A stretch of 59,244 bases of DNA, taken from Planctomicrobium piriforme (GTDB taxonomy: Bacteria; Planctomycetota; Planctomycetia; Planctomycetales; Planctomycetaceae). A program made the position numbers and the translations under genes. Below the pieces are notes generated by a model that was given only the letters and a program-made list of their open reading frames with translations, did no database searches and was not told where the DNA came from. Each line of letters begins with the position of its first letter. Position 1 is the first letter of the stretch. The stretch lies in assembly GCA_945860955.1 (NCBI GenBank), contig CAMATH010000043.1, positions 1-59,244 of the forward strand, in the 5' to 3' direction. Of this stretch, positions 1 through 59,244 are shown in pieces.

Positions 1-646
1 TCTGCGCGGTGGCGCTGTTGTCTCCAAAGAACAACGTCCCATAGGTCGAGCCGTCGGCCTTCCCGATGTACGCGGTCCCGTTCAGCGCCAGGCCGTTCGT
101 GATCGTCAGTTGCACGCCGTTCACCTGCGTCAGATCCAGGTCCGCATTCACGGTGACGCCGTTCAATGTCCCCCCGGTTGCCGTGGCGACAACGGCATTC
201 GCACCAGTGCCGGCATTCAATGTTCCTCCGGCGAGGGTTCCCCCGGCGAGCGTCAAACCGTGATTCGCCTGCAGGGTCGTCGCGATGGTCATCGTTCCGC
301 CGGTCAGGCTCAGCGCGGCTTCCGAGGTGATGCTGTTCACCGAGACGTTCGCGCTGGAGACGATCGTCAAACCGCTGTAGGCGGCCCCAATCTGGACGTC
401 GGCACCCGCGGCGGGGACCACGCCCCCGACCCAGTTCGACGCCGTGGCCCAGTTCTGCATGCCGGTCGTCGCCGCCCCACCCCAGACAACCGATGACAAC
501 AGCGTTCGCGTTTCCAGAACCTCCGCGTACTGCGCGAAGCCGATGCGATTCCGGTGGCTGGTCCGCCGCAGCCGGCCCGCAGCGCTCCGGCGGGTGGAAC
601 GCGACAGTCGTGACAGCAATGTTTCCAGCCAGGCGCGCAGAATCAT
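1..646 (-). CDS. Secreted planctomycete surface protein, 5' part only
   Basis: The frame is open from an ATG at 646 down to the window edge (215 codons, no stop), so only the N-terminus is present. The first 45 residues are very Arg-rich and lead to LETRTLLSS at residues 44-52. This is the ExRxLL-type motif of the planctomycete extracellular domain, which precedes the passenger in many secreted proteins of this phylum. After it come Trp/Asn/Gly-rich strands (NWATASNWVGG) and repeating GGTL/GGTLNG units, like the passenger beta-helix of autotransporter-type adhesins. A GAGA purine run 7 bases upstream of the ATG is the possible ribosome site. The function is probably cell-surface or secreted adhesion; the rest of the gene lies to the left. 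Certain as a gene, uncertain as to function. Confidence 0.8.
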   Translation of the reverse strand, partial: MILRAWLETLLSRLSRSTRRSAAGRLRRTSHRNRIGFAQYAEVLETRTLLSSVVWGGAATTGMQNWATASNWVGGVVPAAGADVQIGAAYSGLTIVSSANVSVNSITSEAALSLTGGTMTIATTLQANHGLTLAGGTLAGGTLNAGTGANAVVATATGGTLNGVTVNADLDLTQVNGVQLTITNGLALNGTAYIGKADGSTYGTLFFGDNSATAQ

Positions 647-964
647 GGGGTGTCTCTTTTGAAGTGTCTGAATGGACGGAGCGAGCGTGGTGGTCGCCAC
701 GCGGGGGACTACAGGAACAGGGCAATCGGTCGGTGGAACTCGGTGATCGACGTGGCGGCCAGCGGATTCGTCTGGTTCAGGGGGTGCCAGTCGGCCTGAA
801 TTTCAGAGCCGGCACCAGTCGTCAGTCACGCGAGTCGTAGTTCGGGAATGAAAACGGATTCCCTATCCCTCCAATGCCCTTCGCGTCGCGCGCTGTGCCA
901 GATATTTTTCGAATTGCGTGGTTTGGTTTTGAAGTGGCGTTTGGGAAGGCTCGGCGGCGAGAAC
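647..964. other. Intergenic region with a hairpin, no gene seen
   Basis: No convincing coding frame on either strand. A perfect 6-bp inverted repeat (GGGAAT/ATTCCC, 8-base loop) lies at 844-863, just after a GTAG at about 838. It could be a distant or decayed relative of the repeats that start at 965, but the resemblance is weak. The region upstream of the ATG at 646 should also hold the promoter of the surface protein; I see no clear consensus. Confidence 0.4.
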
Positions 965-1231
965 GTAGCCCGCATTTTCCAAATGCGCGGCCCGCTGTTC
1001 GTGCGGCGGTCTCGAGACGTACTGGGGGCAGCCGTTGACATTGGGCGAGATGTTCGGCTTTGTCTTTGCCGTCGTCATTGCACCTGCCCTCCTCATCGCC
1101 ATCCTCTTCGACGAATTCGCTGTCGGCCTGTTCGACCCACGCGGCAGCGCCCGGCGTCTTGTGCAGGGCCAAAGTGCCTGCTGGGTGCATCGGGCGCACA
1201 TCGGGGCCGGCATCGGGACGATTCCGCCTAC
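965..1231 (+). repeat. GTAG-headed palindromic repeat, copy A
   Basis: Begins GTAGCCCGCATTTTCCAAAT, ends CCGCCTAC. The head is GTAG followed by an imperfect hairpin (GCATTT/AAATGC core). The tail read on the minus strand is GTAG followed by a second imperfect hairpin. The internal spacer is about 30 bases longer than in copies B-D. It is directly joined to copy B; the junction reads CTACGTAG. Confidence 0.85.
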
Positions 1232-1468
1232 GTAGCCCGCATTTTCTAAATGCGCGGCCCGATGTGCGTGCGGTGGCCGAAAAACGTACTGGGGGCAGCC
1301 GTCGACGTTGGCTGAGAGATTTGGTTTCGTCGGTGGTGAAATCGGTGTCGGGTTCGTTGTTGACCCGATTGCCCGAAACGGCAGCGCGCGGCGTCCTGTG
1401 CATGGCCATAGTGCCTGCTGGGTTCATCGGGCGACCATTGGGGCCGGCATCGGGACGATACCGCCTAC
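1232..1468 (+). repeat. GTAG-headed palindromic repeat, copy B
   Basis: 237 bp. The head hairpin is the clean form, CGCATTT-TCT-AAATGCG. The tail carries spaced CATCGGG-like blocks and ends CCGCCTAC, abutting copy C head to tail. It is similar to copies A, C and D along its whole length. Confidence 0.88.
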
Positions 1469-1703
1469 GTAGCCCGCATTTTCTAAATGCGCGGTCCGCT
1501 GTGCGTGCGGTGGTCGAGAGACGTACTGGGGGCAGCCATCGACGTTGGGCGAGATGTTTGTCTTTGCCAGTGGTGAAATCGGTGTCGAATTCGTTGTCGA
1601 CCGGTTCGACCGACGCGGCAGCGCTCGGGCGTCCTGTGCGGGGCCATAGTGCCCGTTGGGTTCATCGGACGCACATCGGGGCCGGCTCGCCACGAACCGA
1701 CTA
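1469..1703 (+). repeat. GTAG-headed palindromic repeat, copy C
   Basis: About 235 bp with the same head hairpin. The last 20 bases diverge (GCTCGCCACGAACCGACTAC) but still end in CTAC. The stop codon of the minus-strand transposase at 1701-2381 lies inside this terminal GTAG (read on the minus strand), so the gene directly abuts the repeat. Confidence 0.85.
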
Positions 1704-2381
1704 CGAGTCGAGTATTCGCGACTTTGTTTCCTCGTCGCCATATCGGTAATGCAAGAACTGCGTTCCTGTCAGTCCCGCCTCCCTGGGGTTGTTCGCGATG
1801 TACCGCTGAATCGCCTCGAACTGATCGAGGCTGCGCACCATGTGGTCAAAACTTTCTTCCTGCCAGAATCGTCCGGAGTTCCGTCGCCTTTGGTTGATTT
1901 CTCGCGCTGTGTACCGCTTCCAGGACGTACACTGTTTTTCAATATCGGTTTCACCCAATAGGCAAACCAACAGATGGACGTGATTGGGCATCACCACGAA
2001 GTCACCCATCCGGTACCGCTGATCGTCAAAGTGCAAGAGCGATTTCGCCACCAGTAGTGAAAATTCACGGTCTTTGAACAGGCACTCGCCGTAGCCTCGG
2101 TCGAGGTACTGCAGGAACTGGGCACTGAACCGATCGTGAAATTCGCGTTGATGGTTGCGAGGCAGAGACTCCAGCGCCGACTTCCAATCCGCCGTGGAGG
2201 GATTAATGCCGTGTCGATTTAGCCAGTCGGCTCGCTTGCGATGCCAAAACGCCCCGACCGTTTTGGGAATCGAGTCGTTGGTTCGAATGGTCACGAAGTA
2301 GGTGACGCCCGGCTGGTACCAGTGGGGGAGGTTGCCAGCGGTGACCCGATAATCGGATTGTGGGTCGAACAGTTCGAACAT
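1701..2381 (-). CDS. REP-associated tyrosine transposase (RAYT, Y1/HUH family)
   Basis: A 226-residue single-domain protein of the TnpA_REP/Y1 transposase family, which nicks single-stranded palindromic REP DNA next to a GTAG tetranucleotide. Visible hallmarks are the metal-binding HUH motif in VMPNHVHLLV (His134 and His136) and the nucleophile Tyr194 in the YIANNP motif near the C-terminus. An upstream in-frame extension to 2537 would read through the partial repeat at 2471-2569, so I chose the ATG at 2381, which has GGAG about 10 bases before it. The stop TAG is part of the minus-strand GTAG that starts the inverted hairpin of copy C. The gene looks intact. It most likely domesticates or mobilises the surrounding repeats; such genes are usually single-copy and vertically inherited. 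Confidence 0.92.
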   Translation of the reverse strand: MFELFDPQSDYRVTAGNLPHWYQPGVTYFVTIRTNDSIPKTVGAFWHRKRADWLNRHGINPSTADWKSALESLPRNHQREFHDRFSAQFLQYLDRGYGECLFKDREFSLLVAKSLLHFDDQRYRMGDFVVMPNHVHLLVCLLGETDIEKQCTSWKRYTAREINQRRRNSGRFWQEESFDHMVRSLDQFEAIQRYIANNPREAGLTGTQFLHYRYGDEETKSRILDS

Positions 2382-2470
2382 CGCAGGGGTCTCCGCGTAT
2401 CTCCGATTGGGAGTGTATACGTTTGGGCACGGGAACGCAATGGCACTGGCTTTTCGTGTTGATTCTGTTT

Positions 2471-2569
2471 GGTGCGAGGCGGCAGCGCGCGGCGTCCAAT
2501 GCAGGGCCATAGTCCCTGCTGGGTTCATCGAACGCACATCGGGGCCGGCATCGGGACGATGCCGCCTAC
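2471..2569 (+). repeat. Partial GTAG-type repeat (3' half only)
   Basis: Starts near GGCGGCAGCGCGCGGCGT and matches the last 100 bases of copies A-D, ending GCCGCCTAC. The 5' half, including the head hairpin, is missing. It lies about 90 bases upstream of the transposase start codon and joins copy D directly. Confidence 0.8.
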
Positions 2570-2807
2570 GTAGCCCGCATTTTCTAAATGCGCGGCCCGC
2601 TGTGCGTGCGGCGGTCGAGACGCGGACTGGGGGCAGCCATCGACATTGGGCGAGAGATTTGTCTTTGCCGGTGGTGAAATCGGTGTCGGGTTCGTTGTTG
2701 CCCCGGTTTGCCCTAAGCGGCAGCGCGCAATGTCTTGTGCATGGCCATAGTGCCTGCTGGGTTCATCGGGCGCACAACGGGGCCGGCATCGGGACGATTC
2801 CGCCTAC
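2570..2807 (+). repeat. GTAG-headed palindromic repeat, copy D
   Basis: 238 bp with a complete head hairpin and a tail ending CCGCCTAC. The end of the repeat is one base from the stop codon (2809-2811) of the minus-strand kinase gene, so its minus-strand hairpin would be the first structure in the kinase mRNA after the stop. Confidence 0.88.
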
Positions 2808-2808
2808 G

Positions 2809-5800
2809 TTAATCCGCGACCGTTCGCACGACTCTTATGCCCGTACTCTGATTCCGCACGATGTGCGGTATCGCATCGCGTTCTCCAGAGTTCAGGCTGA
2901 GGTAACTCCAGAAAAAGTAGCCTCCGCGAACGATCCTCCGCAATTCGTTGTGCCGCGCCGGTCCTGTGGGATCGACCACTTCAGGATCGGCGCTATAATG
3001 CTCCTCCCAATCCTGGCACCATTCCGTCACGTTTCCGTGAACATCGAACAATCCCCATGAGTTGGGCAACCTGGTGCCGCACGGTTCCGTGTGGTCCGTT
3101 CCAAATACCGCGAATCGGCCGGCGATCCGTTGGTCGTCGCCGAAAGAAAACCGTGTCGTCGTACCGGCACGACAGGCGAATTCCCACTCGGCCTCGGTTG
3201 GCAGGCGATAACCGTCCGACTCAGGAATCAACTTCCATTCTTCGAATTCGCCCGAAGGGCTCTGCCAGATTCGACCGGTTCTCGCGTAACACGGAGTCAG
3301 TCCATCCAGGCGGCTGAGCCAGTTGCAGAACATGGCGGCGTCGTTCCAGTTAACGTGTTCCGCGGGATGGTCCAGCGGCGGCAGAGTTTTTAGCTCTTCG
3401 CCGGGCCAGTTTTTCGGCTTGTCCCCTTCCGGGAAATTCGAGTCGCTGAGAAAGCGTTGAAACAGCCCCAGCGACAATTCTCGATCGGCCATCAAGAACG
3501 ATTTCGTAAGAGTCACCTTCTGTACAGGCCTGCGATCGGGAGGAGGCATCGAATCGCGACGCAGAAAGCTCCCCCTGGAAATCTTCAGAAAGGTCATTCC
3601 GGCCTGATTGACGAACCACTGTCGTCCGGAATCTGGCTGTTTCGACGGATTGATGGTCGGTAATTCGAGCTGCCAGTTCCGAAGTGTCCAACCTGTGGCA
3701 CTGTGCATCGTCTTGTCGAGATCCTGCTGAAACCAATCGCCCAGTACGGGATTCCAGGCCTGTTTCGCTTCCTCGGTCAATTGCTCGGGCGGAGTTCCCC
3801 CGAGCCCCAGACAGACTCCCGACCGCAGATCGAGATCGGTCAGAGTTCGTGCCAGGCCGGCCAGCTTTACGGCGTCTCCCTGCCATGTCGCCAGCAGCTC
3901 GACGAAGACGTTGCGCTGAACGGGATCGGGGCGGCTGCGACACATTTCCTCGGCCAGTGAGGCGTCACCCAAGTACAGCGCCACCAGGGCCATCCGCTGT
4001 TTCAGCCGCCAGTCCTGATTCGATTCGCACGCCTTGGCGGATTCGTGAATCGCCGCCAGTGCGGTGTTCCGAGAGTGTTCCAGCGCGATGACCAGATTCG
4101 CGACATCGGGAGCGGGAATTTTGGGAATTTCTCCCACCAGATAATCCGTTTCCACCGTGCCGAACGACGCCATCGCGAACGCCGCCGCCAACTTCTGCCC
4201 TTCCCGACTCTTGTTGAACCGTGTTCGCAACTCGTCAGCCAGAGGCCGACGGGGAAATCCGGCCAGGTCGTCGATCGCGCGGGGAACCACATTTCCTCGG
4301 CTGTTTTCCATCGCCTGCATCGCGGTCTGCATTCGTTCTAGCAGGTTGCGATGCGCGGCCGATGCCAGCATTTGCTGAAAGAAAAATCCGATCACCAAAA
4401 CCGCGGCCAACACGCTCCCCCAGCGAAAAATGTGGTTCCGGTCGGCAGCCCGCATCAATCGCCGCTCGGCACCCGACCAGTTCTTGCGCTTGGTCAGCAG
4501 CCGAATCGAGCCCCATTCCCACAACGAAGGGAGGTGCCTCGATTCCTGCCGGCTGTTCCGGACGTCGGAAAGGTCGGCCAGTCTCAATTCGGCCCGTCCC
4601 CGGCGGGTTTCGCGCTGCTTGCGCGTCAGCCAATCGCGCAGTGAGGGAACTAAGTAGTCGTGAGTGAGCTGGTAGTATTTCTCTCGGGGTTCGAGCGGTG
4701 CGACGGTCGACCCGCCCGCCAAATCCTCGTGTTCGGTCGGCGTGATCAGCCGGATTTCGGAATCCAACACGCGAATCAGCTCGTCGAAATTCTGCGTGCG
4801 GTCGACATAGCCGGACGCCGCCAGCAGTTCCAGGTACGACCGCATCCGGCCCTTGATGTTCGCCCCCGATTCGGGAAGCAGCGACTTGAGGACTCCCCGC
4901 GCGCCGTGTTGATGCCGGCGATGTTTGGGATTGGCCGTCCGGGCGCAAAATGTCTCTTCCAGAAACGTGGCTCCGATTCCCTGGGTGCCCCCGACCTCAG
5001 AGAGCGAATCGCGTGTCCACGGCCGGCCTTTCATCATCTCTGCGAACAGGGCCAGACGCACGCAGACGATCTTCCCCTCTTCAGCCAAGCCGCCAATCGC
5101 CTGTTTTACGAAGTCCCTCTGTTCCCTGGACTTTTCTTTGACGTTTTCCGGCAGCCGGCCGAACGCCCGCCCAAACGCATTCAAGATCTTGCGGGCGTGA
5201 TCGAGATCGAACAAGTCCACCAGCGCGATGTTGCGACCGGGAACCAGGTCAACTTCCAGTTCGCACATGAACCGGCTGACCGCCAACCAGAAGTCGTCGC
5301 GGACGAGGACGATGCACTGCACATTGCCACCGTCGCATTGCCGCAACGCCTGGACGAGTTCTGTGCCGTGCGACTCCTTGTGGGTATGCAGCCACTGCTC
5401 GAACTGATCGAGCACAATCAGCAGTTTCTTCCCGGCGGGCAGACCTGACCCCTGACGCAACCTGGCCAGCGTCTCTTTCAGATCGAGATCGGTCGGCAGG
5501 TCCGGGCAGTGTTTTCGTAACCCCGCCAGCAGCCGCGTTTCGGTGTCGCCGAGAGTCGACTCCACGTAAACCGAGACCACGTGCGTCGAAAGTCGGGGGA
5601 GCAGCCCGGCCTGGATCAGCGATGACTTGCCACAACCCGACGGGCCGTAGATCAGTCCCACGGAAAACGTCTTGTCGACGTCGGTTTCCTCAATCCGCTT
5701 TGTCCAAAATTGGACGCTGTCGGGGAGCCCCGTCCGGTCACGCGGACCGGGCAACAGCTCCAGGAAGAAATCGGCGTCGTGTTCGTCAAACGCCCGCAGT

Positions 5801-7053
5801 CCCCGGGGAATGATCGCCGTCTGCGGACTCTGGGAAACGTCGACGCTCGTTTTCGAACCGATGCTCGACGCGGTGGGAGGCAGGTCGGACGAGAATCGCG
5901 AATTGGAATCGGGCGACGGAGCGGGCGTTGTCTGTCCCGAGGCCAGAAAATACCGCAGATCGTCGGCCATGTCGCGGGCTGTCGTATAGCGCTCGTTGGC
6001 GCGCGGTGCCAGGGCTTTCAGACAGATCCGCTCCAGTTCCCGCGGCATACGATCGTCGATCTGTCGCGGCGGTTTCGGTTCCTGCGTCGCGAGTCGTTCC
6101 AGCAGCTTCGCCTGCGTCGAACCCGAAAACGTGCGACGTCCCACCAGCAACTCGTAGAAGACCACACCCAGGCTGTAAACGTCGCTCCGGCCGTCGACGC
6201 GATGCCCTTCCCCGCGCGCCTGTTCGGGGCTCATATATTGCGGAGTTCCCGCGTAACGGGGTCCGCTTCCGAGATCGTGGTCACGCAGAGCCAGGCCAAA
6301 GTCGACAAGAAACGGCTGATCGCGCCGGTCGATGAGAATGTTCCCCGGTTTCACGTCGCGATGCACGAGTCCCTGACGATGGGCGTAGTGCAGCGCATCG
6401 GCGACCGTCGCCACCAGTTCGGCGGAGACTCTGTGCGACAAACGGGATTTCTTAATTCTCTCGGCCAGATTGAGACCGTCGACGTATTTGGAAACGATGT
6501 AGACGGGGAATTCGTCGGAACTGCCGACGTCGTAGACGGAAACCACATGGGGGTGATCGAGATTCGCCACCATGCGGGCTTCGGAAAGGTACCGCTGGGC
6601 GTCGCCCGGTCGGTAGACCAGCGTCGCATGCGGAACCTTGATCGCCACCGGGCGAGTCAACTCATCGTCATGCGCCAGATAGACTCGTCCAAACCCGCCT
6701 GTGCCGAGGAGTTTCTCGACCCGATATCTGCCGATCCGGCCCGGCGGATCGCTGGTTGGGTTTTCCTTGAGGATCTCGTGGAACACCTGGTGGATATCGT
6801 CGCTGCGATCCGGAAAACGAACCAGGTATTCGGCGATGGAGGGGGACTGTTTATTGGCCGACCGCAACTCGACTTCAATCGCCAGCAGTTCGCGAAACAG
6901 AGGATCGCGCATCGCGCTGGAAGCGGCGGCGATGTGATCCTCGATACGGGGCGGTGTGTCACTGCGCAGCGCCTGCTCGAACGCTTCGCATGCTGCGTGG
7001 ACGACCTGGAGTTCGGCGTCGGAAAGGACGTTAAACCGCCGGGTTTCATCCAC
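2809..7053 (-). CDS. Ser/Thr kinase - STAND NTPase - TM - FGE-like fusion protein
   Basis: A 1414-residue multidomain signalling protein. Residues 1-100 are helical. A Hanks-type kinase follows at 110-370, with Gly-rich loop GTGGFG (117-122), Lys139 in VAIKV, HRDVKPGN (231-238), DFG (251-253) and SPEQ (275-278), so it appears catalytically competent. A P-loop NTPase of nSTAND type spans about 425-815, with Walker A GPSGCGKSS (470-478) and Walker B LLIVLDQFEQ (544-553). A single transmembrane helix lies at about 877-898, and the C-terminal 230 residues form a formylglycine-generating-enzyme/SUMF1-like fold (RLPTEAEWEFACRAG, GNVTEWCQDW, IVRGG). The expected topology is kinase and NTPase in the cytoplasm, sensor-like FGE domain outside. 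The ATG overlaps the ECF sigma gene by 8 bases, indicating translational coupling. Confidence 0.92.
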   Translation of the reverse strand: MDETRRFNVLSDAELQVVHAACEAFEQALRSDTPPRIEDHIAAASSAMRDPLFRELLAIEVELRSANKQSPSIAEYLVRFPDRSDDIHQVFHEILKENPTSDPPGRIGRYRVEKLLGTGGFGRVYLAHDDELTRPVAIKVPHATLVYRPGDAQRYLSEARMVANLDHPHVVSVYDVGSSDEFPVYIVSKYVDGLNLAERIKKSRLSHRVSAELVATVADALHYAHRQGLVHRDVKPGNILIDRRDQPFLVDFGLALRDHDLGSGPRYAGTPQYMSPEQARGEGHRVDGRSDVYSLGVVFYELLVGRRTFSGSTQAKLLERLATQEPKPPRQIDDRMPRELERICLKALAPRANERYTTARDMADDLRYFLASGQTTPAPSPDSNSRFSSDLPPTASSIGSKTSVDVSQSPQTAIIPRGLRAFDEHDADFFLELLPGPRDRTGLPDSVQFWTKRIEETDVDKTFSVGLIYGPSGCGKSSLIQAGLLPRLSTHVVSVYVESTLGDTETRLLAGLRKHCPDLPTDLDLKETLARLRQGSGLPAGKKLLIVLDQFEQWLHTHKESHGTELVQALRQCDGGNVQCIVLVRDDFWLAVSRFMCELEVDLVPGRNIALVDLFDLDHARKILNAFGRAFGRLPENVKEKSREQRDFVKQAIGGLAEEGKIVCVRLALFAEMMKGRPWTRDSLSEVGGTQGIGATFLEETFCARTANPKHRRHQHGARGVLKSLLPESGANIKGRMRSYLELLAASGYVDRTQNFDELIRVLDSEIRLITPTEHEDLAGGSTVAPLEPREKYYQLTHDYLVPSLRDWLTRKQRETRRGRAELRLADLSDVRNSRQESRHLPSLWEWGSIRLLTKRKNWSGAERRLMRAADRNHIFRWGSVLAAVLVIGFFFQQMLASAAHRNLLERMQTAMQAMENSRGNVVPRAIDDLAGFPRRPLADELRTRFNKSREGQKLAAAFAMASFGTVETDYLVGEIPKIPAPDVANLVIALEHSRNTALAAIHESAKACESNQDWRLKQRMALVALYLGDASLAEEMCRSRPDPVQRNVFVELLATWQGDAVKLAGLARTLTDLDLRSGVCLGLGGTPPEQLTEEAKQAWNPVLGDWFQQDLDKTMHSATGWTLRNWQLELPTINPSKQPDSGRQWFVNQAGMTFLKISRGSFLRRDSMPPPDRRPVQKVTLTKSFLMADRELSLGLFQRFLSDSNFPEGDKPKNWPGEELKTLPPLDHPAEHVNWNDAAMFCNWLSRLDGLTPCYARTGRIWQSPSGEFEEWKLIPESDGYRLPTEAEWEFACRAGTTTRFSFGDDQRIAGRFAVFGTDHTEPCGTRLPNSWGLFDVHGNVTEWCQDWEEHYSADPEVVDPTGPARHNELRRIVRGGYFFWSYLSLNSGERDAIPHIVRNQSTGIRVVRTVAD

Positions 7054-7657
7054 CGGTCGGCTCCAGGCTGTTCCAGCGTCGGCGAATCACCTCGAGTCGT
7101 CGCTGCACCGTTCGACGCGAGCATTCGAGACGGGCCGCGATTTCGGAATCGGAGTAGCCTTCCATCCGCAGCACGGCCACCTGCCGCAATTCGGGTTCGT
7201 CGATGGTCTGCAGCAGGGATTCAAACGTTTCGAAGCATTCGGCGGCGAATTCGGGAGTCGGTTCGCGGGAGACCAGCAAACCGACGCCTCCCTCATCCAG
7301 GCTTGAGGCGGCGGGATCGAAAATGGAGTCCGACAGATTGCGGCGCACGTCGCGGCGATCGCGCAGATCATGTCGATGTCGGCGCGCGACTTTGCGGGAG
7401 GTAATCACCAGCATCAATCGCCACAACCCGTCGCGATCCAGGAGTTCGGGAAACCGACCGGCTGCGAATCCGGCGCAGAGACTGTGAAACGCGCTCTGGG
7501 CGGCGTCTTCTTCGTCGTAGGTTCGTCGAGTTTTCGGCTGGAGTTTCCGTCGGGCCAATTCGTGAAGGCGACTGGCGAAGTGATCCCAGACCTGGCGCGC
7601 GGCGGCTTCGTCGGCGTTGCGCAACTGGTCAATCCATAGGGTCACAGGGTCTTCCAT
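7046..7657 (-). CDS. ECF-type RNA polymerase sigma factor
   Basis: About 203 residues of the planctomycete/Verrucomicrobium ECF group (Sigma70_ECF). The N-terminal half carries region 2 (DEEDAAQSAF, around residues 48-57). The C-terminal half carries the region 4 helix-turn-helix (EGYSDSEIAARLECSRRTVQ), which recognises the -35 element. I chose the ATG at 7657 (MEDPVTLW), preceded by a GAAGAG purine run; a TTG at 7681 or the GTG just before the ATG are alternatives. The gene ends inside the start of the kinase fusion, and ECF factors coupled to Ser/Thr kinases are a known planctomycete arrangement. The likely role is phosphorylation-dependent transcription control by its partner. No anti-sigma factor is visible. 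Confidence 0.92.
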   Translation of the reverse strand: MEDPVTLWIDQLRNADEAAARQVWDHFASRLHELARRKLQPKTRRTYDEEDAAQSAFHSLCAGFAAGRFPELLDRDGLWRLMLVITSRKVARRHRHDLRDRRDVRRNLSDSIFDPAASSLDEGGVGLLVSREPTPEFAAECFETFESLLQTIDEPELRQVAVLRMEGYSDSEIAARLECSRRTVQRRLEVIRRRWNSLEPTGG

Positions 7658-7972
7658 CACTCTTCGTTTCTGGACGTCCAATTCTGTTGTGGGGGAAGCG
7701 AGAACGGGACGGAGGCCGGCGTTTGGTTTTCACGTTCGGCCCCCCGGTCCAGTCGGGAATGACTTGAAATATATCCCTCCGTCAAACAACCGGCAATTGG
7801 CGATACCCGCGTGAGTTGATCGGTTCGATACCACGTCCCGCGCTGTTTCGACTGGATCGCACCTAAAACAAAAGAAGAAAAAGCGATTGCGGTCGATTCC
7901 GGAAGTGGATTCACACGGATTCCCTCCGACGGCCGAAAGCACAGCGTCAGCGTGTGGTGGGTTCCGAACACC
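7658..7972. other. Intergenic, 315 bases, no gene seen
   Basis: Lies between the PQQ propeller gene and the ECF sigma gene, both on the minus strand. It should hold the ECF promoter. A short A-rich stretch (about 7864-7882) is the only compositional feature; no reliable promoter, RNA or repeat was found. Confidence 0.4.
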
Positions 7973-9322
7973 TTACGGCTCTCCCAGACAATACAGCGAC
8001 TTCTCTCCGCGCAGAAAGATCTCTCGACCGACAATCGCCGCCGACGCGTTGAACCGGTCTTCGAGTCGATTCTCGGCGAGGAATTTTGGCTTCACACCGT
8101 GACGATAGACCACTGTCGTGCCTTCGCGGTCCGTCACGTAAATGCGCCCGGCGGCTGCCACAGGAGAGGAATAAACGTCGGTGATTCCTGGCAGACGAAA
8201 CGCCCCCGGGCGATCGTCTCCCGACTGTGGATCGACGCCAATCAAGACCCCCTGGTAGTGATGCAGAAAGTAGAGCGTTCCACCGTAGAGCAGCGGCGAG
8301 GGAACATACGGAGTCGCCCGGTTGCGAGACCAGACGACGTGGTCTGTCCCGGTAATGTCTCCCCGTGCCCCGTCAAGTCGAATTGCCAGCATCGCCTTCG
8401 TGTCGTAGCTGCTCCCCGCGAACAGCATTCCATCGGCATACACCGGCGACGCGACCACGTTCGTCGAGAGACCGCCACATTCCCACAGTACTTTTCCCGT
8501 CGTCAGATCGTAGCCGCGAATGCGCTTCGTGCCACTCACGATCACCTGCGGCCGACCGGCGTGTTCAATGACGATCGGCGAACCCCACGATGTGATTTCG
8601 TCGCGAGGAGCTCGCCACCTCTCTCTACCGGTGGCTGCTTCGAATGCGACGAGAAACGAATTTTGTTCGTGGTCCCAGTTGACGAGCAACGTGCCGTCGT
8701 GCAGGACGGGCGAACTTCCTTCGCCGTGCCCATGCACGGGGTACATCTTCCCGAGATCCTTTTCCCAAACCAGTTCGCCATTCCAGTCGAGGCAATAGAG
8801 CCCTTCGGAGCCGAACGAGACGAACAGGTGCTGGCCGTCGGTCACGGGGGATTGCGACGCCAGACTCCCGGTGTAATGACCGCCGCCATCGTGCGGCAGC
8901 GATTCTCGCAACACCTTCTGCCAGACGATCCGACCGTCGCCGCGATCGATCGCCAGGGCGACGTACTGCTGCTTGCGAGTGACGGGGATATTGTCGTGCG
9001 CTCCCTTGGCGCGGGTGTGCCGCGGGGGGAGTTCGTCGCCGACGGGGATCGCGGCGGTGAGAAATACCCGATCGTTCCACACAACGGGACTGCCATGCCC
9101 GAGTCCGGGAATGGGCGTCTTCCAGCGGAGGTTTTCGGTCTCGCTCCAGGTGGTGGGCGGGTCGGCTTCCGGCGCTTCACCGGTCGCCAGAGGGCCGCGC
9201 CACTGCGCCCATTGGCTGCGGGGCAGGGGAGTCGCGTTGCGTTCGGCGGAATTTGCACCCGCAGCGAGCAGCAACAGCGCCAACGCCCACCGGACAACGT
9301 TTGGAATCTGTCGTCGCTGCAT
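7973..9322 (-). CDS. Secreted PQQ-like (BamB-type) beta-propeller protein
   Basis: 449 residues. The N-terminus is a signal peptide (RWALALLLLAAGANSAE, about residues 11-27). The mature part has the typical opening WAQWRGP and repeated propeller blades of the form GSPVV/SSPVL...D.G...W, for example GHGSPVVWND, GSSPVLHDG, SSPVAAAGRIY. These are Trp-containing PQQ-type blades (about 7-8), usually not binding PQQ in planctomycetes and acting as extracytoplasmic scaffolds or binding proteins. The start is the ATG at 9322 with an AGGGACG purine run before it. The gene stands alone, and its function cannot be inferred beyond the fold. Homologues are abundant paralogues in this phylum. Confidence 0.88.
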   Translation of the reverse strand: MQRRQIPNVVRWALALLLLAAGANSAERNATPLPRSQWAQWRGPLATGEAPEADPPTTWSETENLRWKTPIPGLGHGSPVVWNDRVFLTAAIPVGDELPPRHTRAKGAHDNIPVTRKQQYVALAIDRGDGRIVWQKVLRESLPHDGGGHYTGSLASQSPVTDGQHLFVSFGSEGLYCLDWNGELVWEKDLGKMYPVHGHGEGSSPVLHDGTLLVNWDHEQNSFLVAFEAATGRERWRAPRDEITSWGSPIVIEHAGRPQVIVSGTKRIRGYDLTTGKVLWECGGLSTNVVASPVYADGMLFAGSSYDTKAMLAIRLDGARGDITGTDHVVWSRNRATPYVPSPLLYGGTLYFLHHYQGVLIGVDPQSGDDRPGAFRLPGITDVYSSPVAAAGRIYVTDREGTTVVYRHGVKPKFLAENRLEDRFNASAAIVGREIFLRGEKSLYCLGEP

Positions 9323-9841
9323 CGATCGTCCCTGCAGGAGAGTTCGCGGTTATTGTGGATGCTTTGGGGGTCTATCCTATCGCTGGAGATTGCCGATGTC
9401 ACTGATTGAAGCTGCGTACCAAGCCGCGATCGACGACATGACTTCGTCGCTCGCAATCAACGCGTTGATTTCACCGGACAGCCTGCATAGGGTAGATAAG
9501 ATGGAGCGGCTGGTCTGGAAAAACGGATTCGTGACCGGCCGGCACGATCGGATCGACCCATTGAGATTCGGCAGGAGATTCAATCCACAGAAGCCGTCAG
9601 GTCGGGTGAAGGAATTCGAGGTTTTTCTCAGGAATTTCCTCCTCGGCGCAACGAGCGGCTACACTGGATTGCGGACCTGGAAGCACAACACGCGACGCAC
9701 ACCCTTGCTCATCACTCCAGGAATGCCCCCCCGGCGAACGTTGTCCGCCGGGGGAGTTTCCCGTCACCACACCACTGTTGTCAGCGAGCCTGAGAGATCC
9801 TGGTGGATCGCTCGCGTCGCCTCGCTGAAGGGGGATGTCGT
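9323..9841. other. Divergent intergenic region, 519 bases, with a strong hairpin
   Basis: Between the divergent PQQ propeller and DUF1573 genes. A 9-bp perfect inverted repeat (CCCCCGGCG/CGCCGGGGG, 9-base loop) lies at 9728-9754, about 90 bases before the DUF1573 start. It has no T-tract, so it is more likely a leader-RNA structure than a terminator. An open plus-strand frame from 9395 to 9845 crosses this hairpin; I did not accept it as a gene. Confidence 0.45.
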
Positions 9842-10867
9842 ATGAGAGTCGCAGCCACTTGCAGGTCGCTGCTGGCTGTTCTTGTCCTGGGAATCGCCAC
9901 GTCACTCCCGGCACAGGTTCCGGCCGAGAGGCAGCGCTATCCCTGGGCCGAGAAGATGCTCAGCGCACTGGAACACGATTTTGGCGTGGTGGCCCGGGGG
10001 GCTGACACCCGGCACCGGATCGAGATCACCAACCTTTACAAAGAAGACGTTCACATCCAGCAGATCACCACGAGCTGTGGCTGTACCGCCGTCCGCCCCT
10101 CCAAAGATACGCTCGCCAGTCTTGAGAAGGCGTACATTGAAATCACGATGGACACCAAGAAGTTCTTGAACGAGAAGAACTCGAGCGTGACGGTGGTGTT
10201 TGACAAACCGCTGTACGCCGAGGTGAGGATTCCCATCAAAGCGTACATCCGCTCGGATGTGGTGATCACGCCGGGCGGAGCCGAGTTTGGCGGCGTCGCG
10301 CGAGGTGCCGAGGTCGAACGCAAAATCGGCATCAGCTACGCGGGCAGGCCGGAGTGGAAGATTCGCGATATCGTGAATAAAAACAACCACTTGGCTGTGC
10401 GGCTGCAAGAGACGAATCGAGCGAACAACCGGGTCAGCTACGACTTGTTCGTGACGCTGAAGGGGACCGCGCCGCGGGGAGATTTCCGCGATCAGATTAC
10501 GCTGGTGACCGATGACTCGGGGAACCCGCAGATTCCGGTGATGATCGACGCCCGCATCGAAGACGAGTTCACCGTGAATCCGACCGTGGTCGATTTCGGG
10601 ACGCTGGCCCCGGGGGCACAGGTGACAAAGAACATCGTCGTCCGCGGCAAGAAGCCGTTCAAGGTGGCGAAAATCGAGAATGAGATGCTGGCCAATGCGA
10701 TGGAATCGAAACTTCCGGCTGAGGCGAAAGTCGTGCAGATCGTCCCGATCACGCTGACGGCCCCTGCCGACGAGACGACGGTGACAGAAACGTTGCACAT
10801 CACCATCGAAGGATCCACCGAGCCGATTGAATGCAAGGTGTTCTTTAAGGTGGCGGCCAAGAAATAG
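9842..10867 (+). CDS. DUF1573 secreted protein
   Basis: 341 residues starting at ATG 9842, preceded by AGGGGGATGTCGT, a strong ribosome site; an upstream in-frame ATG at 9803 would add 13 residues before the signal peptide. Signal peptide at about 1-27 (LLAVLVLGIATSLPAQ). The mature region has an immunoglobulin-like ASH/DUF1573 module, with FGVV...HRIEITNLYKEDVHI followed by the diagnostic TTSCGCTA, then two more beta-sandwich modules (FGGVARGAEVERK, FGTLAPGAQVTKN). Proteins of this family are periplasmic or outer-surface and very common in planctomycetes; their biochemical role is unknown. The gene is single, ending at a bidirectional hairpin terminator shared with the convergent membrane protein gene. 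Confidence 0.88.
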   Translation: MRVAATCRSLLAVLVLGIATSLPAQVPAERQRYPWAEKMLSALEHDFGVVARGADTRHRIEITNLYKEDVHIQQITTSCGCTAVRPSKDTLASLEKAYIEITMDTKKFLNEKNSSVTVVFDKPLYAEVRIPIKAYIRSDVVITPGGAEFGGVARGAEVERKIGISYAGRPEWKIRDIVNKNNHLAVRLQETNRANNRVSYDLFVTLKGTAPRGDFRDQITLVTDDSGNPQIPVMIDARIEDEFTVNPTVVDFGTLAPGAQVTKNIVVRGKKPFKVAKIENEMLANAMESKLPAEAKVVQIVPITLTAPADETTVTETLHITIEGSTEPIECKVFFKVAAKK

Positions 10868-10937
10868 AGGGAAGGAAAGGCTCTGGAACGGGTGTGTCGC
10901 CCGTTGCAAAGCACCATCTGTGGCGGATGGCCCGCAG

Positions 10938-10966
10938 ACCCCGTCTGGAAAGTTCCAGAACGGGGT
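10938..10966. terminator. Hairpin between convergent genes
   Basis: ACCCCGTCTGGAA, two-base loop, then TTCCAGAACGGGGT: a 13-bp stem with one bulged A. It lies 71 bases after the DUF1573 stop and 15 bases beyond the stop of the convergent membrane-protein gene. The T-tract is short (TTT) on the plus strand, so termination is likely but not proven in both directions. Confidence 0.65.
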
Positions 10967-10980
10967 TTGCGGCGTTGGGT

Positions 10981-11616
10981 CTACTCCTCGTGACTACCCG
11001 AACCGAGCCGGAATGCCGTCGTGACGGCCAACAGGCACCACAGCAAATCAAACGGTCCAAAGCTCTCTTTGAACACCTGCATGCGCATCGCGCCCCCAAG
11101 AACTTTCGTCAGCATCTGCAATTCTTCCTGTCGGGCTTGCATCATCTGCTGCCGAGTCGCGGGGTCAATCGACTGCCATTTCCGGACCGCTTCGTCCCAG
11201 ATTCCCGGGGGATAATCCACCGAATTTTCGGCGTTATCCAGCGTCTTTCCCGGGGGGAAGACCAGCTTTTCTCCCGCGTTGATTCGAGTCTGGCAGACTT
11301 CGTCGGCCATCGCGGAGAACATATCATTTTCGCTCACTTGGGGAGCGTGTTCTTGCAAGGCCTTGTCGAGCGCCATGCCCGCCGCCGCGTACTTGCCCGC
11401 CACGATCGCCAGAATCGCGATTCCCGCGGCCATTACGCCCATTGTCGCTCCTTCGGAATCGCTTGCCAGCATCCGCACCCCCAGACCGACCAGGAAACCA
11501 ATCCCCCAGGCGACATAGCCAATCTCGGCGTTCGCATAGTGGGCGATCGCCGCCCAGATGGCTGCTCCGATCGCACCGGCGATCACCCCGCCAATCGCAC
11601 CGCGCACCGCTCCCAT
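10981..11616 (-). CDS. Glycine-rich multi-pass membrane protein, unknown function
   Basis: 211 residues from ATG 11616, chosen because GGGGAGG sits 6 bases upstream; an upstream frame to 11646 lacks such a site. The first half is strongly hydrophobic with about three helices, beginning AIGGVIAGAIGAAIWAAIAH, then VAWGIGFLVGLGVRML, then MGVMAAGIAILAIVAGKYA. The second half is soluble, rich in charged and Gln residues (QQMMQARQEELQ), and a last hydrophobic stretch (FGPFDLLWCLLAVTTAF) lies near the C-terminus. No family recognised with certainty; similar short membrane proteins with a soluble C-terminal part are common planctomycete hypotheticals. It stands alone between terminator and miaA. Confidence 0.75.
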   Translation of the reverse strand: MGAVRGAIGGVIAGAIGAAIWAAIAHYANAEIGYVAWGIGFLVGLGVRMLASDSEGATMGVMAAGIAILAIVAGKYAAAGMALDKALQEHAPQVSENDMFSAMADEVCQTRINAGEKLVFPPGKTLDNAENSVDYPPGIWDEAVRKWQSIDPATRQQMMQARQEELQMLTKVLGGAMRMQVFKESFGPFDLLWCLLAVTTAFRLGSGSHEE

Positions 11617-11754
11617 CGCACACCTCCCCAAGGACTGATGAACCAAGCCGCACCACGCGCGCGGCCGGCGAGTTCCGATTTTTTCCGGGGTGACTCTCCC
11701 CGCATTTCCGGCAGACAGGCTACCCGATTTTGCGAACGAAGCAACTGCCGCTTA

Positions 11755-12711
11755 TCACTCCGCACGGTCGACAGAGCGAATCTCCAAGTATCGGCGCGCG
11801 ACCTCCGCAGCCGTCTCGTTGCCCGTCAGTTCCATGGGCCGACACTCTTCGAGATTGCGAAACCACGTACACTGCCGTTTCGAAAACTGCCGGGTGCGGG
11901 TTTTGATCAATTCCCGCGCCGATTCCGGTGAGGCCCCCGCCTCGATCGCGTCCAGAATCTCCCGGTAACCCAAAGCCTGCCTTGCGGTCCGCCCCAGCCC
12001 CCGGGGACGGGTGGCAGTTGACCGGACCTCGTCGACGAGACCAGCCGCGAACATTTCGTCGACACGTTGATCGATGCGCGCGTACAACCGCTCGCGCGGC
12101 GGATTCAGCCAGGGCACAACCGCCGGCCGCTCGTCAATCGGGCGGGGGCCCTGCTGCTGCTGTTCCGAAAGTGGCCGACCCGTCGCTTCGAATACCTCCA
12201 GCCCACGAATGATGCGTCGCACATCGGCCGGTGGCAACTTGGCGGCAAGTGTCGGGTCGACCGCGCTCAAACGCGCGTGTAACGCCTCGTTGCCGTTCCT
12301 TTTGGCGAATGCTTCCAGTTCCCGCCTCAAATCCCAGTTGGCTGCCGGACCTTCGAACATTCCGCGGAGCAGGCCACGAAGATACAGCCCCGCTCCCCCC
12401 ACGAACAAAGGAACCCGACCGCGCGACAGGACTTGTCGCACCGCCGATTCGGCCGCCGCCAGATAGTCGGCGAGGCTGTATTCTTCCCAAGGGTCGAGCA
12501 AATCGAGCAGGTGATGCGGAACACGGGCGCGGTCGATTTCGCTCGGTTTGGCCGTTCCAATCTCCATGCCGCGGTAGAGCGTCATGGAGTCGAGGGCGAG
12601 AATGTCCGCACCAAGCTGTTCGGCGACCACCAGCGCGGCGGCCGACTTGCCGGTGGCGGTCGGTCCAACCAGGAACCAGCAGGCGGGAAGAAGTTCGAAG
12701 GAAAACGACAT
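11755..12711 (-). CDS. miaA: tRNA dimethylallyltransferase
   Basis: 318 residues, normal for MiaA. The enzyme transfers dimethylallyl from DMAPP to N6 of A37 in tRNAs that read UNN codons, the first step to ms2i6A. Visible motifs are the P-loop GPTATGKSA (17-25), the substrate loop DSMTLYRGMEIGTAKP (41-56), the FVGGAGLYLRGLLRG segment, RRIIRGLEVFEATGRPLSE, and the late QFSKRQCTWFRN motif. Its DMAPP substrate comes from the pathway started by Dxr, encoded elsewhere in the window. The ATG at 12711 is the natural start; no close operon partner is present. Confidence 0.96.
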   Translation of the reverse strand: MSFSFELLPACWFLVGPTATGKSAAALVVAEQLGADILALDSMTLYRGMEIGTAKPSEIDRARVPHHLLDLLDPWEEYSLADYLAAAESAVRQVLSRGRVPLFVGGAGLYLRGLLRGMFEGPAANWDLRRELEAFAKRNGNEALHARLSAVDPTLAAKLPPADVRRIIRGLEVFEATGRPLSEQQQQGPRPIDERPAVVPWLNPPRERLYARIDQRVDEMFAAGLVDEVRSTATRPRGLGRTARQALGYREILDAIEAGASPESARELIKTRTRQFSKRQCTWFRNLEECRPMELTGNETAAEVARRYLEIRSVDRAE

Positions 12712-12839
12712 GATGGGACGAATCGTCGCATGTTGGCAAACTTGCCGCTAGGATTCAGACCCGATTTGCCGGACCCCATCCGGCACAACCGGGCTGACCC
12801 CCAGCGGTCCCATTCAACCCTCCTCGAGACGCGCCCACT

Positions 12840-13292
12840 ATGGCCTTGTTCGAAGCCCAACTGATCCTTCCCTGCCCCCAGCGCGAAGTGTTCGATTTTC
12901 TGTTGCGGCCGGCGAATGTCGCCCTGATCAGTCCCCCGGAACAGGGACTGTACTTCGTCGACGCGCCGGAAATCGTCTCGCAGGGAACGCGGCTGAAATT
13001 CCGGATTCAGGTGTTCGGACAGGTGCAGGAAGGGGAACACGAAATCACGTCGATCGTCGACGACACGCGGATCATCGAGAGTCAGGTCAAAGGGGTGTTG
13101 AAGAGCTGGGTGCACGATCACCTGTTTGAGACCAATTCCAACGGTGAAGTGGTTGTCACCGATCGAATTGAGTTCGAACCTCCCGGAGGAGTTCTGGGTC
13201 TGCTCGTGACGAAGAACCGGGTTCTCGACCAGCTTGAAGACGCTTTCGAGCACCGCTATGTACGAATGAAAAAGCTGCTGGCGAAGAAGTAG
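12840..13292 (+). CDS. SRPBCC (START-like) ligand-binding protein
   Basis: 150 residues, a single helix-grip domain of the SRPBCC/polyketide-cyclase-like superfamily (COG4276 type). It starts FEAQLILPCPQREVFDFL, the usual first strand plus helix with a hydrophobic-ligand pocket, and ends with a long helix (VLDQLEDAFEHRYVRMKKLL). No catalytic residues are evident. The stop is 13 bases before the start of trmJ on the same strand, so the two are probably cotranscribed, but no functional link is known. The ligand is unknown. Confidence 0.85.
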   Translation: MALFEAQLILPCPQREVFDFLLRPANVALISPPEQGLYFVDAPEIVSQGTRLKFRIQVFGQVQEGEHEITSIVDDTRIIESQVKGVLKSWVHDHLFETNSNGEVVVTDRIEFEPPGGVLGLLVTKNRVLDQLEDAFEHRYVRMKKLLAKK

Positions 13293-13305
13293 GCGGCTCG
13301 CGAGC

Positions 13306-14058
13306 ATGACCTTTCTGGCGAATGTCAAAATCGTGCTGGTCGAGCCGGAACATCCGGGAAACGTCGGCTCGGCGGCACGGGCGTTGTGGACCATGGGGCT
13401 GGAACAGCTCGTGGTGGTCAACCCGGTGTGCGATCCCAAGGCGCAGGAGGCGTATTGGCTGGCGCACGCCGCCGCTCATGTGATCGACGGGCTCACTGTG
13501 GTCCCAACGCTGGAAGAAGCACTCGCCGGCACCGTGTTTTCGGTCGGAACCACCCGCCGACGGCGACGGGTGGCGTATCCAGTGTTTTCACCTGCCGAGG
13601 CGGTCGGACAGATTCGGCTGCGGGCGACCGAACAGGCGGCGGCGATTGTGTTCGGAAGAGAATCGTCGGGGCTGACGAATCCCGAGTTGGCGCTCTGTTC
13701 CATTCAATCCTCGATTCCGTGCGCCCGGGAGGAACACTCGCTGAACCTGGCCCAGGCAGTGCTGGTCTTTGCCACCGAACTGTATGAAGCGTCCCTCTCG
13801 CCTGCTGACGTCGCGTTTCAATGGCGATTGGTTGACCACGCCGAGATGGAACACTTTTACCGTCGGCTGGAACAGGTTCTGATTCAACTCGACACACGAC
13901 CAGCGACGACGATGGAAAGCTACATCGCGCGGTTCCGCCGGGTCTTCAGCCGAATGGCTTTGGAGACACGCGACGTGAGGCTGTTGCACAAACTGCTGAA
14001 TCGGGTGGAACGAGTGATCGGACCAGCCGACGCCGGATTCGATTCGAAACCGGAATAG
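13306..14058 (+). CDS. trmJ: TrmH/SpoU-family RNA methyltransferase, probably TrmJ
   Basis: 250 residues. A SPOUT (alpha/beta knot) methyltransferase that 2'-O-methylates tRNA at position 32 if it is true TrmJ. All three SpoU motifs are present: motif 1 HPGNVGSAARAL (17-28), motif 2 IVFGRESSGLTNPEL, and motif 3 SLNLAQAVLVFATELY, which forms the SAM-binding knot. The C-terminal extension (MEHFYRRLEQVL... FRRVFSRMAL) matches the TrmJ-type dimerisation helices. The start is ATG 13306; it follows the SRPBCC gene by 13 bases. An rRNA target cannot be ruled out from sequence. Confidence 0.88.
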   Translation: MTFLANVKIVLVEPEHPGNVGSAARALWTMGLEQLVVVNPVCDPKAQEAYWLAHAAAHVIDGLTVVPTLEEALAGTVFSVGTTRRRRRVAYPVFSPAEAVGQIRLRATEQAAAIVFGRESSGLTNPELALCSIQSSIPCAREEHSLNLAQAVLVFATELYEASLSPADVAFQWRLVDHAEMEHFYRRLEQVLIQLDTRPATTMESYIARFRRVFSRMALETRDVRLLHKLLNRVERVIGPADAGFDSKPE

Positions 14059-14150
14059 TCACGACAATTCTCGAACCGAAACACACCCGCGCCGGGCTAT
14101 CAACCACCAAGGCGGGACCAAGGTTTCGCACTCCGAGTGAATCCGTGCGA

Positions 14151-15023
14151 TCAAACGGGGACCGTGACGGTCACCGCGATCGCTTGCCAGAGGAGGGTCA
14201 ACGTCGCCATCACCACCAGGTAGATGATGAACCAGTTCATGCCACGTTTCACAATGAACTGAATCAGCCATTTCAGTGCGACGAGGCCGACGAGAAATGA
14301 CACGATCGCCCCGACGACAAGTGGTGCCAGTCCCGCCACACTGAGGTCAGTTCCGGGAAAGGCCTCGGCGGCCGGCGTGCCCTTCAGGAAGATCTCCACC
14401 AGCGGCTTCACGATCTCGAGAACCGCCGCCCCTGCGATCGCCGGCATCGCGATCAGGAATGAAAACCGTGCCGCCGACTCGCGGTCGAGTCCTGTCAGCA
14501 GGCCAGCCGTGATTGTGGTCCCCGACCGCGAAATCCCCGGCACCGGAGCGATGGCCTGGAAGATGCCGACCACCACCGACTGTTTCCAGCCCAGATCCTC
14601 AAGTTTGAGGGTGTTATTCTTCATCCGCTCGGCGAACCACAAAAACGCCGCCGTGATCAACCAGCCAATTGCGGCGATCGTCGGGGAATCGAACATCGAT
14701 TCGAGCTGCTTTTTGAACGGAATCGCAATGATGGCGGTGATCACCGTCGTCAACAGGATCCACCCGACCAACTTGGGCTTTTTCAGCAGGCCCAGCAGGT
14801 CTTTCCAAAAGACCACGATCAATGTGGCGAGTGAACCGATGTGTAGAACAATCACCATCAGCAACAGCCGGCGGTTTTCTTCGGGGTTCATGGAACCCCC
14901 GGTTCCGAGCAGGTCCCCCAGTATCTTGCCGAACACGGTGAGGTGGCCGTCGGAACTGATGGGTAGGAACTCGGCGATTCCCTGGAGAATGCCAAGCAGA
15001 ATCGCTTCGAGGTAGTAGGCCAT
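14151..15023 (-). CDS. uppP: Undecaprenyl-diphosphatase (UppP/BacA)
   Basis: 290 residues from ATG 15023. A multi-pass membrane phosphatase that recycles undecaprenyl-PP to the monophosphate carrier for peptidoglycan; it also confers bacitracin resistance. Both catalytic signatures are present: the Glu-rich motif GILQGIAEFLPISSDGHL and PGISRSGTT. The first motif reads SSDGH instead of the common SSSGH, a minor change. About eight hydrophobic helices are visible. An upstream in-frame extension to 15104 is not hydrophobic and lacks a ribosome site. Together with the peptidoglycan enzymes at 21253-24982 it supports a normal wall cycle. Confidence 0.95.
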   Translation of the reverse strand: MAYYLEAILLGILQGIAEFLPISSDGHLTVFGKILGDLLGTGGSMNPEENRRLLLMVIVLHIGSLATLIVVFWKDLLGLLKKPKLVGWILLTTVITAIIAIPFKKQLESMFDSPTIAAIGWLITAAFLWFAERMKNNTLKLEDLGWKQSVVVGIFQAIAPVPGISRSGTTITAGLLTGLDRESAARFSFLIAMPAIAGAAVLEIVKPLVEIFLKGTPAAEAFPGTDLSVAGLAPLVVGAIVSFLVGLVALKWLIQFIVKRGMNWFIIYLVVMATLTLLWQAIAVTVTVPV

Positions 15024-15115
15024 GGGGCCAGAGTGCCTTGAGTTGTGGAAGGGGAATCGCGATCCGGCCGACGTCACGGTTGATCCAGCCGGAACCGGAG
15101 ACACGAAGTTTTCGA

Positions 15116-15144
15116 GGTATAACCGTCCGGGAGCAGGCGGGCAA
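15116..15144 (-). promoter_or_regulatory. Predicted sigma-70 type promoter for uppP
   Basis: On the minus strand TTGCCC (15144-15139), a 17-base spacer, then TATACC (15121-15116). Four of six bases match in each box. It would give a leader of roughly 85 bases before the uppP ATG. Confidence 0.45.
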
Positions 15145-15302
15145 CGCCGTCACGACAAACATCTCGAAATCGTGCGTGGCGATCCCGAAATCACACAAAG
15201 AATATACATTTGTATCAAGTCCTGGTACGTAGCTGAAGAAATTCCAGCGGGCTCCGCTCGACAGCTACAGGATGGCACGACGGCAGGTGTTTTTGTATAG
15301 GC

Positions 15303-15472
15303 CCTTCGTGTGTTTCGTGCCTTTCGTAGTTCCCATTGTCCATCAAACCGCGAACGAACAACGGGCCCGGTTATCGCAGATGCGTAATTGTTCGGCACAG
15401 CGTCAAATCGCTCACTCAGGGCGTGAGAAGCGATTGGGAACCACGCAAGGCACGAAACACCCGGAAAAAATG
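15303..15472. repeat. Inverted pair of ACGAAAGGCACGAAACAC-type sequences
   Basis: The plus strand at about 15437-15463 carries a TGGGAACCACGCAAGGCACG-type block followed by AAACAC. The minus strand at about 15307-15340 carries nearly the same block (ACTACGAAAGGCACGAAACAC) in opposite orientation. They are about 110 bases apart in the long leader before the autotransporter gene. Interrupted blocks of this kind recur as small dispersed repeats in planctomycetes and related phyla. Confidence 0.55.
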
Positions 15473-15880
15473 GGAAACGGAATGGGTCGTTTGGCGACAA
15501 GCGCTTTGGCGACCGCGCGATCGACTCTCCTGGCATGCCGGAGTCGCCGCCTGTGGCACTCAACGTCGTGTGAAACCGGTCCGTTGTTTGAAAATGCCTT
15601 GTTTTCGGCCGCATACCGTAGGAAACGTGGCATCCGAGCCATGGCCTGGGAAATCTGGGATGACTGGGTCAACTTCCAATCCACCCCTACGCCAAGCATT
15701 TCCGCGAATTTCGGCACAATCGTCACAATTTTACTGATCCGCACAAGCCGGAAAGGTCGAAAAGATGATTCGAGCGTCAAAAATCAACGCGTTGCCATCG
15801 GCGTCGCGGTCCCACCCGTCCCGTCCCTCCCCAGATCAGTTGCCATGATTTCTCCCCTTCGCTACCGGCTGGAGCAACTC

Positions 15881-18800
15881 ATGAAAAAGGCACGCGTAGT
15901 GCCCTGCCTCGCCATGATGGCAGCCGGCTTGCTGGCCGGCTCAGCGGCCGCCCAGGACGCGCCCGGGAGGGCGGTGGCTGGCGACGGCTCGTCCGGCTTC
16001 GACCGGTTCGGCAACCGCAACTTCCAGTTGCGGTCCGACATTGGCGACGGAGTCGGGTACTCGAACGGCTATCAGACCTTCGGTATCTTCCAGCCGTTGA
16101 TGCTGGAACCGGATCAAAGCCTGTTCTTCGTGAATCCACGCGGGGTTGTCACCTACGAGGGGGATTTCATTGGAAACCTCGGGGGAGGGTTCCGTTGGCT
16201 CAATCCGGAAACCGAACGGATTCTGGGTATCGGCGGCTGGTACGATCACGATGTCAACGGTGCCAACGATTACGACCAGTGGGGCATCAGCTTCGAATCG
16301 CTGGGGAACCTGTTCGATTTTCGCGCGAACGCCTACCTCCCGACTGAGACCTCCGCGAAGACCTTGCAGCAGAATCTGACGGGCAGCGTCTTCTTCGTGG
16401 GCAACAACATCGGGTTGGGACGCTTCTCGGTCTACCAGTCGCACTTTGGCGGCGGTGACTTCGAAGTGGGCGGTGCGCTCATCCCCGGATTTTCCGACGC
16501 CGGCATTCGTGCCTACGCGGGGGGTTACTACCTCCAGGGAGACGATACGATCGGTGCCGGCTACGGCGTCAAGGCCCGCATTGAAGCGTTGATCACCCAG
16601 GACTTTCAGGTCAACGTCGGGTGGACCAACGACACATTCTTCGAAACCAACCTGACCGCCTCGGTCACCTGGTACCTGGGGACGGGAGAGTCGCCCCGCT
16701 GGTTCCAGCGGATGCCGCAGACGACCCGTCTGTATCAGCAGATGGAACGAAACTACCGGAACATGGTGCTGACGCACGATGTCACCGACTTCGTGCTGGC
16801 GCTGCGGGCGGGTGGGACCGGTGGTTCGGGCGGCGCGGTCGGGACGCCGATCGAGGTGTTCCACGTCAACAATCTGGCGGCGGGCGGCGGCGACGGCAGC
16901 TTCGAACGTCCGCTCAACCAGCTCCCCAGCACGACCGCCTCGAGCGTCGACATCATTCTGGTTGATCGGGGCGACGGCACGACAGCCCGCATGAACGGCG
17001 GCATTGTCCTCAACGACTGGCAGCGTCTGCTGGGCGACGGCCGGCAGCACACATTCACCTCAACTCAGGGAACGTTCGTGTTGCCCGGGTTCTCGCCGGG
17101 AGCGTTCCCCGCGATCACCAATCTGGGTGGCAGCGCGGTCACCCTGGCCAGCCACAACGAAGTGTCGGCGTTCCGGATTCCTGGAGCGGGAGCCGCCGGT
17201 ATCACCGGGGGCGACGTCACCGACTTCAACCTCAACAACCTGACGATCACCGATGCCGGAACGCAAGGCATTGTGATCGCGAACGCCAGCGGAACGGGAG
17301 TCATCAACAACGTCACCGTGACGGATGCCGGTCAGAACGGAATCGACATCGCCAGTACGGGCACCTCGCTGCTCGATCTCACGACCCGCAACGTCAACGT
17401 GACCGGAAGTGGCGCGTCGGGATTCAATGGGGTCGGCTTCAATATCAGTACGTTCGACAGCGCGACCGTCAATCTCGACAGCCGTGGTGACACGTTCAGC
17501 AGCAACGCCGAAGACGGTGTGTTGCTCTCCTCCGCGGGGAATTCGACGATCGACGCGCTGTTGCGAAACGCGATCATCCGCACGAACGGTGGAAACGGCG
17601 TGACCGTTCGGGGTGACAACGCGTCGACGATCACCGCGGTTCTCAACACGGCGGACATCTCGTCGAACCGGAACAACGGCGTTCAAATGCGTCTGACTGG
17701 CACCTCGCTCGGCGATCTGTCGGTTCTCAACTCGACCATTCAGGGGAACACGAACGACGGTGTGCGGCTTGACATTGAGGACGCCTCTGTCGCCAATGTG
17801 ACACTGACGAACAACACGATCACGGGCGGCTCGGTGGGACTGACCTTCCTGCTGGTTGGTAACACGCTGACACAGCCGTTCACGATTACGAACTCGACCG
17901 CGGTCGGTGGCCCCGATCTGAGCGAATTCTCAATGACGCTCAACGGCACCAACGTGTTCGACACGTCCAATCCGCCGACGGGAACGCCGTTCGCCCCGGC
18001 CAACGGAACCGAGATCACGGCGGGTTTGAACACGGTGAACGGCACGACCAACCCGCCCGCCTGGCTTGTGGCCGACAATTCCACAACGCTGGATATGACG
18101 TTTGACACGTTGATTCCGACAACTTCGTTCCAGTGGAATATTGACGTTGACCCGAATCCCCTGGTCAACGGCACGATCAATGGAAATCAGTTGATTGGAA
18201 CACAGGTCACCGCGACCTACTCCGACGGCCAGATCCTCACCGGGGCCCTCGTCGCGGTCGCCGGCCAGCCCAACGCGTCGACCTTCGTCGCGACTTCGGG
18301 TCTGGGTGGTGGAAGTGGCGTTCACATTCTCGGCAGTGGAACGGGCGAACTGCGAAGCGCCACGATCAGCAACAACAGCATCACCCGTTCGGGATCGCAC
18401 GGCGTGAGCATCGACATGCAGGACAGTTCGATCGTCGGAGTCGGAGGTGTCCGGATCGCGAACAACACGATCACAGACAACGGGTCGGCCACCGGCTCGA
18501 CCGGCGACGGCATCAACGTGCTGGTGCGAAACTCGGCTCAAATCGGTTCGGGCCTGCTGAATATCAACACGAACACCATCACCGACAACACGGGCAATGG
18601 TGTGGGATTGCGTGCGGAAGACTCGGCCCTGCTGAACGCGGTGCTGCGTGGCAACACGATCACAGACAACGCCCTGGCGGGTGTGTCGGTCTCGTCTGCC
18701 GCCGCTCCGACCGTCAATGTCAGCCTGCTGGAGCAGAACATCATCCGCACCAACGGGACGGATGGCGTGGTGTTCGACATGATCGGCACCAACACGACCA

Positions 18801-20887
18801 CCGTCATCAGCAACGCGATCATCAGCGACAACGGTGGGTTCGGTATCGCTGCGACCGCGACGGGGGGAAACTTCGACCTGACCGTCGGGGGAGTGCTGGC
18901 CACCGACCGGGTGCTGCTTGACAACAACGTGGGGGCGGGTATCGCCTTCACACTGCTCGACACGGCGACCGGGACCACGTTTATCGCGAACAACCGGATC
19001 ACCAACACAACCGCTCTCGCGGGGAGTACAACGTACACCGGACAAGCGATCGACATCCGTCTGACCGACTCGGGAATCCCGGTGACAGCGACCTCTTCCC
19101 TGGTCAACTCGCTCATCATTTCCAATGAACTGGGGAGCGAGACCACGCCCGCCGACGGTAACGCCGGTGCCGGCCTGGTGGTCTTCGCCAACAACAACAC
19201 CACGATCGACGCCTTGATCGTCGCCAACAATCTGGTCGCCAACAATGGTGCCCAGGGGGTGGTGTTTGACCGCCGGAATACGGCCACAGTCGACGGCGTG
19301 ATCCTCAGCGACAACCGGATTATCAACAACCCCGGCGTCGGTGTGGAGATCAATGTCCGCAACGCCAACAACGACGTCAACAATTACCTCCTTGCCCGAA
19401 ACGAGATTCTCAACTCGGGAGGAGTGGGCGTGTTGCTCAACGTGGAAGCGGACGGTCAGTTGCAGGCCGACCTCGAAGAAAACACCATCACAGGCAGCGG
19501 CAGCCACGGTATCCGGCTAATCGAGACGATCAACTCCGAGAACGACACCCGGTTCATCACCGGAACCTGGGAACGGAACACGATTTCGAACAACGCCGGT
19601 GCCGGTATCTTCGACGCCTTCGCCAATGGAATCAACGGGGCCGCCGTCTCGAACCTCAACATCGGTACGTTGGGGAACGGTAACATCATCGAGAACAACC
19701 AGGGAACCGGTATCGTCATCGGCTCCCCCGGGACCGGAACGATCACCGCCAACTCGATCAGTGGCAACGGCGCGGGTGTCGCTGGGACCACAGGGGTCGG
19801 TGGTATCGACCTCAACATCATCCGCAGCACGACCAACCTGATCAACGTCTGGTCGATCAGCTCGAACACGATCGTTGCCAACATCGGGGACGGCATCGAG
19901 GTCCTCAACGACCAACCCCGCTTCGACCCGGCCACCCCGGGCCTGCAGGTCACGATCAGCGACAACACGATTCGCCGAAACACCGGTCGCGGCATCGACA
20001 TCCTGAACCGAATGGCTCCGGGGGAATTCCGGTCCGACCTGGCGATTTCGGTCGCGGGGAACCGGATCCAGGAAAACTTCCTCGAAGGTGTGTACCTGGT
20101 CAACACGTCATCCTCCTCGCAGAATCAAACCGCTTCGGCCGCCGCGACTCTCGCCGCCGACGGAGCGACCAACGTCCGGCCCCGCGTCGACTTCAGCTTC
20201 GCCGACAACCTGGTCACAGGCAACGGAACGAACAGTGTGTTTAACTCGACCGGCCTGATTGTGCGGGTTGGTACGAGCGACGGGGGTTATGGATTCACCA
20301 ACCCTGGCGGGTTCTTCTCCAGCGGTCGTGGCGGCGTGGGAGCCGAGGTGACCAACAACACTTTCGGTGGAAACTTCGGCAACGACATTTACTACGACTC
20401 GTTCACCTCGACGACCGATCCTGGCCAGTCGACGGGAACGTGGAGCGACATCGCTTTCGCCCCGACGTTCTACCAGGGTGACCCCCTCGCCCGTCTCGAT
20501 CTGATCCAGACCGGGAACATTTTCGATTCGACGGCGGTCAACAACGCGGGAGCCTTCTACAGCAACGCCGAAGCGGTCTTCAAGTCGCGTGACGTCGCAC
20601 AAACAGACCCTGGCCCGTTCCAATCAAACACCCGCGAACGGAATGCCCAACGACTTGGGTTCCGTGGCACACTGCCCCCCGGTACCCCGGGCGGGGCCTC
20701 GAATCTCTTCCTGTACGCTGGACTGGGACAGAGTACTTTCCGAATTCAAACGGGATTCGACGCCACTGCCGGCTTTATCACCGACGACGCACCGTACAAC
20801 AACATATTCGATGCTTTCGGTGTGTTCAGCCCCACGGGTGCCGGCTTCCGGCCGGAAGCGATGCCCTACGGCTGGACCGAGTTCTAA
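15881..20887 (+). CDS. Inverse-autotransporter-like giant surface protein with beta-helix passenger
   Basis: 1668 residues from ATG 15881, chosen because GGAG lies 8 bases upstream and a signal peptide follows at once (MKKARVV...GLLAGSAAA, cleavage near 24). Residues about 40-270 resemble the beta-barrel of inverse autotransporters (intimin/invasin type): GGGFRWLNPETERILGIGGW, YDQWGISFESLGNLFDFRAN and AYLPTETSAKTLQQN are the typical strands. A helical linker (TRLYQQMERNYRNM) follows. From about 330 to 1600 the chain consists of right-handed parallel beta-helix repeats of the form N.IT.N.. followed by G(V/I).(V/I), over forty of them. The barrel should sit in the outer membrane and display the passenger. 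A strong terminator follows. Confidence 0.85.
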   Translation: MKKARVVPCLAMMAAGLLAGSAAAQDAPGRAVAGDGSSGFDRFGNRNFQLRSDIGDGVGYSNGYQTFGIFQPLMLEPDQSLFFVNPRGVVTYEGDFIGNLGGGFRWLNPETERILGIGGWYDHDVNGANDYDQWGISFESLGNLFDFRANAYLPTETSAKTLQQNLTGSVFFVGNNIGLGRFSVYQSHFGGGDFEVGGALIPGFSDAGIRAYAGGYYLQGDDTIGAGYGVKARIEALITQDFQVNVGWTNDTFFETNLTASVTWYLGTGESPRWFQRMPQTTRLYQQMERNYRNMVLTHDVTDFVLALRAGGTGGSGGAVGTPIEVFHVNNLAAGGGDGSFERPLNQLPSTTASSVDIILVDRGDGTTARMNGGIVLNDWQRLLGDGRQHTFTSTQGTFVLPGFSPGAFPAITNLGGSAVTLASHNEVSAFRIPGAGAAGITGGDVTDFNLNNLTITDAGTQGIVIANASGTGVINNVTVTDAGQNGIDIASTGTSLLDLTTRNVNVTGSGASGFNGVGFNISTFDSATVNLDSRGDTFSSNAEDGVLLSSAGNSTIDALLRNAIIRTNGGNGVTVRGDNASTITAVLNTADISSNRNNGVQMRLTGTSLGDLSVLNSTIQGNTNDGVRLDIEDASVANVTLTNNTITGGSVGLTFLLVGNTLTQPFTITNSTAVGGPDLSEFSMTLNGTNVFDTSNPPTGTPFAPANGTEITAGLNTVNGTTNPPAWLVADNSTTLDMTFDTLIPTTSFQWNIDVDPNPLVNGTINGNQLIGTQVTATYSDGQILTGALVAVAGQPNASTFVATSGLGGGSGVHILGSGTGELRSATISNNSITRSGSHGVSIDMQDSSIVGVGGVRIANNTITDNGSATGSTGDGINVLVRNSAQIGSGLLNINTNTITDNTGNGVGLRAEDSALLNAVLRGNTITDNALAGVSVSSAAAPTVNVSLLEQNIIRTNGTDGVVFDMIGTNTTTVISNAIISDNGGFGIAATATGGNFDLTVGGVLATDRVLLDNNVGAGIAFTLLDTATGTTFIANNRITNTTALAGSTTYTGQAIDIRLTDSGIPVTATSSLVNSLIISNELGSETTPADGNAGAGLVVFANNNTTIDALIVANNLVANNGAQGVVFDRRNTATVDGVILSDNRIINNPGVGVEINVRNANNDVNNYLLARNEILNSGGVGVLLNVEADGQLQADLEENTITGSGSHGIRLIETINSENDTRFITGTWERNTISNNAGAGIFDAFANGINGAAVSNLNIGTLGNGNIIENNQGTGIVIGSPGTGTITANSISGNGAGVAGTTGVGGIDLNIIRSTTNLINVWSISSNTIVANIGDGIEVLNDQPRFDPATPGLQVTISDNTIRRNTGRGIDILNRMAPGEFRSDLAISVAGNRIQENFLEGVYLVNTSSSSQNQTASAAATLAADGATNVRPRVDFSFADNLVTGNGTNSVFNSTGLIVRVGTSDGGYGFTNPGGFFSSGRGGVGAEVTNNTFGGNFGNDIYYDSFTSTTDPGQSTGTWSDIAFAPTFYQGDPLARLDLIQTGNIFDSTAVNNAGAFYSNAEAVFKSRDVAQTDPGPFQSNTRERNAQRLGFRGTLPPGTPGGASNLFLYAGLGQSTFRIQTGFDATAGFITDDAPYNNIFDAFGVFSPTGAGFRPEAMPYGWTEF

Positions 20888-20925
20888 TCGTCGCCGTCTG
20901 ACTCAACGTTGTTGAAACGAACCAG

Positions 20926-20966
20926 GGCCCGGTCGCAAATCTTGCGACCGGGCCTTTTTGTTTTAT
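20926..20966 (+). terminator. Rho-independent terminator of the giant surface protein gene
   Basis: GGCCCGGTCGCAA, three-base loop ATC, TTGCGACCGGGCC, then TTTTTGTTTT: a perfect 13-bp stem with a U-rich tail, 38 bases after the stop codon. One of the clearest intrinsic terminators in the window. Confidence 0.92.
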
Positions 20967-21252
20967 TCATCGATGAGAACGTCCAGGAAAGGCAAAACTG
21001 TCACGAAAAACCAGACTGGAATCAAAGTCCTTTTTTGGGAACCATTTCGAACTGCAATCAGTCCCGTTCATGTCAAGAGGCTGTCACCTGGGGCTTAAGC
21101 CGGTGCGCCTTCAGTGCCGCATCTCGGATTGGAAAGGCTCAATCCGCCATGGTGACACGGATGTCGAGAAACACCAGCGGTTTCCGATTCCTTGCGGGCG
21201 CAGTCCGGGTTCCCGATCACACTTCCCACCGTGCGGTGTCAACTACGCCATG
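20967..21252. other. Intergenic between convergent genes, nothing found
   Basis: 286 bases between the surface-protein terminator and the stop codon of the minus-strand PBP fusion. No coding signal, RNA or repeat was recognised. Confidence 0.4.
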
Positions 21253-23190
21253 CTACTTCTTATGCCCGCGCTCGTTCCACGCCCAGCGATACAAATTGCG
21301 AGAATCACTGGCGGCGGCACCGGCGGATGGCGATCCCAGAACGACGACAATCAACTCGTCCTTCCCCCGGATCCCGGCCGACACCAGGCACGAGCCGGCC
21401 GCTTTTGTGTAACCGGTCTTCACGCCACGATACCCCTCAATCCCCAGTAATCGGTTCGTATTTCTCCAGACTACCGTTCGGGCTTTTCCCTCGGGGGACC
21501 GCACTTCGACTGTGTGTTCGCGGGTCGCGACGATCTTCCGAAACAGGTCATCGCGAAGCGCCGCCGACGTCAATCGAGCCAGATCGCGGGCACTTGACGT
21601 GTGCTTCGACTGTGGCAGCCCGTGCGGATTGAGATACCGAGACTCCTTGAGGCCCAGGCGACCCGCTTCCCGATTCATTTCCGCGACAAATCGGCTCAGT
21701 CGATCGGTGGCCCCCGATTTGGCCGCGGGTTCAAAGCGATCTCCCAGAAATCGCCCGACAGCGACCGCCGCGTCGTTTCCCGAGGGGAGCAGCATTCCAA
21801 ACAGCAGGTCGCGAAACCTGAGTTTCTCACCCCGGTTCAAACCGCAACTGGAACCGGGGGTCTGGTCCGACGGTTCGTCAAACGTCACTTCCGTTTTCAG
21901 CAACGAGGGATCGGCGGCGACCGCCTTCATCGCCACCAGAGCCGTCATGATTTTTGTAGTACTGGCGACCTCGCGAACAGCCCCCGCCTGCGGATGATTC
22001 CACAACAGCGAACCGGTTTTCGCGTCGGCGACCGCCCAGGCCTGACAGCAGACAAACGGCTTCCCGTTCAACGGGTCGGCGGGTTCCAAGGGAGCCAGTG
22101 GCTTAGTCGATGCGGCAGCCGTCAATGTCACGTCGCTCGCCGCCGGTTCCAGTCCCTTCCCATCCGCTTCCACCACATCACCAACCGCGCTGTCTGAGGT
22201 CGCAGGAGACGGCACCTCATCACACTCCGCGCACGCGACGTTGGTCTCACCCGGCGATCCGCCGCATCCATCGTCCGCCTCGATTCCCTCCTTCGGAACC
22301 GGAGTGAAATAGTCGAGGACTTCGCGAGCGACTCGCGCGCATAACAAATCCCCCTCATTGTCGTCTGTCCAGCGGCGGTCGGCACTTTCGCTGGTCAAGA
22401 CGCAAATCGCGACCGGGCCTTTCGGCGTTTCCAGAATACCGGCGGCGGTTCGCGCCGCTTCGACGCTTCCCGTCTTGAACGCGATCTTGGTTCCATCCGG
22501 CAGGAATCGCGGGAACTTCAATTTGTCATCGCACGTCAACAGGTGAGCTCGCATCGCGTCGCTCGCCTCGGGGCTGACGAGTTTGCGGTTTTGCAGCAGG
22601 CTCAATAACCCGACCATTTCGTCGGCGGTGGTACTCCCCAACCCGAATTGTTTGCTGCGGTCGGGAAAGATTGACGTTTCGCGCAGATAGACCTTCGAAT
22701 GGAGTTTCGTGTTGGGAAAACCCAGTTCCTCCATCGTTTTTGAGGTCGAAAGGATGCCGATCCGGTCAATCACCAGGTTGGTCGCGGTATTGTCGGAAAA
22801 CGCGATCATCAGACGAATCGCGTCCCGCAAAGGGAATTTCACTCCCTCCGAGAAGTGCGGTGTCAGAATTCCCGCACCAGGAACCTTGTCGGCTTCATGC
22901 AGTTCCAAGACTTCATCAAAGTCAATTTTCCCCGCCGCCGACTGCCGGTACGCTTCGATCATGACCGGGAACTTGATCAGGCTGGCGGTCGGCATAGGTT
23001 CGGCCGAGCGGTGCCGAAAGCTCTCGTGCGTTTCGAGGTGTTCGATGGCGATCGCGACCTGGCCGGCGTGATCTTCGATCAGCGGTTCCAGTCGCGACGG
23101 CAATGTATCGGCCAGAACGAACGGACCGCGGAACGTCAACCAGACGACCAGCCCGGCGGCGAGCGTGGCGCGAAAATGTGAGGAAGACAT
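21253..23190 (-). CDS. Fusion of class A beta-lactamase-like and D-Ala-D-Ala carboxypeptidase (S11) domains
   Basis: 645 residues with a signal peptide (about 1-27). Domain one (about 30-300) is a class A beta-lactamase-type serine hydrolase: SLIK (70-73), SDN (132-134), KTG (239-241). The omega-loop Glu motif ExxLN is not visible, so it may be a transpeptidase or carboxypeptidase rather than a beta-lactamase. A flexible Ser/Ala/Glu-rich linker with several Cys residues (about 300-375) joins it to domain two (about 378-640), a peptidase S11 D,D-carboxypeptidase (PBP5/DacA type): STTK (410-413), SGN (470-472), KTG (591-593). It acts on peptidoglycan in the periplasm. The next gene, on the other strand, is another D,D-carboxypeptidase, so a shared regulatory region (23191-23404) is plausible. 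Confidence 0.92.
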   Translation of the reverse strand: MSSSHFRATLAAGLVVWLTFRGPFVLADTLPSRLEPLIEDHAGQVAIAIEHLETHESFRHRSAEPMPTASLIKFPVMIEAYRQSAAGKIDFDEVLELHEADKVPGAGILTPHFSEGVKFPLRDAIRLMIAFSDNTATNLVIDRIGILSTSKTMEELGFPNTKLHSKVYLRETSIFPDRSKQFGLGSTTADEMVGLLSLLQNRKLVSPEASDAMRAHLLTCDDKLKFPRFLPDGTKIAFKTGSVEAARTAAGILETPKGPVAICVLTSESADRRWTDDNEGDLLCARVAREVLDYFTPVPKEGIEADDGCGGSPGETNVACAECDEVPSPATSDSAVGDVVEADGKGLEPAASDVTLTAAASTKPLAPLEPADPLNGKPFVCCQAWAVADAKTGSLLWNHPQAGAVREVASTTKIMTALVAMKAVAADPSLLKTEVTFDEPSDQTPGSSCGLNRGEKLRFRDLLFGMLLPSGNDAAVAVGRFLGDRFEPAAKSGATDRLSRFVAEMNREAGRLGLKESRYLNPHGLPQSKHTSSARDLARLTSAALRDDLFRKIVATREHTVEVRSPEGKARTVVWRNTNRLLGIEGYRGVKTGYTKAAGSCLVSAGIRGKDELIVVVLGSPSAGAAASDSRNLYRWAWNERGHKK

Positions 23191-23404
23191 GTGTGAAGCT
23201 TGAAGTTCGAGCGAACAAGTGGAGTTCCGCGGGAGCGGCGAGACCGCGGTCGGAACCGGCCGGGAGAAGTCGGTCCACCCAGCATTTTGCCGTTTTCCGC
23301 CACCATTCGCCAGCGGGAACCCCCGGTTGGCCAGTTCCCGCGACTGGCCAGCTTGGCTATCCTGTCACCAGTCACCCATTTCCTTTGGTTCAAGGTCTGC
23401 GACC

Positions 23405-24982
23405 ATGCGTGTTCGGATGCCAGGTTCACGACGAATTCGAAGCGGCATTCTGGCGATTTTCTGCCTGCTGATCCCGGTTGTCACTTCAGGACAGACTCCG
23501 CTCCCGCCGGGTGTCGAACAGGTTCTGGCGGCCCCAGAATACAAGCACACGTTGTGGGGTTTGCTGGTGGTCGACGTCGCGACGGGAACGACGGTCTATG
23601 AACTCAATCCCGACAAGCTCTTCACTCCCGCGTCGGTCACCAAACTGTTTTCCGTCGCGGCCGCTCTCGACGGACTTGGGGCCGATTATCGATTCACCAC
23701 CCCGGTCGTGCAGCGAGGTGAAATCGATGCGGCCGGGGAGTTGCGCGGCGATCTGGTGCTGCTGGCAAGTGGGGATCTCTCGATGGGCGGCAGAACTCTG
23801 CCCGATGGCACAATCGCCTTTACGAATAACGACCACACCTACGCCAACGGAGGAGATAAAGGGGAATTGACCGCCCCCGATCCGCTCGCAGGCCTGAATG
23901 AACTCGCCCGGCAGATCGCGGCGGCGGGTGTGAAACGCGTTCACGGTGACGTTCTTGTGGACGATCGCCTGTTCGACAAAGAGACCAGCACCGGAAGCGG
24001 CCCGGCACGGGTGAATCCGATTCTCATCAACGACAATCTGATCGATCTCACCATCACTCCGGGTGAACTTGGCAAACCCGCCAAAATCACGGTTCGTCCC
24101 GCGACGTCATTGATCCGGGTCGACTGCCGACTCGAGACCGCCGCCGAGGGAACGCCCCTCGCAACGACCATTCGGGCCACTGCACCCTACGACCTCATCG
24201 TCGGTGGCAAGATCGCGGTCGGTAACAAACCGGTCGTGCGAGTGTATGAAGTTCCCAACGCCGCTTCGTTCGCCCGATCGCTGTTCATCGAAGCGCTGGA
24301 ACGGGCCGGTGTCACACTGGAGGCGTCCCCCCTGGTCGAGCAGGGAGAAGGAGCGTTGACACTTCCTCGAGAGGCGTACGCCAAATTGCCCCCGGTGGCG
24401 CAATTGTCGTCACCCCCCTTCAGCGAGTCGGCGAAACTGGTTCTCAAGGTCAGTCACAATCTGCACGCCAGCACTTTGCCGATGTTGTTGGCTTCCACAA
24501 AAAACAAACGGACACTGGCCGACGGATTGGCGTTGCAGCACGACTTTCTGGCACGCGTGGGAGTGGATGTCGAGACCATTTCGTTCGGCGGCGGGGCGGG
24601 GGGATCGCAGGCCGACTGTGTGACGCCCCGCGCCACGGTGCAGTTGCTGCAAGGGATGCGGAATCATCCGGCGGCCCAGGCGTACCGGGGTGCGCTCCCC
24701 ATTCTGGGAGTCGACGGGACGCTTTCGGAAACCGTTCCCGTCGACAGCCCGGCGCGAGGCAAGGTTTTCGCCAAAACGGGAACGTACTATTGGGACAACA
24801 CGCTCAACAAACGCTACCTGCTGACGAGCAAAGCGCTCGCCGGCTACATGACCACGGCGAAAAACCGGGAACTCGCGTTCGCGGTCTTCCTCAATCGCGC
24901 TCATATCGCCAAATCAAGCGACACCGCGCTCGCCGGCAAAGCGCTCGGAAAGATCTGCGAAGCGATCTATCTCGAACAGTAA
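23405..24982 (+). CDS. dacB: D-alanyl-D-alanine carboxypeptidase/endopeptidase, S13 (PBP4) family
   Basis: 525 residues from ATG 23405; the open frame begins upstream but only this Met is followed by a signal peptide (RSGILAIFCLLIPVVTSG, about 12-29). Catalytic motifs of family S13 are SVTK (77-80, in FTPASVTKLF), SHN (350-352, in KVSHNLHAS) and KTG (457-459, in FAKTGTYYW). Between the first two lies the long insertion typical of DacB (beta-strands, LASGDLSMGGRTL). The enzyme removes terminal D-Ala or cuts cross-bridges in the periplasm. It is divergent from the PBP fusion gene, with 214 bases between start codons. Confidence 0.92.
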   Translation: MRVRMPGSRRIRSGILAIFCLLIPVVTSGQTPLPPGVEQVLAAPEYKHTLWGLLVVDVATGTTVYELNPDKLFTPASVTKLFSVAAALDGLGADYRFTTPVVQRGEIDAAGELRGDLVLLASGDLSMGGRTLPDGTIAFTNNDHTYANGGDKGELTAPDPLAGLNELARQIAAAGVKRVHGDVLVDDRLFDKETSTGSGPARVNPILINDNLIDLTITPGELGKPAKITVRPATSLIRVDCRLETAAEGTPLATTIRATAPYDLIVGGKIAVGNKPVVRVYEVPNAASFARSLFIEALERAGVTLEASPLVEQGEGALTLPREAYAKLPPVAQLSSPPFSESAKLVLKVSHNLHASTLPMLLASTKNKRTLADGLALQHDFLARVGVDVETISFGGGAGGSQADCVTPRATVQLLQGMRNHPAAQAYRGALPILGVDGTLSETVPVDSPARGKVFAKTGTYYWDNTLNKRYLLTSKALAGYMTTAKNRELAFAVFLNRAHIAKSSDTALAGKALGKICEAIYLEQ

Positions 24983-25007
24983 CGATTCAGAAAGGAATCG
25001 ATTGCAC

Positions 25008-26411
<1,404 letters not shown>

Positions 26412-26428
26412 GCGCGAATTGTGTATTG

Positions 26429-26457
26429 CAGACAGGCCAACGCCGTCCGGATAAAAT
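26429..26457 (+). promoter_or_regulatory. Predicted promoter for the 26465 PSD1 gene, leaderless geometry
   Basis: CAGACA (26429-26434), 17-base spacer, TAAAAT (26452-26457). The ATG lies only seven bases after the -10 box, so transcription would start at or next to the start codon, and no ribosome site is seen. Confidence 0.35.
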
Positions 26458-26464
26458 CGTCCTC

Positions 26465-29400
26465 ATGAAAACCGTGCCCCTTCATCACATGGTGTCGCTG
26501 GCGGCTTTCGTCTGCCTGGCGATGTGTCGATTCGCTTCCGCCGCCGAGCCGTCGGCCGAGGATCTGGAGTTCTTCGAAAAGAAGGTTCGTCCGATCCTGG
26601 TCGATGTTTGCCAGAAGTGCCACGGGGCGAGGAAGCAAGAGTCGGGACTGCGACTCGATTCGCGCGCGATGGCCCTTCAGGGGGGCGAACAAGGGGCCGC
26701 GCTGGATTCGACCGCGCCCGAAAAAAGCCGGCTGCTGGCGGCGATTCGCTATGACGGGGATCTCAAAATGCCCCCGCGGGGCAAGTTGCCAGCCGAACAG
26801 ATCGAGGCGGTCGCCGAGTGGATGCGGCGGGGCGCTCCGTGGCCCGCGGAAAAAGCGGTCAGCGGATCGAAAGGGGAATTCGACCTGGAATCCCGCAGGT
26901 CACAGCAATGGGCCTTGCAGCCGATTCAATCTGTGGAACCCCCCGCAGTGAAGCATCTGGACTGGGTGCGAAATCCAATCGACCAGTTTCTGGTCGCCGG
27001 CCTGGAGGGAGCGGGCCTCGCGCCCGCTCCATTGACCGACAAACGGACGCTGTTACGGCGGGTGACTTACGATCTGACCGGGCTTCCCCCCACACCGGCC
27101 GAGATCGCCGCGTTTCTCGACGACAAATCTTTCCAGGCTTTACAGAAAGTCGTCGATCGACTGCTCGACTCGCCCCGGTATGGCGAACGCTGGGCGCGAC
27201 ATTGGCTGGATCTGGTGCGGTATGCCGAGACCGCCGGCCACGAATTTGATTTCGAGATTCCGTACGCGTTCGAGTATCGCGACTACGTGATTCGGGCACT
27301 CAATCAGGATGTGCCGTACAATCAGTTCGTGATGGAACATGTCGCGGGGGATCTGCTTCCGGAACCGCGCCGGCATCCGACCGAGCGGTTCAATGAATCG
27401 ATTCTCGGGACGGGGTTCTGGTTTTTGGGCGAGTCAAAGCACTCTCCCGTCGATATTCGGGTCGACGCCGCCGAGCGGCTGGACAATCAGGTCGATGTTT
27501 TCTCGAAGGCATTCCTGGCGCAAACAGTGGCGTGCGCCCGTTGTCATGACCATAAATTCGACGCGATTTCGACGCGCGACTACCACGCGTTGTGTGGTTT
27601 TGTGCAGAGTTCCCGCATGCAGGTGGTCGCGGTCGACCCGCCGGAGGAACGGCTGGAATTGGCACGACGGGCCGCGGAAGGGGAGCGCAAGACACTCCAG
27701 GAGGCGGGGAACCAACTCCGGCAACTCGACTCCGCGATGATCGCCAAATTGCTGCTGGCGACCCAGGACGTGTTGCGTCCCGCGCCGGTCGAGGCCAATG
27801 AAAAGCCGAGCCCACAAGACGACGACGCCCTGGACGATGTCGTCTTCGAGGACTTCGAAGGGAAGACGTACGGAGCCTGGAAAGCGACAGGCGACGCGTT
27901 TGGCACCCGCCCGAATCGGCTGCCACTGCCGGAGTATCAGGGAAATGTCGCCGCGATCGGACAGGGGTTGATCAATTCGCATTCGGCATTCAACGACGCG
28001 GGCCAACGGCGTGCGACCGATGAGTTGACGGGGACACTCACGTCCCCCGCGTTCAAAGTCGTTCATCCCTACATCCACTTTCTGGTCGGAGGGGGCGCTC
28101 ACCCGGGGAAGACCTGTGTGAACCTGAAGCTCGGCGACAAGGTGATGCGGACCGCGACGGGGAAAAACAACAACCGGATGGACTGGGCGACATTCGACGT
28201 TCGTGAATTCATCGGACGCGAAGCGACGCTCGAAATTGTCGACGCCGAAAAAGGGGGTTGGGGAAACATCGGCGTCGACCACATCGTATTCAGCCAGTCG
28301 TCCCTGCCGTTGGGAACAGGCAAGAACATCCGGCGGATCGCCCGGAAGCACCAACTTGATGCCGACGTTTTGACGCGGTGGGTGCAATACCTGAAAACAA
28401 CGGCCCTCGAGCGGCCGGAAGATCCTTGGAATCTCTGGGCCCGCTGGGTGAATCGCGAAGGGGGACCGACCGCGAACGAATGGCAGGGGTTTCTGGGTGA
28501 AATGCGGTCACAGTCGCGCGCGGCGCTGAGCCAGATCCAGGCGACGTCTCCCGCCGCCATTCGGTTTTTTGACTTTCGCGAAGGATACGCAGGGTGGTTC
28601 CGGACGGGGGAGGCCTTTGGCGACAAACCACTGACGGCCCCGTTCTTGGCGGCTTCCGGACCTTTGAACGGCGCGCATCCCGAATTGCCTCTCGCTCACA
28701 GTGGCGGCCGACTGTTGCGATTGCAGGGAGCGCTTCGATCGCCGTCGTTCGAAATCTCGAACGCCCGCATCCTGTATCGCATGGCCGGACAGGGAACGCG
28801 ATTGAGGCTGGTGATCGACCAGTTCCAGCAAATCCGCTATCCAATCTACGGCGGGCTGGAAATCGGTCTCAAGTCCCCAAATGAACTGCAATGGCACGTG
28901 CAGGACGTCAGCAAGTGGGTCGGCCATACGGCGTATATCGAATTGCTCGACGAAGGAGACGGTTTCGCAGTTCTGGAGCAGGTGCTGTTCAGCGATCAGG
29001 GATCTCCCCCTCAGGGAATCGTGAATCCCGTGACCGACCAACTCCTGACAGGAGACAAGACGCCCACGATGGACGAGTTCGCCAAGCAGGTGGCCAACCG
29101 ATTCACAAAGGCTCTTGGTCGTTGGCATGCGCCGTCGGAAGGGGGGCCAGACCAGACGACCGTCGATGCGATCCTCACCAACTGGGCGGTGCAACAATCA
29201 CTGCCGGCCGACGGGCTGCTGCGGTCCCTGTTGCCGCAGGGGGCGAAACGGTCCGAGACGCTGTCGGCCTTAGTGGCGGACCGCGAGAAACTCGAAGCGG
29301 GAGTCGTCTATCGCAAGAAGGGGCTGACGCTGGGGGATGGGACGCCGTTTGATGAACGTGTTCATCCACGGGGCAATCCCAACAAGTTTGGCGACGTCGT

Positions 29401-30328
29401 TCCCCGGCGGTTTCTGGAATCGGTCGGCGGAGCGGACCGTCCCGTTTATGGACCGGGGAGCGGTCGGTTCGAACTCGCCCGACGCATGACCGATCCCGCC
29501 AACCCGCTGGTGTCGCGGGTGATGGTGAATCGCCTGTGGAAGCATCACTTTGGTGAAGGACTGGTGCGGACGGCGGACGATTTCGGCAACATGGGGCAAC
29601 CGCCGTCGCATCCGGAGTTACTGGATTGGCTGGCTGGCGAGTTCGTACGGCGGGGCTGGTCGCTGAAACAGATGCATCGGATGATGGTTCTGTCGCGGGC
29701 CTACGCGTTGTCGAGCGCCGCGGACCGCGTGCGGGCCGAGGAGGTCGACCCCCTGAATCTGCTGCTGCACCGGGCGAATCTCCGCCGACTGGAAGCGGAA
29801 TCCATTCGGGACGGTATTCTGGCTGTTTCCGGAAGACTGAACGTGACTTCGTTTGGGCCGAGCGTGATGCCGCACCTGACACCGTTCATGATCGGACGTG
29901 GACGCCCGGGGTCATCCGGAGCGCTCGACGGCGACGGCCGACGCAGCATTTATTTGGGCGTGCGACGGAACTTTCTCAACCCGATGTTCCAGGCGTTCGA
30001 CGCTCCGGTTCCGTTCAGCACAATCGGAAGGCGTTCGGTCTCTAACGTTCCGGCACAAGCCCTGGCGATGTTGAACAACCCGTTTGTGTCGCAACAGGCG
30101 GAACTTTGGGCCCGGCGGGTGATCGCCGAGACGAAGGACGATTCGGAACGGATCCGGGCGATGTACGAATCGGCCTACGCACGGCTTCCTGACGACAACG
30201 AACTGCGTTCCGCCCTGGGGTTTTTGGAAGAACAGAAACAACAGTACGCCGGCGACGACGGCCTGCGCGCGTGGACCGACCTGGCGCACGTGTTGTTGAA
30301 CGTGAAGGAATTCGTCTGGATTCCGTAG
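26465..30328 (+). CDS. Large PSCyt1/DUF1549/DUF1553 protein with two inserted beta-sandwich domains
   Basis: 1287 residues, longer than the usual 800-1000 of this planctomycete family. Signal peptide at about 1-27. The N-terminal PSCyt1 cytochrome-c-like domain has CQKCH (49-53). DUF1549 begins near 178 (LTGLPPTPAEIAAF, RYGERWARHWLDLVRY) and contains a second CARCHDH near 357. DUF1553 occupies about 970-1280 (NPLVSRVMVNRLWKHHFGEG). Between them (about 430-960) are two copies of a domain that starts DFEGKTYGAWKATGDAFG and DFREGYAGWFRTGEAFGDKP, like the C-terminal sandwich of GH32 enzymes. It is periplasmic; the biochemical role of the family is unsettled, proposed as heme-binding and linked to polymer degradation. 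No DUF1501 partner follows. Confidence 0.9.
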   Translation: MKTVPLHHMVSLAAFVCLAMCRFASAAEPSAEDLEFFEKKVRPILVDVCQKCHGARKQESGLRLDSRAMALQGGEQGAALDSTAPEKSRLLAAIRYDGDLKMPPRGKLPAEQIEAVAEWMRRGAPWPAEKAVSGSKGEFDLESRRSQQWALQPIQSVEPPAVKHLDWVRNPIDQFLVAGLEGAGLAPAPLTDKRTLLRRVTYDLTGLPPTPAEIAAFLDDKSFQALQKVVDRLLDSPRYGERWARHWLDLVRYAETAGHEFDFEIPYAFEYRDYVIRALNQDVPYNQFVMEHVAGDLLPEPRRHPTERFNESILGTGFWFLGESKHSPVDIRVDAAERLDNQVDVFSKAFLAQTVACARCHDHKFDAISTRDYHALCGFVQSSRMQVVAVDPPEERLELARRAAEGERKTLQEAGNQLRQLDSAMIAKLLLATQDVLRPAPVEANEKPSPQDDDALDDVVFEDFEGKTYGAWKATGDAFGTRPNRLPLPEYQGNVAAIGQGLINSHSAFNDAGQRRATDELTGTLTSPAFKVVHPYIHFLVGGGAHPGKTCVNLKLGDKVMRTATGKNNNRMDWATFDVREFIGREATLEIVDAEKGGWGNIGVDHIVFSQSSLPLGTGKNIRRIARKHQLDADVLTRWVQYLKTTALERPEDPWNLWARWVNREGGPTANEWQGFLGEMRSQSRAALSQIQATSPAAIRFFDFREGYAGWFRTGEAFGDKPLTAPFLAASGPLNGAHPELPLAHSGGRLLRLQGALRSPSFEISNARILYRMAGQGTRLRLVIDQFQQIRYPIYGGLEIGLKSPNELQWHVQDVSKWVGHTAYIELLDEGDGFAVLEQVLFSDQGSPPQGIVNPVTDQLLTGDKTPTMDEFAKQVANRFTKALGRWHAPSEGGPDQTTVDAILTNWAVQQSLPADGLLRSLLPQGAKRSETLSALVADREKLEAGVVYRKKGLTLGDGTPFDERVHPRGNPNKFGDVVPRRFLESVGGADRPVYGPGSGRFELARRMTDPANPLVSRVMVNRLWKHHFGEGLVRTADDFGNMGQPPSHPELLDWLAGEFVRRGWSLKQMHRMMVLSRAYALSSAADRVRAEEVDPLNLLLHRANLRRLEAESIRDGILAVSGRLNVTSFGPSVMPHLTPFMIGRGRPGSSGALDGDGRRSIYLGVRRNFLNPMFQAFDAPVPFSTIGRRSVSNVPAQALAMLNNPFVSQQAELWARRVIAETKDDSERIRAMYESAYARLPDDNELRSALGFLEEQKQQYAGDDGLRAWTDLAHVLLNVKEFVWIP

Positions 30329-30401
30329 CGGTTCAGTCCATTGTCGTGCTGCATGCTGACAGTTAATCCAGCGGAACACATCCTTTTGGCATGCGGCGGG
30401 C

Positions 30402-30445
30402 GGAAAACAAAAACGGCACGCTGTCGTGAAAACGACAGCGTGCCG
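30402..30445 (-). terminator. Rho-independent terminator of the SHD1 protein gene
   Basis: On the minus strand a perfect hairpin (GGCACGCTGTCGT, loop of four, ACGACAGCGTGCC, at 30444-30415) followed by GTTTTTGTTTTCC. It lies about 70 bases after the stop codon of the minus-strand gene at 30514-31626. Confidence 0.88.
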
Positions 30446-30513
30446 GGGAAAACGAATCACTCGGAACACGGAAACCACTGCGGAATACCGCGAGTCCGGA
30501 ACGGACGACCGGG

Positions 30514-31626
30514 TCAGCTCATCGACTTCTTGATCGCGGTGCCGATTCCACCGAGCGCCACGATTCCCAAGCCGATCAAACTTCCAATGGCCCGGCCACT
30601 CAGCCGAAAGCCACCGCTGGCGGTCTTTCCGTTCGTCTCATCACGGCCGAAGAAGACCTTGCAGTGCGGGCACTTGTCGCCGGCGGTCAAATTCTGCGGG
30701 ACTTCCTTATTGCAGTTGCTGCACAGCTTCACAGTTTGAGGTCCGGTCGGGAGCGACGGTCCCGCCCCCATCCCTCTCGGAGGACCGCTCATACCAGGAG
30801 GGCCACCCATTCCAGGGGGACCACTCATCGCCGGAGGACCGCCCATCCCCGCCATTGCGTTAGGAGCCATTCCTCCAGGAGGGCCACTCATATTCGGCAT
30901 TCCCATTCCCGGACCGGACATTCCGGGCGCGGACATGCCTGGAGCGGTCATCCCGGGGCCCATCATGCCGGGCGCACCCATGCCTCCAGGCATCCCAGGC
31001 GCTCCCATCTGAGGGGGCTGCATCCCACCGGGCATCCCGGGATTTCCACCAATTCCCGGAGCCATGCCACCAGCCGGCATCCCCGGCGCACCGCCTGGAG
31101 GACCCGACGGAAACGCTCCGGGAATGTTGGGGGCCGCCCCAGGCGCTCCCGCCGCACCACCGGGCGCGCCCGGAAACGCGCCCGCGGGCATCCCCGGGCC
31201 ACCAGGCATTCCTGGCATTCCTGGCCCACCTGCGGCCATGCCCGGTCCACCCGCAGGCATGCCCGGTCCACCCGCAGGCATTCCCGGTCCACCCGCAGGC
31301 ATTCCCGGATTCACTCCGTTGGGACCGATCCCGCCCGGACCACGATTGGCCCCTGCGGCTGCCGGCTTGGGAAGTGCGGCCGCTTCGTCGGTTCCCGCGA
31401 GCAGCTCTCGGAGGTACTCCTGGTCGGTCTCCGAGAAATTCGCGAACGGAATCGGCAACACCTTGCCGTTGTTCAATTTCAGGACGACACTGCCATCCTT
31501 AATCCGCACGTACTCCCCCTTCACTGTCTGGCCGTCTCTCGCGGTCCAGGTGCGCATTTTGGCCCATGCGTTCGTCCCGGACAAAAACAAGACGCACACC
31601 AGGATCCAGCCGGCGTGTCGATTCAT
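30514..31626 (-). CDS. SHD1-domain, collagen-like, zinc-ribbon membrane protein
   Basis: 370 residues from ATG 31626. Signal peptide at 1-22 (ILVCVLFLSGTNAWA). An SHD1 (SLA1 homology 1) domain follows at about 25-72: RTWTARDGQTVKGEYVRIKD and PIPFANFSETDQEYL. From about 90 to 300 the chain is low-complexity Gly/Pro/Met (GMPAGGPGMPAGGPGM and variants), collagen-like but with Met instead of hydroxylatable Pro patterns. A zinc ribbon with CSNC and CPHC pairs is next, and a final hydrophobic helix (AIGSLIGLGIVALGGIG) anchors the C-terminus. SHD1 is widespread in planctomycete secreted proteins but its bacterial ligand is unknown. The mix of an exported N-terminus and a zinc ribbon is odd: the ribbon may lie on either side of the membrane. 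Confidence 0.85.
   Translation of the reverse strand: MNRHAGWILVCVLFLSGTNAWAKMRTWTARDGQTVKGEYVRIKDGSVVLKLNNGKVLPIPFANFSETDQEYLRELLAGTDEAAALPKPAAAGANRGPGGIGPNGVNPGMPAGGPGMPAGGPGMPAGGPGMAAGGPGMPGMPGGPGMPAGAFPGAPGGAAGAPGAAPNIPGAFPSGPPGGAPGMPAGGMAPGIGGNPGMPGGMQPPQMGAPGMPGGMGAPGMMGPGMTAPGMSAPGMSGPGMGMPNMSGPPGGMAPNAMAGMGGPPAMSGPPGMGGPPGMSGPPRGMGAGPSLPTGPQTVKLCSNCNKEVPQNLTAGDKCPHCKVFFGRDETNGKTASGGFRLSGRAIGSLIGLGIVALGGIGTAIKKSMS
31228..31310. repeat. Short tandem repeat inside the SHD1 protein gene
   Basis: Three to four copies of a 21-base unit (GGTCCACCCGCAGGCATGCC plus one base), encoding the PGMPAGG repeats. It is a likely site of copy-number change by slippage, which would lengthen or shorten the collagen-like region in frame. 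Confidence 0.75.
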
Positions 31627-31692
31627 AGGGGCACCCTGCGAAATGGAAGTGGAAGAGAAAGTGGGAAGTCGCGGGAACAGGCGGCGAAAATT

Positions 31693-31719
31693 GGGTAGAA
31701 TTCGCGAATTCTCACCCAT
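31693..31719. promoter_or_regulatory. 27-base dyad, possible operator
   Basis: TGGGT, one base, then the perfect 14-base palindrome GAATTCGCGAATTC, two bases, then ACCCA. It lies about 70-90 bases upstream of the SHD1 protein ATG, in the region between divergent genes. Dimer-binding repressor site or cruciform; no regulator is identifiable. Confidence 0.4.
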
Positions 31720-31904
31720 CCGCAGCCTGGAATGACACAACACCTCGAAAAATCAACCCGTCGCCGACGTTTCGAGCCGGGTGCGACCCTTCGATTCGAA
31801 GGCGGCGCAACACCTGATTTTGGTCACAGTTCCCGGGAAATGTCAAGCACAAACGATCGGTTTCGCGAAACCACGACATTTGTCGAACAGAAAGGCTCCT
31901 GGTG

Positions 31905-33044
31905 ATGACGAAAACCGCCCTCGACCGCGACGAGTTCGACTGTGACGTGTTTGTCTGGGGATTGGGAGGCATGGGATCCTCCGCCGCCTGGCGGCTCGCC
32001 CGGGCCGGCGCTCGCGTTTTGGGGTGTGATCAGTTCGGTCCCGCCCACGATCGCGGCAGCTCCCACGGCCAGACCCGCATCATCCGCAAGGCGTATTTCG
32101 AACATCCCGACTACGTCCCCCTGCTGCAGGAAGCGTATCGCCTGTGGGGTGAACTCGAACAATTCGCCACCCGCCCCCTCCTGCATCCCGTCGGCTTGTT
32201 CATCGCCGGCGCTCCCGAGAGTGTGGCCGTCGCCGGCACGCTCCAGGCGGCGCGCGATCACGGGTTGCCGGTTGAGCAGTTCTCCGCCTCAGCGGCTCGC
32301 GCCCGCTTCCCTGGATTTCAATTCGACGATCACTTCGCAGTCGTCTGGGAAGCCCAGGCTGGTTTTCTGGATGTCGAAGAGTGTGTGACCGCACAAATCG
32401 AGTCGGCCAAGTCGCTGGGGGCCGACCTGAGGTTTCATGTGCCACTGCTCGACTGGCAGGCCGACGATCGGGGCGTGACGGTTCGCACAGCCACCGAGAC
32501 GTTTCGGGCGGCCAAGCTGGTGCTGTGCGCCGGCCCGTGGGCGGGACAATTCGTTCCCGGGCTGACCGTCCGCAGGAAGCCGGTCTTCTGGTTTACCGCC
32601 GGCCCGGAATACCGACTCGATCGCGGAGCCGGCACGTTTTTCTTCGATCTGCCAGGAGGTCAATTCTACGGTTTTCCCAGCCTCGACGGTGTCTCTTTCA
32701 AGGCGGCGGAACATACTGGGGGCGAAGTCGTCCATGATCCCGCCGACGTGGATCGGTCGATGCGCCCCGAAGATGTCGCCCGAATGGGAGAGTTTCTCAG
32801 ACAACATATGCCCGCCGCCGGTCTGGCTCCGACCGCACACAGTGTGTGTCTTTACACACTGACAACCGACCAGCATTTCATCATCGACCGGCATCCGGAC
32901 AGCGATCGGGTGGTGGTCGCTGCCGGTTTTTCCGGACATGGATTCAAATTCACGCCCGTCGTGGGGCAGGCGCTGGCGGAACTCGCACTCAACGGCGGGA
33001 CCGAACTCCCGATTCGGTTTTTGCGGTGCGACCGGGGGAATTGA
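31905..33044 (+). CDS. FAD-dependent amine oxidase, sarcosine oxidase/SolA-like
   Basis: 379 residues from ATG 31905 (GTG ATG; AAAGG upstream). DAO-family flavoprotein resembling monomeric sarcosine oxidase and N-methyltryptophan oxidase: it would oxidise a secondary N-methyl amine to aldehyde, amine and H2O2. The N-terminal dinucleotide fold reads VWGLGGMGSSAAWRLARAG, followed by the family signature DRGSSHGQTRIIRKAYF. A Cys in SVCLYTLTTDQHFIID sits where these enzymes attach FAD covalently, and GFSGHGFKFTPVVGQALAEL closes the FAD site. Substrate specificity is open. It is cytoplasmic, no signal peptide, and stands alone. Confidence 0.88.
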   Translation: MTKTALDRDEFDCDVFVWGLGGMGSSAAWRLARAGARVLGCDQFGPAHDRGSSHGQTRIIRKAYFEHPDYVPLLQEAYRLWGELEQFATRPLLHPVGLFIAGAPESVAVAGTLQAARDHGLPVEQFSASAARARFPGFQFDDHFAVVWEAQAGFLDVEECVTAQIESAKSLGADLRFHVPLLDWQADDRGVTVRTATETFRAAKLVLCAGPWAGQFVPGLTVRRKPVFWFTAGPEYRLDRGAGTFFFDLPGGQFYGFPSLDGVSFKAAEHTGGEVVHDPADVDRSMRPEDVARMGEFLRQHMPAAGLAPTAHSVCLYTLTTDQHFIIDRHPDSDRVVVAAGFSGHGFKFTPVVGQALAELALNGGTELPIRFLRCDRGN

Positions 33045-33245
33045 TCCCATTCCACCAATTCTCCGATTCACTGCTGACAAACTCCCCGCAAACTGGTATC
33101 AAATGTCCACCCCGGCAGGGAATTCGCCGGGGTAACCGATCGCGCGGCGTCGCGATGGACTGAGTTCAAAACCCATGACCGGCATGCTTTCGGGACCGCC
33201 CTCCGAAACCGTGTTCACACCAGATTGAGAGCAGGGAGGCATTCG

Positions 33246-34394
33246 ATGGGTGTTCCGTTGTCGCAGATGTGGACAGTCGCCACATACGTCCTCGGGCAGA
33301 AACTGCGGGGAAACAAGCGATTTCCCGTCGTTCTCATGCTCGAACCGCTGTTCCGATGCAATCTTGCCTGTTCAGGATGCGGGAAGATTCAATACCCGGC
33401 CGACATCCTGCGGCAGAATCTGACTCCGGAACAGTGCTTTGCCGCCGTCGACGAGTGCGACGCGCCCATCGTTTCCATTCCCGGCGGTGAGCCGCTGCTG
33501 CATCCCCAGATCGACGAGATTGTTGCCGGTCTGGTCGCGCGGAAAAAGTACATCTACCTCTGTACCAACGCGCTGTTGCTCGAAAAGCATCTGCACCGCT
33601 TTCAACCGTCAAAGTACCTCTCCTTCTCGATTCACATGGATGGTCCGCGTGAGGAACACGACCATGCCGTCGATCGCGAAGGAACCTACGACATCGCCCT
33701 GTCGGCGATTCGCAAAGCGCTGGCGGCCGGTTTTCGTGTCACCACGAACACCACTCTGTTCAACACCGCCGACCCACAGCGGTTCCAGCCATTCTTCGAC
33801 GAAATGATGAAACTGGGGGTCGAGGGGATGATGATTTCCCCCGGCTACAGCTATGAAAAAGCCCCCGATCAGCAGCATTTTCTGAAACGCCGCGCGACGA
33901 TCAGCCTGTTTCAGCGCCTGCTCGCCGGGGCACCAAAACGCTGGAAATTCAACCAGTCTCCATTGTTCCTGCTCTTTTTGCAGGGGCGGTGGGATCTGGA
34001 ATGCACCCCCTGGGGAAATCCCACCTACAATCTGTTCGGCTGGCAGAAGCCCTGTTACCTGATGCAGGAAGGGTACGCGAAAACGTACCGGGAACTGCTT
34101 GAAACGACCGAATGGAAAAACTACGGCCAAGCCAGTGGCAACCCCAAATGTGCCGACTGCATGGTCCATAGCGGGTACGAGCCGACCGCGGTCTCCGAGA
34201 CCTTCGGCAGCTTCCGCGGGTTCTTTCGCACTGTGACCGCCGTCCTGTTTGGAACGGGCGGACCGAAGTCTCAGGAACCGCAGCCGGTCGAAGTGCGGCC
34301 CGAAGAACTCCTGCCGATCCTGAATCGCCAGGACGCCGCGGGTCACCCGGTCACCGCGCGGGTGGAGCTTCCGATTGTGACCGTGGAGCGCTAG
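33246..34394 (+). CDS. hpnH: Adenosyl-hopene transferase HpnH, radical SAM
   Basis: 382 residues from ATG 33246, with CAGGGAGG upstream. HpnH adds 5'-deoxyadenosyl to diploptene, the first step toward C35 hopanoids. The radical-SAM cluster is CNLACSGC (CxxxCxxC), followed by the SAM-binding [14 protein letters not shown]. The protein carries the HpnH-type C-terminal Cys set ([29 protein letters not shown]). The start [20 protein letters not shown] is also typical of HpnH. No other hopanoid gene is nearby; the squalene-hopene cyclase must be elsewhere. The HD gene follows by 31 bases. Confidence 0.93.
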
Positions 34395-34425
34395 GAGTCG
34401 GCGAACTTCGCCCTCCGACTTTCCC

Positions 34426-35817
34426 ATGTACCCTCTCCTCGAAATTCCCGAGCTGGCGCGTCTGGAGGCTGGTCAGGGACTGGTGCGGATCCCCGAGCAG
34501 CAGGACGTTCCGTTCACGTCCAGGGTGAGGGCGCTGGTCGATACCGCCGAGTTTCGCCGACTCGCGAACATCACCCAACTGGGCCTGGTGTCGCGGATCT
34601 ACCCGGGGGCGATGCACACCCGATTCGAGCATGCGTTGGGGGTGTTTCACAACGCGCTGCGCTATCTGGCGCAACTCGCCCGCGATGCGCGGTTCCGGAC
34701 CGCCGTCGACACACATACCGCCGAGGTCTTGCTTTGCTCGGCCTTGTTGCACGATTTGGGGCATTGGCCGTTCTGTCACCCGATTGAGGATATGGGGCTG
34801 GCCGAGCTGCCGTCGCACGAGCGGCACGCCGCCGAGTTTCTGTCCCCGGGGCGCGAACTGTCGCAGATTCTCGAAAGCGAATGGAACGTGGCCCCCGCCG
34901 AGGTGCTGGACGTGCTGGCGGCGCGGACCGATTCCACGCCGCTACGAATTGTGCGGTCGATTCTTTCGGGACCGATCGACATCGACAAGATGGATTACCT
35001 GGAGCGCGACAGTCTGCACTGTGGCGTACCCTATGGACGCAACTTTGACAAGAACCGGCTGATTCAATCGCTGGTGCTGAATGCGGCGGGGGATGGACTC
35101 GCCCTGTCGTATAAGGGAAAAACCGCCGCCGAGCTGATGGTGTTCGCCCGCTATGTGATGTTTGGCGAAGTGTACTGGCACCACGCCGTCCGGTCGGCGA
35201 CCTGCATGTTCGCGCGGGCGTTTTACGAATTGCGCAATCAACTGGAACTGCACGAACTGCTGCAACGGACGGAGGCCGACGTGATCGCCGAACTCCGCCT
35301 GCGGGGACGTGGCTCAATCGTCGAACCGTTGCTCGAGGGAGTGTTCGGCCCCCGCCGGCGGATCTACAAACGGGTTCTCGACGCGACCTTGCATCAGAAC
35401 CGGGAGTTATTCGATCGATTATCCCGGCAACCGTTCGAGTATCTGGTGCGGTGCGCGACGCGTTTCGCGGAAGTGCTGGGACCGAAGCTGGGCCGACGAC
35501 TTTCCCCGTGCGACATCCTCATCGACGCCCCGCCCCGTCATCGGGAAGTGGAGTTCAAGGTCGATATCTATTTCCCGAAAGAGCAGGCGTACCGTCCGCT
35601 GCAGGAAGTTTCCCCCGTGGTGCGGGCACTCGCGGGAACCCAGTTTGACGATTATGTGAAACGCGTGCGACTGTTCGCCCCACCGGAGATCGCCCGGGAG
35701 GCGGCACAGTTACCGGACCTGGTGGAAACCCTGGTGACGGCGATAGACGCACCGGGGGAAACGACTGTTGAGAATGGAAGCGAACCCGGGAAACCTGGCA
35801 ATACCCAGGGGACCTGA
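34426..35817 (+). CDS. HD-domain phosphohydrolase (COG1078, second copy)
   Basis: 463 residues, the same architecture as the protein at 25008-26411 but only distantly alike. HD site: HTRFEHALGVFHN, LLHDLGHWPFCH, HERHAAEFL and DIDKMDYLERDS. The C-terminal half has a helical regulatory part typical of the SAMHD1-like group. Expected activity is dNTP triphosphohydrolase or a related nucleotide phosphohydrolase. It begins 31 bases after hpnH with no terminator between, so cotranscription is likely, though no functional connection is known. Confidence 0.88.
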   Translation: MYPLLEIPELARLEAGQGLVRIPEQQDVPFTSRVRALVDTAEFRRLANITQLGLVSRIYPGAMHTRFEHALGVFHNALRYLAQLARDARFRTAVDTHTAEVLLCSALLHDLGHWPFCHPIEDMGLAELPSHERHAAEFLSPGRELSQILESEWNVAPAEVLDVLAARTDSTPLRIVRSILSGPIDIDKMDYLERDSLHCGVPYGRNFDKNRLIQSLVLNAAGDGLALSYKGKTAAELMVFARYVMFGEVYWHHAVRSATCMFARAFYELRNQLELHELLQRTEADVIAELRLRGRGSIVEPLLEGVFGPRRRIYKRVLDATLHQNRELFDRLSRQPFEYLVRCATRFAEVLGPKLGRRLSPCDILIDAPPRHREVEFKVDIYFPKEQAYRPLQEVSPVVRALAGTQFDDYVKRVRLFAPPEIAREAAQLPDLVETLVTAIDAPGETTVENGSEPGKPGNTQGT

Positions 35818-35845
35818 TTCAAGGAGTTTTGGAGGCGACAAAGCG

Positions 35846-36070
35846 ATGACATTCAACAACTGGGAAGTACTCGTCACGTCGAATCCTAACGAAACAAACT
35901 TGGTTGCGGAGGTTTGGTGTGACAACAAAATGTTTGCCGAGGTGCGTTTGGAACAATGCACTCACGAGGCTCTAATTGACCTCGCGCCGCTGGGTTTTGG
36001 GGAGAGTGTTCGTTTCAAATTGGCAGATTTTGAATCTTCCATCAAGGCGGCCGTTCACGCACTCAAGTGA
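35846..36070 (+). CDS. Small protein, possible immunity-type gene beside an Rhs remnant
   Basis: 74 residues from ATG 35846 with GGAGG nine bases upstream. The sequence opens TFNNWEVLVTSNPNETNLVA and looks globular, acidic and intact. It is visibly more A+T-rich than its neighbours. I recall similar small orphans (NNWEVLVTSxPxxxNLVAE start) next to Rhs/YD-repeat toxin genes in planctomycetes, where they may act as immunity proteins, but this comes from memory and is not verified. The Rhs remnant starts right after its stop. Function not established. Confidence 0.65.
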   Translation: MTFNNWEVLVTSNPNETNLVAEVWCDNKMFAEVRLEQCTHEALIDLAPLGFGESVRFKLADFESSIKAAVHALK

Positions 36071-36089
36071 ATCGATGGGATTGACATTC

Positions 36090-36470
36090 TCCCCAGTTCG
36101 CCAGCCAGTTGACCGCCTGTGTCAACAGGATCGCCGATTTTCAGAACAAATACGCCTACGACTCCCTCTCCCGCATCACACAGATCACGCAGCAGAGCCA
36201 GGCTGCGGGGAACATTGTCACTGCCAAGCGGGTCGATTTTACGTACTCCGGCGTCGGGTAGTACACCAGCGTCACGCGTTCCGCCGACTTGGCCGGCACG
36301 CAGTTCGTCGCCACCAGCAGTTGCGGCTACAACGACGGCGGCGGCCGAATCACCAGCCTCGCGCTCGCCAAGGGGACCGCCAGCTCCAGCGACCACGGGA
36401 ACAGCATCATCTGGTCCCGTGGTCAAGCCGCCTGCGCCCGGTACTCGAACACGCTTCCCTATTCTGCCCA
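36090..36470 (+). pseudogene. Rhs/YD-repeat gene remnant
   Basis: In one frame the DNA reads QLTACVNRIADFQNKYAYDS then LSRITQITQQ and KRVDFTYSGVG, the typical YD-repeat spacing YAYD...R.T.IT and DFTY.GVG. At 36259 a TAG stop stands where Gln is usual (GVGQYTS), after which the same frame continues YTSVTRSADLAGTQFVATSS and GRITSL. Further on (RGQAACARYSNTL) it has drifted. No start codon or full repeat is left. It is therefore the dead interior of a polymorphic-toxin or cell-surface Rhs gene. Confidence 0.8.
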
Positions 36471-36799
36471 CAATTCCAGCAGCGGGATCCGGCTCGTCCG
36501 CGCCGCCGGGGTGGAGCAGTTGCGTTTGAGCGAACGGACTGGACAGACCGGTCCCGATTTTTCAAATCGGGCGTCGAATGTCGTGGGCGTTCGGTTGAAA
36601 CCGCTTGGCACACGGGGGGGGCGGTGACAAGTGAGTACCCGTTTACTACGCTGATCCTTGTGGCGAATCACGGCCTGCGTGTCCGACTGCAATGAATCGG
36701 CCGAGAGTCGCATCGGTCCAAATACCAGTTCGGAGACGGATGGCATCTGGAAACACTTTCGGGTAGATCCCGCGGTCACTCTCGTGAAGGAGTCAGTTG

Positions 36800-37075
36800 G
36801 TGCGAAATCTCAAGTTCAGTGCGTTGGTTCTTGGTGTGTTCGGCATCTTGATCTCATTGCCGTTCTTTGGAATTGCGGCTCTCGGTTGCCTCGGAATCCT
36901 CGCCGACATCGGACCCAATGAGAATCTCCAGATTGGCATTCAAGCGTTCTTGTCGGGGCTCTTCCCCTTGATCTGCGGATTGGTGTTGTTTGCCTACGGT
37001 CTCCTGGGGCGTTCCCGGAAAAACCGGGGTGCAGACGCTGAACCAGATGCGGCAGCGGACCGCCGGGAAATGTAG
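36800..37075 (+). CDS. Small two-helix membrane protein
   Basis: 91 residues if GTG 36800 is used; AAGGAG at 36786-36791 supports either this GTG or the TTG at 36797. Two hydrophobic stretches are clear: LKFSALVLGVFGILISLPFF with IAALGCLGILADIG, and FLSGLFPLICGLVLFAYGLLG. The C-terminal tail is charged (RSRKNRGADAEPD). No family recognised. Its place next to the Rhs remnant would fit a membrane immunity protein, but this is a guess. Confidence 0.55.
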   Translation: MRNLKFSALVLGVFGILISLPFFGIAALGCLGILADIGPNENLQIGIQAFLSGLFPLICGLVLFAYGLLGRSRKNRGADAEPDAAADRREM

Positions 37076-37541
37076 ACTTTCTGGAATTCGTAGCCCACAC
37101 AGTCCTTCCCGCCCCTGAGTTGGCGTGTCAGGCAATGGTCTTCCAAGGAATTTGGGATGGGCGCTGCGCGGAAAACGGTTATCGCAGCGACAATAGGGGC
37201 CACCCATTTAACTGGATCGAAATTCAGCCGCAGGTGTTGGACTTGAACTGTGCGCAGTTACGACTCGTAGGTGGCCCAATCGCCCCCTTGCAACGTGAGT
37301 TGCTGGTCGGGCGGTGCGACTGTGCTGTGGTAATCCCCGAATGTGGTTGCCTGTCGTGGTTTCGATCATTCAACTGCCCTGTGGTGGTATCGAACCCGCA
37401 TGACGCGATCGCAATGTTGGCTGCATGTCCCACAATATGCGCTTCGAAGTCAACGAATCGTCAGTTGCTTTTCTCGAGACCTGTGTCGTTACGATTTTCT
37501 CTCCGAGGTATCAAGATAATGTGAGGGTTCTTGAGCGCGAA
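37076..37541. other. Intergenic debris, no intact gene
   Basis: 466 bases before the stop codon of the DUF1501 gene. A minus-strand frame near 37224-37433 reads GFDTTTGQLNDRNHD, loosely like the end motif of Rhs cores (YD..TGL..NR.YDP), so it may be a further, opposite-strand Rhs fragment. Evidence is thin; nothing else recognisable. Confidence 0.35.
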
Positions 37542-38930
37542 TCACGCGATCAGTTCCTGCACCACCCGCCCATGGACATCGGTGAGCCGGAAGTCCCGGC
37601 CGGCGTGGCGAAACGTGAGACGCGTATGGTCGATGCCGAGGAGGTGGAGGATGGTCGCGTGAAAATCGTGGACGTGTACTTTGTTCTCGGCGACGGTGGC
37701 CGCCAGTTCGTCGGTGCTGCCGTAGACCGATCCTCCCTTGACCCCACCCCCGGCGAGCCACGACGAAAAGCAGGCGCTATGGTGGCCGCGTCCTTTTGTG
37801 CCGTCGATGCCGGGAGTCCGTCCGAACTCGGTCGTCCAAACTACGAGCGTGTCATCGAGCATGCCGAGTCGCTTGAGATCGCGGATCAGACCGGCGATCG
37901 GGCGGTCGATCTGTTTGGCGCGGGGACCGTGGTCGGCCATGTCGGCGTGCTGGTCCCAGTTACTGCTGGAACTGCCGTCGACGAGTTCAATGAACCGCAC
38001 GCCTCGTTCCGCCAGCCGCCGCGCGACCAGGCACTGCCAGCCGAAACCGGTTGTATCATCGCGCGACAGTCCATACAGATCGAGTACATTGTCGGGTTCG
38101 CGCGACAGATCGAACACGTCGCGGGCTTCGGTCTGCATATGGAACGCGGTTTCGAACGTGCGGACTCGCGCCGCCAATTCCTGGTTCGCCGGGTGTCTGG
38201 CACCGTGACTGCGGTTGAGCGCGCCCGACAGCCCCAGCTCCAGTTGCTGGACTCGTTCCTGCATGGTGCGGCGGTCGAGATTGGGAATGGGGTCGGGACC
38301 GGGGATGACGCGAACCCCCTGGTGATAGGCCGGCAGGAAATCGTTGGCGTAGACCAGCGTCCCCGCATACGGAAGATGCGGTGCCAGCACCATGAAGGAG
38401 GGCAGATTCTGATTCACCGTTCCCAGTCCATAGCTGACCCAACTTCCCAGACTCGGTCGCGAAAAGAAAAACGAACCGGTATGAATGGCCAGCGTCGCCT
38501 GATAATGCTCGTTGTCATCGGACTTCATCGAGCGAATCAGGCAGACGTCGTCCATCAGTTCGCGCAGATTGGGGAACAGGTCGCTGACCATAGTTCCACA
38601 TTGGCCTCCCGGACGGAATTCCCAGAGAGGCTTCAGCAGCACTCGTTGCTGATTGGAAAGTCCCCCCCCGATCCCGGTGATTTTGCCGTCGGCGGCGAAG
38701 AGCTGTGGCTTGTGGTCGAATGTGTCCATGTGAGACACGCCGCCGGTGGAAAACAGGAAGATGACCCGTTTGGCGCGCGGGGGGAAATGTGGTGGACGGG
38801 GAGCGAGCGGGTCGTCTTTCATCGACGGTCCGTCGCTCTCGGCGAGAAGTTGCGAGACGATACCGGGCATCAAGAGCGAACCGCCGACGAGGCTTTGGAG
38901 TACGGTACGGCGTGGCAGAAGTGGATTCAT
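37542..38930 (-). CDS. DUF1501 secreted protein (sulfatase-like fold)
   Basis: 462 residues from ATG 38930. A twin-arginine-like leader (LLPRRTVLQSLVGGSLLMPG) starts the protein, which then shows the DUF1501 core: VIFLFSTGGVSHMDTFDHKP, the GFGWQCLVARRLAERGVRFIE segment, VVWTTEFGRTP, and the C-terminal DFHATILHLLGIDH. DUF1501 has an alkaline-phosphatase/sulfatase-type fold; Asp and His residues that could bind metal are kept (MDTFDHK, GRGHHS). It lies 63 bases downstream of a PSD1 gene on the same strand, the usual partner, and the two are likely exported together. Confidence 0.93.
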   Translation of the reverse strand: MNPLLPRRTVLQSLVGGSLLMPGIVSQLLAESDGPSMKDDPLAPRPPHFPPRAKRVIFLFSTGGVSHMDTFDHKPQLFAADGKITGIGGGLSNQQRVLLKPLWEFRPGGQCGTMVSDLFPNLRELMDDVCLIRSMKSDDNEHYQATLAIHTGSFFFSRPSLGSWVSYGLGTVNQNLPSFMVLAPHLPYAGTLVYANDFLPAYHQGVRVIPGPDPIPNLDRRTMQERVQQLELGLSGALNRSHGARHPANQELAARVRTFETAFHMQTEARDVFDLSREPDNVLDLYGLSRDDTTGFGWQCLVARRLAERGVRFIELVDGSSSSNWDQHADMADHGPRAKQIDRPIAGLIRDLKRLGMLDDTLVVWTTEFGRTPGIDGTKGRGHHSACFSSWLAGGGVKGGSVYGSTDELAATVAENKVHVHDFHATILHLLGIDHTRLTFRHAGRDFRLTDVHGRVVQELIA

Positions 38931-38959
38931 GATGGGTGGCACGGATGAAGAGTGGATTT

Positions 38960-38988
38960 CTCGTTACCAGGCGGAGCCTGGTAACGAG
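38960..38988. repeat. Perfect palindrome between PSD1 and DUF1501 genes
   Basis: CTCGTTACCAGGC, loop GGA, GCCTGGTAACGAG: a 13-bp perfect stem in the 63-base gap between the two genes. Hairpins with this core (GTTACCAGGC...GCCTGGTAAC) occur as dispersed repeats in several planctomycetes. Transcribed from either strand it would fold; it may stabilise or attenuate the mRNA. Confidence 0.8.
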
Positions 38989-38993
38989 GGGTT

Positions 38994-41897
38994 TCAGTCG
39001 ACGTACACAAACTCGTTCGTGCGCAGCAAAGCCCGCACAAACGCCTGCCAGGCCTGGGATTCCCGGTCGGATTCCGAAACACCGCCAGCAGCCAGTTCGA
39101 CGGCCACCGACGAAATCAGATCGAGCGCCGCGGCCCGTTCGTCGGCCTCGGCCGGTCGACCAAGCGCCAGTCGAAATGCTCGGTCGACCCGTTCCGCCAG
39201 CTCGGTTCGTTCGCGCAGTAATCGCTCGGCGAATCGCCGCGACTGTTCATGCACCAGCGAATCGTTCAACAGAAACAGCGCCTGTAGCGGCGTGGTACTC
39301 GTCAGCCGCTGGGGCGTGCTGGCGGCCGGATCGGCTCCGTCGAAGATCGCCAGGTACGGGTGTCGCTGAATCCGCTGCGTCATCAGATAGACACTACGGC
39401 GATTGGTCTCATAGACCGCCTTGAACGGGTTGTGCTGCGTGAACTTCCATTCCGTCTGGGGTGGGAACGGATGGGGACCGCCAGGTGTGGGATCGAGATT
39501 CTGTCCCAGCACCAGGAGCGTGTCGCGAATCGCCTCGGCGTCGAGACGTCGCTGCGGAAAGCGGGAATACAGTTCGTTTGTGGGATCGAGATCGAGTCCG
39601 ACGGCGCTCGGTTCGCCCGAGATTCTCCACATTCGAGACAGCAGGATCCGGCGATGCAGCGACTTCAGCGACCAGCCCGAATCGATGAATTCGCGGGCCA
39701 GCCAGTCGAGGAGTTCCGGATGGGTTGGAGGCTTTCCCTGACGTCCGAAATCGTTGGGGGTCGGAACCAGTCCGCGGCCGAAGTGGTAATTCCAGACGCG
39801 ATTCACAATCACGCGCGGCGTCAGCGGGTTGTGGGGATCGACGATCCAATCGGCCAGTTGCAAGCGTCCGCTGGTCGTATCGGTCGCAGGCAACTCGCGT
39901 CCACCCAAAACGGTCAGAAACCGGCGGTGGACGCTGGGGCCTGGTTTGTTCGGATCTCCCTTCTGCTGAACACGCACGTCTTCGATTGTCTTGCCCTCGG
40001 CCACCGCATAGGCCAGCTCGAAGGGGAGCGGTGCCTTCGAGTGGAGTTCAGCCGCTTTGCGCGCGTCGGCCACACGCTTGTCGAGTTCTTTGCGGAGATC
40101 CCCATCGGTTTGATCGCGTTCTTTTTCCAGCCGACGAACCGCGGCGTCGAGTTCGCTTTGCTTCGACTTGCGATCCGCGAGAATGGCGTCCGCTTCCGAT
40201 TGTGGAATCAACGGCACCAGATCGCGCTGCTTTTGTTCGAGTTCGATCCCGGGCCAGGGATAGCGGGTACTATGGAAGACCCCATACAGGGCGTAGTAAT
40301 CCTGGGTTGTGAGCGGGTCGAACTTGTGGTCGTGGCAGCGGGCGCAGTTGATTGTCAGTCCCAGAAACGCCCGCCCCAGATTGTCGAGCGTGTCTTCAAT
40401 CGTGAGATGCCGCGGGTAATCGTCGACGCGCGAACCAAACCGCCGGGCGTTTGCGATGTAACCCGTGGCGATCAGTTGCTGGTGCCGTTGTTCAATCGAA
40501 TTCGCGGGCAGCAAATCTCCCGCCAGTTGCTGACGTACGAACTGGTCGTAGGGGAGATCGCGATTGAACGCGTCGATCACCCAGTTGCAATACCGATACA
40601 TCTGGGGGATCGGAAAATCAGAATTGTCGCCCGCCGTGTCGGAATATCGCACGACATCGAGCCAATAGCGTCCCCAGCGTTCGCCATACTGTGGTGAGTC
40701 GAGCAGCCGGTCGACGACTCGATCGAAAGCTTTCGGCTGGTCGTCAGCGAGGAACGAATCAATTTCCTCCGGAGTCGGCGGCAGACCGATCAGATCGAAG
40801 GTCGCGCGACGAATCAGAGTCGTCCGGTCGGCGTCTGCGGCGGGAGGAATCCTCCGTTCTTCCAGACGGGCCAGAAGAAATCGATCAATCTCATTGGCGG
40901 ACCAGTTTGTGGCGGCGATGGTGGGGGGATCCGCCACTGCCAACGGACGGAACGACCAGAAGTCGCGGGCCTTCGTCCAGTCGATCGCGTATTTTGACGT
41001 CGCCTGTGCCACCGTATCCTCAGTTCGCGGATCGGGCGCTCCTTGCCGAACCCAGGTTTCGAGATCGGCGATTTCCTGATCCGTCAGCTTCTTCTCGGGG
41101 GGCATCTTCAAGCTGGAGTCGGCATGCCGAACGGCGACGAGCAGCAAGCTCGAGTCGGGATCGCCGGGCACGATCGGGGGTTCGGAATCGCCCCCCTTAC
41201 GGACTCCCGCGCGGGAATCGAGCAGCAACCCCCCGCCGATCTTTTTCGAATCGACGCTGTGGCATTCGTAGCAGTGCTGACTCAACAGTGGACGGATGCG
41301 GTTCTCGAAAAACGTCAATTGGTCACTGGTCGGCTCGTCGACGAATGCTGTCGCTGCCAGTTCAGGTATCGGACCCTCCCCGCTCCAAATCTCCAGTCCC
41401 GAAAAATTGGCGTCCCCACCCCGGGCCGAGAGGCGAATCGAACCGTCCGCGATGGTTACTTTCCAGGGGCCGAGCTTCTGCCACTCACCGGGGCCGCCAC
41501 TGTGATGCTCGGCGACGACCACCTCGCCGTTCAGGCGGATTTCGAACTGGGTCGACTGATTGTCTTCCCAGACATACGCGAAGACCTGGTAGACCCCGGC
41601 GGGAACGTTGGAGATGTCGAGAGTCAGATCGCGCCCCCAACGGCTGCTGCGGATCATCTGAGCCCGCTGGCGATCGGTTGGGGGTTTCAACACGACGGTC
41701 GTGTTCTCGAACGCTCTTCCGTTCGATTGAAAGTGAGGAGCGTCCTTCCCTTCCCATTTGTGGCCGTCGATAACCAGGGACGGCCCGTTGAGATTGAGGC
41801 CGCGAAAAAACTCAGCCGGCTCGGCCGCGCGGATCACTCCAGAAAACAGCAACAGACTGGCACCGACAGCCAGTGTGCAGACAGCACAACGTGACAT
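38994..41897 (-). CDS. PSCyt1/DUF1549/DUF1553 protein with N-terminal carbohydrate-binding-like domain
   Basis: 967 residues from ATG 41897. Signal peptide (CAVCTLAVGASLLLFSGVIRA). Residues about 28-180 look like a malectin/CBM-type beta-sandwich (GLNLNGPSLVIDGHKWEG, AGVYQVFAYVWEDN). The PSCyt1 cytochrome-like domain has HCYECH (Cys209, Cys212, His213). DUF1549 follows (LIGLPPTPEEIDSFL, QYGERWGRYWLDVVRYSD, and CARCHDHKFD), then a helical Lys/Glu-rich stretch (predicted coiled coil) and DUF1553 to the C-terminus (NPLTPRVIVNRVWNYHFGRG, YLMTQRIQRHPYLAIFDGAD). DUF1501 is encoded directly downstream. The sugar-binding-like N-terminus suggests polysaccharide handling at the cell surface. Confidence 0.93.
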   Translation of the reverse strand: MSRCAVCTLAVGASLLLFSGVIRAAEPAEFFRGLNLNGPSLVIDGHKWEGKDAPHFQSNGRAFENTTVVLKPPTDRQRAQMIRSSRWGRDLTLDISNVPAGVYQVFAYVWEDNQSTQFEIRLNGEVVVAEHHSGGPGEWQKLGPWKVTIADGSIRLSARGGDANFSGLEIWSGEGPIPELAATAFVDEPTSDQLTFFENRIRPLLSQHCYECHSVDSKKIGGGLLLDSRAGVRKGGDSEPPIVPGDPDSSLLLVAVRHADSSLKMPPEKKLTDQEIADLETWVRQGAPDPRTEDTVAQATSKYAIDWTKARDFWSFRPLAVADPPTIAATNWSANEIDRFLLARLEERRIPPAADADRTTLIRRATFDLIGLPPTPEEIDSFLADDQPKAFDRVVDRLLDSPQYGERWGRYWLDVVRYSDTAGDNSDFPIPQMYRYCNWVIDAFNRDLPYDQFVRQQLAGDLLPANSIEQRHQQLIATGYIANARRFGSRVDDYPRHLTIEDTLDNLGRAFLGLTINCARCHDHKFDPLTTQDYYALYGVFHSTRYPWPGIELEQKQRDLVPLIPQSEADAILADRKSKQSELDAAVRRLEKERDQTDGDLRKELDKRVADARKAAELHSKAPLPFELAYAVAEGKTIEDVRVQQKGDPNKPGPSVHRRFLTVLGGRELPATDTTSGRLQLADWIVDPHNPLTPRVIVNRVWNYHFGRGLVPTPNDFGRQGKPPTHPELLDWLAREFIDSGWSLKSLHRRILLSRMWRISGEPSAVGLDLDPTNELYSRFPQRRLDAEAIRDTLLVLGQNLDPTPGGPHPFPPQTEWKFTQHNPFKAVYETNRRSVYLMTQRIQRHPYLAIFDGADPAASTPQRLTSTTPLQALFLLNDSLVHEQSRRFAERLLRERTELAERVDRAFRLALGRPAEADERAAALDLISSVAVELAAGGVSESDRESQAWQAFVRALLRTNEFVYVD

Positions 41898-41944
41898 GAG
41901 CGCTGGCACGCAATGACTCCTGGAACAGGGATTCACACCGACGC

Positions 41945-42160
41945 TCAATTGTCTTCAAATGGATCGTCCAAGACCATATCGAACCGCAGATAAAGTTGCG
42001 AATGTTCGGCGTCCCACCGATGATCGGACGGAACGACGTCACCACGGAAGTGTTGCATCACCGTGCCGGATGATCAGGCACCTGTCTGGCCGTTTTGAAC
42101 TCATTGATACGAAACCCCATGGCGTCCCCCACGTTGACCACGCCGCGCAAACTCCAGATG
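41945..42160 (-). other. Two overlapping mini-ORFs or remnant of an older gene
   Basis: On the minus strand a 20-codon frame starting near 42121 (MGFRINEFKTARQVPDHPAR, GGGGGA upstream) stops with TGA, and a 37-codon frame starts in the same TGATG at 42058 (MQHFRGDVVPSDHRWDAEH... ending DDPFEDN). The second reads like a genuine acidic protein C-terminus. They could be coupled small genes, or the end of a gene broken by a frameshift upstream of the PSD1 gene at 41897. I cannot decide; no homologue recognised. Confidence 0.3.
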
Positions 42161-42236
42161 ATTTCACGGGTCTCTTGGCCACTCCCTGCGGCAATGCGGG
42201 CGAATGGCCCCGTCCAATTCTCGACCGCCCCGAAAA

Positions 42237-43133
42237 ATGAGCCTGACCCAGCGTGGTTCCACCGGACTGATTGGCATTGGCCTGATGGGACAGGTGATCG
42301 CCGGTCGTTTGCTCGATGCCGGATGGGAAGTCGTGGGGTGGGATGTCGCACCGCCGCAGAATGACGCCCTTCGCAGGCTGGGGGGGATGGTCGCCCGGGA
42401 TGCTTGTGACGTTCTCATCCGCTGCGAGCGGATCATCCTCAGCCTGCCGACGCATGAATCGGTCGCGCATGTTGTTGACGAAACATCAACGGCGCAGCGT
42501 GCCGGGCAGATTCTGATCGACACCTCAACCGGCGATCCCGCCGCCGCCGTCGTATTGGGTGAGTCTCTGGCGACCCGCGACATCGAGTATCTCGACGCCA
42601 CGGTTTCCGGTAGCAGCGCGCAATTGCGGGAGCGCAAGGCGGTGTTTCTCGTGGGGGCGACTCGTGCCGGCTTCGCCGCCTGTCGGGATTTGCTCGAGGC
42701 CCTGGCGGACAAGGTGTATCACACCGGCCCGGTCGGGACGGGAGCGCGAATGAAACTGGTGACCAACCTGGTGCTGGGTTTGAACCGGGCCGCGCTCGCC
42801 GAAGGACTCTGTTTCGCCCGGACTCTCGGACTCGATCTCAATCAAGCACTGCAGATGTTACGCGAAAGCATGGCGTATTCGCGGATCATGGACACCAAGG
42901 GTGAAAAGATGCTGCGGGGCGATTTCACCCCACAGGCGCGGCTGTCACAGCACCTGAAAGATGTGCGGCTGATGCTGCGGGCGGCGGAATCGTCGCAAAC
43001 GGCTCTCCCACTCACCGAAACACACCGCCAACTGCTGGAACGGGCTGAGTCGCTCGGTCTGGGCGAACTGGACAATAGCGCGATCATTCAGGCGATCGCC
43101 GAATTCTCTGCCACCCACGAATCGGAACCATGA
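42237..43133 (+). CDS. 3-hydroxyisobutyrate dehydrogenase-family oxidoreductase
   Basis: 298 residues from ATG 42237. NAD(P)-dependent beta-hydroxyacid dehydrogenase. The Rossmann motif GLIGIGLMGQVIAGRLLDAG is at the N-terminus, followed by the substrate region DATVSGSSAQLRERKAVFLVG. The family's catalytic Lys lies in GARMKLVTNLVLGLNRAALAEG. Such enzymes reduce or oxidise 3-hydroxyisobutyrate, tartronate semialdehyde, succinic semialdehyde or related acids. Its stop overlaps the next start (ATGA), so it is translationally coupled to the GH32/43-like protein at 43130. Confidence 0.9.
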   Translation: MSLTQRGSTGLIGIGLMGQVIAGRLLDAGWEVVGWDVAPPQNDALRRLGGMVARDACDVLIRCERIILSLPTHESVAHVVDETSTAQRAGQILIDTSTGDPAAAVVLGESLATRDIEYLDATVSGSSAQLRERKAVFLVGATRAGFAACRDLLEALADKVYHTGPVGTGARMKLVTNLVLGLNRAALAEGLCFARTLGLDLNQALQMLRESMAYSRIMDTKGEKMLRGDFTPQARLSQHLKDVRLMLRAAESSQTALPLTETHRQLLERAESLGLGELDNSAIIQAIAEFSATHESEP

Positions 43134-44614
43134 CACCACGCTTTGGCCACCAAGTGCTCCCGCTGCTGCTCATGATGCTGATTGCGTTTGTCTCCGTGCC
43201 TGCGACAGCGGCGGAGAGTGCCCCGCAGCGGATTGGCGATCAACCCGTTCTGTTTGTCGATTCTTCGTTGATCGCGAAATCAACAGGCGTCTCGCTCAAA
43301 CTCCATCCGCCGCGCAAGACCGGCGAACGTCTGTTGACCGCGGAACATCCCTGGGAGAGCGCGACGCTGAACTGGTTCACCGTTTTGCGCGATGGGGAAC
43401 GCTTTCGAATGTGGTACGAGTGTTACGACGTCGATGGGTGGCCCACGACCGACGACACGTCGTTCTGCTACGCCGAGTCACAGGATGGCATTCATTGGAC
43501 CAAACCCGAATTGGGATTGCACAACTACAAAGGAAGTTCTGCGAACAACATTCTGTTCCGTCAAGTGGGAGAGGGAAAACACCGGTCCCGGGTGCATGGA
43601 CACGGTGTATTCATCGATCCCACCGCTCCTCTCGACTCGCGGTACAAATGCGTATCCCAAGGGATGTTCCAGGGGATCGGCGATCGTCCGTATTACATCG
43701 CGGGAATGACCTCTCCAGACGGTTTGCGCTGGACCCGACAGGCCACCCCCATTTGCCCGGTGTTCGCCGACAGCCAGTACTCGGCATTCTGGGACGAGTC
43801 GTTGAAGCAGTATGTCCTGTACGGGCGGGTCGGCGGACGGGGCCGGGCGATCGGCCGATCCACCAGTGACCGATTCGACACGTTTCCACCGCTGAAACTC
43901 GTGTTCGAAAACTCCGACGACAATCCCCCCCGCAGCGACTGGTACAACCCGGCTTGTTCACAATACCCCCGGCAGAAGAGTCTCTATGTGATGTTGCCCA
44001 GTCAATTTCGCCATCAACCCGACACGCTCGACATTCATCTGGCGGTTAGTCGCGATGGCGTGAAATGGACCACCCCCGATCGCTCGACCCCGTTCATTCC
44101 CCTGGGCCGTCCCGAAGACTTCGACGGCGGATCACTCTACGCCGCCAATGGGATTGTGGAGTTCGGGGATGAACTGTGGTTCTACTTCAGCGGTGCGAAA
44201 CTGAAACACGAAGAGACCACCATCGAGAAGCTCGCCAAACCGGAAAACCGCCGGGTCTTCAGCCGGGCTGTCGCGAAAAAGGATCGGCTGGTCTCACTCC
44301 ACTCCGACGAATCATCCGGAGAAAAGCCGGGCACATTGCAGACCATCCCGATTCTTTTCGAGGGAAATCAGCTTCATCTCAACGCGGCAACACGTGCCGG
44401 CGGCGTAGTGCGCGTCGCCCTCCTGGATAAACTGGGGAAAGTGATTCCCGGTCGCGGATTGGACGATTGCATTCCGTTCGAAGGGGATCAGGCCAGCCAT
44501 CGGGTCGCATGGAAGACTGGCTTCGACCTGGCTGACTGGGCCTCGAAGCCGGTTAGCCTGCGGTTGGAACTGGTGAATGCGGACGTCTATTCCGTCCGGT
44601 TCCTGAAACCCTGA
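43130..44614 (+). CDS. Secreted GH32/43-like five-bladed beta-propeller protein
   Basis: 494 residues, signal peptide (LLLMMLIAFVSVPATAAE, about 11-28). The mature protein has the repeated blades of the GH32/GH43/GH117-like propeller: FRMWYECYD, FCYAESQDGIHWTKPELGL, YYIAGMTSPDGLRWTR, DIHLAVSRDGVKWTTPDR, DELWFYFSGAK. The SxDGxxWxxP pattern occurs four times. Catalytic residues cannot be assigned from sequence alone, so hydrolysis of a glycan is likely but unproven. The C-terminal half has a small beta-sandwich. The overlap with the preceding dehydrogenase (ATGA) suggests a two-gene sugar-use operon. Confidence 0.86.
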   Translation: MTPRFGHQVLPLLLMMLIAFVSVPATAAESAPQRIGDQPVLFVDSSLIAKSTGVSLKLHPPRKTGERLLTAEHPWESATLNWFTVLRDGERFRMWYECYDVDGWPTTDDTSFCYAESQDGIHWTKPELGLHNYKGSSANNILFRQVGEGKHRSRVHGHGVFIDPTAPLDSRYKCVSQGMFQGIGDRPYYIAGMTSPDGLRWTRQATPICPVFADSQYSAFWDESLKQYVLYGRVGGRGRAIGRSTSDRFDTFPPLKLVFENSDDNPPRSDWYNPACSQYPRQKSLYVMLPSQFRHQPDTLDIHLAVSRDGVKWTTPDRSTPFIPLGRPEDFDGGSLYAANGIVEFGDELWFYFSGAKLKHEETTIEKLAKPENRRVFSRAVAKKDRLVSLHSDESSGEKPGTLQTIPILFEGNQLHLNAATRAGGVVRVALLDKLGKVIPGRGLDDCIPFEGDQASHRVAWKTGFDLADWASKPVSLRLELVNADVYSVRFLKP

Positions 44615-44621
44615 TTCGCGA

Positions 44622-45407
44622 TCACTCGACCTCACCCAGCAACCGACTCAGTTCCGCGTGCATCGCCGTGCCATTGGTGGCCAGCATGTCCTGAACCGCC
44701 AGATCGAGCGGTGCCCCAGACATTTTCGTGACCTTCCCCCCCGCCTCGGCGACAATCAACGCTCCCGCCGCCATGTCCCACGCCTTCAGGCTGGTTGACC
44801 AGTATCCATCCAGCCGACCTGCCGCCACGTAGGCCAGGTTGAGCGCCGCCGACCCCGAGCGATGCACCGTCTGCGCCTTTCCTAAGATGTGCAGAAACCG
44901 GCGAATCGGAACACTGTCGACTTTCACTCCGGGTGGAAAGCTGGCGATGACCATCGAGTCTTTCAGTCGGCTGAAGCGGCTGGTTTTAAGCGGCTTGCCA
45001 TTGACGGTCGCCCCCCGTCCCTTTTCCGCCGCGAACATCTCCTTGCGGGTCGGATCGTAAATCACCCCGGTGATCAATTCCCCCGCCTGCTCCAGTGCGA
45101 TCGAGACGCAGTAATACGGGAACCGGTGAACGTAGTTCGACGTTCCATCGAGAGGATCGATGATCCAGCGAAAGTCCCCCGCGCCCGACGGTTCCTTCAG
45201 TCCCTCTTCACCAAGGAACCCATGCTCGGGGAATCGCTGTTGCAATAGTGCGAAGATCGCGTTTTGCGCTGCGACGTCGGCTTCCGTCACCAGATCGGCT
45301 GGCCCCTTTTCACTGACCGTGAACTTCTCTCCCCACTCTTCCAGAATCCGACCTGCCGCCAGGGCCGCCTCTTGGGCCGCCAAAAGGAACTCCGTTTCAC
45401 CACTCAC
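44622..45407 (-). CDS. suhB: Inositol monophosphatase-family phosphatase (SuhB-like)
   Basis: 261 residues, the usual length. The metal-binding motifs are DLVTEADVAAQ, GEEG (first Glu), DPLDGTSNYVHRFPY (catalytic DPxDGT) and WDMAAGALIVAEAGG, so a Mg-dependent sugar-phosphate phosphatase is expected (inositol-1-phosphate, or fructose-1,6-bisphosphate-like or PAP-type substrates). It is the last gene of a minus-strand run beginning with DUF1501 at 49118, separated from the SelA-like gene by 47 bases. Calling it SuhB implies only the family. Confidence 0.9.
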   Translation of the reverse strand: MSGETEFLLAAQEAALAAGRILEEWGEKFTVSEKGPADLVTEADVAAQNAIFALLQQRFPEHGFLGEEGLKEPSGAGDFRWIIDPLDGTSNYVHRFPYYCVSIALEQAGELITGVIYDPTRKEMFAAEKGRGATVNGKPLKTSRFSRLKDSMVIASFPPGVKVDSVPIRRFLHILGKAQTVHRSGSAALNLAYVAAGRLDGYWSTSLKAWDMAAGALIVAEAGGKVTKMSGAPLDLAVQDMLATNGTAMHAELSRLLGEVE

Positions 45408-45454
45408 CAGTCCACTCCATTCGTCAATGCCGACGGGGTTCGTCGGTCACATGT

Positions 45455-46672
45455 TCAGCGCGGCGACTCGGCCGGCGCGGGACTCAATTCTTCCACCAAC
45501 CGCCGCGCGACAATGCCGGCCCGTTCTTCCGTCAGACACAACGGATGAATCACCAACACCCCTTCACTCAGTTGGCCGTGCCCGACGTAAATCGAGGGGG
45601 ATCCGTTCCTCAACGATCGGCACACGTCATACGCGCTTCGATTCAAACGTGTTTCATCGACCCGGACTTCCAGCGTGGGGAAACGCTCGCCATCAGGCGG
45701 GTTGAGCAGACGTGTCTGTGACGGGGCGGGAACGGCCGCCGCGATGTCCTCAAGCCAGCTCAAATAGCGTGGCCGCCAGGCGTCATACGCACCGCTGTAG
45801 AAGAGATCCAGAGCCACCAGCAGGGCGGCAATCTCCTCTTTCGACACTTTGAATCCCCGTCCGATTCCGTGCCTTGGAATTCCAGGGAGTAAGCTCCTTT
45901 CAATCCACGGGGCCGGCGGATTCCACAGTTCGGGATGGTCGTCCATGTCGAGCATCTGCAGCCCGGCGGACATGATCAGCATCGCGCGTCCACACAACAC
46001 ACCGGTCGACTGCGGACCACGAATCGCCTTACCACCACTGAACGCGATCAGGTCGGCCCCCGTGGCGACCAGTTCGGGAATCGACCGCCGGGGCAACACC
46101 TCCCCCGCAGCATCCACCAACACCGGCAGGGCGCGGGCCTGAGCTGCCTGAACCAGCTCGGCCAGTCGTGGCCGCGAATCGGGCGCGGCGACATAGACAA
46201 TTCCCGCCGTCTTATCGGTGATCGCCGCCAAGTATTCCCAGACTTCGGTCCGTCGCACGCCCGCGTTCGAGACGATTTCGTTGAAACCGACTTCGACCAG
46301 TGTCCCCCCCGCAGCCCGGACGGCGTGGTCGTAGCCACTGCGCTGTTCGCGGGCGATGAGGAATTCACACCGGCCATCCGCCACGCGCGGCAGGCGTTCC
46401 ATTTTTCCAAGGTCGAGTTCCGCCAGAATCGCGGCGGCCCCCAGTGTCAGGCCGGCGGCGCAACCCGCGGTGACCAGACCCGCGTCGGCAGCGGTGTGTC
46501 TCGAAATCTCACGCGAGGCGGCTGCCTGAAGCTGCTCGAGGGAACAGGCCTGCCCCGCCGCCTCGTGAAAGGCGGCCAGCACTTCGGGAGCCATGGGTGC
46601 CCCCCCCAGTCGGGTGACGGACCCGGTCGCGTTGATCAGAGGAGTGACGCCGAACCGATCGTAAATCGACAT
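45455..46672 (-). CDS. SelA-like PLP-dependent enzyme
   Basis: 405 residues from ATG 46672, whose A overlaps the stop of the upstream gene (TGATG). PLP type I fold related to selenocysteine synthase (SelA) and D-glucosaminate-6-phosphate ammonia-lyase. LINATGSVTRLGGAPMAPEV at the start is the typical beginning, TAGCAAGLTLGAAAIL the cofactor loop, PVLVDAAGEVLP the Asp that contacts the pyridine ring, and FSGGKAIRGPQSTGVL contains the PLP Lys. A selenocysteine role is unlikely in this context; a sugar-amine or amino-acid lyase/racemase role is more plausible. It is coupled to the SGNH gene. Confidence 0.85.
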   Translation of the reverse strand: MSIYDRFGVTPLINATGSVTRLGGAPMAPEVLAAFHEAAGQACSLEQLQAAASREISRHTAADAGLVTAGCAAGLTLGAAAILAELDLGKMERLPRVADGRCEFLIAREQRSGYDHAVRAAGGTLVEVGFNEIVSNAGVRRTEVWEYLAAITDKTAGIVYVAAPDSRPRLAELVQAAQARALPVLVDAAGEVLPRRSIPELVATGADLIAFSGGKAIRGPQSTGVLCGRAMLIMSAGLQMLDMDDHPELWNPPAPWIERSLLPGIPRHGIGRGFKVSKEEIAALLVALDLFYSGAYDAWRPRYLSWLEDIAAAVPAPSQTRLLNPPDGERFPTLEVRVDETRLNRSAYDVCRSLRNGSPSIYVGHGQLSEGVLVIHPLCLTEERAGIVARRLVEELSPAPAESPR

Positions 46673-47789
46673 CACTGATTCTCCGCCGGGGCGTCCAGAG
46701 GCTGTTTCGCCTTTTCGACCAGGTCGTTGAGCAAATTGTGTTCGATCGCGATCGCGGCCAGCTCATGCGCCCGCTCGTTGGGGTGCGCGTCGAACATATT
46801 GACCACCAGCCGCTCGCGCGCGTGGGGTTCCAATAAAGGCAACAGGTCGAGACAGGGAACGTCCTCGCGCCGGCACGCTTCGACGATTCGTTCGTGTGCG
46901 TCGCGGAACGGGTAGTCCGGTCCCAGATTGTGCAGGAACGGAAACACCACGACACGGAAATCGATGTTCGCTTCCCGACAAGTGTTCCGCAGTTCGATCA
47001 GCTTCGCGAACATCCGATTCCAGGCGACTCCGCGGTACGAGTCTTCCACATGCGCATAGTAATTCCGCACTCCCGGGACCGTCGCCTGCTGACTGCGGAA
47101 ATAGAGCAGGTTGAAGAAGTATGTCTCGCTGAAAAACAACGACCGGGGACTCTTCGCGCTGATGGTCTGCGGCACGTCGCGATGTTTGGGATCAAACGTT
47201 TCGATGTCATTCAGACACAGCACGTAGACCAGCGTGGTCACGGGGAGTTGATTGTCAACCAGACGGTCGGCGACTTCGCTGACCCAGCGCAAATCTCTTC
47301 CAGCGTCGGCGATATTGGTGACAAGGAATCGCCCGGGGGCTTCCTTCTGCAATTCCACACGGACCCGGTTGCTGAACCGATCTTTCACATGCCGAACCCC
47401 ATGCCCGAACGTGAAGCTGTCGCCAATGAAGCAGACATGCTGTTCCCCCGGCTGCAAGCTGGTGGGAAAGTCAACGTCATCGCGATAGGGGATTCCCTCG
47501 CGCCCCTGGAATTTCAACGGCTTTTGCGTCACCCACCGCCGAAACCACTTCTTGGAGACGTTTGTCATGTTGAACGAATCGCTCTGGTCGTACAGAACCG
47601 CGAAATACAGCTCGACGGCCGTCAGCCCCGCGAGCAGCATCCACAGCGACAGTCCGAAATTCGCGATTCGTAGCGAGAGTTTGCGACGTTTGCGTTGTCG
47701 GCGAAAGACCAGCAGCGCGACGAACAACACTGGCAAAACCGCCAGCCAGATCCCCATCGTCAACAGGTAGTCGAAGCTCAGGTCAAACA

Positions 47790-47790
<1 letters not shown>
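46672..47790 (-). CDS. Membrane-anchored SGNH/GDSL hydrolase
   Basis: 372 residues with a GTG start at 47790 that overlaps the stop of the DUF1501 gene (TAGTG). Two N-terminal transmembrane helices (LLTMGIWLAVLPVLFVALLV and FGLSLWMLLAGLTAVELYFA) hold the protein in the membrane. The SGNH core shows GDSFTFGHGV (Ser nucleophile, block I), LCLNDIETFD (block III region) and FDAHPNERAHELAA (Asp-x-x-His, block V). Likely an esterase/deacetylase acting on exported glycans or wall polymers. It is coupled by overlap to both neighbours, so the product stoichiometry may be fixed. Confidence 0.88.
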
Positions 47791-49118
<1,328 letters not shown>

Positions 49119-49384
49119 CGGGGGGTTCTCCGGGAAACACTACGTCGAATCGATGGCGGCCGTGGGATGGGTCGCGCAACGGCTCCGGCCCCTCGGTTGG
49201 TCTGAGGGTGGAATCGAACACCGTTTATAAGTGATCGGCTGACCGGAGGGAATCGATCCAGCGAGTTTCGGTTCTACCATTGCATCAATCTGAGTTTACG
49301 CGAGAATTGAGGGAGCGATCGAACCGACCAGGAATCACAACCGATTCCGCCCCCCCGATCCCACTGCTTTTGACGAGGTCTGCG

Positions 49385-51820
49385 ATGTACGGATTGCTTC
49401 TGGGAGTTCTGTTGGCGCAAGTCCCGGCCGCCACGCCTGCCGCTCCCATGCCGGTGGAGACCCCGTCGGCGGACGACCTCAAGTTCTTCGAGACCTCCAT
49501 CCGTCCGCTGCTGGTCGAGCAATGCTTCAAATGCCATAGTGAGAAAAAGCAATGGGCCAACCTGCGACTCGATTCGCGTGAGGCCCAGTTGAAGGGAGGC
49601 GACACCGGGGCGGCGATCGTTCCGGGCAAGCCCGAGGAGAGTCTGCTGATTCGCGCGGTTCGCCACGTGGACGAAGACCTGAAAATGCCCCCCGAGTCGA
49701 AATTGACCGACCGGCAGATCGCCGACTTGGTGAAGTGGGTTGAACGGGGTGCGGTTTTCCCTCAAGCGACGGCGACATCCAAACAGCGCTCGCGCGATCC
49801 CAACCACTGGGCGTTTCAACCGCGAACCAAGGTCGAAGAACCCGCGGTGCGCGGCACAGGCTGGGTGCGGACCACCATTGATCGCTTCATCCTTAAAAAG
49901 CTGGAAGAAGCCGAGATCGCTCCCGCAGCCGACGCGGATCGACAGTCCATTCTGCGTCGGGTCACCTTCGACCTGACCGGGCTCCCGCCCACACCGGCCG
50001 AGGTCGAAAAATTTCTCGCCGACGATCGCCCTGAAGCCTACGCGGAACTTGTGGATCGGCTGCTGGCTTCCCCCGCCTATGGCGAGCGCTGGGGCCGGCA
50101 CTGGCTGGATGTCGCGCGTTACGCCGACTCCAACGGACTGGACGAAAACGTCTGTCACGGCAACGCCTGGCGCTATCGGGACTGGGTCGTGGAAGCGATC
50201 AATGCCGACATGCCGTTTGACCGGTTCTTGACTGAACAACTCGCCGGAGATCTGCTTCCCGCCGACAGCGAGAAGGAAAAACAAACGCATTTGATCGCGA
50301 CCGGCTTCCTCACACTGGGGCCTAAGGTGTTAGCCGAGGTGGATGAGGCGAAGATGCGGATGGACATCGTCGACGAACAGATTGAAACCGTGGGACGGGT
50401 GTTCCTGGGAATGACGTTTGGCTGTGCCCGGTGTCACGACCACAAATTCGATCCCATCGCGACGACCGAGTATTACTCGCTAGCGGGGGTTTTCAAAAGC
50501 ACCCGCACGATGGATCAATACACCAAAGTCGCCAAGTGGCACGAAAACATCCTCCCGGGGGATGAGACCCGCGCGGGCCAGGCCGAGTTCGACCGGCAGT
50601 TGAAAGGGAAGCAACAGCAGGTCGAAGAATTCGTGGCGAAAGCGAATGTGACCGCCCGTCAGGCTCTGAATCAGGACGCCGCCGGGGAACCGACACAGGA
50701 ACAACTGGAAGCGAAGTATTCCGACGAGACGAAGGCGGCGTTAAAGAAACTGCGCGATGAACTGGCGACGTTTCAGAAAGCGGGACCGGAGCTTCCGTCG
50801 GCGATGGGAGTCAACGAAGACGCGGTGATCGATGTCGCCGTCCATCTGCGGGGGAATCCGCTGAAACTGGGCGACGTGGCTCCCCGTCAGGTGCCGGTCG
50901 CTTTCCGGGGGATTGAGCCCCCCAAATTCACCCCCATGGAAAGTGGTCGTCGGGAACTGGCCGCGTGGCTGGCGAGTCCCCAACATCCCCTCACGGCGCG
51001 GGTGATCGTCAATCGCGTCTGGCGGTGGCACTTTGGCAAAGGGCTGGTGCGGAGTGTCGACAATTTCGGCCTGCTGGGTGAAACCCCCAGTCATCCCGAA
51101 TTGCTGGACTGGCTGGCCGGGCGGTTCGTCGCCGACGGTTGGTCCCTGAAATCACTGCACCGGCTGATTGTCACTTCCAGTGTCTATCGACAGGCAAGCA
51201 CACCCGTCGGGGAGGCGCTGCAACGCGACCCCGAAAATCGGCTCTACGGTCGGGCCGACGTTCGTCGGTTGGAAGCCGAGGAGGTGAGGGATGCGCTCCT
51301 GGCAAGTTCCGGCCACCTCGATCGCACCGTGGGGGGATCGCTGCTCAAGGTGAAGAACCGGGCGTATTTTTTCGATCACACGTCCAAAGATCTGACCGAC
51401 TACACCAGCGATCGCCGGTCGCTCTATCTGCCGGTGGTACGGAACAACGTCTACGACCTGTTCCAACTGCTCGATTACCCCGACGCCGCCATCCCCAGTG
51501 GGGACCGCGCGACGACAACCGTCGCGCCACAAGCGCTATTGATGATGAACAGCGACTTCGTGATGCAGTCGGCCGACCGGCTGGCGGAGCAACTGCTGGC
51601 CCACTCATCGGTTGATGCCGAGCGGGCGCGTGAGCTGTGGCTGCGGACCTATGGCCGCGCGCCGACGGAAGGAGAAGTGGCGTCGAGCCTGGAGTATCTG
51701 GGCGAACTCGACAAGGCGCTCGCCGCCGGAAATCCCGCGACGCCGGAAACGCGACGCCAAGCGTGGGGGGTATTGTGCCACACCACGCTGGCGGCGAACG
51801 AGTTTATCTATTTGCGGTAG
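49385..51820 (+). CDS. PSCyt1/DUF1549/DUF1553 protein
   Basis: 811 residues from ATG 49385; an upstream in-frame extension lacks hydrophobicity. Signal peptide MYGLLLGVLLAQVPAATPA. PSCyt1 heme-type motif CFKCH (47-51) and LKMPPESKLTDRQIADLVKW. DUF1549: DLTGLPPTPAEVEKFLADDR, RWGRHWLDVARYADSNGLDE, CARCHDHKFDPIATTEYYSL. DUF1553: PLTARVIVNRVWRWHFGKGL through QALLMMNSDFVMQSADRLAE. A short helical linker (about 400-470) lies between. Divergent from the DUF1501 gene, the usual partner. Standard length for the family, without extra domains. Confidence 0.93.
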   Translation: MYGLLLGVLLAQVPAATPAAPMPVETPSADDLKFFETSIRPLLVEQCFKCHSEKKQWANLRLDSREAQLKGGDTGAAIVPGKPEESLLIRAVRHVDEDLKMPPESKLTDRQIADLVKWVERGAVFPQATATSKQRSRDPNHWAFQPRTKVEEPAVRGTGWVRTTIDRFILKKLEEAEIAPAADADRQSILRRVTFDLTGLPPTPAEVEKFLADDRPEAYAELVDRLLASPAYGERWGRHWLDVARYADSNGLDENVCHGNAWRYRDWVVEAINADMPFDRFLTEQLAGDLLPADSEKEKQTHLIATGFLTLGPKVLAEVDEAKMRMDIVDEQIETVGRVFLGMTFGCARCHDHKFDPIATTEYYSLAGVFKSTRTMDQYTKVAKWHENILPGDETRAGQAEFDRQLKGKQQQVEEFVAKANVTARQALNQDAAGEPTQEQLEAKYSDETKAALKKLRDELATFQKAGPELPSAMGVNEDAVIDVAVHLRGNPLKLGDVAPRQVPVAFRGIEPPKFTPMESGRRELAAWLASPQHPLTARVIVNRVWRWHFGKGLVRSVDNFGLLGETPSHPELLDWLAGRFVADGWSLKSLHRLIVTSSVYRQASTPVGEALQRDPENRLYGRADVRRLEAEEVRDALLASSGHLDRTVGGSLLKVKNRAYFFDHTSKDLTDYTSDRRSLYLPVVRNNVYDLFQLLDYPDAAIPSGDRATTTVAPQALLMMNSDFVMQSADRLAEQLLAHSSVDAERARELWLRTYGRAPTEGEVASSLEYLGELDKALAAGNPATPETRRQAWGVLCHTTLAANEFIYLR

Positions 51821-51830
51821 ACCTAGCCGA

Positions 51831-52598
51831 TCAATTGGCCCCGACCGTCGCTTCGGTCGGTTCGAGCGGGTAGTACTTGTCGACCAGGTCCTTCAACTGC
51901 CGGCCGGTGGTTTCCGGCCGTTCGAACCCGACTTGAACCCGGCCGAACGCCGAGATGAACGGGACGCTGGGGGAGGCGATGTTGTTCTTCTGCGCAAGCG
52001 CCTGCATCCGCTGGTGCTGGACCGGTTCGCGGGCGATGTTGCGGTAGGTGATTTTCAGGCCGGGGGTTTTGGCGACGAGATCGTCCAGAAACCGCTTGGC
52101 GGCGACACAGTGGGGGCAACCGTCCTGACTGAAGACTTCGAGACCGACCAGTTCCTCAAGTTGTCGCCCGGTTGTTTCGTCGTCGCGAAAGCCGATCAGC
52201 ATCCGATCGCTGGCGAAGATGCCGGGGAGACCGACCTTGGCGATCTTCTGTTCTTTGCACAGAGCATAAAGGCGCCGCAGGGCGTCCGGATCGTCTTCGA
52301 CATTGGAGATTGTAACCACCAGGTCATCGCGCTGTTTGGCGAGTCGTTCGGCAAACGCGGTCGCCGACTCACATTGTCGACAGTCCGATTTCACAAAAAC
52401 CTCGACGGCCGCCCGTCTGCGGCGACTGACCGGCGTGGCGGTTCCGCCCACGGGTGATACCGGTTGGCTGGCGGGCTGAGAAACCTCCGAGGAACTTTTA
52501 CCGGCGGTTTCAACCTTGTCCGACGCGTTGACGCTGACGACCACCAGGCAGGTGGACGCAAGAACAAGTCGGGTAATGAATGATGGGAGTGGCTTCAC
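51831..52598 (-). CDS. Exported protein with two tandem thioredoxin/glutaredoxin folds
   Basis: 255 residues from a GTG at 52598 with AAGGAG seven bases upstream; a longer frame to 52790 is not credible because it lacks a ribosome site and reads through the hairpins. Signal peptide (LPSFITRLVLASTCLVVVSV). Domain 1 (about 60-155): VEVFVKSDCRQC with a CRQC pair. Domain 2 (about 160-250): LEVFSQDGCPHC with CPHC. Both end in the same phrase (DDETTGRQLEELVG and ERPETTGRQLKDLVD), so the protein arose by internal duplication. Likely periplasmic disulfide or metal-handling redox protein. It converges with the PSD1 gene, only 10 bases apart. Confidence 0.88.
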   Translation of the reverse strand: MKPLPSFITRLVLASTCLVVVSVNASDKVETAGKSSSEVSQPASQPVSPVGGTATPVSRRRRAAVEVFVKSDCRQCESATAFAERLAKQRDDLVVTISNVEDDPDALRRLYALCKEQKIAKVGLPGIFASDRMLIGFRDDETTGRQLEELVGLEVFSQDGCPHCVAAKRFLDDLVAKTPGLKITYRNIAREPVQHQRMQALAQKNNIASPSVPFISAFGRVQVGFERPETTGRQLKDLVDKYYPLEPTEATVGAN

Positions 52599-52627
52599 AA
52601 TCGCTCCTTGTGCGGGTGGCGAAAAAA

Positions 52628-52700
52628 ACGAGACAGCCCCAAGGGGCTGGAAGAGCCGAATGGGGCTGATTGGAAATCTCGTTCTGGCACCCCAACGGGG
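52628..52700. repeat. GC-rich palindrome cluster upstream of the thioredoxin-fold gene
   Basis: Minus strand: CAGCCCC (first), then CAGCCCCTTGGGGCTG followed by TCTCGTTTTTTTC, all within the 90 bases before the GTG start. A second symmetric element CCCCAACGGGG lies at about 52690-52700. The TTGGGGCTG hairpin plus T7 resembles an intrinsic terminator in the leader, with an alternative partner (the first CAGCCCC) available. CCCC-GGGG palindromes of this type are also common dispersed repeats. Confidence 0.5.
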
Positions 52701-53035
52701 CGACGCGGCAAGGTAGTCGGTGGCGACAAGTCCGGTCAAGCCGGTCGGGAAGGTCGGGAGGACTGTACTGGGGAATTCTGATCGCGACAATCGTCAAAAA
52801 GACCCCAGCCTGCGCAGTCCTCCACAGCAGATCGCCGAATTCGCAACAAGGCAGGGATTCAAATCCCAAGACTCAACAACGCCCGAGTTTTCGGGAAGTC
52901 GTGGCTGCGAGAGGCGTCGAGGATTGCGGCGTCGATGGAAATTCACGCTGCAGAATCCAAGCGTAAACGTTTCAGGGAACTCGGCTGCGACAGCCGGCGT
53001 CTCAACCCAATCCCCCACCAGAAAGGAAGCTCCGA

Positions 53036-53374
53036 GTGAAAAGAATGCCCCGACTACTCCCTGTGATATTGCTGATGATCAGGGGGATCCTTCTCCTCGG
53101 TGCCGGCATCGTCTTTTTAAATGCCCGATCCGCACAGTTGATCGAACAGGAGCGGCGGGACCGGCACTGGGCCAATGTCACCATGCAGGCGGCACAAACC
53201 TTTCCCCGTATGCTGCCGGGAGAGGAAAAACCGGCCCCGGCACCGCTCCCCAACATCGCTTGGATGATCACCCTGGGGGTCGCAGGTGTTGCGACCGAAG
53301 GACTGGCAGTCGGGCTATTTGCCCTCAACCTGCTGAACCGCGAGCCGCGTCATCTTAACGGGGCGACAATGTAG
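53036..53374 (+). CDS. Small membrane protein, unknown
   Basis: 112 residues with a GTG start at 53036; GAAAGGAAG lies nine bases upstream. Two hydrophobic helices: LLPVILLMIRGILLLGAGIV near the N-terminus and MITLGVAGVATEGLAVGLFALNL near the C-terminus, with a charged loop (EQERRDRHW) between. No family recognised. The codon use fits the region and the ribosome site is convincing, so I consider it probably real. Confidence 0.6.
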   Translation: MKRMPRLLPVILLMIRGILLLGAGIVFLNARSAQLIEQERRDRHWANVTMQAAQTFPRMLPGEEKPAPAPLPNIAWMITLGVAGVATEGLAVGLFALNLLNREPRHLNGATM

Positions 53375-53459
53375 CCAGAGCTGCAGTACAGTAGAGATCC
53401 ACGGATCTTCGCAATACCGGCCGTCCGGATCGTACGCTGGCACCGTCCCGATTTCGCTC

Positions 53460-53479
53460 GTGTGGATTGAAATCCACAC
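53460..53479. other. Hairpin directly after the ftsH stop
   Basis: GTGTGGATT, two bases, AATCCACAC: a perfect 9-bp stem whose last base is the first position of the ftsH stop codon (minus strand). It may terminate or stabilise the ftsH mRNA, but there is no U-tract. Confidence 0.45.
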
Positions 53480-55500
53480 TACGATGCGGGGCGTTCCGCA
53501 GATCGCTCGTGAGTTGCAGGCTCCGCAACCACCGCCGAAGAACTCACTCCCGTTCCCGGCACAAGTTGCGGGCTGGTCGTGTGCGCGTCCATGATCCGCC
53601 GAATGTCGTCAGCGTCCATCACTTCTTTGTCGAACAGCTCCTTGGACATCTGCTCAAGAATCGGCCGCCGGCCGACCAGCAACTCCTGAACCGTGTGGGC
53701 GGCTTCATCAATGATCCGCTTGACTTCGAGGTCAATTTCTCGTCGAGTCTGCTCGCTTTGCCCCACTTCAGGCGACGGGGCGTAAACCTGTGCCGTAAAG
53801 GGGGAACGACCACTGTCCCGATAATTCACCCGCCCGAGCCGGGGACTCATGCCGAATTCGGTCACCATCCGCCGCGCGATGTCGCTGGCTCGTTCCAGGT
53901 CATTCTGAGCGCCGGTGGACGTCTCCTTGTAGATCAATTCCTCGGCGGCGATACCCCCCAGCAGAACGCAGATGCGATGTTCCAGCTCTGACTGCGTGTG
54001 CAGGTAGCGATCGTCATTCGGCCGTTGCAGGGTGTAACCCAAAGCGGAAAGTCCGCGCGGGATGATCGAGATTTTATGAACGGGGTCGGTTCCGGGCAGG
54101 CTGCACGCGACCAGCGCGTGCCCGCATTCATGAATCGCGACCCGCCGTTTTTCGTCTTCGGGAATCAGTCGCGTCTGCTTTTCGAGGCCGGCGACGACCC
54201 GTTCGATCGCCTCTTCAAACTCGGCCATGGTCACGCGGGTACGGTTCTTGCGAGCGGCCAAAAGCGCGGCTTCATTCACCAGATTCGCGAGATCGGCCCC
54301 GACAAAACCCGGAGTCAGCTTTGCCAGGTGCTTCAGATCGATATCGTCCGCCGCCTTGATCTTCCCGATGTGGACTTTCAGAATCGCCTCGCGCCCTTTG
54401 ACGTCGGGCTTGTCGACCAGAACCTGTCGATCAAATCGCCCCGGACGCATCAGCGCGGGATCGAGCGTTTCCGGTCGATTGGTCGCCGCCATGACGATCA
54501 CGCTCTGGTCGGTTGGGAAACCATCCATCTCCACCAGCAGGGCGTTGAGCGTCTGTTCGCGTTCGTCGTGGCTGCCGGGGAGTCCGCTGCCACGGACCTT
54601 GCCGAGGGCGTCGAGTTCATCGATGAAGATGATGCTGGGGGCTTTGGCCCCCGCTTGCGAGAACATATCGCGGACCCGGGCCGCCCCCACGCCGACGAAC
54701 ATCTCGACAAAGTCGGATCCCGAGAGACTGAAAAAGGGAACCCCCGCTTCGCCGGCGATTGCCTTTGCGAGCAGCGTCTTGCCCGTGCCGGGAGGACCGA
54801 CCAGCAGCACACCACGGGGAATTCTTCCGCCGAGAGCCTGGTACTTGCCGGGCGTTCGCAGGAATTCCACGATTTCCCGCAATTCTTCCACCGCCTCGTC
54901 AATCCCCGCGACCTGATCGAACGTGACGTCGAGGTCTTCCTCCGCCAGCATCTTCCCCCGGCTGCGACCGAACGACAAAGCGGACCCCGCGCCACCACCA
55001 CGCCGCAGCATGATGATGAAGAAGATAATCAACGGAAGCGCCAGCAACATCGGGTACAACAGCCCGATCCACTCGGGAGGGGCGTCTTCGAACGTGTAGT
55101 CGATCGACTTCTGCTTCAGGAGCTCGGTCAGTTGATTTCGCTGGGTGTCACCGGCTGCCAGGGCGGGGACGCTATACGATCGTACGACGGTTTCGGATTG
55201 GCCCCCGAGGTTGACCGTCTCGGCACACTGGAACGTGAGTTGTTCGCGGCCGATGGTCAGTTTCTTAAGATTCTCGGCGGTGAACTTGTCGGCCCGGACA
55301 TCGGACTCAAACCGATTCCAACTCAGCTTGACCGCTCCCCCCTCGCGGTTGAACCAGACCCCGATCAACACCGCCACCGTGGCGACGATCGACAAATAGA
55401 GCAGCAAGCCCGGCCCGCTGCTTTTTTCGGGGCGACCACGAGTTCCACCGCCCGGTTTTGACGGCTTACCCACCGGTTTTTTGGAAGGAGGTTGAGTCAT
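53479..55500 (-). CDS. ftsH: ATP-dependent zinc metalloprotease FtsH
   Basis: 673 residues from ATG 55500. Membrane-bound AAA+ protease that degrades misfolded membrane and short-lived regulatory proteins. Two transmembrane helices ([18 protein letters not shown] and [18 protein letters not shown]) flank a periplasmic domain. The AAA module has Walker A GPPGTGKT and Walker [12 protein letters not shown], the pore-loop segment [19 protein letters not shown], and the second region of homology [20 protein letters not shown]. The protease site is HECGH, with Cys in place of the usual Ala; the metal ligands His, Glu, His are intact, so activity is expected. The promoter at 55507-55535 gives a leaderless mRNA. 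Divergent from dxr. Confidence 0.96.
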
Positions 55501-55506
55501 GTGTCA

Positions 55507-55535
55507 ACTCTAGGCGGGAATGCGGGCATGGTCAA
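55507..55535 (-). promoter_or_regulatory. Sigma-70 type promoter of ftsH, leaderless
   Basis: Minus strand: TTGACC (55535-55530), 17-base spacer, TAGAGT (55512-55507). The start codon at 55500 is six bases past the -10 box, so the transcript should start at or near the A of ATG. Five of six bases match at -35 and four of six at -10. Confidence 0.65.
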
Positions 55536-55550
55536 CCAGAGAATCCGCCC

Positions 55551-55579
55551 TTGCGGCACTTCCGGACGCCCCTTAGAAT
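55551..55579 (+). promoter_or_regulatory. Predicted promoter of dxr
   Basis: TTGCGG (55551-55556), 17-base spacer, TAGAAT (55574-55579). Five of six bases match at -10. The expected start leaves a leader of about 32 bases before the dxr ATG. With the ftsH promoter it forms a compact divergent pair. Confidence 0.55.
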
Positions 55580-55617
55580 TTCGCCACAAGTTCCACTGAG
55601 CAAACCAGATTCAGCAA

Positions 55618-56766
55618 ATGCAGCGCGTCGCCGTTCTTGGCTCGACAGGATCGATCGGAACCAATTGCCTTGAGGTGATCGGTTCCCTTCCCGAACGCCT
55701 GTCGCTGCACGGCGTCGCCGCCCGGTCAAGCTGGAAGCTGCTGGGAGAACAATCCGAGCGCTTCGCCCCGCGATTCGCGGTTCTGGAGGACATTCGGCTC
55801 AAAGGGCAGATCCCCGGCGGAGCGTTCTCCCCCCGGACAGAGTTGTTGTTCGGTCCGGATGGCGTCGCGCGGATCGCCAGCGACCCCGAAGTCGATGTGG
55901 TTGTGTCCAGTATTGTCGGGGCGGCCGGCCTCGAAGGCACCTGGGCGGCCCTGGAGGCGGGCAAACGGGTCTGTCTGGCGAATAAAGAGACTTTGGTGGT
56001 CGCCGGGCCACTGGTCATGGACTTGGCACAACGTCGCGGCGCACAGGTTCTGCCCGTTGACAGCGAACACAGTGCGGTGTTTCAGGCGTTGCAGTCGGGT
56101 CGATCGCAGGAAGTCCGGCGGATTGTGTTGACGGCGAGCGGGGGACCGTTTCGCGGCTGGACTTCCAGTCAGCTTGATACCGTCACTCCGGAAATGGCTT
56201 TGAAACACCCCAACTGGGTGATGGGTCCCAAGATTACCATCGATTCAGCGACCTTGATGAACAAGGCGCTGGAAGTGATCGAGGCGCGATGGCTGTTCGG
56301 CTTGCGGGCCGACCAGATCGAAGTGGTCGTCCATCCGCAGTCGATCGTCCATTCGTTCGTCGAATTCGTCGACGGATCGATCATGGCGCAGCTTTCGCCA
56401 CCCGACATGAAACTGCCGATCCAGTACGCGCTCACCTGGCCCGAACGGCTGGATGGTCCCGCTCCCCGGCTGGATTGGCAGACCGCGTTCCACCTCGATT
56501 TCCTGCCCCCCGATCTCGACACCTTTCCCGCGTTGGGACTTGGTTTCGAAGTCGCCCGGCGGGGTGGAACGTGTGGGGCGGTGCTGAACGCCGCCAATGA
56601 ACGGGCGGTGGAGTTGTTTTTGAAGGGGCAGTTGAAGTTCCGCGACATCCCCCGCGCCTGTCGCGCGGTTCTCGAAACGCACACATTCGATCTTAACCCG
56701 ACCTTGACCGATTTGCGTCGGTTGGATGGTTGGGCTCGTGAGGAGGTAACTCGGTGGATTTCCTGA
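55618..56766 (+). CDS. dxr: 1-deoxy-D-xylulose 5-phosphate reductoisomerase
   Basis: 382 residues from ATG 55618. Dxr converts DXP to MEP, the committed step of the non-mevalonate isoprenoid pathway, using NADPH. Motifs: N-terminal nucleotide fold VLGSTGSIGTNCLEVI (5-20), the LANKETLVVAG helix, the metal-binding PVDSEHSAVFQ, the flexible loop over the active site beginning ASGGPFRG, and KHPNWVMGPKITIDSATLMN. Product use in the window: DMAPP for MiaA, hopanoid and undecaprenyl lipids for HpnH and UppP. The last 13 bases overlap rseP, a coupling also seen in other bacteria, where dxr and rseP are neighbours. Confidence 0.96.
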   Translation: MQRVAVLGSTGSIGTNCLEVIGSLPERLSLHGVAARSSWKLLGEQSERFAPRFAVLEDIRLKGQIPGGAFSPRTELLFGPDGVARIASDPEVDVVVSSIVGAAGLEGTWAALEAGKRVCLANKETLVVAGPLVMDLAQRRGAQVLPVDSEHSAVFQALQSGRSQEVRRIVLTASGGPFRGWTSSQLDTVTPEMALKHPNWVMGPKITIDSATLMNKALEVIEARWLFGLRADQIEVVVHPQSIVHSFVEFVDGSIMAQLSPPDMKLPIQYALTWPERLDGPAPRLDWQTAFHLDFLPPDLDTFPALGLGFEVARRGGTCGAVLNAANERAVELFLKGQLKFRDIPRACRAVLETHTFDLNPTLTDLRRLDGWAREEVTRWIS

Positions 56767-58856
56767 CTTCGCTGACGCTGGCCAAGCTGGGCAGCATGCT
56801 GCTGGCAGCCTGCGGCCTGGGACTTGTCATCTTCATCCACGAACTGGGGCACTTCGCCGTCGCCAAGTGGTGTGGTGTGAAGGTGGAACGCTTCAGCATC
56901 GGTTTCGGACCGGTCCTGTTGCGGTTCGTCAAAGGGGAAACGGAATACGCGCTGTCGCTGTTGCCGTTGGGGGGGTACGTCAAAATGCTCGGGCAGGATG
57001 ACGCCGACCCCGCCCAGATGACCAACGACCAGGTCGCCCGCGATCCGCGCTCTTACACGGCCAAAAGCGTGCCCCAACGGATGGCGATCATCGCGGCGGG
57101 GGTGATTAACAACCTGATCACGGCGGTGTTGTTCTTCATTCTGGCGTTCAGCCTGAGTGTGCATTACAACCCGGCGGTGATTGGTGGAGTGACTCCCGGA
57201 ATGCCTGCCTGGAAGGCGGGGTTGCGGCAGGGAGACAAGATCATCCGGATCGGAAGCCACGCGGGAACGAAACTCGGTTTCGCCGACCTTCGCCGGGCGG
57301 TCGCGCTGTCGGCCAAGGGAGAGAAGATCGAAATCGAGGTGGAGCGAAACGGCCTGCGGATTGTGACGGCGGTCGAACCGGTTCGTGACCTCGCGAATAA
57401 GGAAGAACTCTTCCCGTCGATTCACACCGAGGCCGAATCGGCTCTCGCCCTGCGTGTCATGGCCAAAGATCAGAATCCCGTCAATGAAGGGATGTCGGCG
57501 GCGTCGGCGAAACCACCGTTTCTATCGGGAGACAAGATCGTCAAGTTGGACGATGTGACGCTGAAATCGTACACCGAATTCCAACATTTGTTGTACGAAA
57601 AACGGAGGGAGTCGGTGACATTTGGTGTCCACCGCAAAGAGGAACCCGAAAGTGCTCCGCTGACATTGATCAACGTCGGGCCAAACCACTACCGGACGCT
57701 GGGGCTGCGGATGGCGATTGGCAAGATCCAGGGGATTCAAAAGGGATCCCCGGCCGATTCCGCTTCCGACGGAGAGAACCGCCTGATGGTGGGGGACACG
57801 ATCACCCAGGTCGCGGCCGGTGAGAAGTCGCTGCAGGTTGGCAAGGACATTGATGTCCTAAGGCTGCCGGATTTCTTCAGCGAACACGCCGGGCAGGAAG
57901 TCGTGGTGACCGCCCGCCGCGAAGTGAACGGCAGCAACCCGACAACCATCACGGTGAAGCTGACTCCCGAAGTTCGGGACGAACTCGAGCGTCCGCTGTT
58001 CTTCGTTCCCAGTTGTCCGATGGCGATTTCGTCGATTGGGGTGGCGGTGAATGTGCTGCACCATGTGGTCGCGGTCGAAGAGGGAAGCCCCGCCGCCGAC
58101 GCGAAAATTCGCGAAGGGGACAACATCGTCGAGTTCCGAATTGTTCCGCGGGAGGTGCCCGGCGTGGGCCAGCAAGCCGCGACGCTGGTTCCCGATGAAT
58201 CGCTCGTCGTTCCGCTGGCGGACGACAAACTCAACTGGCCGGGAATCTTCTGGCTGATGCAGTCGTATCCGCTGAACAAGGTCGAGCTGCTGGTGAAGTC
58301 CCCCGACGCGAAAGAACCGCGATCGGTGGTTTTGGAACCTAAGGAAGCGGAAGACTGGTTTCTGCCGATCCGGGGGGTGATTCCGGGAGAAAACCGGTCG
58401 ATCAAGCAGGCCGACAACATTGGCGAAGCGATCTCGCTCGGCTTCGACCACACGCTCGGTTCATTCTCCGAGATGTATTTGACAATCCTGCGGTTGGTCA
58501 ACCGCCAGATTTCGCACCGGGCGGTGGGTGGCCCCATTCGAATCGCCGAGACGGCCTATGTGTTCGCCCAGTCGGGATACGGCGACTTCATGCTGTTTCT
58601 GGCGATGCTCAGTGTGTCGCTGGCGGTTTTGAACTTCATGCCGGTCCCGGTTCTGGACGGCGGGCACTTCATGTTCCTGCTGTGGGAGGGAATTCGGGGC
58701 AAGCCGGCGAATGAACGGGTGGTGGTCGGCGCGACGTACGTCGGACTGGCGATGATCCTCAGTCTGATGCTGTGGGTGGTGTCGATGGACGTCATGCGCC
58801 TGTGGGGCAAATCGGAAGCGGCCCCGTCGAAGGGACAGGCGACCGAGAAGAAATAG
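56754..58856 (+). CDS. rseP: Site-2 membrane metalloprotease RseP, enlarged with about four PDZ domains
   Basis: 700 residues, against about 450 in most bacteria. GTG start at 56754 with GAGGAGG six bases upstream, inside the end of dxr. The zinc site is HELGH (29-33) in the first helix; the second metal-side motif is NFMPVPVLDGGH near residue 630. Between them is a long periplasmic insert that reads as about four PDZ modules: AGLRQGDKIIRI, PPFLSGDKIVKL, KGSPADSASDGENRLMVGDT and EEGSPAADAKIREGDN. RseP cleaves anti-sigma factors and other membrane proteins after an initial cut. The extra PDZ domains may change substrate choice. No anti-sigma gene lies nearby. Confidence 0.95.
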   Translation: MDFLTSLTLAKLGSMLLAACGLGLVIFIHELGHFAVAKWCGVKVERFSIGFGPVLLRFVKGETEYALSLLPLGGYVKMLGQDDADPAQMTNDQVARDPRSYTAKSVPQRMAIIAAGVINNLITAVLFFILAFSLSVHYNPAVIGGVTPGMPAWKAGLRQGDKIIRIGSHAGTKLGFADLRRAVALSAKGEKIEIEVERNGLRIVTAVEPVRDLANKEELFPSIHTEAESALALRVMAKDQNPVNEGMSAASAKPPFLSGDKIVKLDDVTLKSYTEFQHLLYEKRRESVTFGVHRKEEPESAPLTLINVGPNHYRTLGLRMAIGKIQGIQKGSPADSASDGENRLMVGDTITQVAAGEKSLQVGKDIDVLRLPDFFSEHAGQEVVVTARREVNGSNPTTITVKLTPEVRDELERPLFFVPSCPMAISSIGVAVNVLHHVVAVEEGSPAADAKIREGDNIVEFRIVPREVPGVGQQAATLVPDESLVVPLADDKLNWPGIFWLMQSYPLNKVELLVKSPDAKEPRSVVLEPKEAEDWFLPIRGVIPGENRSIKQADNIGEAISLGFDHTLGSFSEMYLTILRLVNRQISHRAVGGPIRIAETAYVFAQSGYGDFMLFLAMLSVSLAVLNFMPVPVLDGGHFMFLLWEGIRGKPANERVVVGATYVGLAMILSLMLWVVSMDVMRLWGKSEAAPSKGQATEKK

Positions 58857-58918
58857 CGACCCGGGTACCTTGCGCCCGGCTCGCTTCGAATGCGATCCAT
58901 CACGCGATTCGGCCTGCC

Positions 58919-59097
58919 ATGATCACTTTGATCGAAGCCCTGAACTTCCGGTGTCTGCGATACATTTCGCAGCCACTTGGTGAGTTTCATGTGCTGGTCG
59001 GGCCGAACGCGAGCGGTAAAACGACGTTTCTCGACGTCGTGGCGTATTTGGGAGATTTGGTTTCGGGTGGGTTAAACGACGCGTTGGACCGGCGAAG
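58919..59097 (+). pseudogene. AAA ATPase gene interrupted after about 60 codons
   Basis: Starts ATG 58919: MITLIEALNFRCLRYIS, then the Walker A GPNASGKTTF at residues 28-37, matching the beginning of COG1106/RecF-OLD-like AAA ATPases (RecF-type start MI..IEALNFRCL). The reading frame ends at 59101 in a TAA that belongs to the inserted IS66-type element starting at 59098. Nothing of the gene's remaining several hundred codons is visible here. If the other end of the element carries the rest, the gene is disrupted by insertion; otherwise it was also deleted. Confidence 0.85.
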
Positions 59098-59244
59098 GTA
59101 ACCGTTCACACCCTGGAAAGGAGTGAGGGAGTCGGTTGGCCGGCGAAATGGGCCTGGATGGCGGCGGTGAGGTATTCGAAACTGTTGCGAGATTGCCGAT
59201 GACAGGTTTCGACGACCGTCAAGATCGTCTCCACGAAGCGGCTC
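59098..59244. mobile_element. End of an IS66-family insertion sequence
   Basis: The break in the AAA gene falls at GTAACCGTTC, and GTAA is the typical terminal sequence of IS66-family elements. Eight bases later, on the minus strand, begins the C-terminus of an IS66-type transposase. The element extends beyond the right edge of the window. The target duplication of 8 bp cannot be verified. Confidence 0.75.
59106..59244 (-). CDS. IS66-type transposase, C-terminal part
   Basis: 45 codons of a minus-strand frame that leaves the window, ending in TGA at 59106. Its sequence (SRFVETILTVVETCHRQSRN then SFEYLTAAIQAHFAGQPTPS and LLSRV) matches the tail of IS66 transposases: (S)RFVE..LTVV.TCR.Q.R.VL.YL...... 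. Stops in other frames leave this as the only sensible reading. The rest of the DDE transposase and its accessory genes should lie to the right. Confidence 0.8.
   Translation of the reverse strand, partial: SRFVETILTVVETCHRQSRNSFEYLTAAIQAHFAGQPTPSLLSRV

Follow-up and report, generated by a model that had tools for sequence, protein, structure and literature searches.

REPs with a GTAG foot have been reported from Planctomycetes (Rhodopirellula baltica), and REPtrons, tandem REPIN clusters beside RAYT genes, and REP doublets with conserved spacers have likewise been published (PMC3733652, PMC3116915). In Pseudomonas fluorescens SBW25 the REPINs are inverted REP doublets that occur in tandem clusters, with a REPIN cluster beside each RAYT, and each unit can fold from one strand; the first three features recur at the locus described here, where folding from one strand is predicted for some of the units. 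The SBW25 GI doublet has 71 bp between conserved 16-mers and the same REP at both ends (PMC3116915), whereas the units here are longer, with unlike stems and an extra box. The GTAG REP families and REPtrons that include those of R. baltica share with this locus the GTAG foot, the short stem, a loop of the TY type, dimers in head-head orientation whose spacers are conserved, REPs that overlap RAYT genes, and their presence in Planctomycetes; in the accessible text of that report the spacers are mostly 20–100 bp, and the spacing of 0 or 38 bp between units described below was not found (PMC3733652). The Escherichia coli REPtron likewise combines two different REPs, Y and Z2, into REPINs next to a single RAYT, but its units are short, and Y and Z2 belong to one sequence as subfamilies (PMC6006769). 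The end stems of the units described here agree in an average of 3.5 of 7 positions. TnpA-REP enzymes of groups 2 and 3, which differ from the group of the RAYT studied here, have been assayed; they recognize a single-stranded REP by its GTAG and stem-loop and cut at CT or CA (PMC8266576). In a literature search that covered titles and the beginnings of abstracts, no REPINs longer than 200 bp were mentioned, which is no proof of absence.

The DNA analyzed here, called the window, is a stretch of 59,244 nucleotides from Planctomicrobium piriforme; it is contig C43 of an 8.4-Mb draft genome (G000; 282 contigs, 98.9% complete). We consider it likely that the repeat array in this window is a REPtron, in which a single-copy RAYT lies within a cluster of its own substrates, and that these substrates are long REPINs with two unlike ends. 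The features of the array are listed in Table 1.

Table 1. Features of the repeat array at window positions 965–2807
Feature	Position	Strand	Description
Unit 1	965..1231	+	267 bp; GTAG-head hairpin ... tail hairpin-CTAC
Head REP, unit 1	965..991	+	GTA[GCC]-7 bp-TCC loop-7 bp-bulge-[GGC]
Box, unit 1 head	991..1001	+	CCCGMTGTGCG behind the head hairpin, one mismatch
Box counterpart, unit 1 tail	1205-1195	-	just inside the tail hairpin
Tail REP, unit 1	1205..1231	-	GGAATCG-TCC-CGATGCC stem
Unit 2	1232..1468	+	237 bp
Unit 3	1469..1704	+	236 bp; different tail stem (GGTTCG-TGG-CGAGCC)
RAYT (TnpA-REP) gene	1701..2381	-	226 aa; stop TAG (1703-1701) inside GTAG of the unit 3 tail
Half unit	~2479..2569	+	consists of a tail half; lies upstream of the RAYT gene
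Unit 4	2570..2807	+	238 bp
Further head REPs	1232-1258, 1469-1495, 2570-2596	+	TCT loops
Other tail REPs	ends at 1468, 1704, 2569, 2807		different stem at 1704
Zero-gap seams	1228-1235, 1465-1472, 2566-2573		CTACGTAG

An earlier, sequence-only reading had described four units and one half unit in head-to-tail order, and the coordinates confirmed this arrangement. The same reading had every junction as CTACGTAG; this was true of the three seams in the table, and the end of unit 3 read CTAC/GAGTC instead (a slash marks a unit border). The tail stem that it assigned to all units, GGAATCG-TCC-CGATGCC, was exact only in units 1 and 4, with variants in unit 2 (GGTATCG) and the half unit (GGCATCG) and a different stem in unit 3. 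The RAYT gene has unit 3 on one side and the half unit on the other, with REPs on both flanks. Hairpins are more concentrated in the array than chance would give. Nine GTAG hairpins were found there, eight of them with a TCT, TCC or TCA loop; in the 54,744 bases of the window outside the array a loose definition gave six GTAG hairpins, none with such a loop.

The gene product carries two of the features expected of a RAYT, the HUH motif (NHVH, with H134 and H136) and one catalytic tyrosine (Y194), and its stop codon does lie within GTAG; the sequence-only reading was correct on all three points. The protein matched the Pfam model Y1_Tnp above its cut-off (E 2.5e-8) and the NCBIfam model for REP-associated tyrosine transposases (NF047646) with 73.2 bits (E 1.9e-20), where the curated cut-off is 80. 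An alignment of 35 sequences, the window protein and 34 relatives, showed H134, H136, W173, Q174, D179, R183 and Y194 to be invariant. In the E. coli enzyme, W94, Q95, E/D100 and R104 lie in the region that recognizes GTAG (PMC6006769). The spacing of W173, Q174, D179 and R183 is the same as that of E. coli W94, Q95, E100 and R104, and the residues were matched by this spacing. The AlphaFold model (pLDDT 86.9) had as its best PDB structure match 4ER8, in which the E. coli RAYT is bound to a REP hairpin (E 4.1e-6, the sole match below 0.001; TM 0.47 by query and 0.64 by target). The PDB sequence search and the PHROGs search gave nothing. With subclass 2.7 of TnpA-REP the protein shares NHVH, WQ, a long N-terminus and D in place of E100, and with subclass 2.4 the system shares a REP lower stem of three G-C pairs; the tyrosine motif YIANNP fits 2.4 (YIxNNP) better than 2.7, but the HUH-Tyr distance of 58 residues is unlike that of 2.4, which has a median of 88 (PMC6006769). 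Judged by these motifs, the window RAYT would fall between the two subclasses.

The gene family has a single copy in the genome, with two further weak matches (E 0.002–0.007). The NCBIfam RAYT model had 24 matches in the same genome. No matching GTAG REP was present near ten of the others (nine and C67/L033), the 13 weaker of the 24 being left out. About 1.4 kb from one of the matches covered, L110, there is a GTAG-CGACGACGC-TCC hairpin.

The genome was searched for the array hairpins with up to three mismatches and with pairing ignored, and reversed patterns served as controls. The head hairpin gave 44 matches, and a tail hairpin of a sister unit type gave 47, nine of which were heads of another type (GTAGCCCGCACTC...) at three mismatches; the reversed controls for both searches had no match in the genome. 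The head hairpin of the sequence-only reading is dispersed, with four of its matches inside the array; the array's own tail hairpin is not, all four of its genome matches lying within the array. Compensated variants (CAC/GTG) occurred among the 44 head matches, alongside a few that lacked compensation.

We fetched 54 stretches around hairpin matches which, with the window stretch, made 55 and contained 106 ends by a strict rule; three ends of another REP were left out, and 103 distinct ends of this genome were used for the analysis of covariation. Their consensus was GTA[GCC or GGC], a 7-bp stem with a TCT, TCC or TCA loop, one bulged base, and [GGC or GCC]. Compensatory pairs were frequent in the upper stem (GC in 52 versus CG in 49; CG in 51 versus UA in 50) and in the lower stem (CG in 50 versus GC in 44); these counts are of sequences and not of events, and the rule for picking ends demands six of seven upper pairs, so that upper pairing is partly built in while the lower stem lies outside the rule. 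These compensatory changes bear out the earlier view that the GTAG hairpins are conserved among copies. Such strong stems would also suit transcription or RNA elements, such as terminators or RNA stabilizers, kept for the benefit of the cell, a role compatible with mobility. Roles of this kind have been reported for REPs (PMC6006769), and the array comes immediately downstream of a neighboring gene, unit 4 ending 1 bp short of the stop codon TAA (2811-2809) of that minus-strand gene. However, window positions 900–2900 had no Rfam match at E values up to 0.5, and a cellular role leaves the GTAG feet on both strands and the link to a RAYT unexplained; we think it quite improbable as the explanation of the units.

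Directly behind the hairpin, at a nearly fixed spacing, was an 11-nucleotide box, CCCGMTGTGCG. Scored with up to two mismatches, it occurred in 49 of the 50 distinct heads, in 32 of 33 GGCA/AGCA tails, in 10 of 14 GTC tails and in two of three array tails; it was absent from both ends of another REP, and of 5,000 stretches taken at random from these loci 65 had it. The congener G002 had it in 21 of 22 ends, and other relatives in one of 132 distinct ends. Because the box is at both ends in opposite orientation, its two copies are able to pair within one strand. With DNA parameters, the predicted probability of a box-to-box stem exceeded 0.5 for 18 of 29 units on the top strand and 19 of 29 on the bottom strand, and GTAG-CTAC pairing at that level in 7 and 10 of the 29; for the four units of the window array the predicted stem was weak (two on the top strand, none on the bottom). 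Pairing between boxes is not claimed, because covariation across the 29 units did not exceed that obtained by shuffling partners (850 of 2000 shuffles reached it) and the stem is weak in the array. Since the partners do not co-vary, a protein-binding motif would account for the box equally well. The consensus fold of the heads gave no support to a second stem-loop beside each hairpin, which had been suggested by visual reading of the arms; only the box survived from that reading.

As in REPINs, two inverted REPs form one unit: the 55 stretches contained 23 outward-facing pairs, one of 60 bp and 22 of 214–341 bp, lengths beyond the spacers of mostly 20–100 bp in published REPINs. Type A units (~215 bp) have a CGCAYTY head and a GGCACTC-like tail, and types B and C (~230–340 bp) have CGCACTC or CGCATTT heads and a GTCTTTC tail; the 341-bp unit appears to be of type A, with a different repeat of ~126 bp placed in its middle. 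The sequence-only reading had taken the mobile unit to be about 237 bp. The claim that the units exceed usual REPINs held, in comparison with the REPINs beside related RAYTs; the 237-bp form, like its tail hairpin, is private to the array, and the dispersed copies are sisters with another tail, of ~215 bp (type A) or ~230–340 bp (types B and C). The proposed conserved internal spacer was not upheld as a whole: across ten type A units from outside the array, identity was 0.92 in the first 28 columns, 0.93 in the last 28 and 0.80 in the middle, with a minimum near the center. Inward-facing neighbors (n = 20) were separated by 0 bp in eight cases (three of them in the window), where the ends abut as CTACGTAG, by 38 bp in ten, by 39 bp in one and by 21 bp in one. 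Six neighboring ends in the 55 stretches were arranged head to tail. By eye, many dispersed ends are single or truncated. What is unusual in the system is the length of its units, the box that the ends share, and the spacing of 0 or 38 bp at the seams.

Sharp ends, many copies, and a box common to both ends in inverted orientation are also what would be seen if the ~215-bp units were miniature elements of a classical double-strand transposase acting on terminal inverted repeats, with the RAYT a bystander. Elements of this MITE type have equal terminal inverted repeats, but the stems at the two ends were unequal in all 29 units scored (25 of G000 and four of G002, the 60-bp pair left out), and the listed flanks, by eye, had no constant direct repeat. 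Moreover, GTAG with a bulged hairpin and a TCY loop is a known type of RAYT substrate, and hairpins of the same class surround the closest RAYTs. We regard such an origin as very improbable.

The 56 RAYT relatives in named genomes were mostly from Planctomycetota, and also from Poribacteria, Verrucomicrobia, Acidobacteria and others; with the RAYT motifs intact, this agrees with the proposal of a planctomycete REP/RAYT system. Among the 18 loci with RAYTs at least 54% identical (L177–L193 and L204), 16 had GTAG hairpins within 500 bp, mostly GTAG-NN-GGCAYNN-TCC; hairpins of the form GTAG-NN-SGCAY-TCY are those found beside the closest RAYTs. The other two, L184 and L185 from one MAG, had no GTAG hairpin within 500 bases, though they are among the 18 closest RAYT loci. 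By a loose rule, at least one perfect GTAG or GTGG hairpin was present in 36 of the 56 relative loci. In 11 loci, L034–L044, paired GTAG hairpins flanked the RAYT in five (L034, L035, L036, L038 and L040) and not in six. The RAYT stop codon was inside GTAG in 11 of the 40 genes in which a stop was found, some of the 11 being followed by only a weak hairpin; this count covered the window and 40 of the 56 relatives, one relative having no stop in reach. The outward pairs in the relatives' loci (n = 24) measured 52–146 bp, and their stems were unequal in 12 of 24, which ruled out unequal ends as a hallmark of this genus only.

The tail half before the RAYT and the GTAG end directly after it could be read as a degraded autonomous IS200/IS605-like transposon, of which the units would be internally deleted copies. 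We hold this to be highly improbable: the gene is single copy in the genome, no head half lies on the other side of the RAYT, and several related RAYTs (for example, L177, L188 and L190) sit between complete REPINs.

The hairpin pattern was found in six of 40 genomes, our own and 39 relatives (G026 with a single match; reversed controls, 0), and the RAYT family, at E values up to 1e-6, in ten of the same 40. The association of hairpin and RAYT holds for the closest RAYTs (G011 and G039) and is broken in two drafts. The congener G002 (90% complete) has the units, and the family member G009 (93% complete) has hairpins of the same class; no RAYT of the window family was detected in either draft (best E 0.023 and 0.0028, respectively). 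The sequence-only reading had named a repeat without any RAYT homologue in other genomes as counting against it, and this was found in part; both genomes are drafts, and loss of the RAYT has been reported for E. coli strains (PMC3733652). In G017 a RAYT of 46% identity was accompanied by a different stem. The flanks of short REPINs were palindromic over at least 6 bp in eight of 40 pairs (36 of G039, three of G009 and one of G011); insertion of REP dimers in palindromes has been published for other species (PMC3733652).

The two species G000 and G002 were compared at shared loci, which are ~85–94% identical. At one orthologous locus (L141 versus L095), G002 has 43 nucleotides between tail and head where G000 has CTACGTAG; the breakpoint is ambiguous by a shared ACGT, and the change may have gone in either direction. 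At another, G000 is longer by ~390 bp, comprising a unit, a linker and part of the next unit. The flanks of 14 G000 loci were used to search three congeners for empty sites, and a BLAST comparison covered 16 locus pairs from 15 G000 loci; 13 pairs were also read base by base, one of these only in part. None of the three congeners had a match to the window locus. Many differences were seen among the 16 pairs, but no clean empty site, and for this reason mobility is only inferred.

An older origin would fit several of these observations. The units could be relics, REPINs that are no longer moved, with the array formed by tandem duplication and recombination and the RAYT left over or kept for another reason. 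The array units differ from one another by 12–21%, the array tails are private, the array includes a half unit, many ends elsewhere in the genome stand alone or are cut short, and G002 has no detectable RAYT of the window family. Against this, the array heads are nearly identical (0.964) while the middles have drifted (0.809), the reading frame and motifs of the RAYT are intact, and units and seams differ between two species that are ~85–94% identical at shared loci. We regard such a history as somewhat unlikely.

If the array is a REPtron, as we favor, the RAYT would recognize GTAG and the TCY-loop hairpin in a single-stranded unit, cut beside GTAG/CTAC by means of Tyr194 and the HUH metal site, and rejoin the ends, so that units might be excised, carried to new sites, or linked in series; a cut CTAC side linked to the cut GTAG side of a different unit would give the CTACGTAG seam. 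The window RAYT is likely to move these units. Direct observation covers the anatomy of the units, their copy number, the covariation of the hairpins, the intact catalytic and GTAG-contact residues of the RAYT, the hairpins near its closest relatives and the differences between loci of two species; we infer the cutting, the strand, the order of the steps and the service of this RAYT to the dispersed copies. The private tail hairpin of the array, its tails that are no better conserved than its middles (0.796 versus 0.809, mainly through unit 3), the two drafts in which the RAYT family was undetected, the different stem in G017, the two close RAYT loci without a hairpin, the lack of a clean empty site and the NCBIfam score below the cut-off all stand against a simple form of this account.

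The place of the cut was considered from the flanks. In 89 ends that do not abut another unit, the bases before GTAG included an A at −3 in 81 cases and at −2 in 76, and the trinucleotide was AAC in 53 and AAT in 15; isolated type A units therefore mostly read CAAC/GTAG...CTAC/GTTG. Cuts at CA^AC and CT^AC, consistent with the reported specificity for CT or CA, would yield both the CAAC/GTTG flanks and the CTACGTAG seam. Some tandem seams of relatives (L183, L186 and L040) read CTAC-N-GTAG, for which a cut after CTAC is an equally good or better explanation. The cut may therefore fall at C[A/T]^AC or at CTAC^.

The same flanks could be taken further, to a distinct class of element: a RAYT-moved single-strand transposon whose true left and right ends are two non-matching REPs and whose boxes pair across the unit. 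The mismatch between stems would keep each REP folded separately, the identical CCCGMTGTGCG boxes would hold the ends together, cuts next to GTAG (C[A/T]^AC) and within the far CTAC (CT^AC) would give the flanks and seams described above, and every inserted unit would become a new target for the next. We consider this unlikely, the more so as E. coli is known to have unequal pairs and relatives often have them.

How REPs spread is, as to mechanism, still unsolved (PMC8266576). The distinguishable ends and exact seams of the units favored here as REPINs of a REPtron, together with relatives that have short and often symmetric units, provide a natural series for examining what a RAYT requires and where it cuts. 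They also describe a REP/RAYT system in a phylum for which the accessible parts of the literature hold only brief mentions.

The ends adjoining dispersed units of types B and C (about 230–340 bp, with CGCACTC or CGCATTT heads and a GTCTTTC tail) often lacked GTAG and the 5' arm at L051, L055, L062, L088, L089, L092, and L094 and began with CTAC-RTT, or a similar sequence, followed by the loop and the 3' arm. These ends look as though the facing half hairpins of two other units had been replaced by one unit.

A linker of 38 or 39 bp resembling GTTGTTTCGGTCGCTGCACGACGGACGATTCCCGCAAC lay between facing tails and heads at L050, L063, L064, L069–L071, L073, L082, L085, L086, and L090, and some units at these loci seemed to carry a second repeat in mid-unit, with the ends TATACTCC...GAGGTATA. 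Tail REPs at L093, L096, L098, and L136 were located within a larger repeated region (>450 bp, about 90% identical) common to several contigs of the source genome (G000) and its congener (G002). The source genome also contained two additional GTAG REP types, GTAG-GACGGGTC-TCT and GTAG-CGACGACGC-TCC/TCT (loci L061; L063, L076, L083; L045, L093, L110).

Features with coordinates in the window and in two source-genome loci
Feature	Position	Strand	Remarks
Gene for 1,414-aa protein	window 2809–7053	minus	stop one base past array
REP with double foot, 29 bp	L091 1959–1987		GTAG at one end, CTAC at other; tail REP directly adjoining
Symmetric pair of GTAG-GACGGGTC-TCT REP, 92 bp	L061 3769–3860		one occurrence in this form

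By eye, the product of the gene beside the window array is a protein kinase with a C-terminal domain resembling sulfatase-modifying enzymes.

Palindromic flanks of 6–13 bp surrounded 8 of the 40 short REPIN pairs checked (36 from G039, a relative with a close RAYT, three from G009, and one from G011); G039 short REPINs of 56–66 bp had such flanks at L238, L246, L248, L251, L257, L259, L263, and L272. Inspection by eye showed that the REP subtype in G039 tracks the triplet 5' of GTAG (TAA, AGT, or AAA). Two RAYT relatives, L200 from Rhodopirellula solitaria and L215, contained an in-frame stop codon and are possibly decayed genes.
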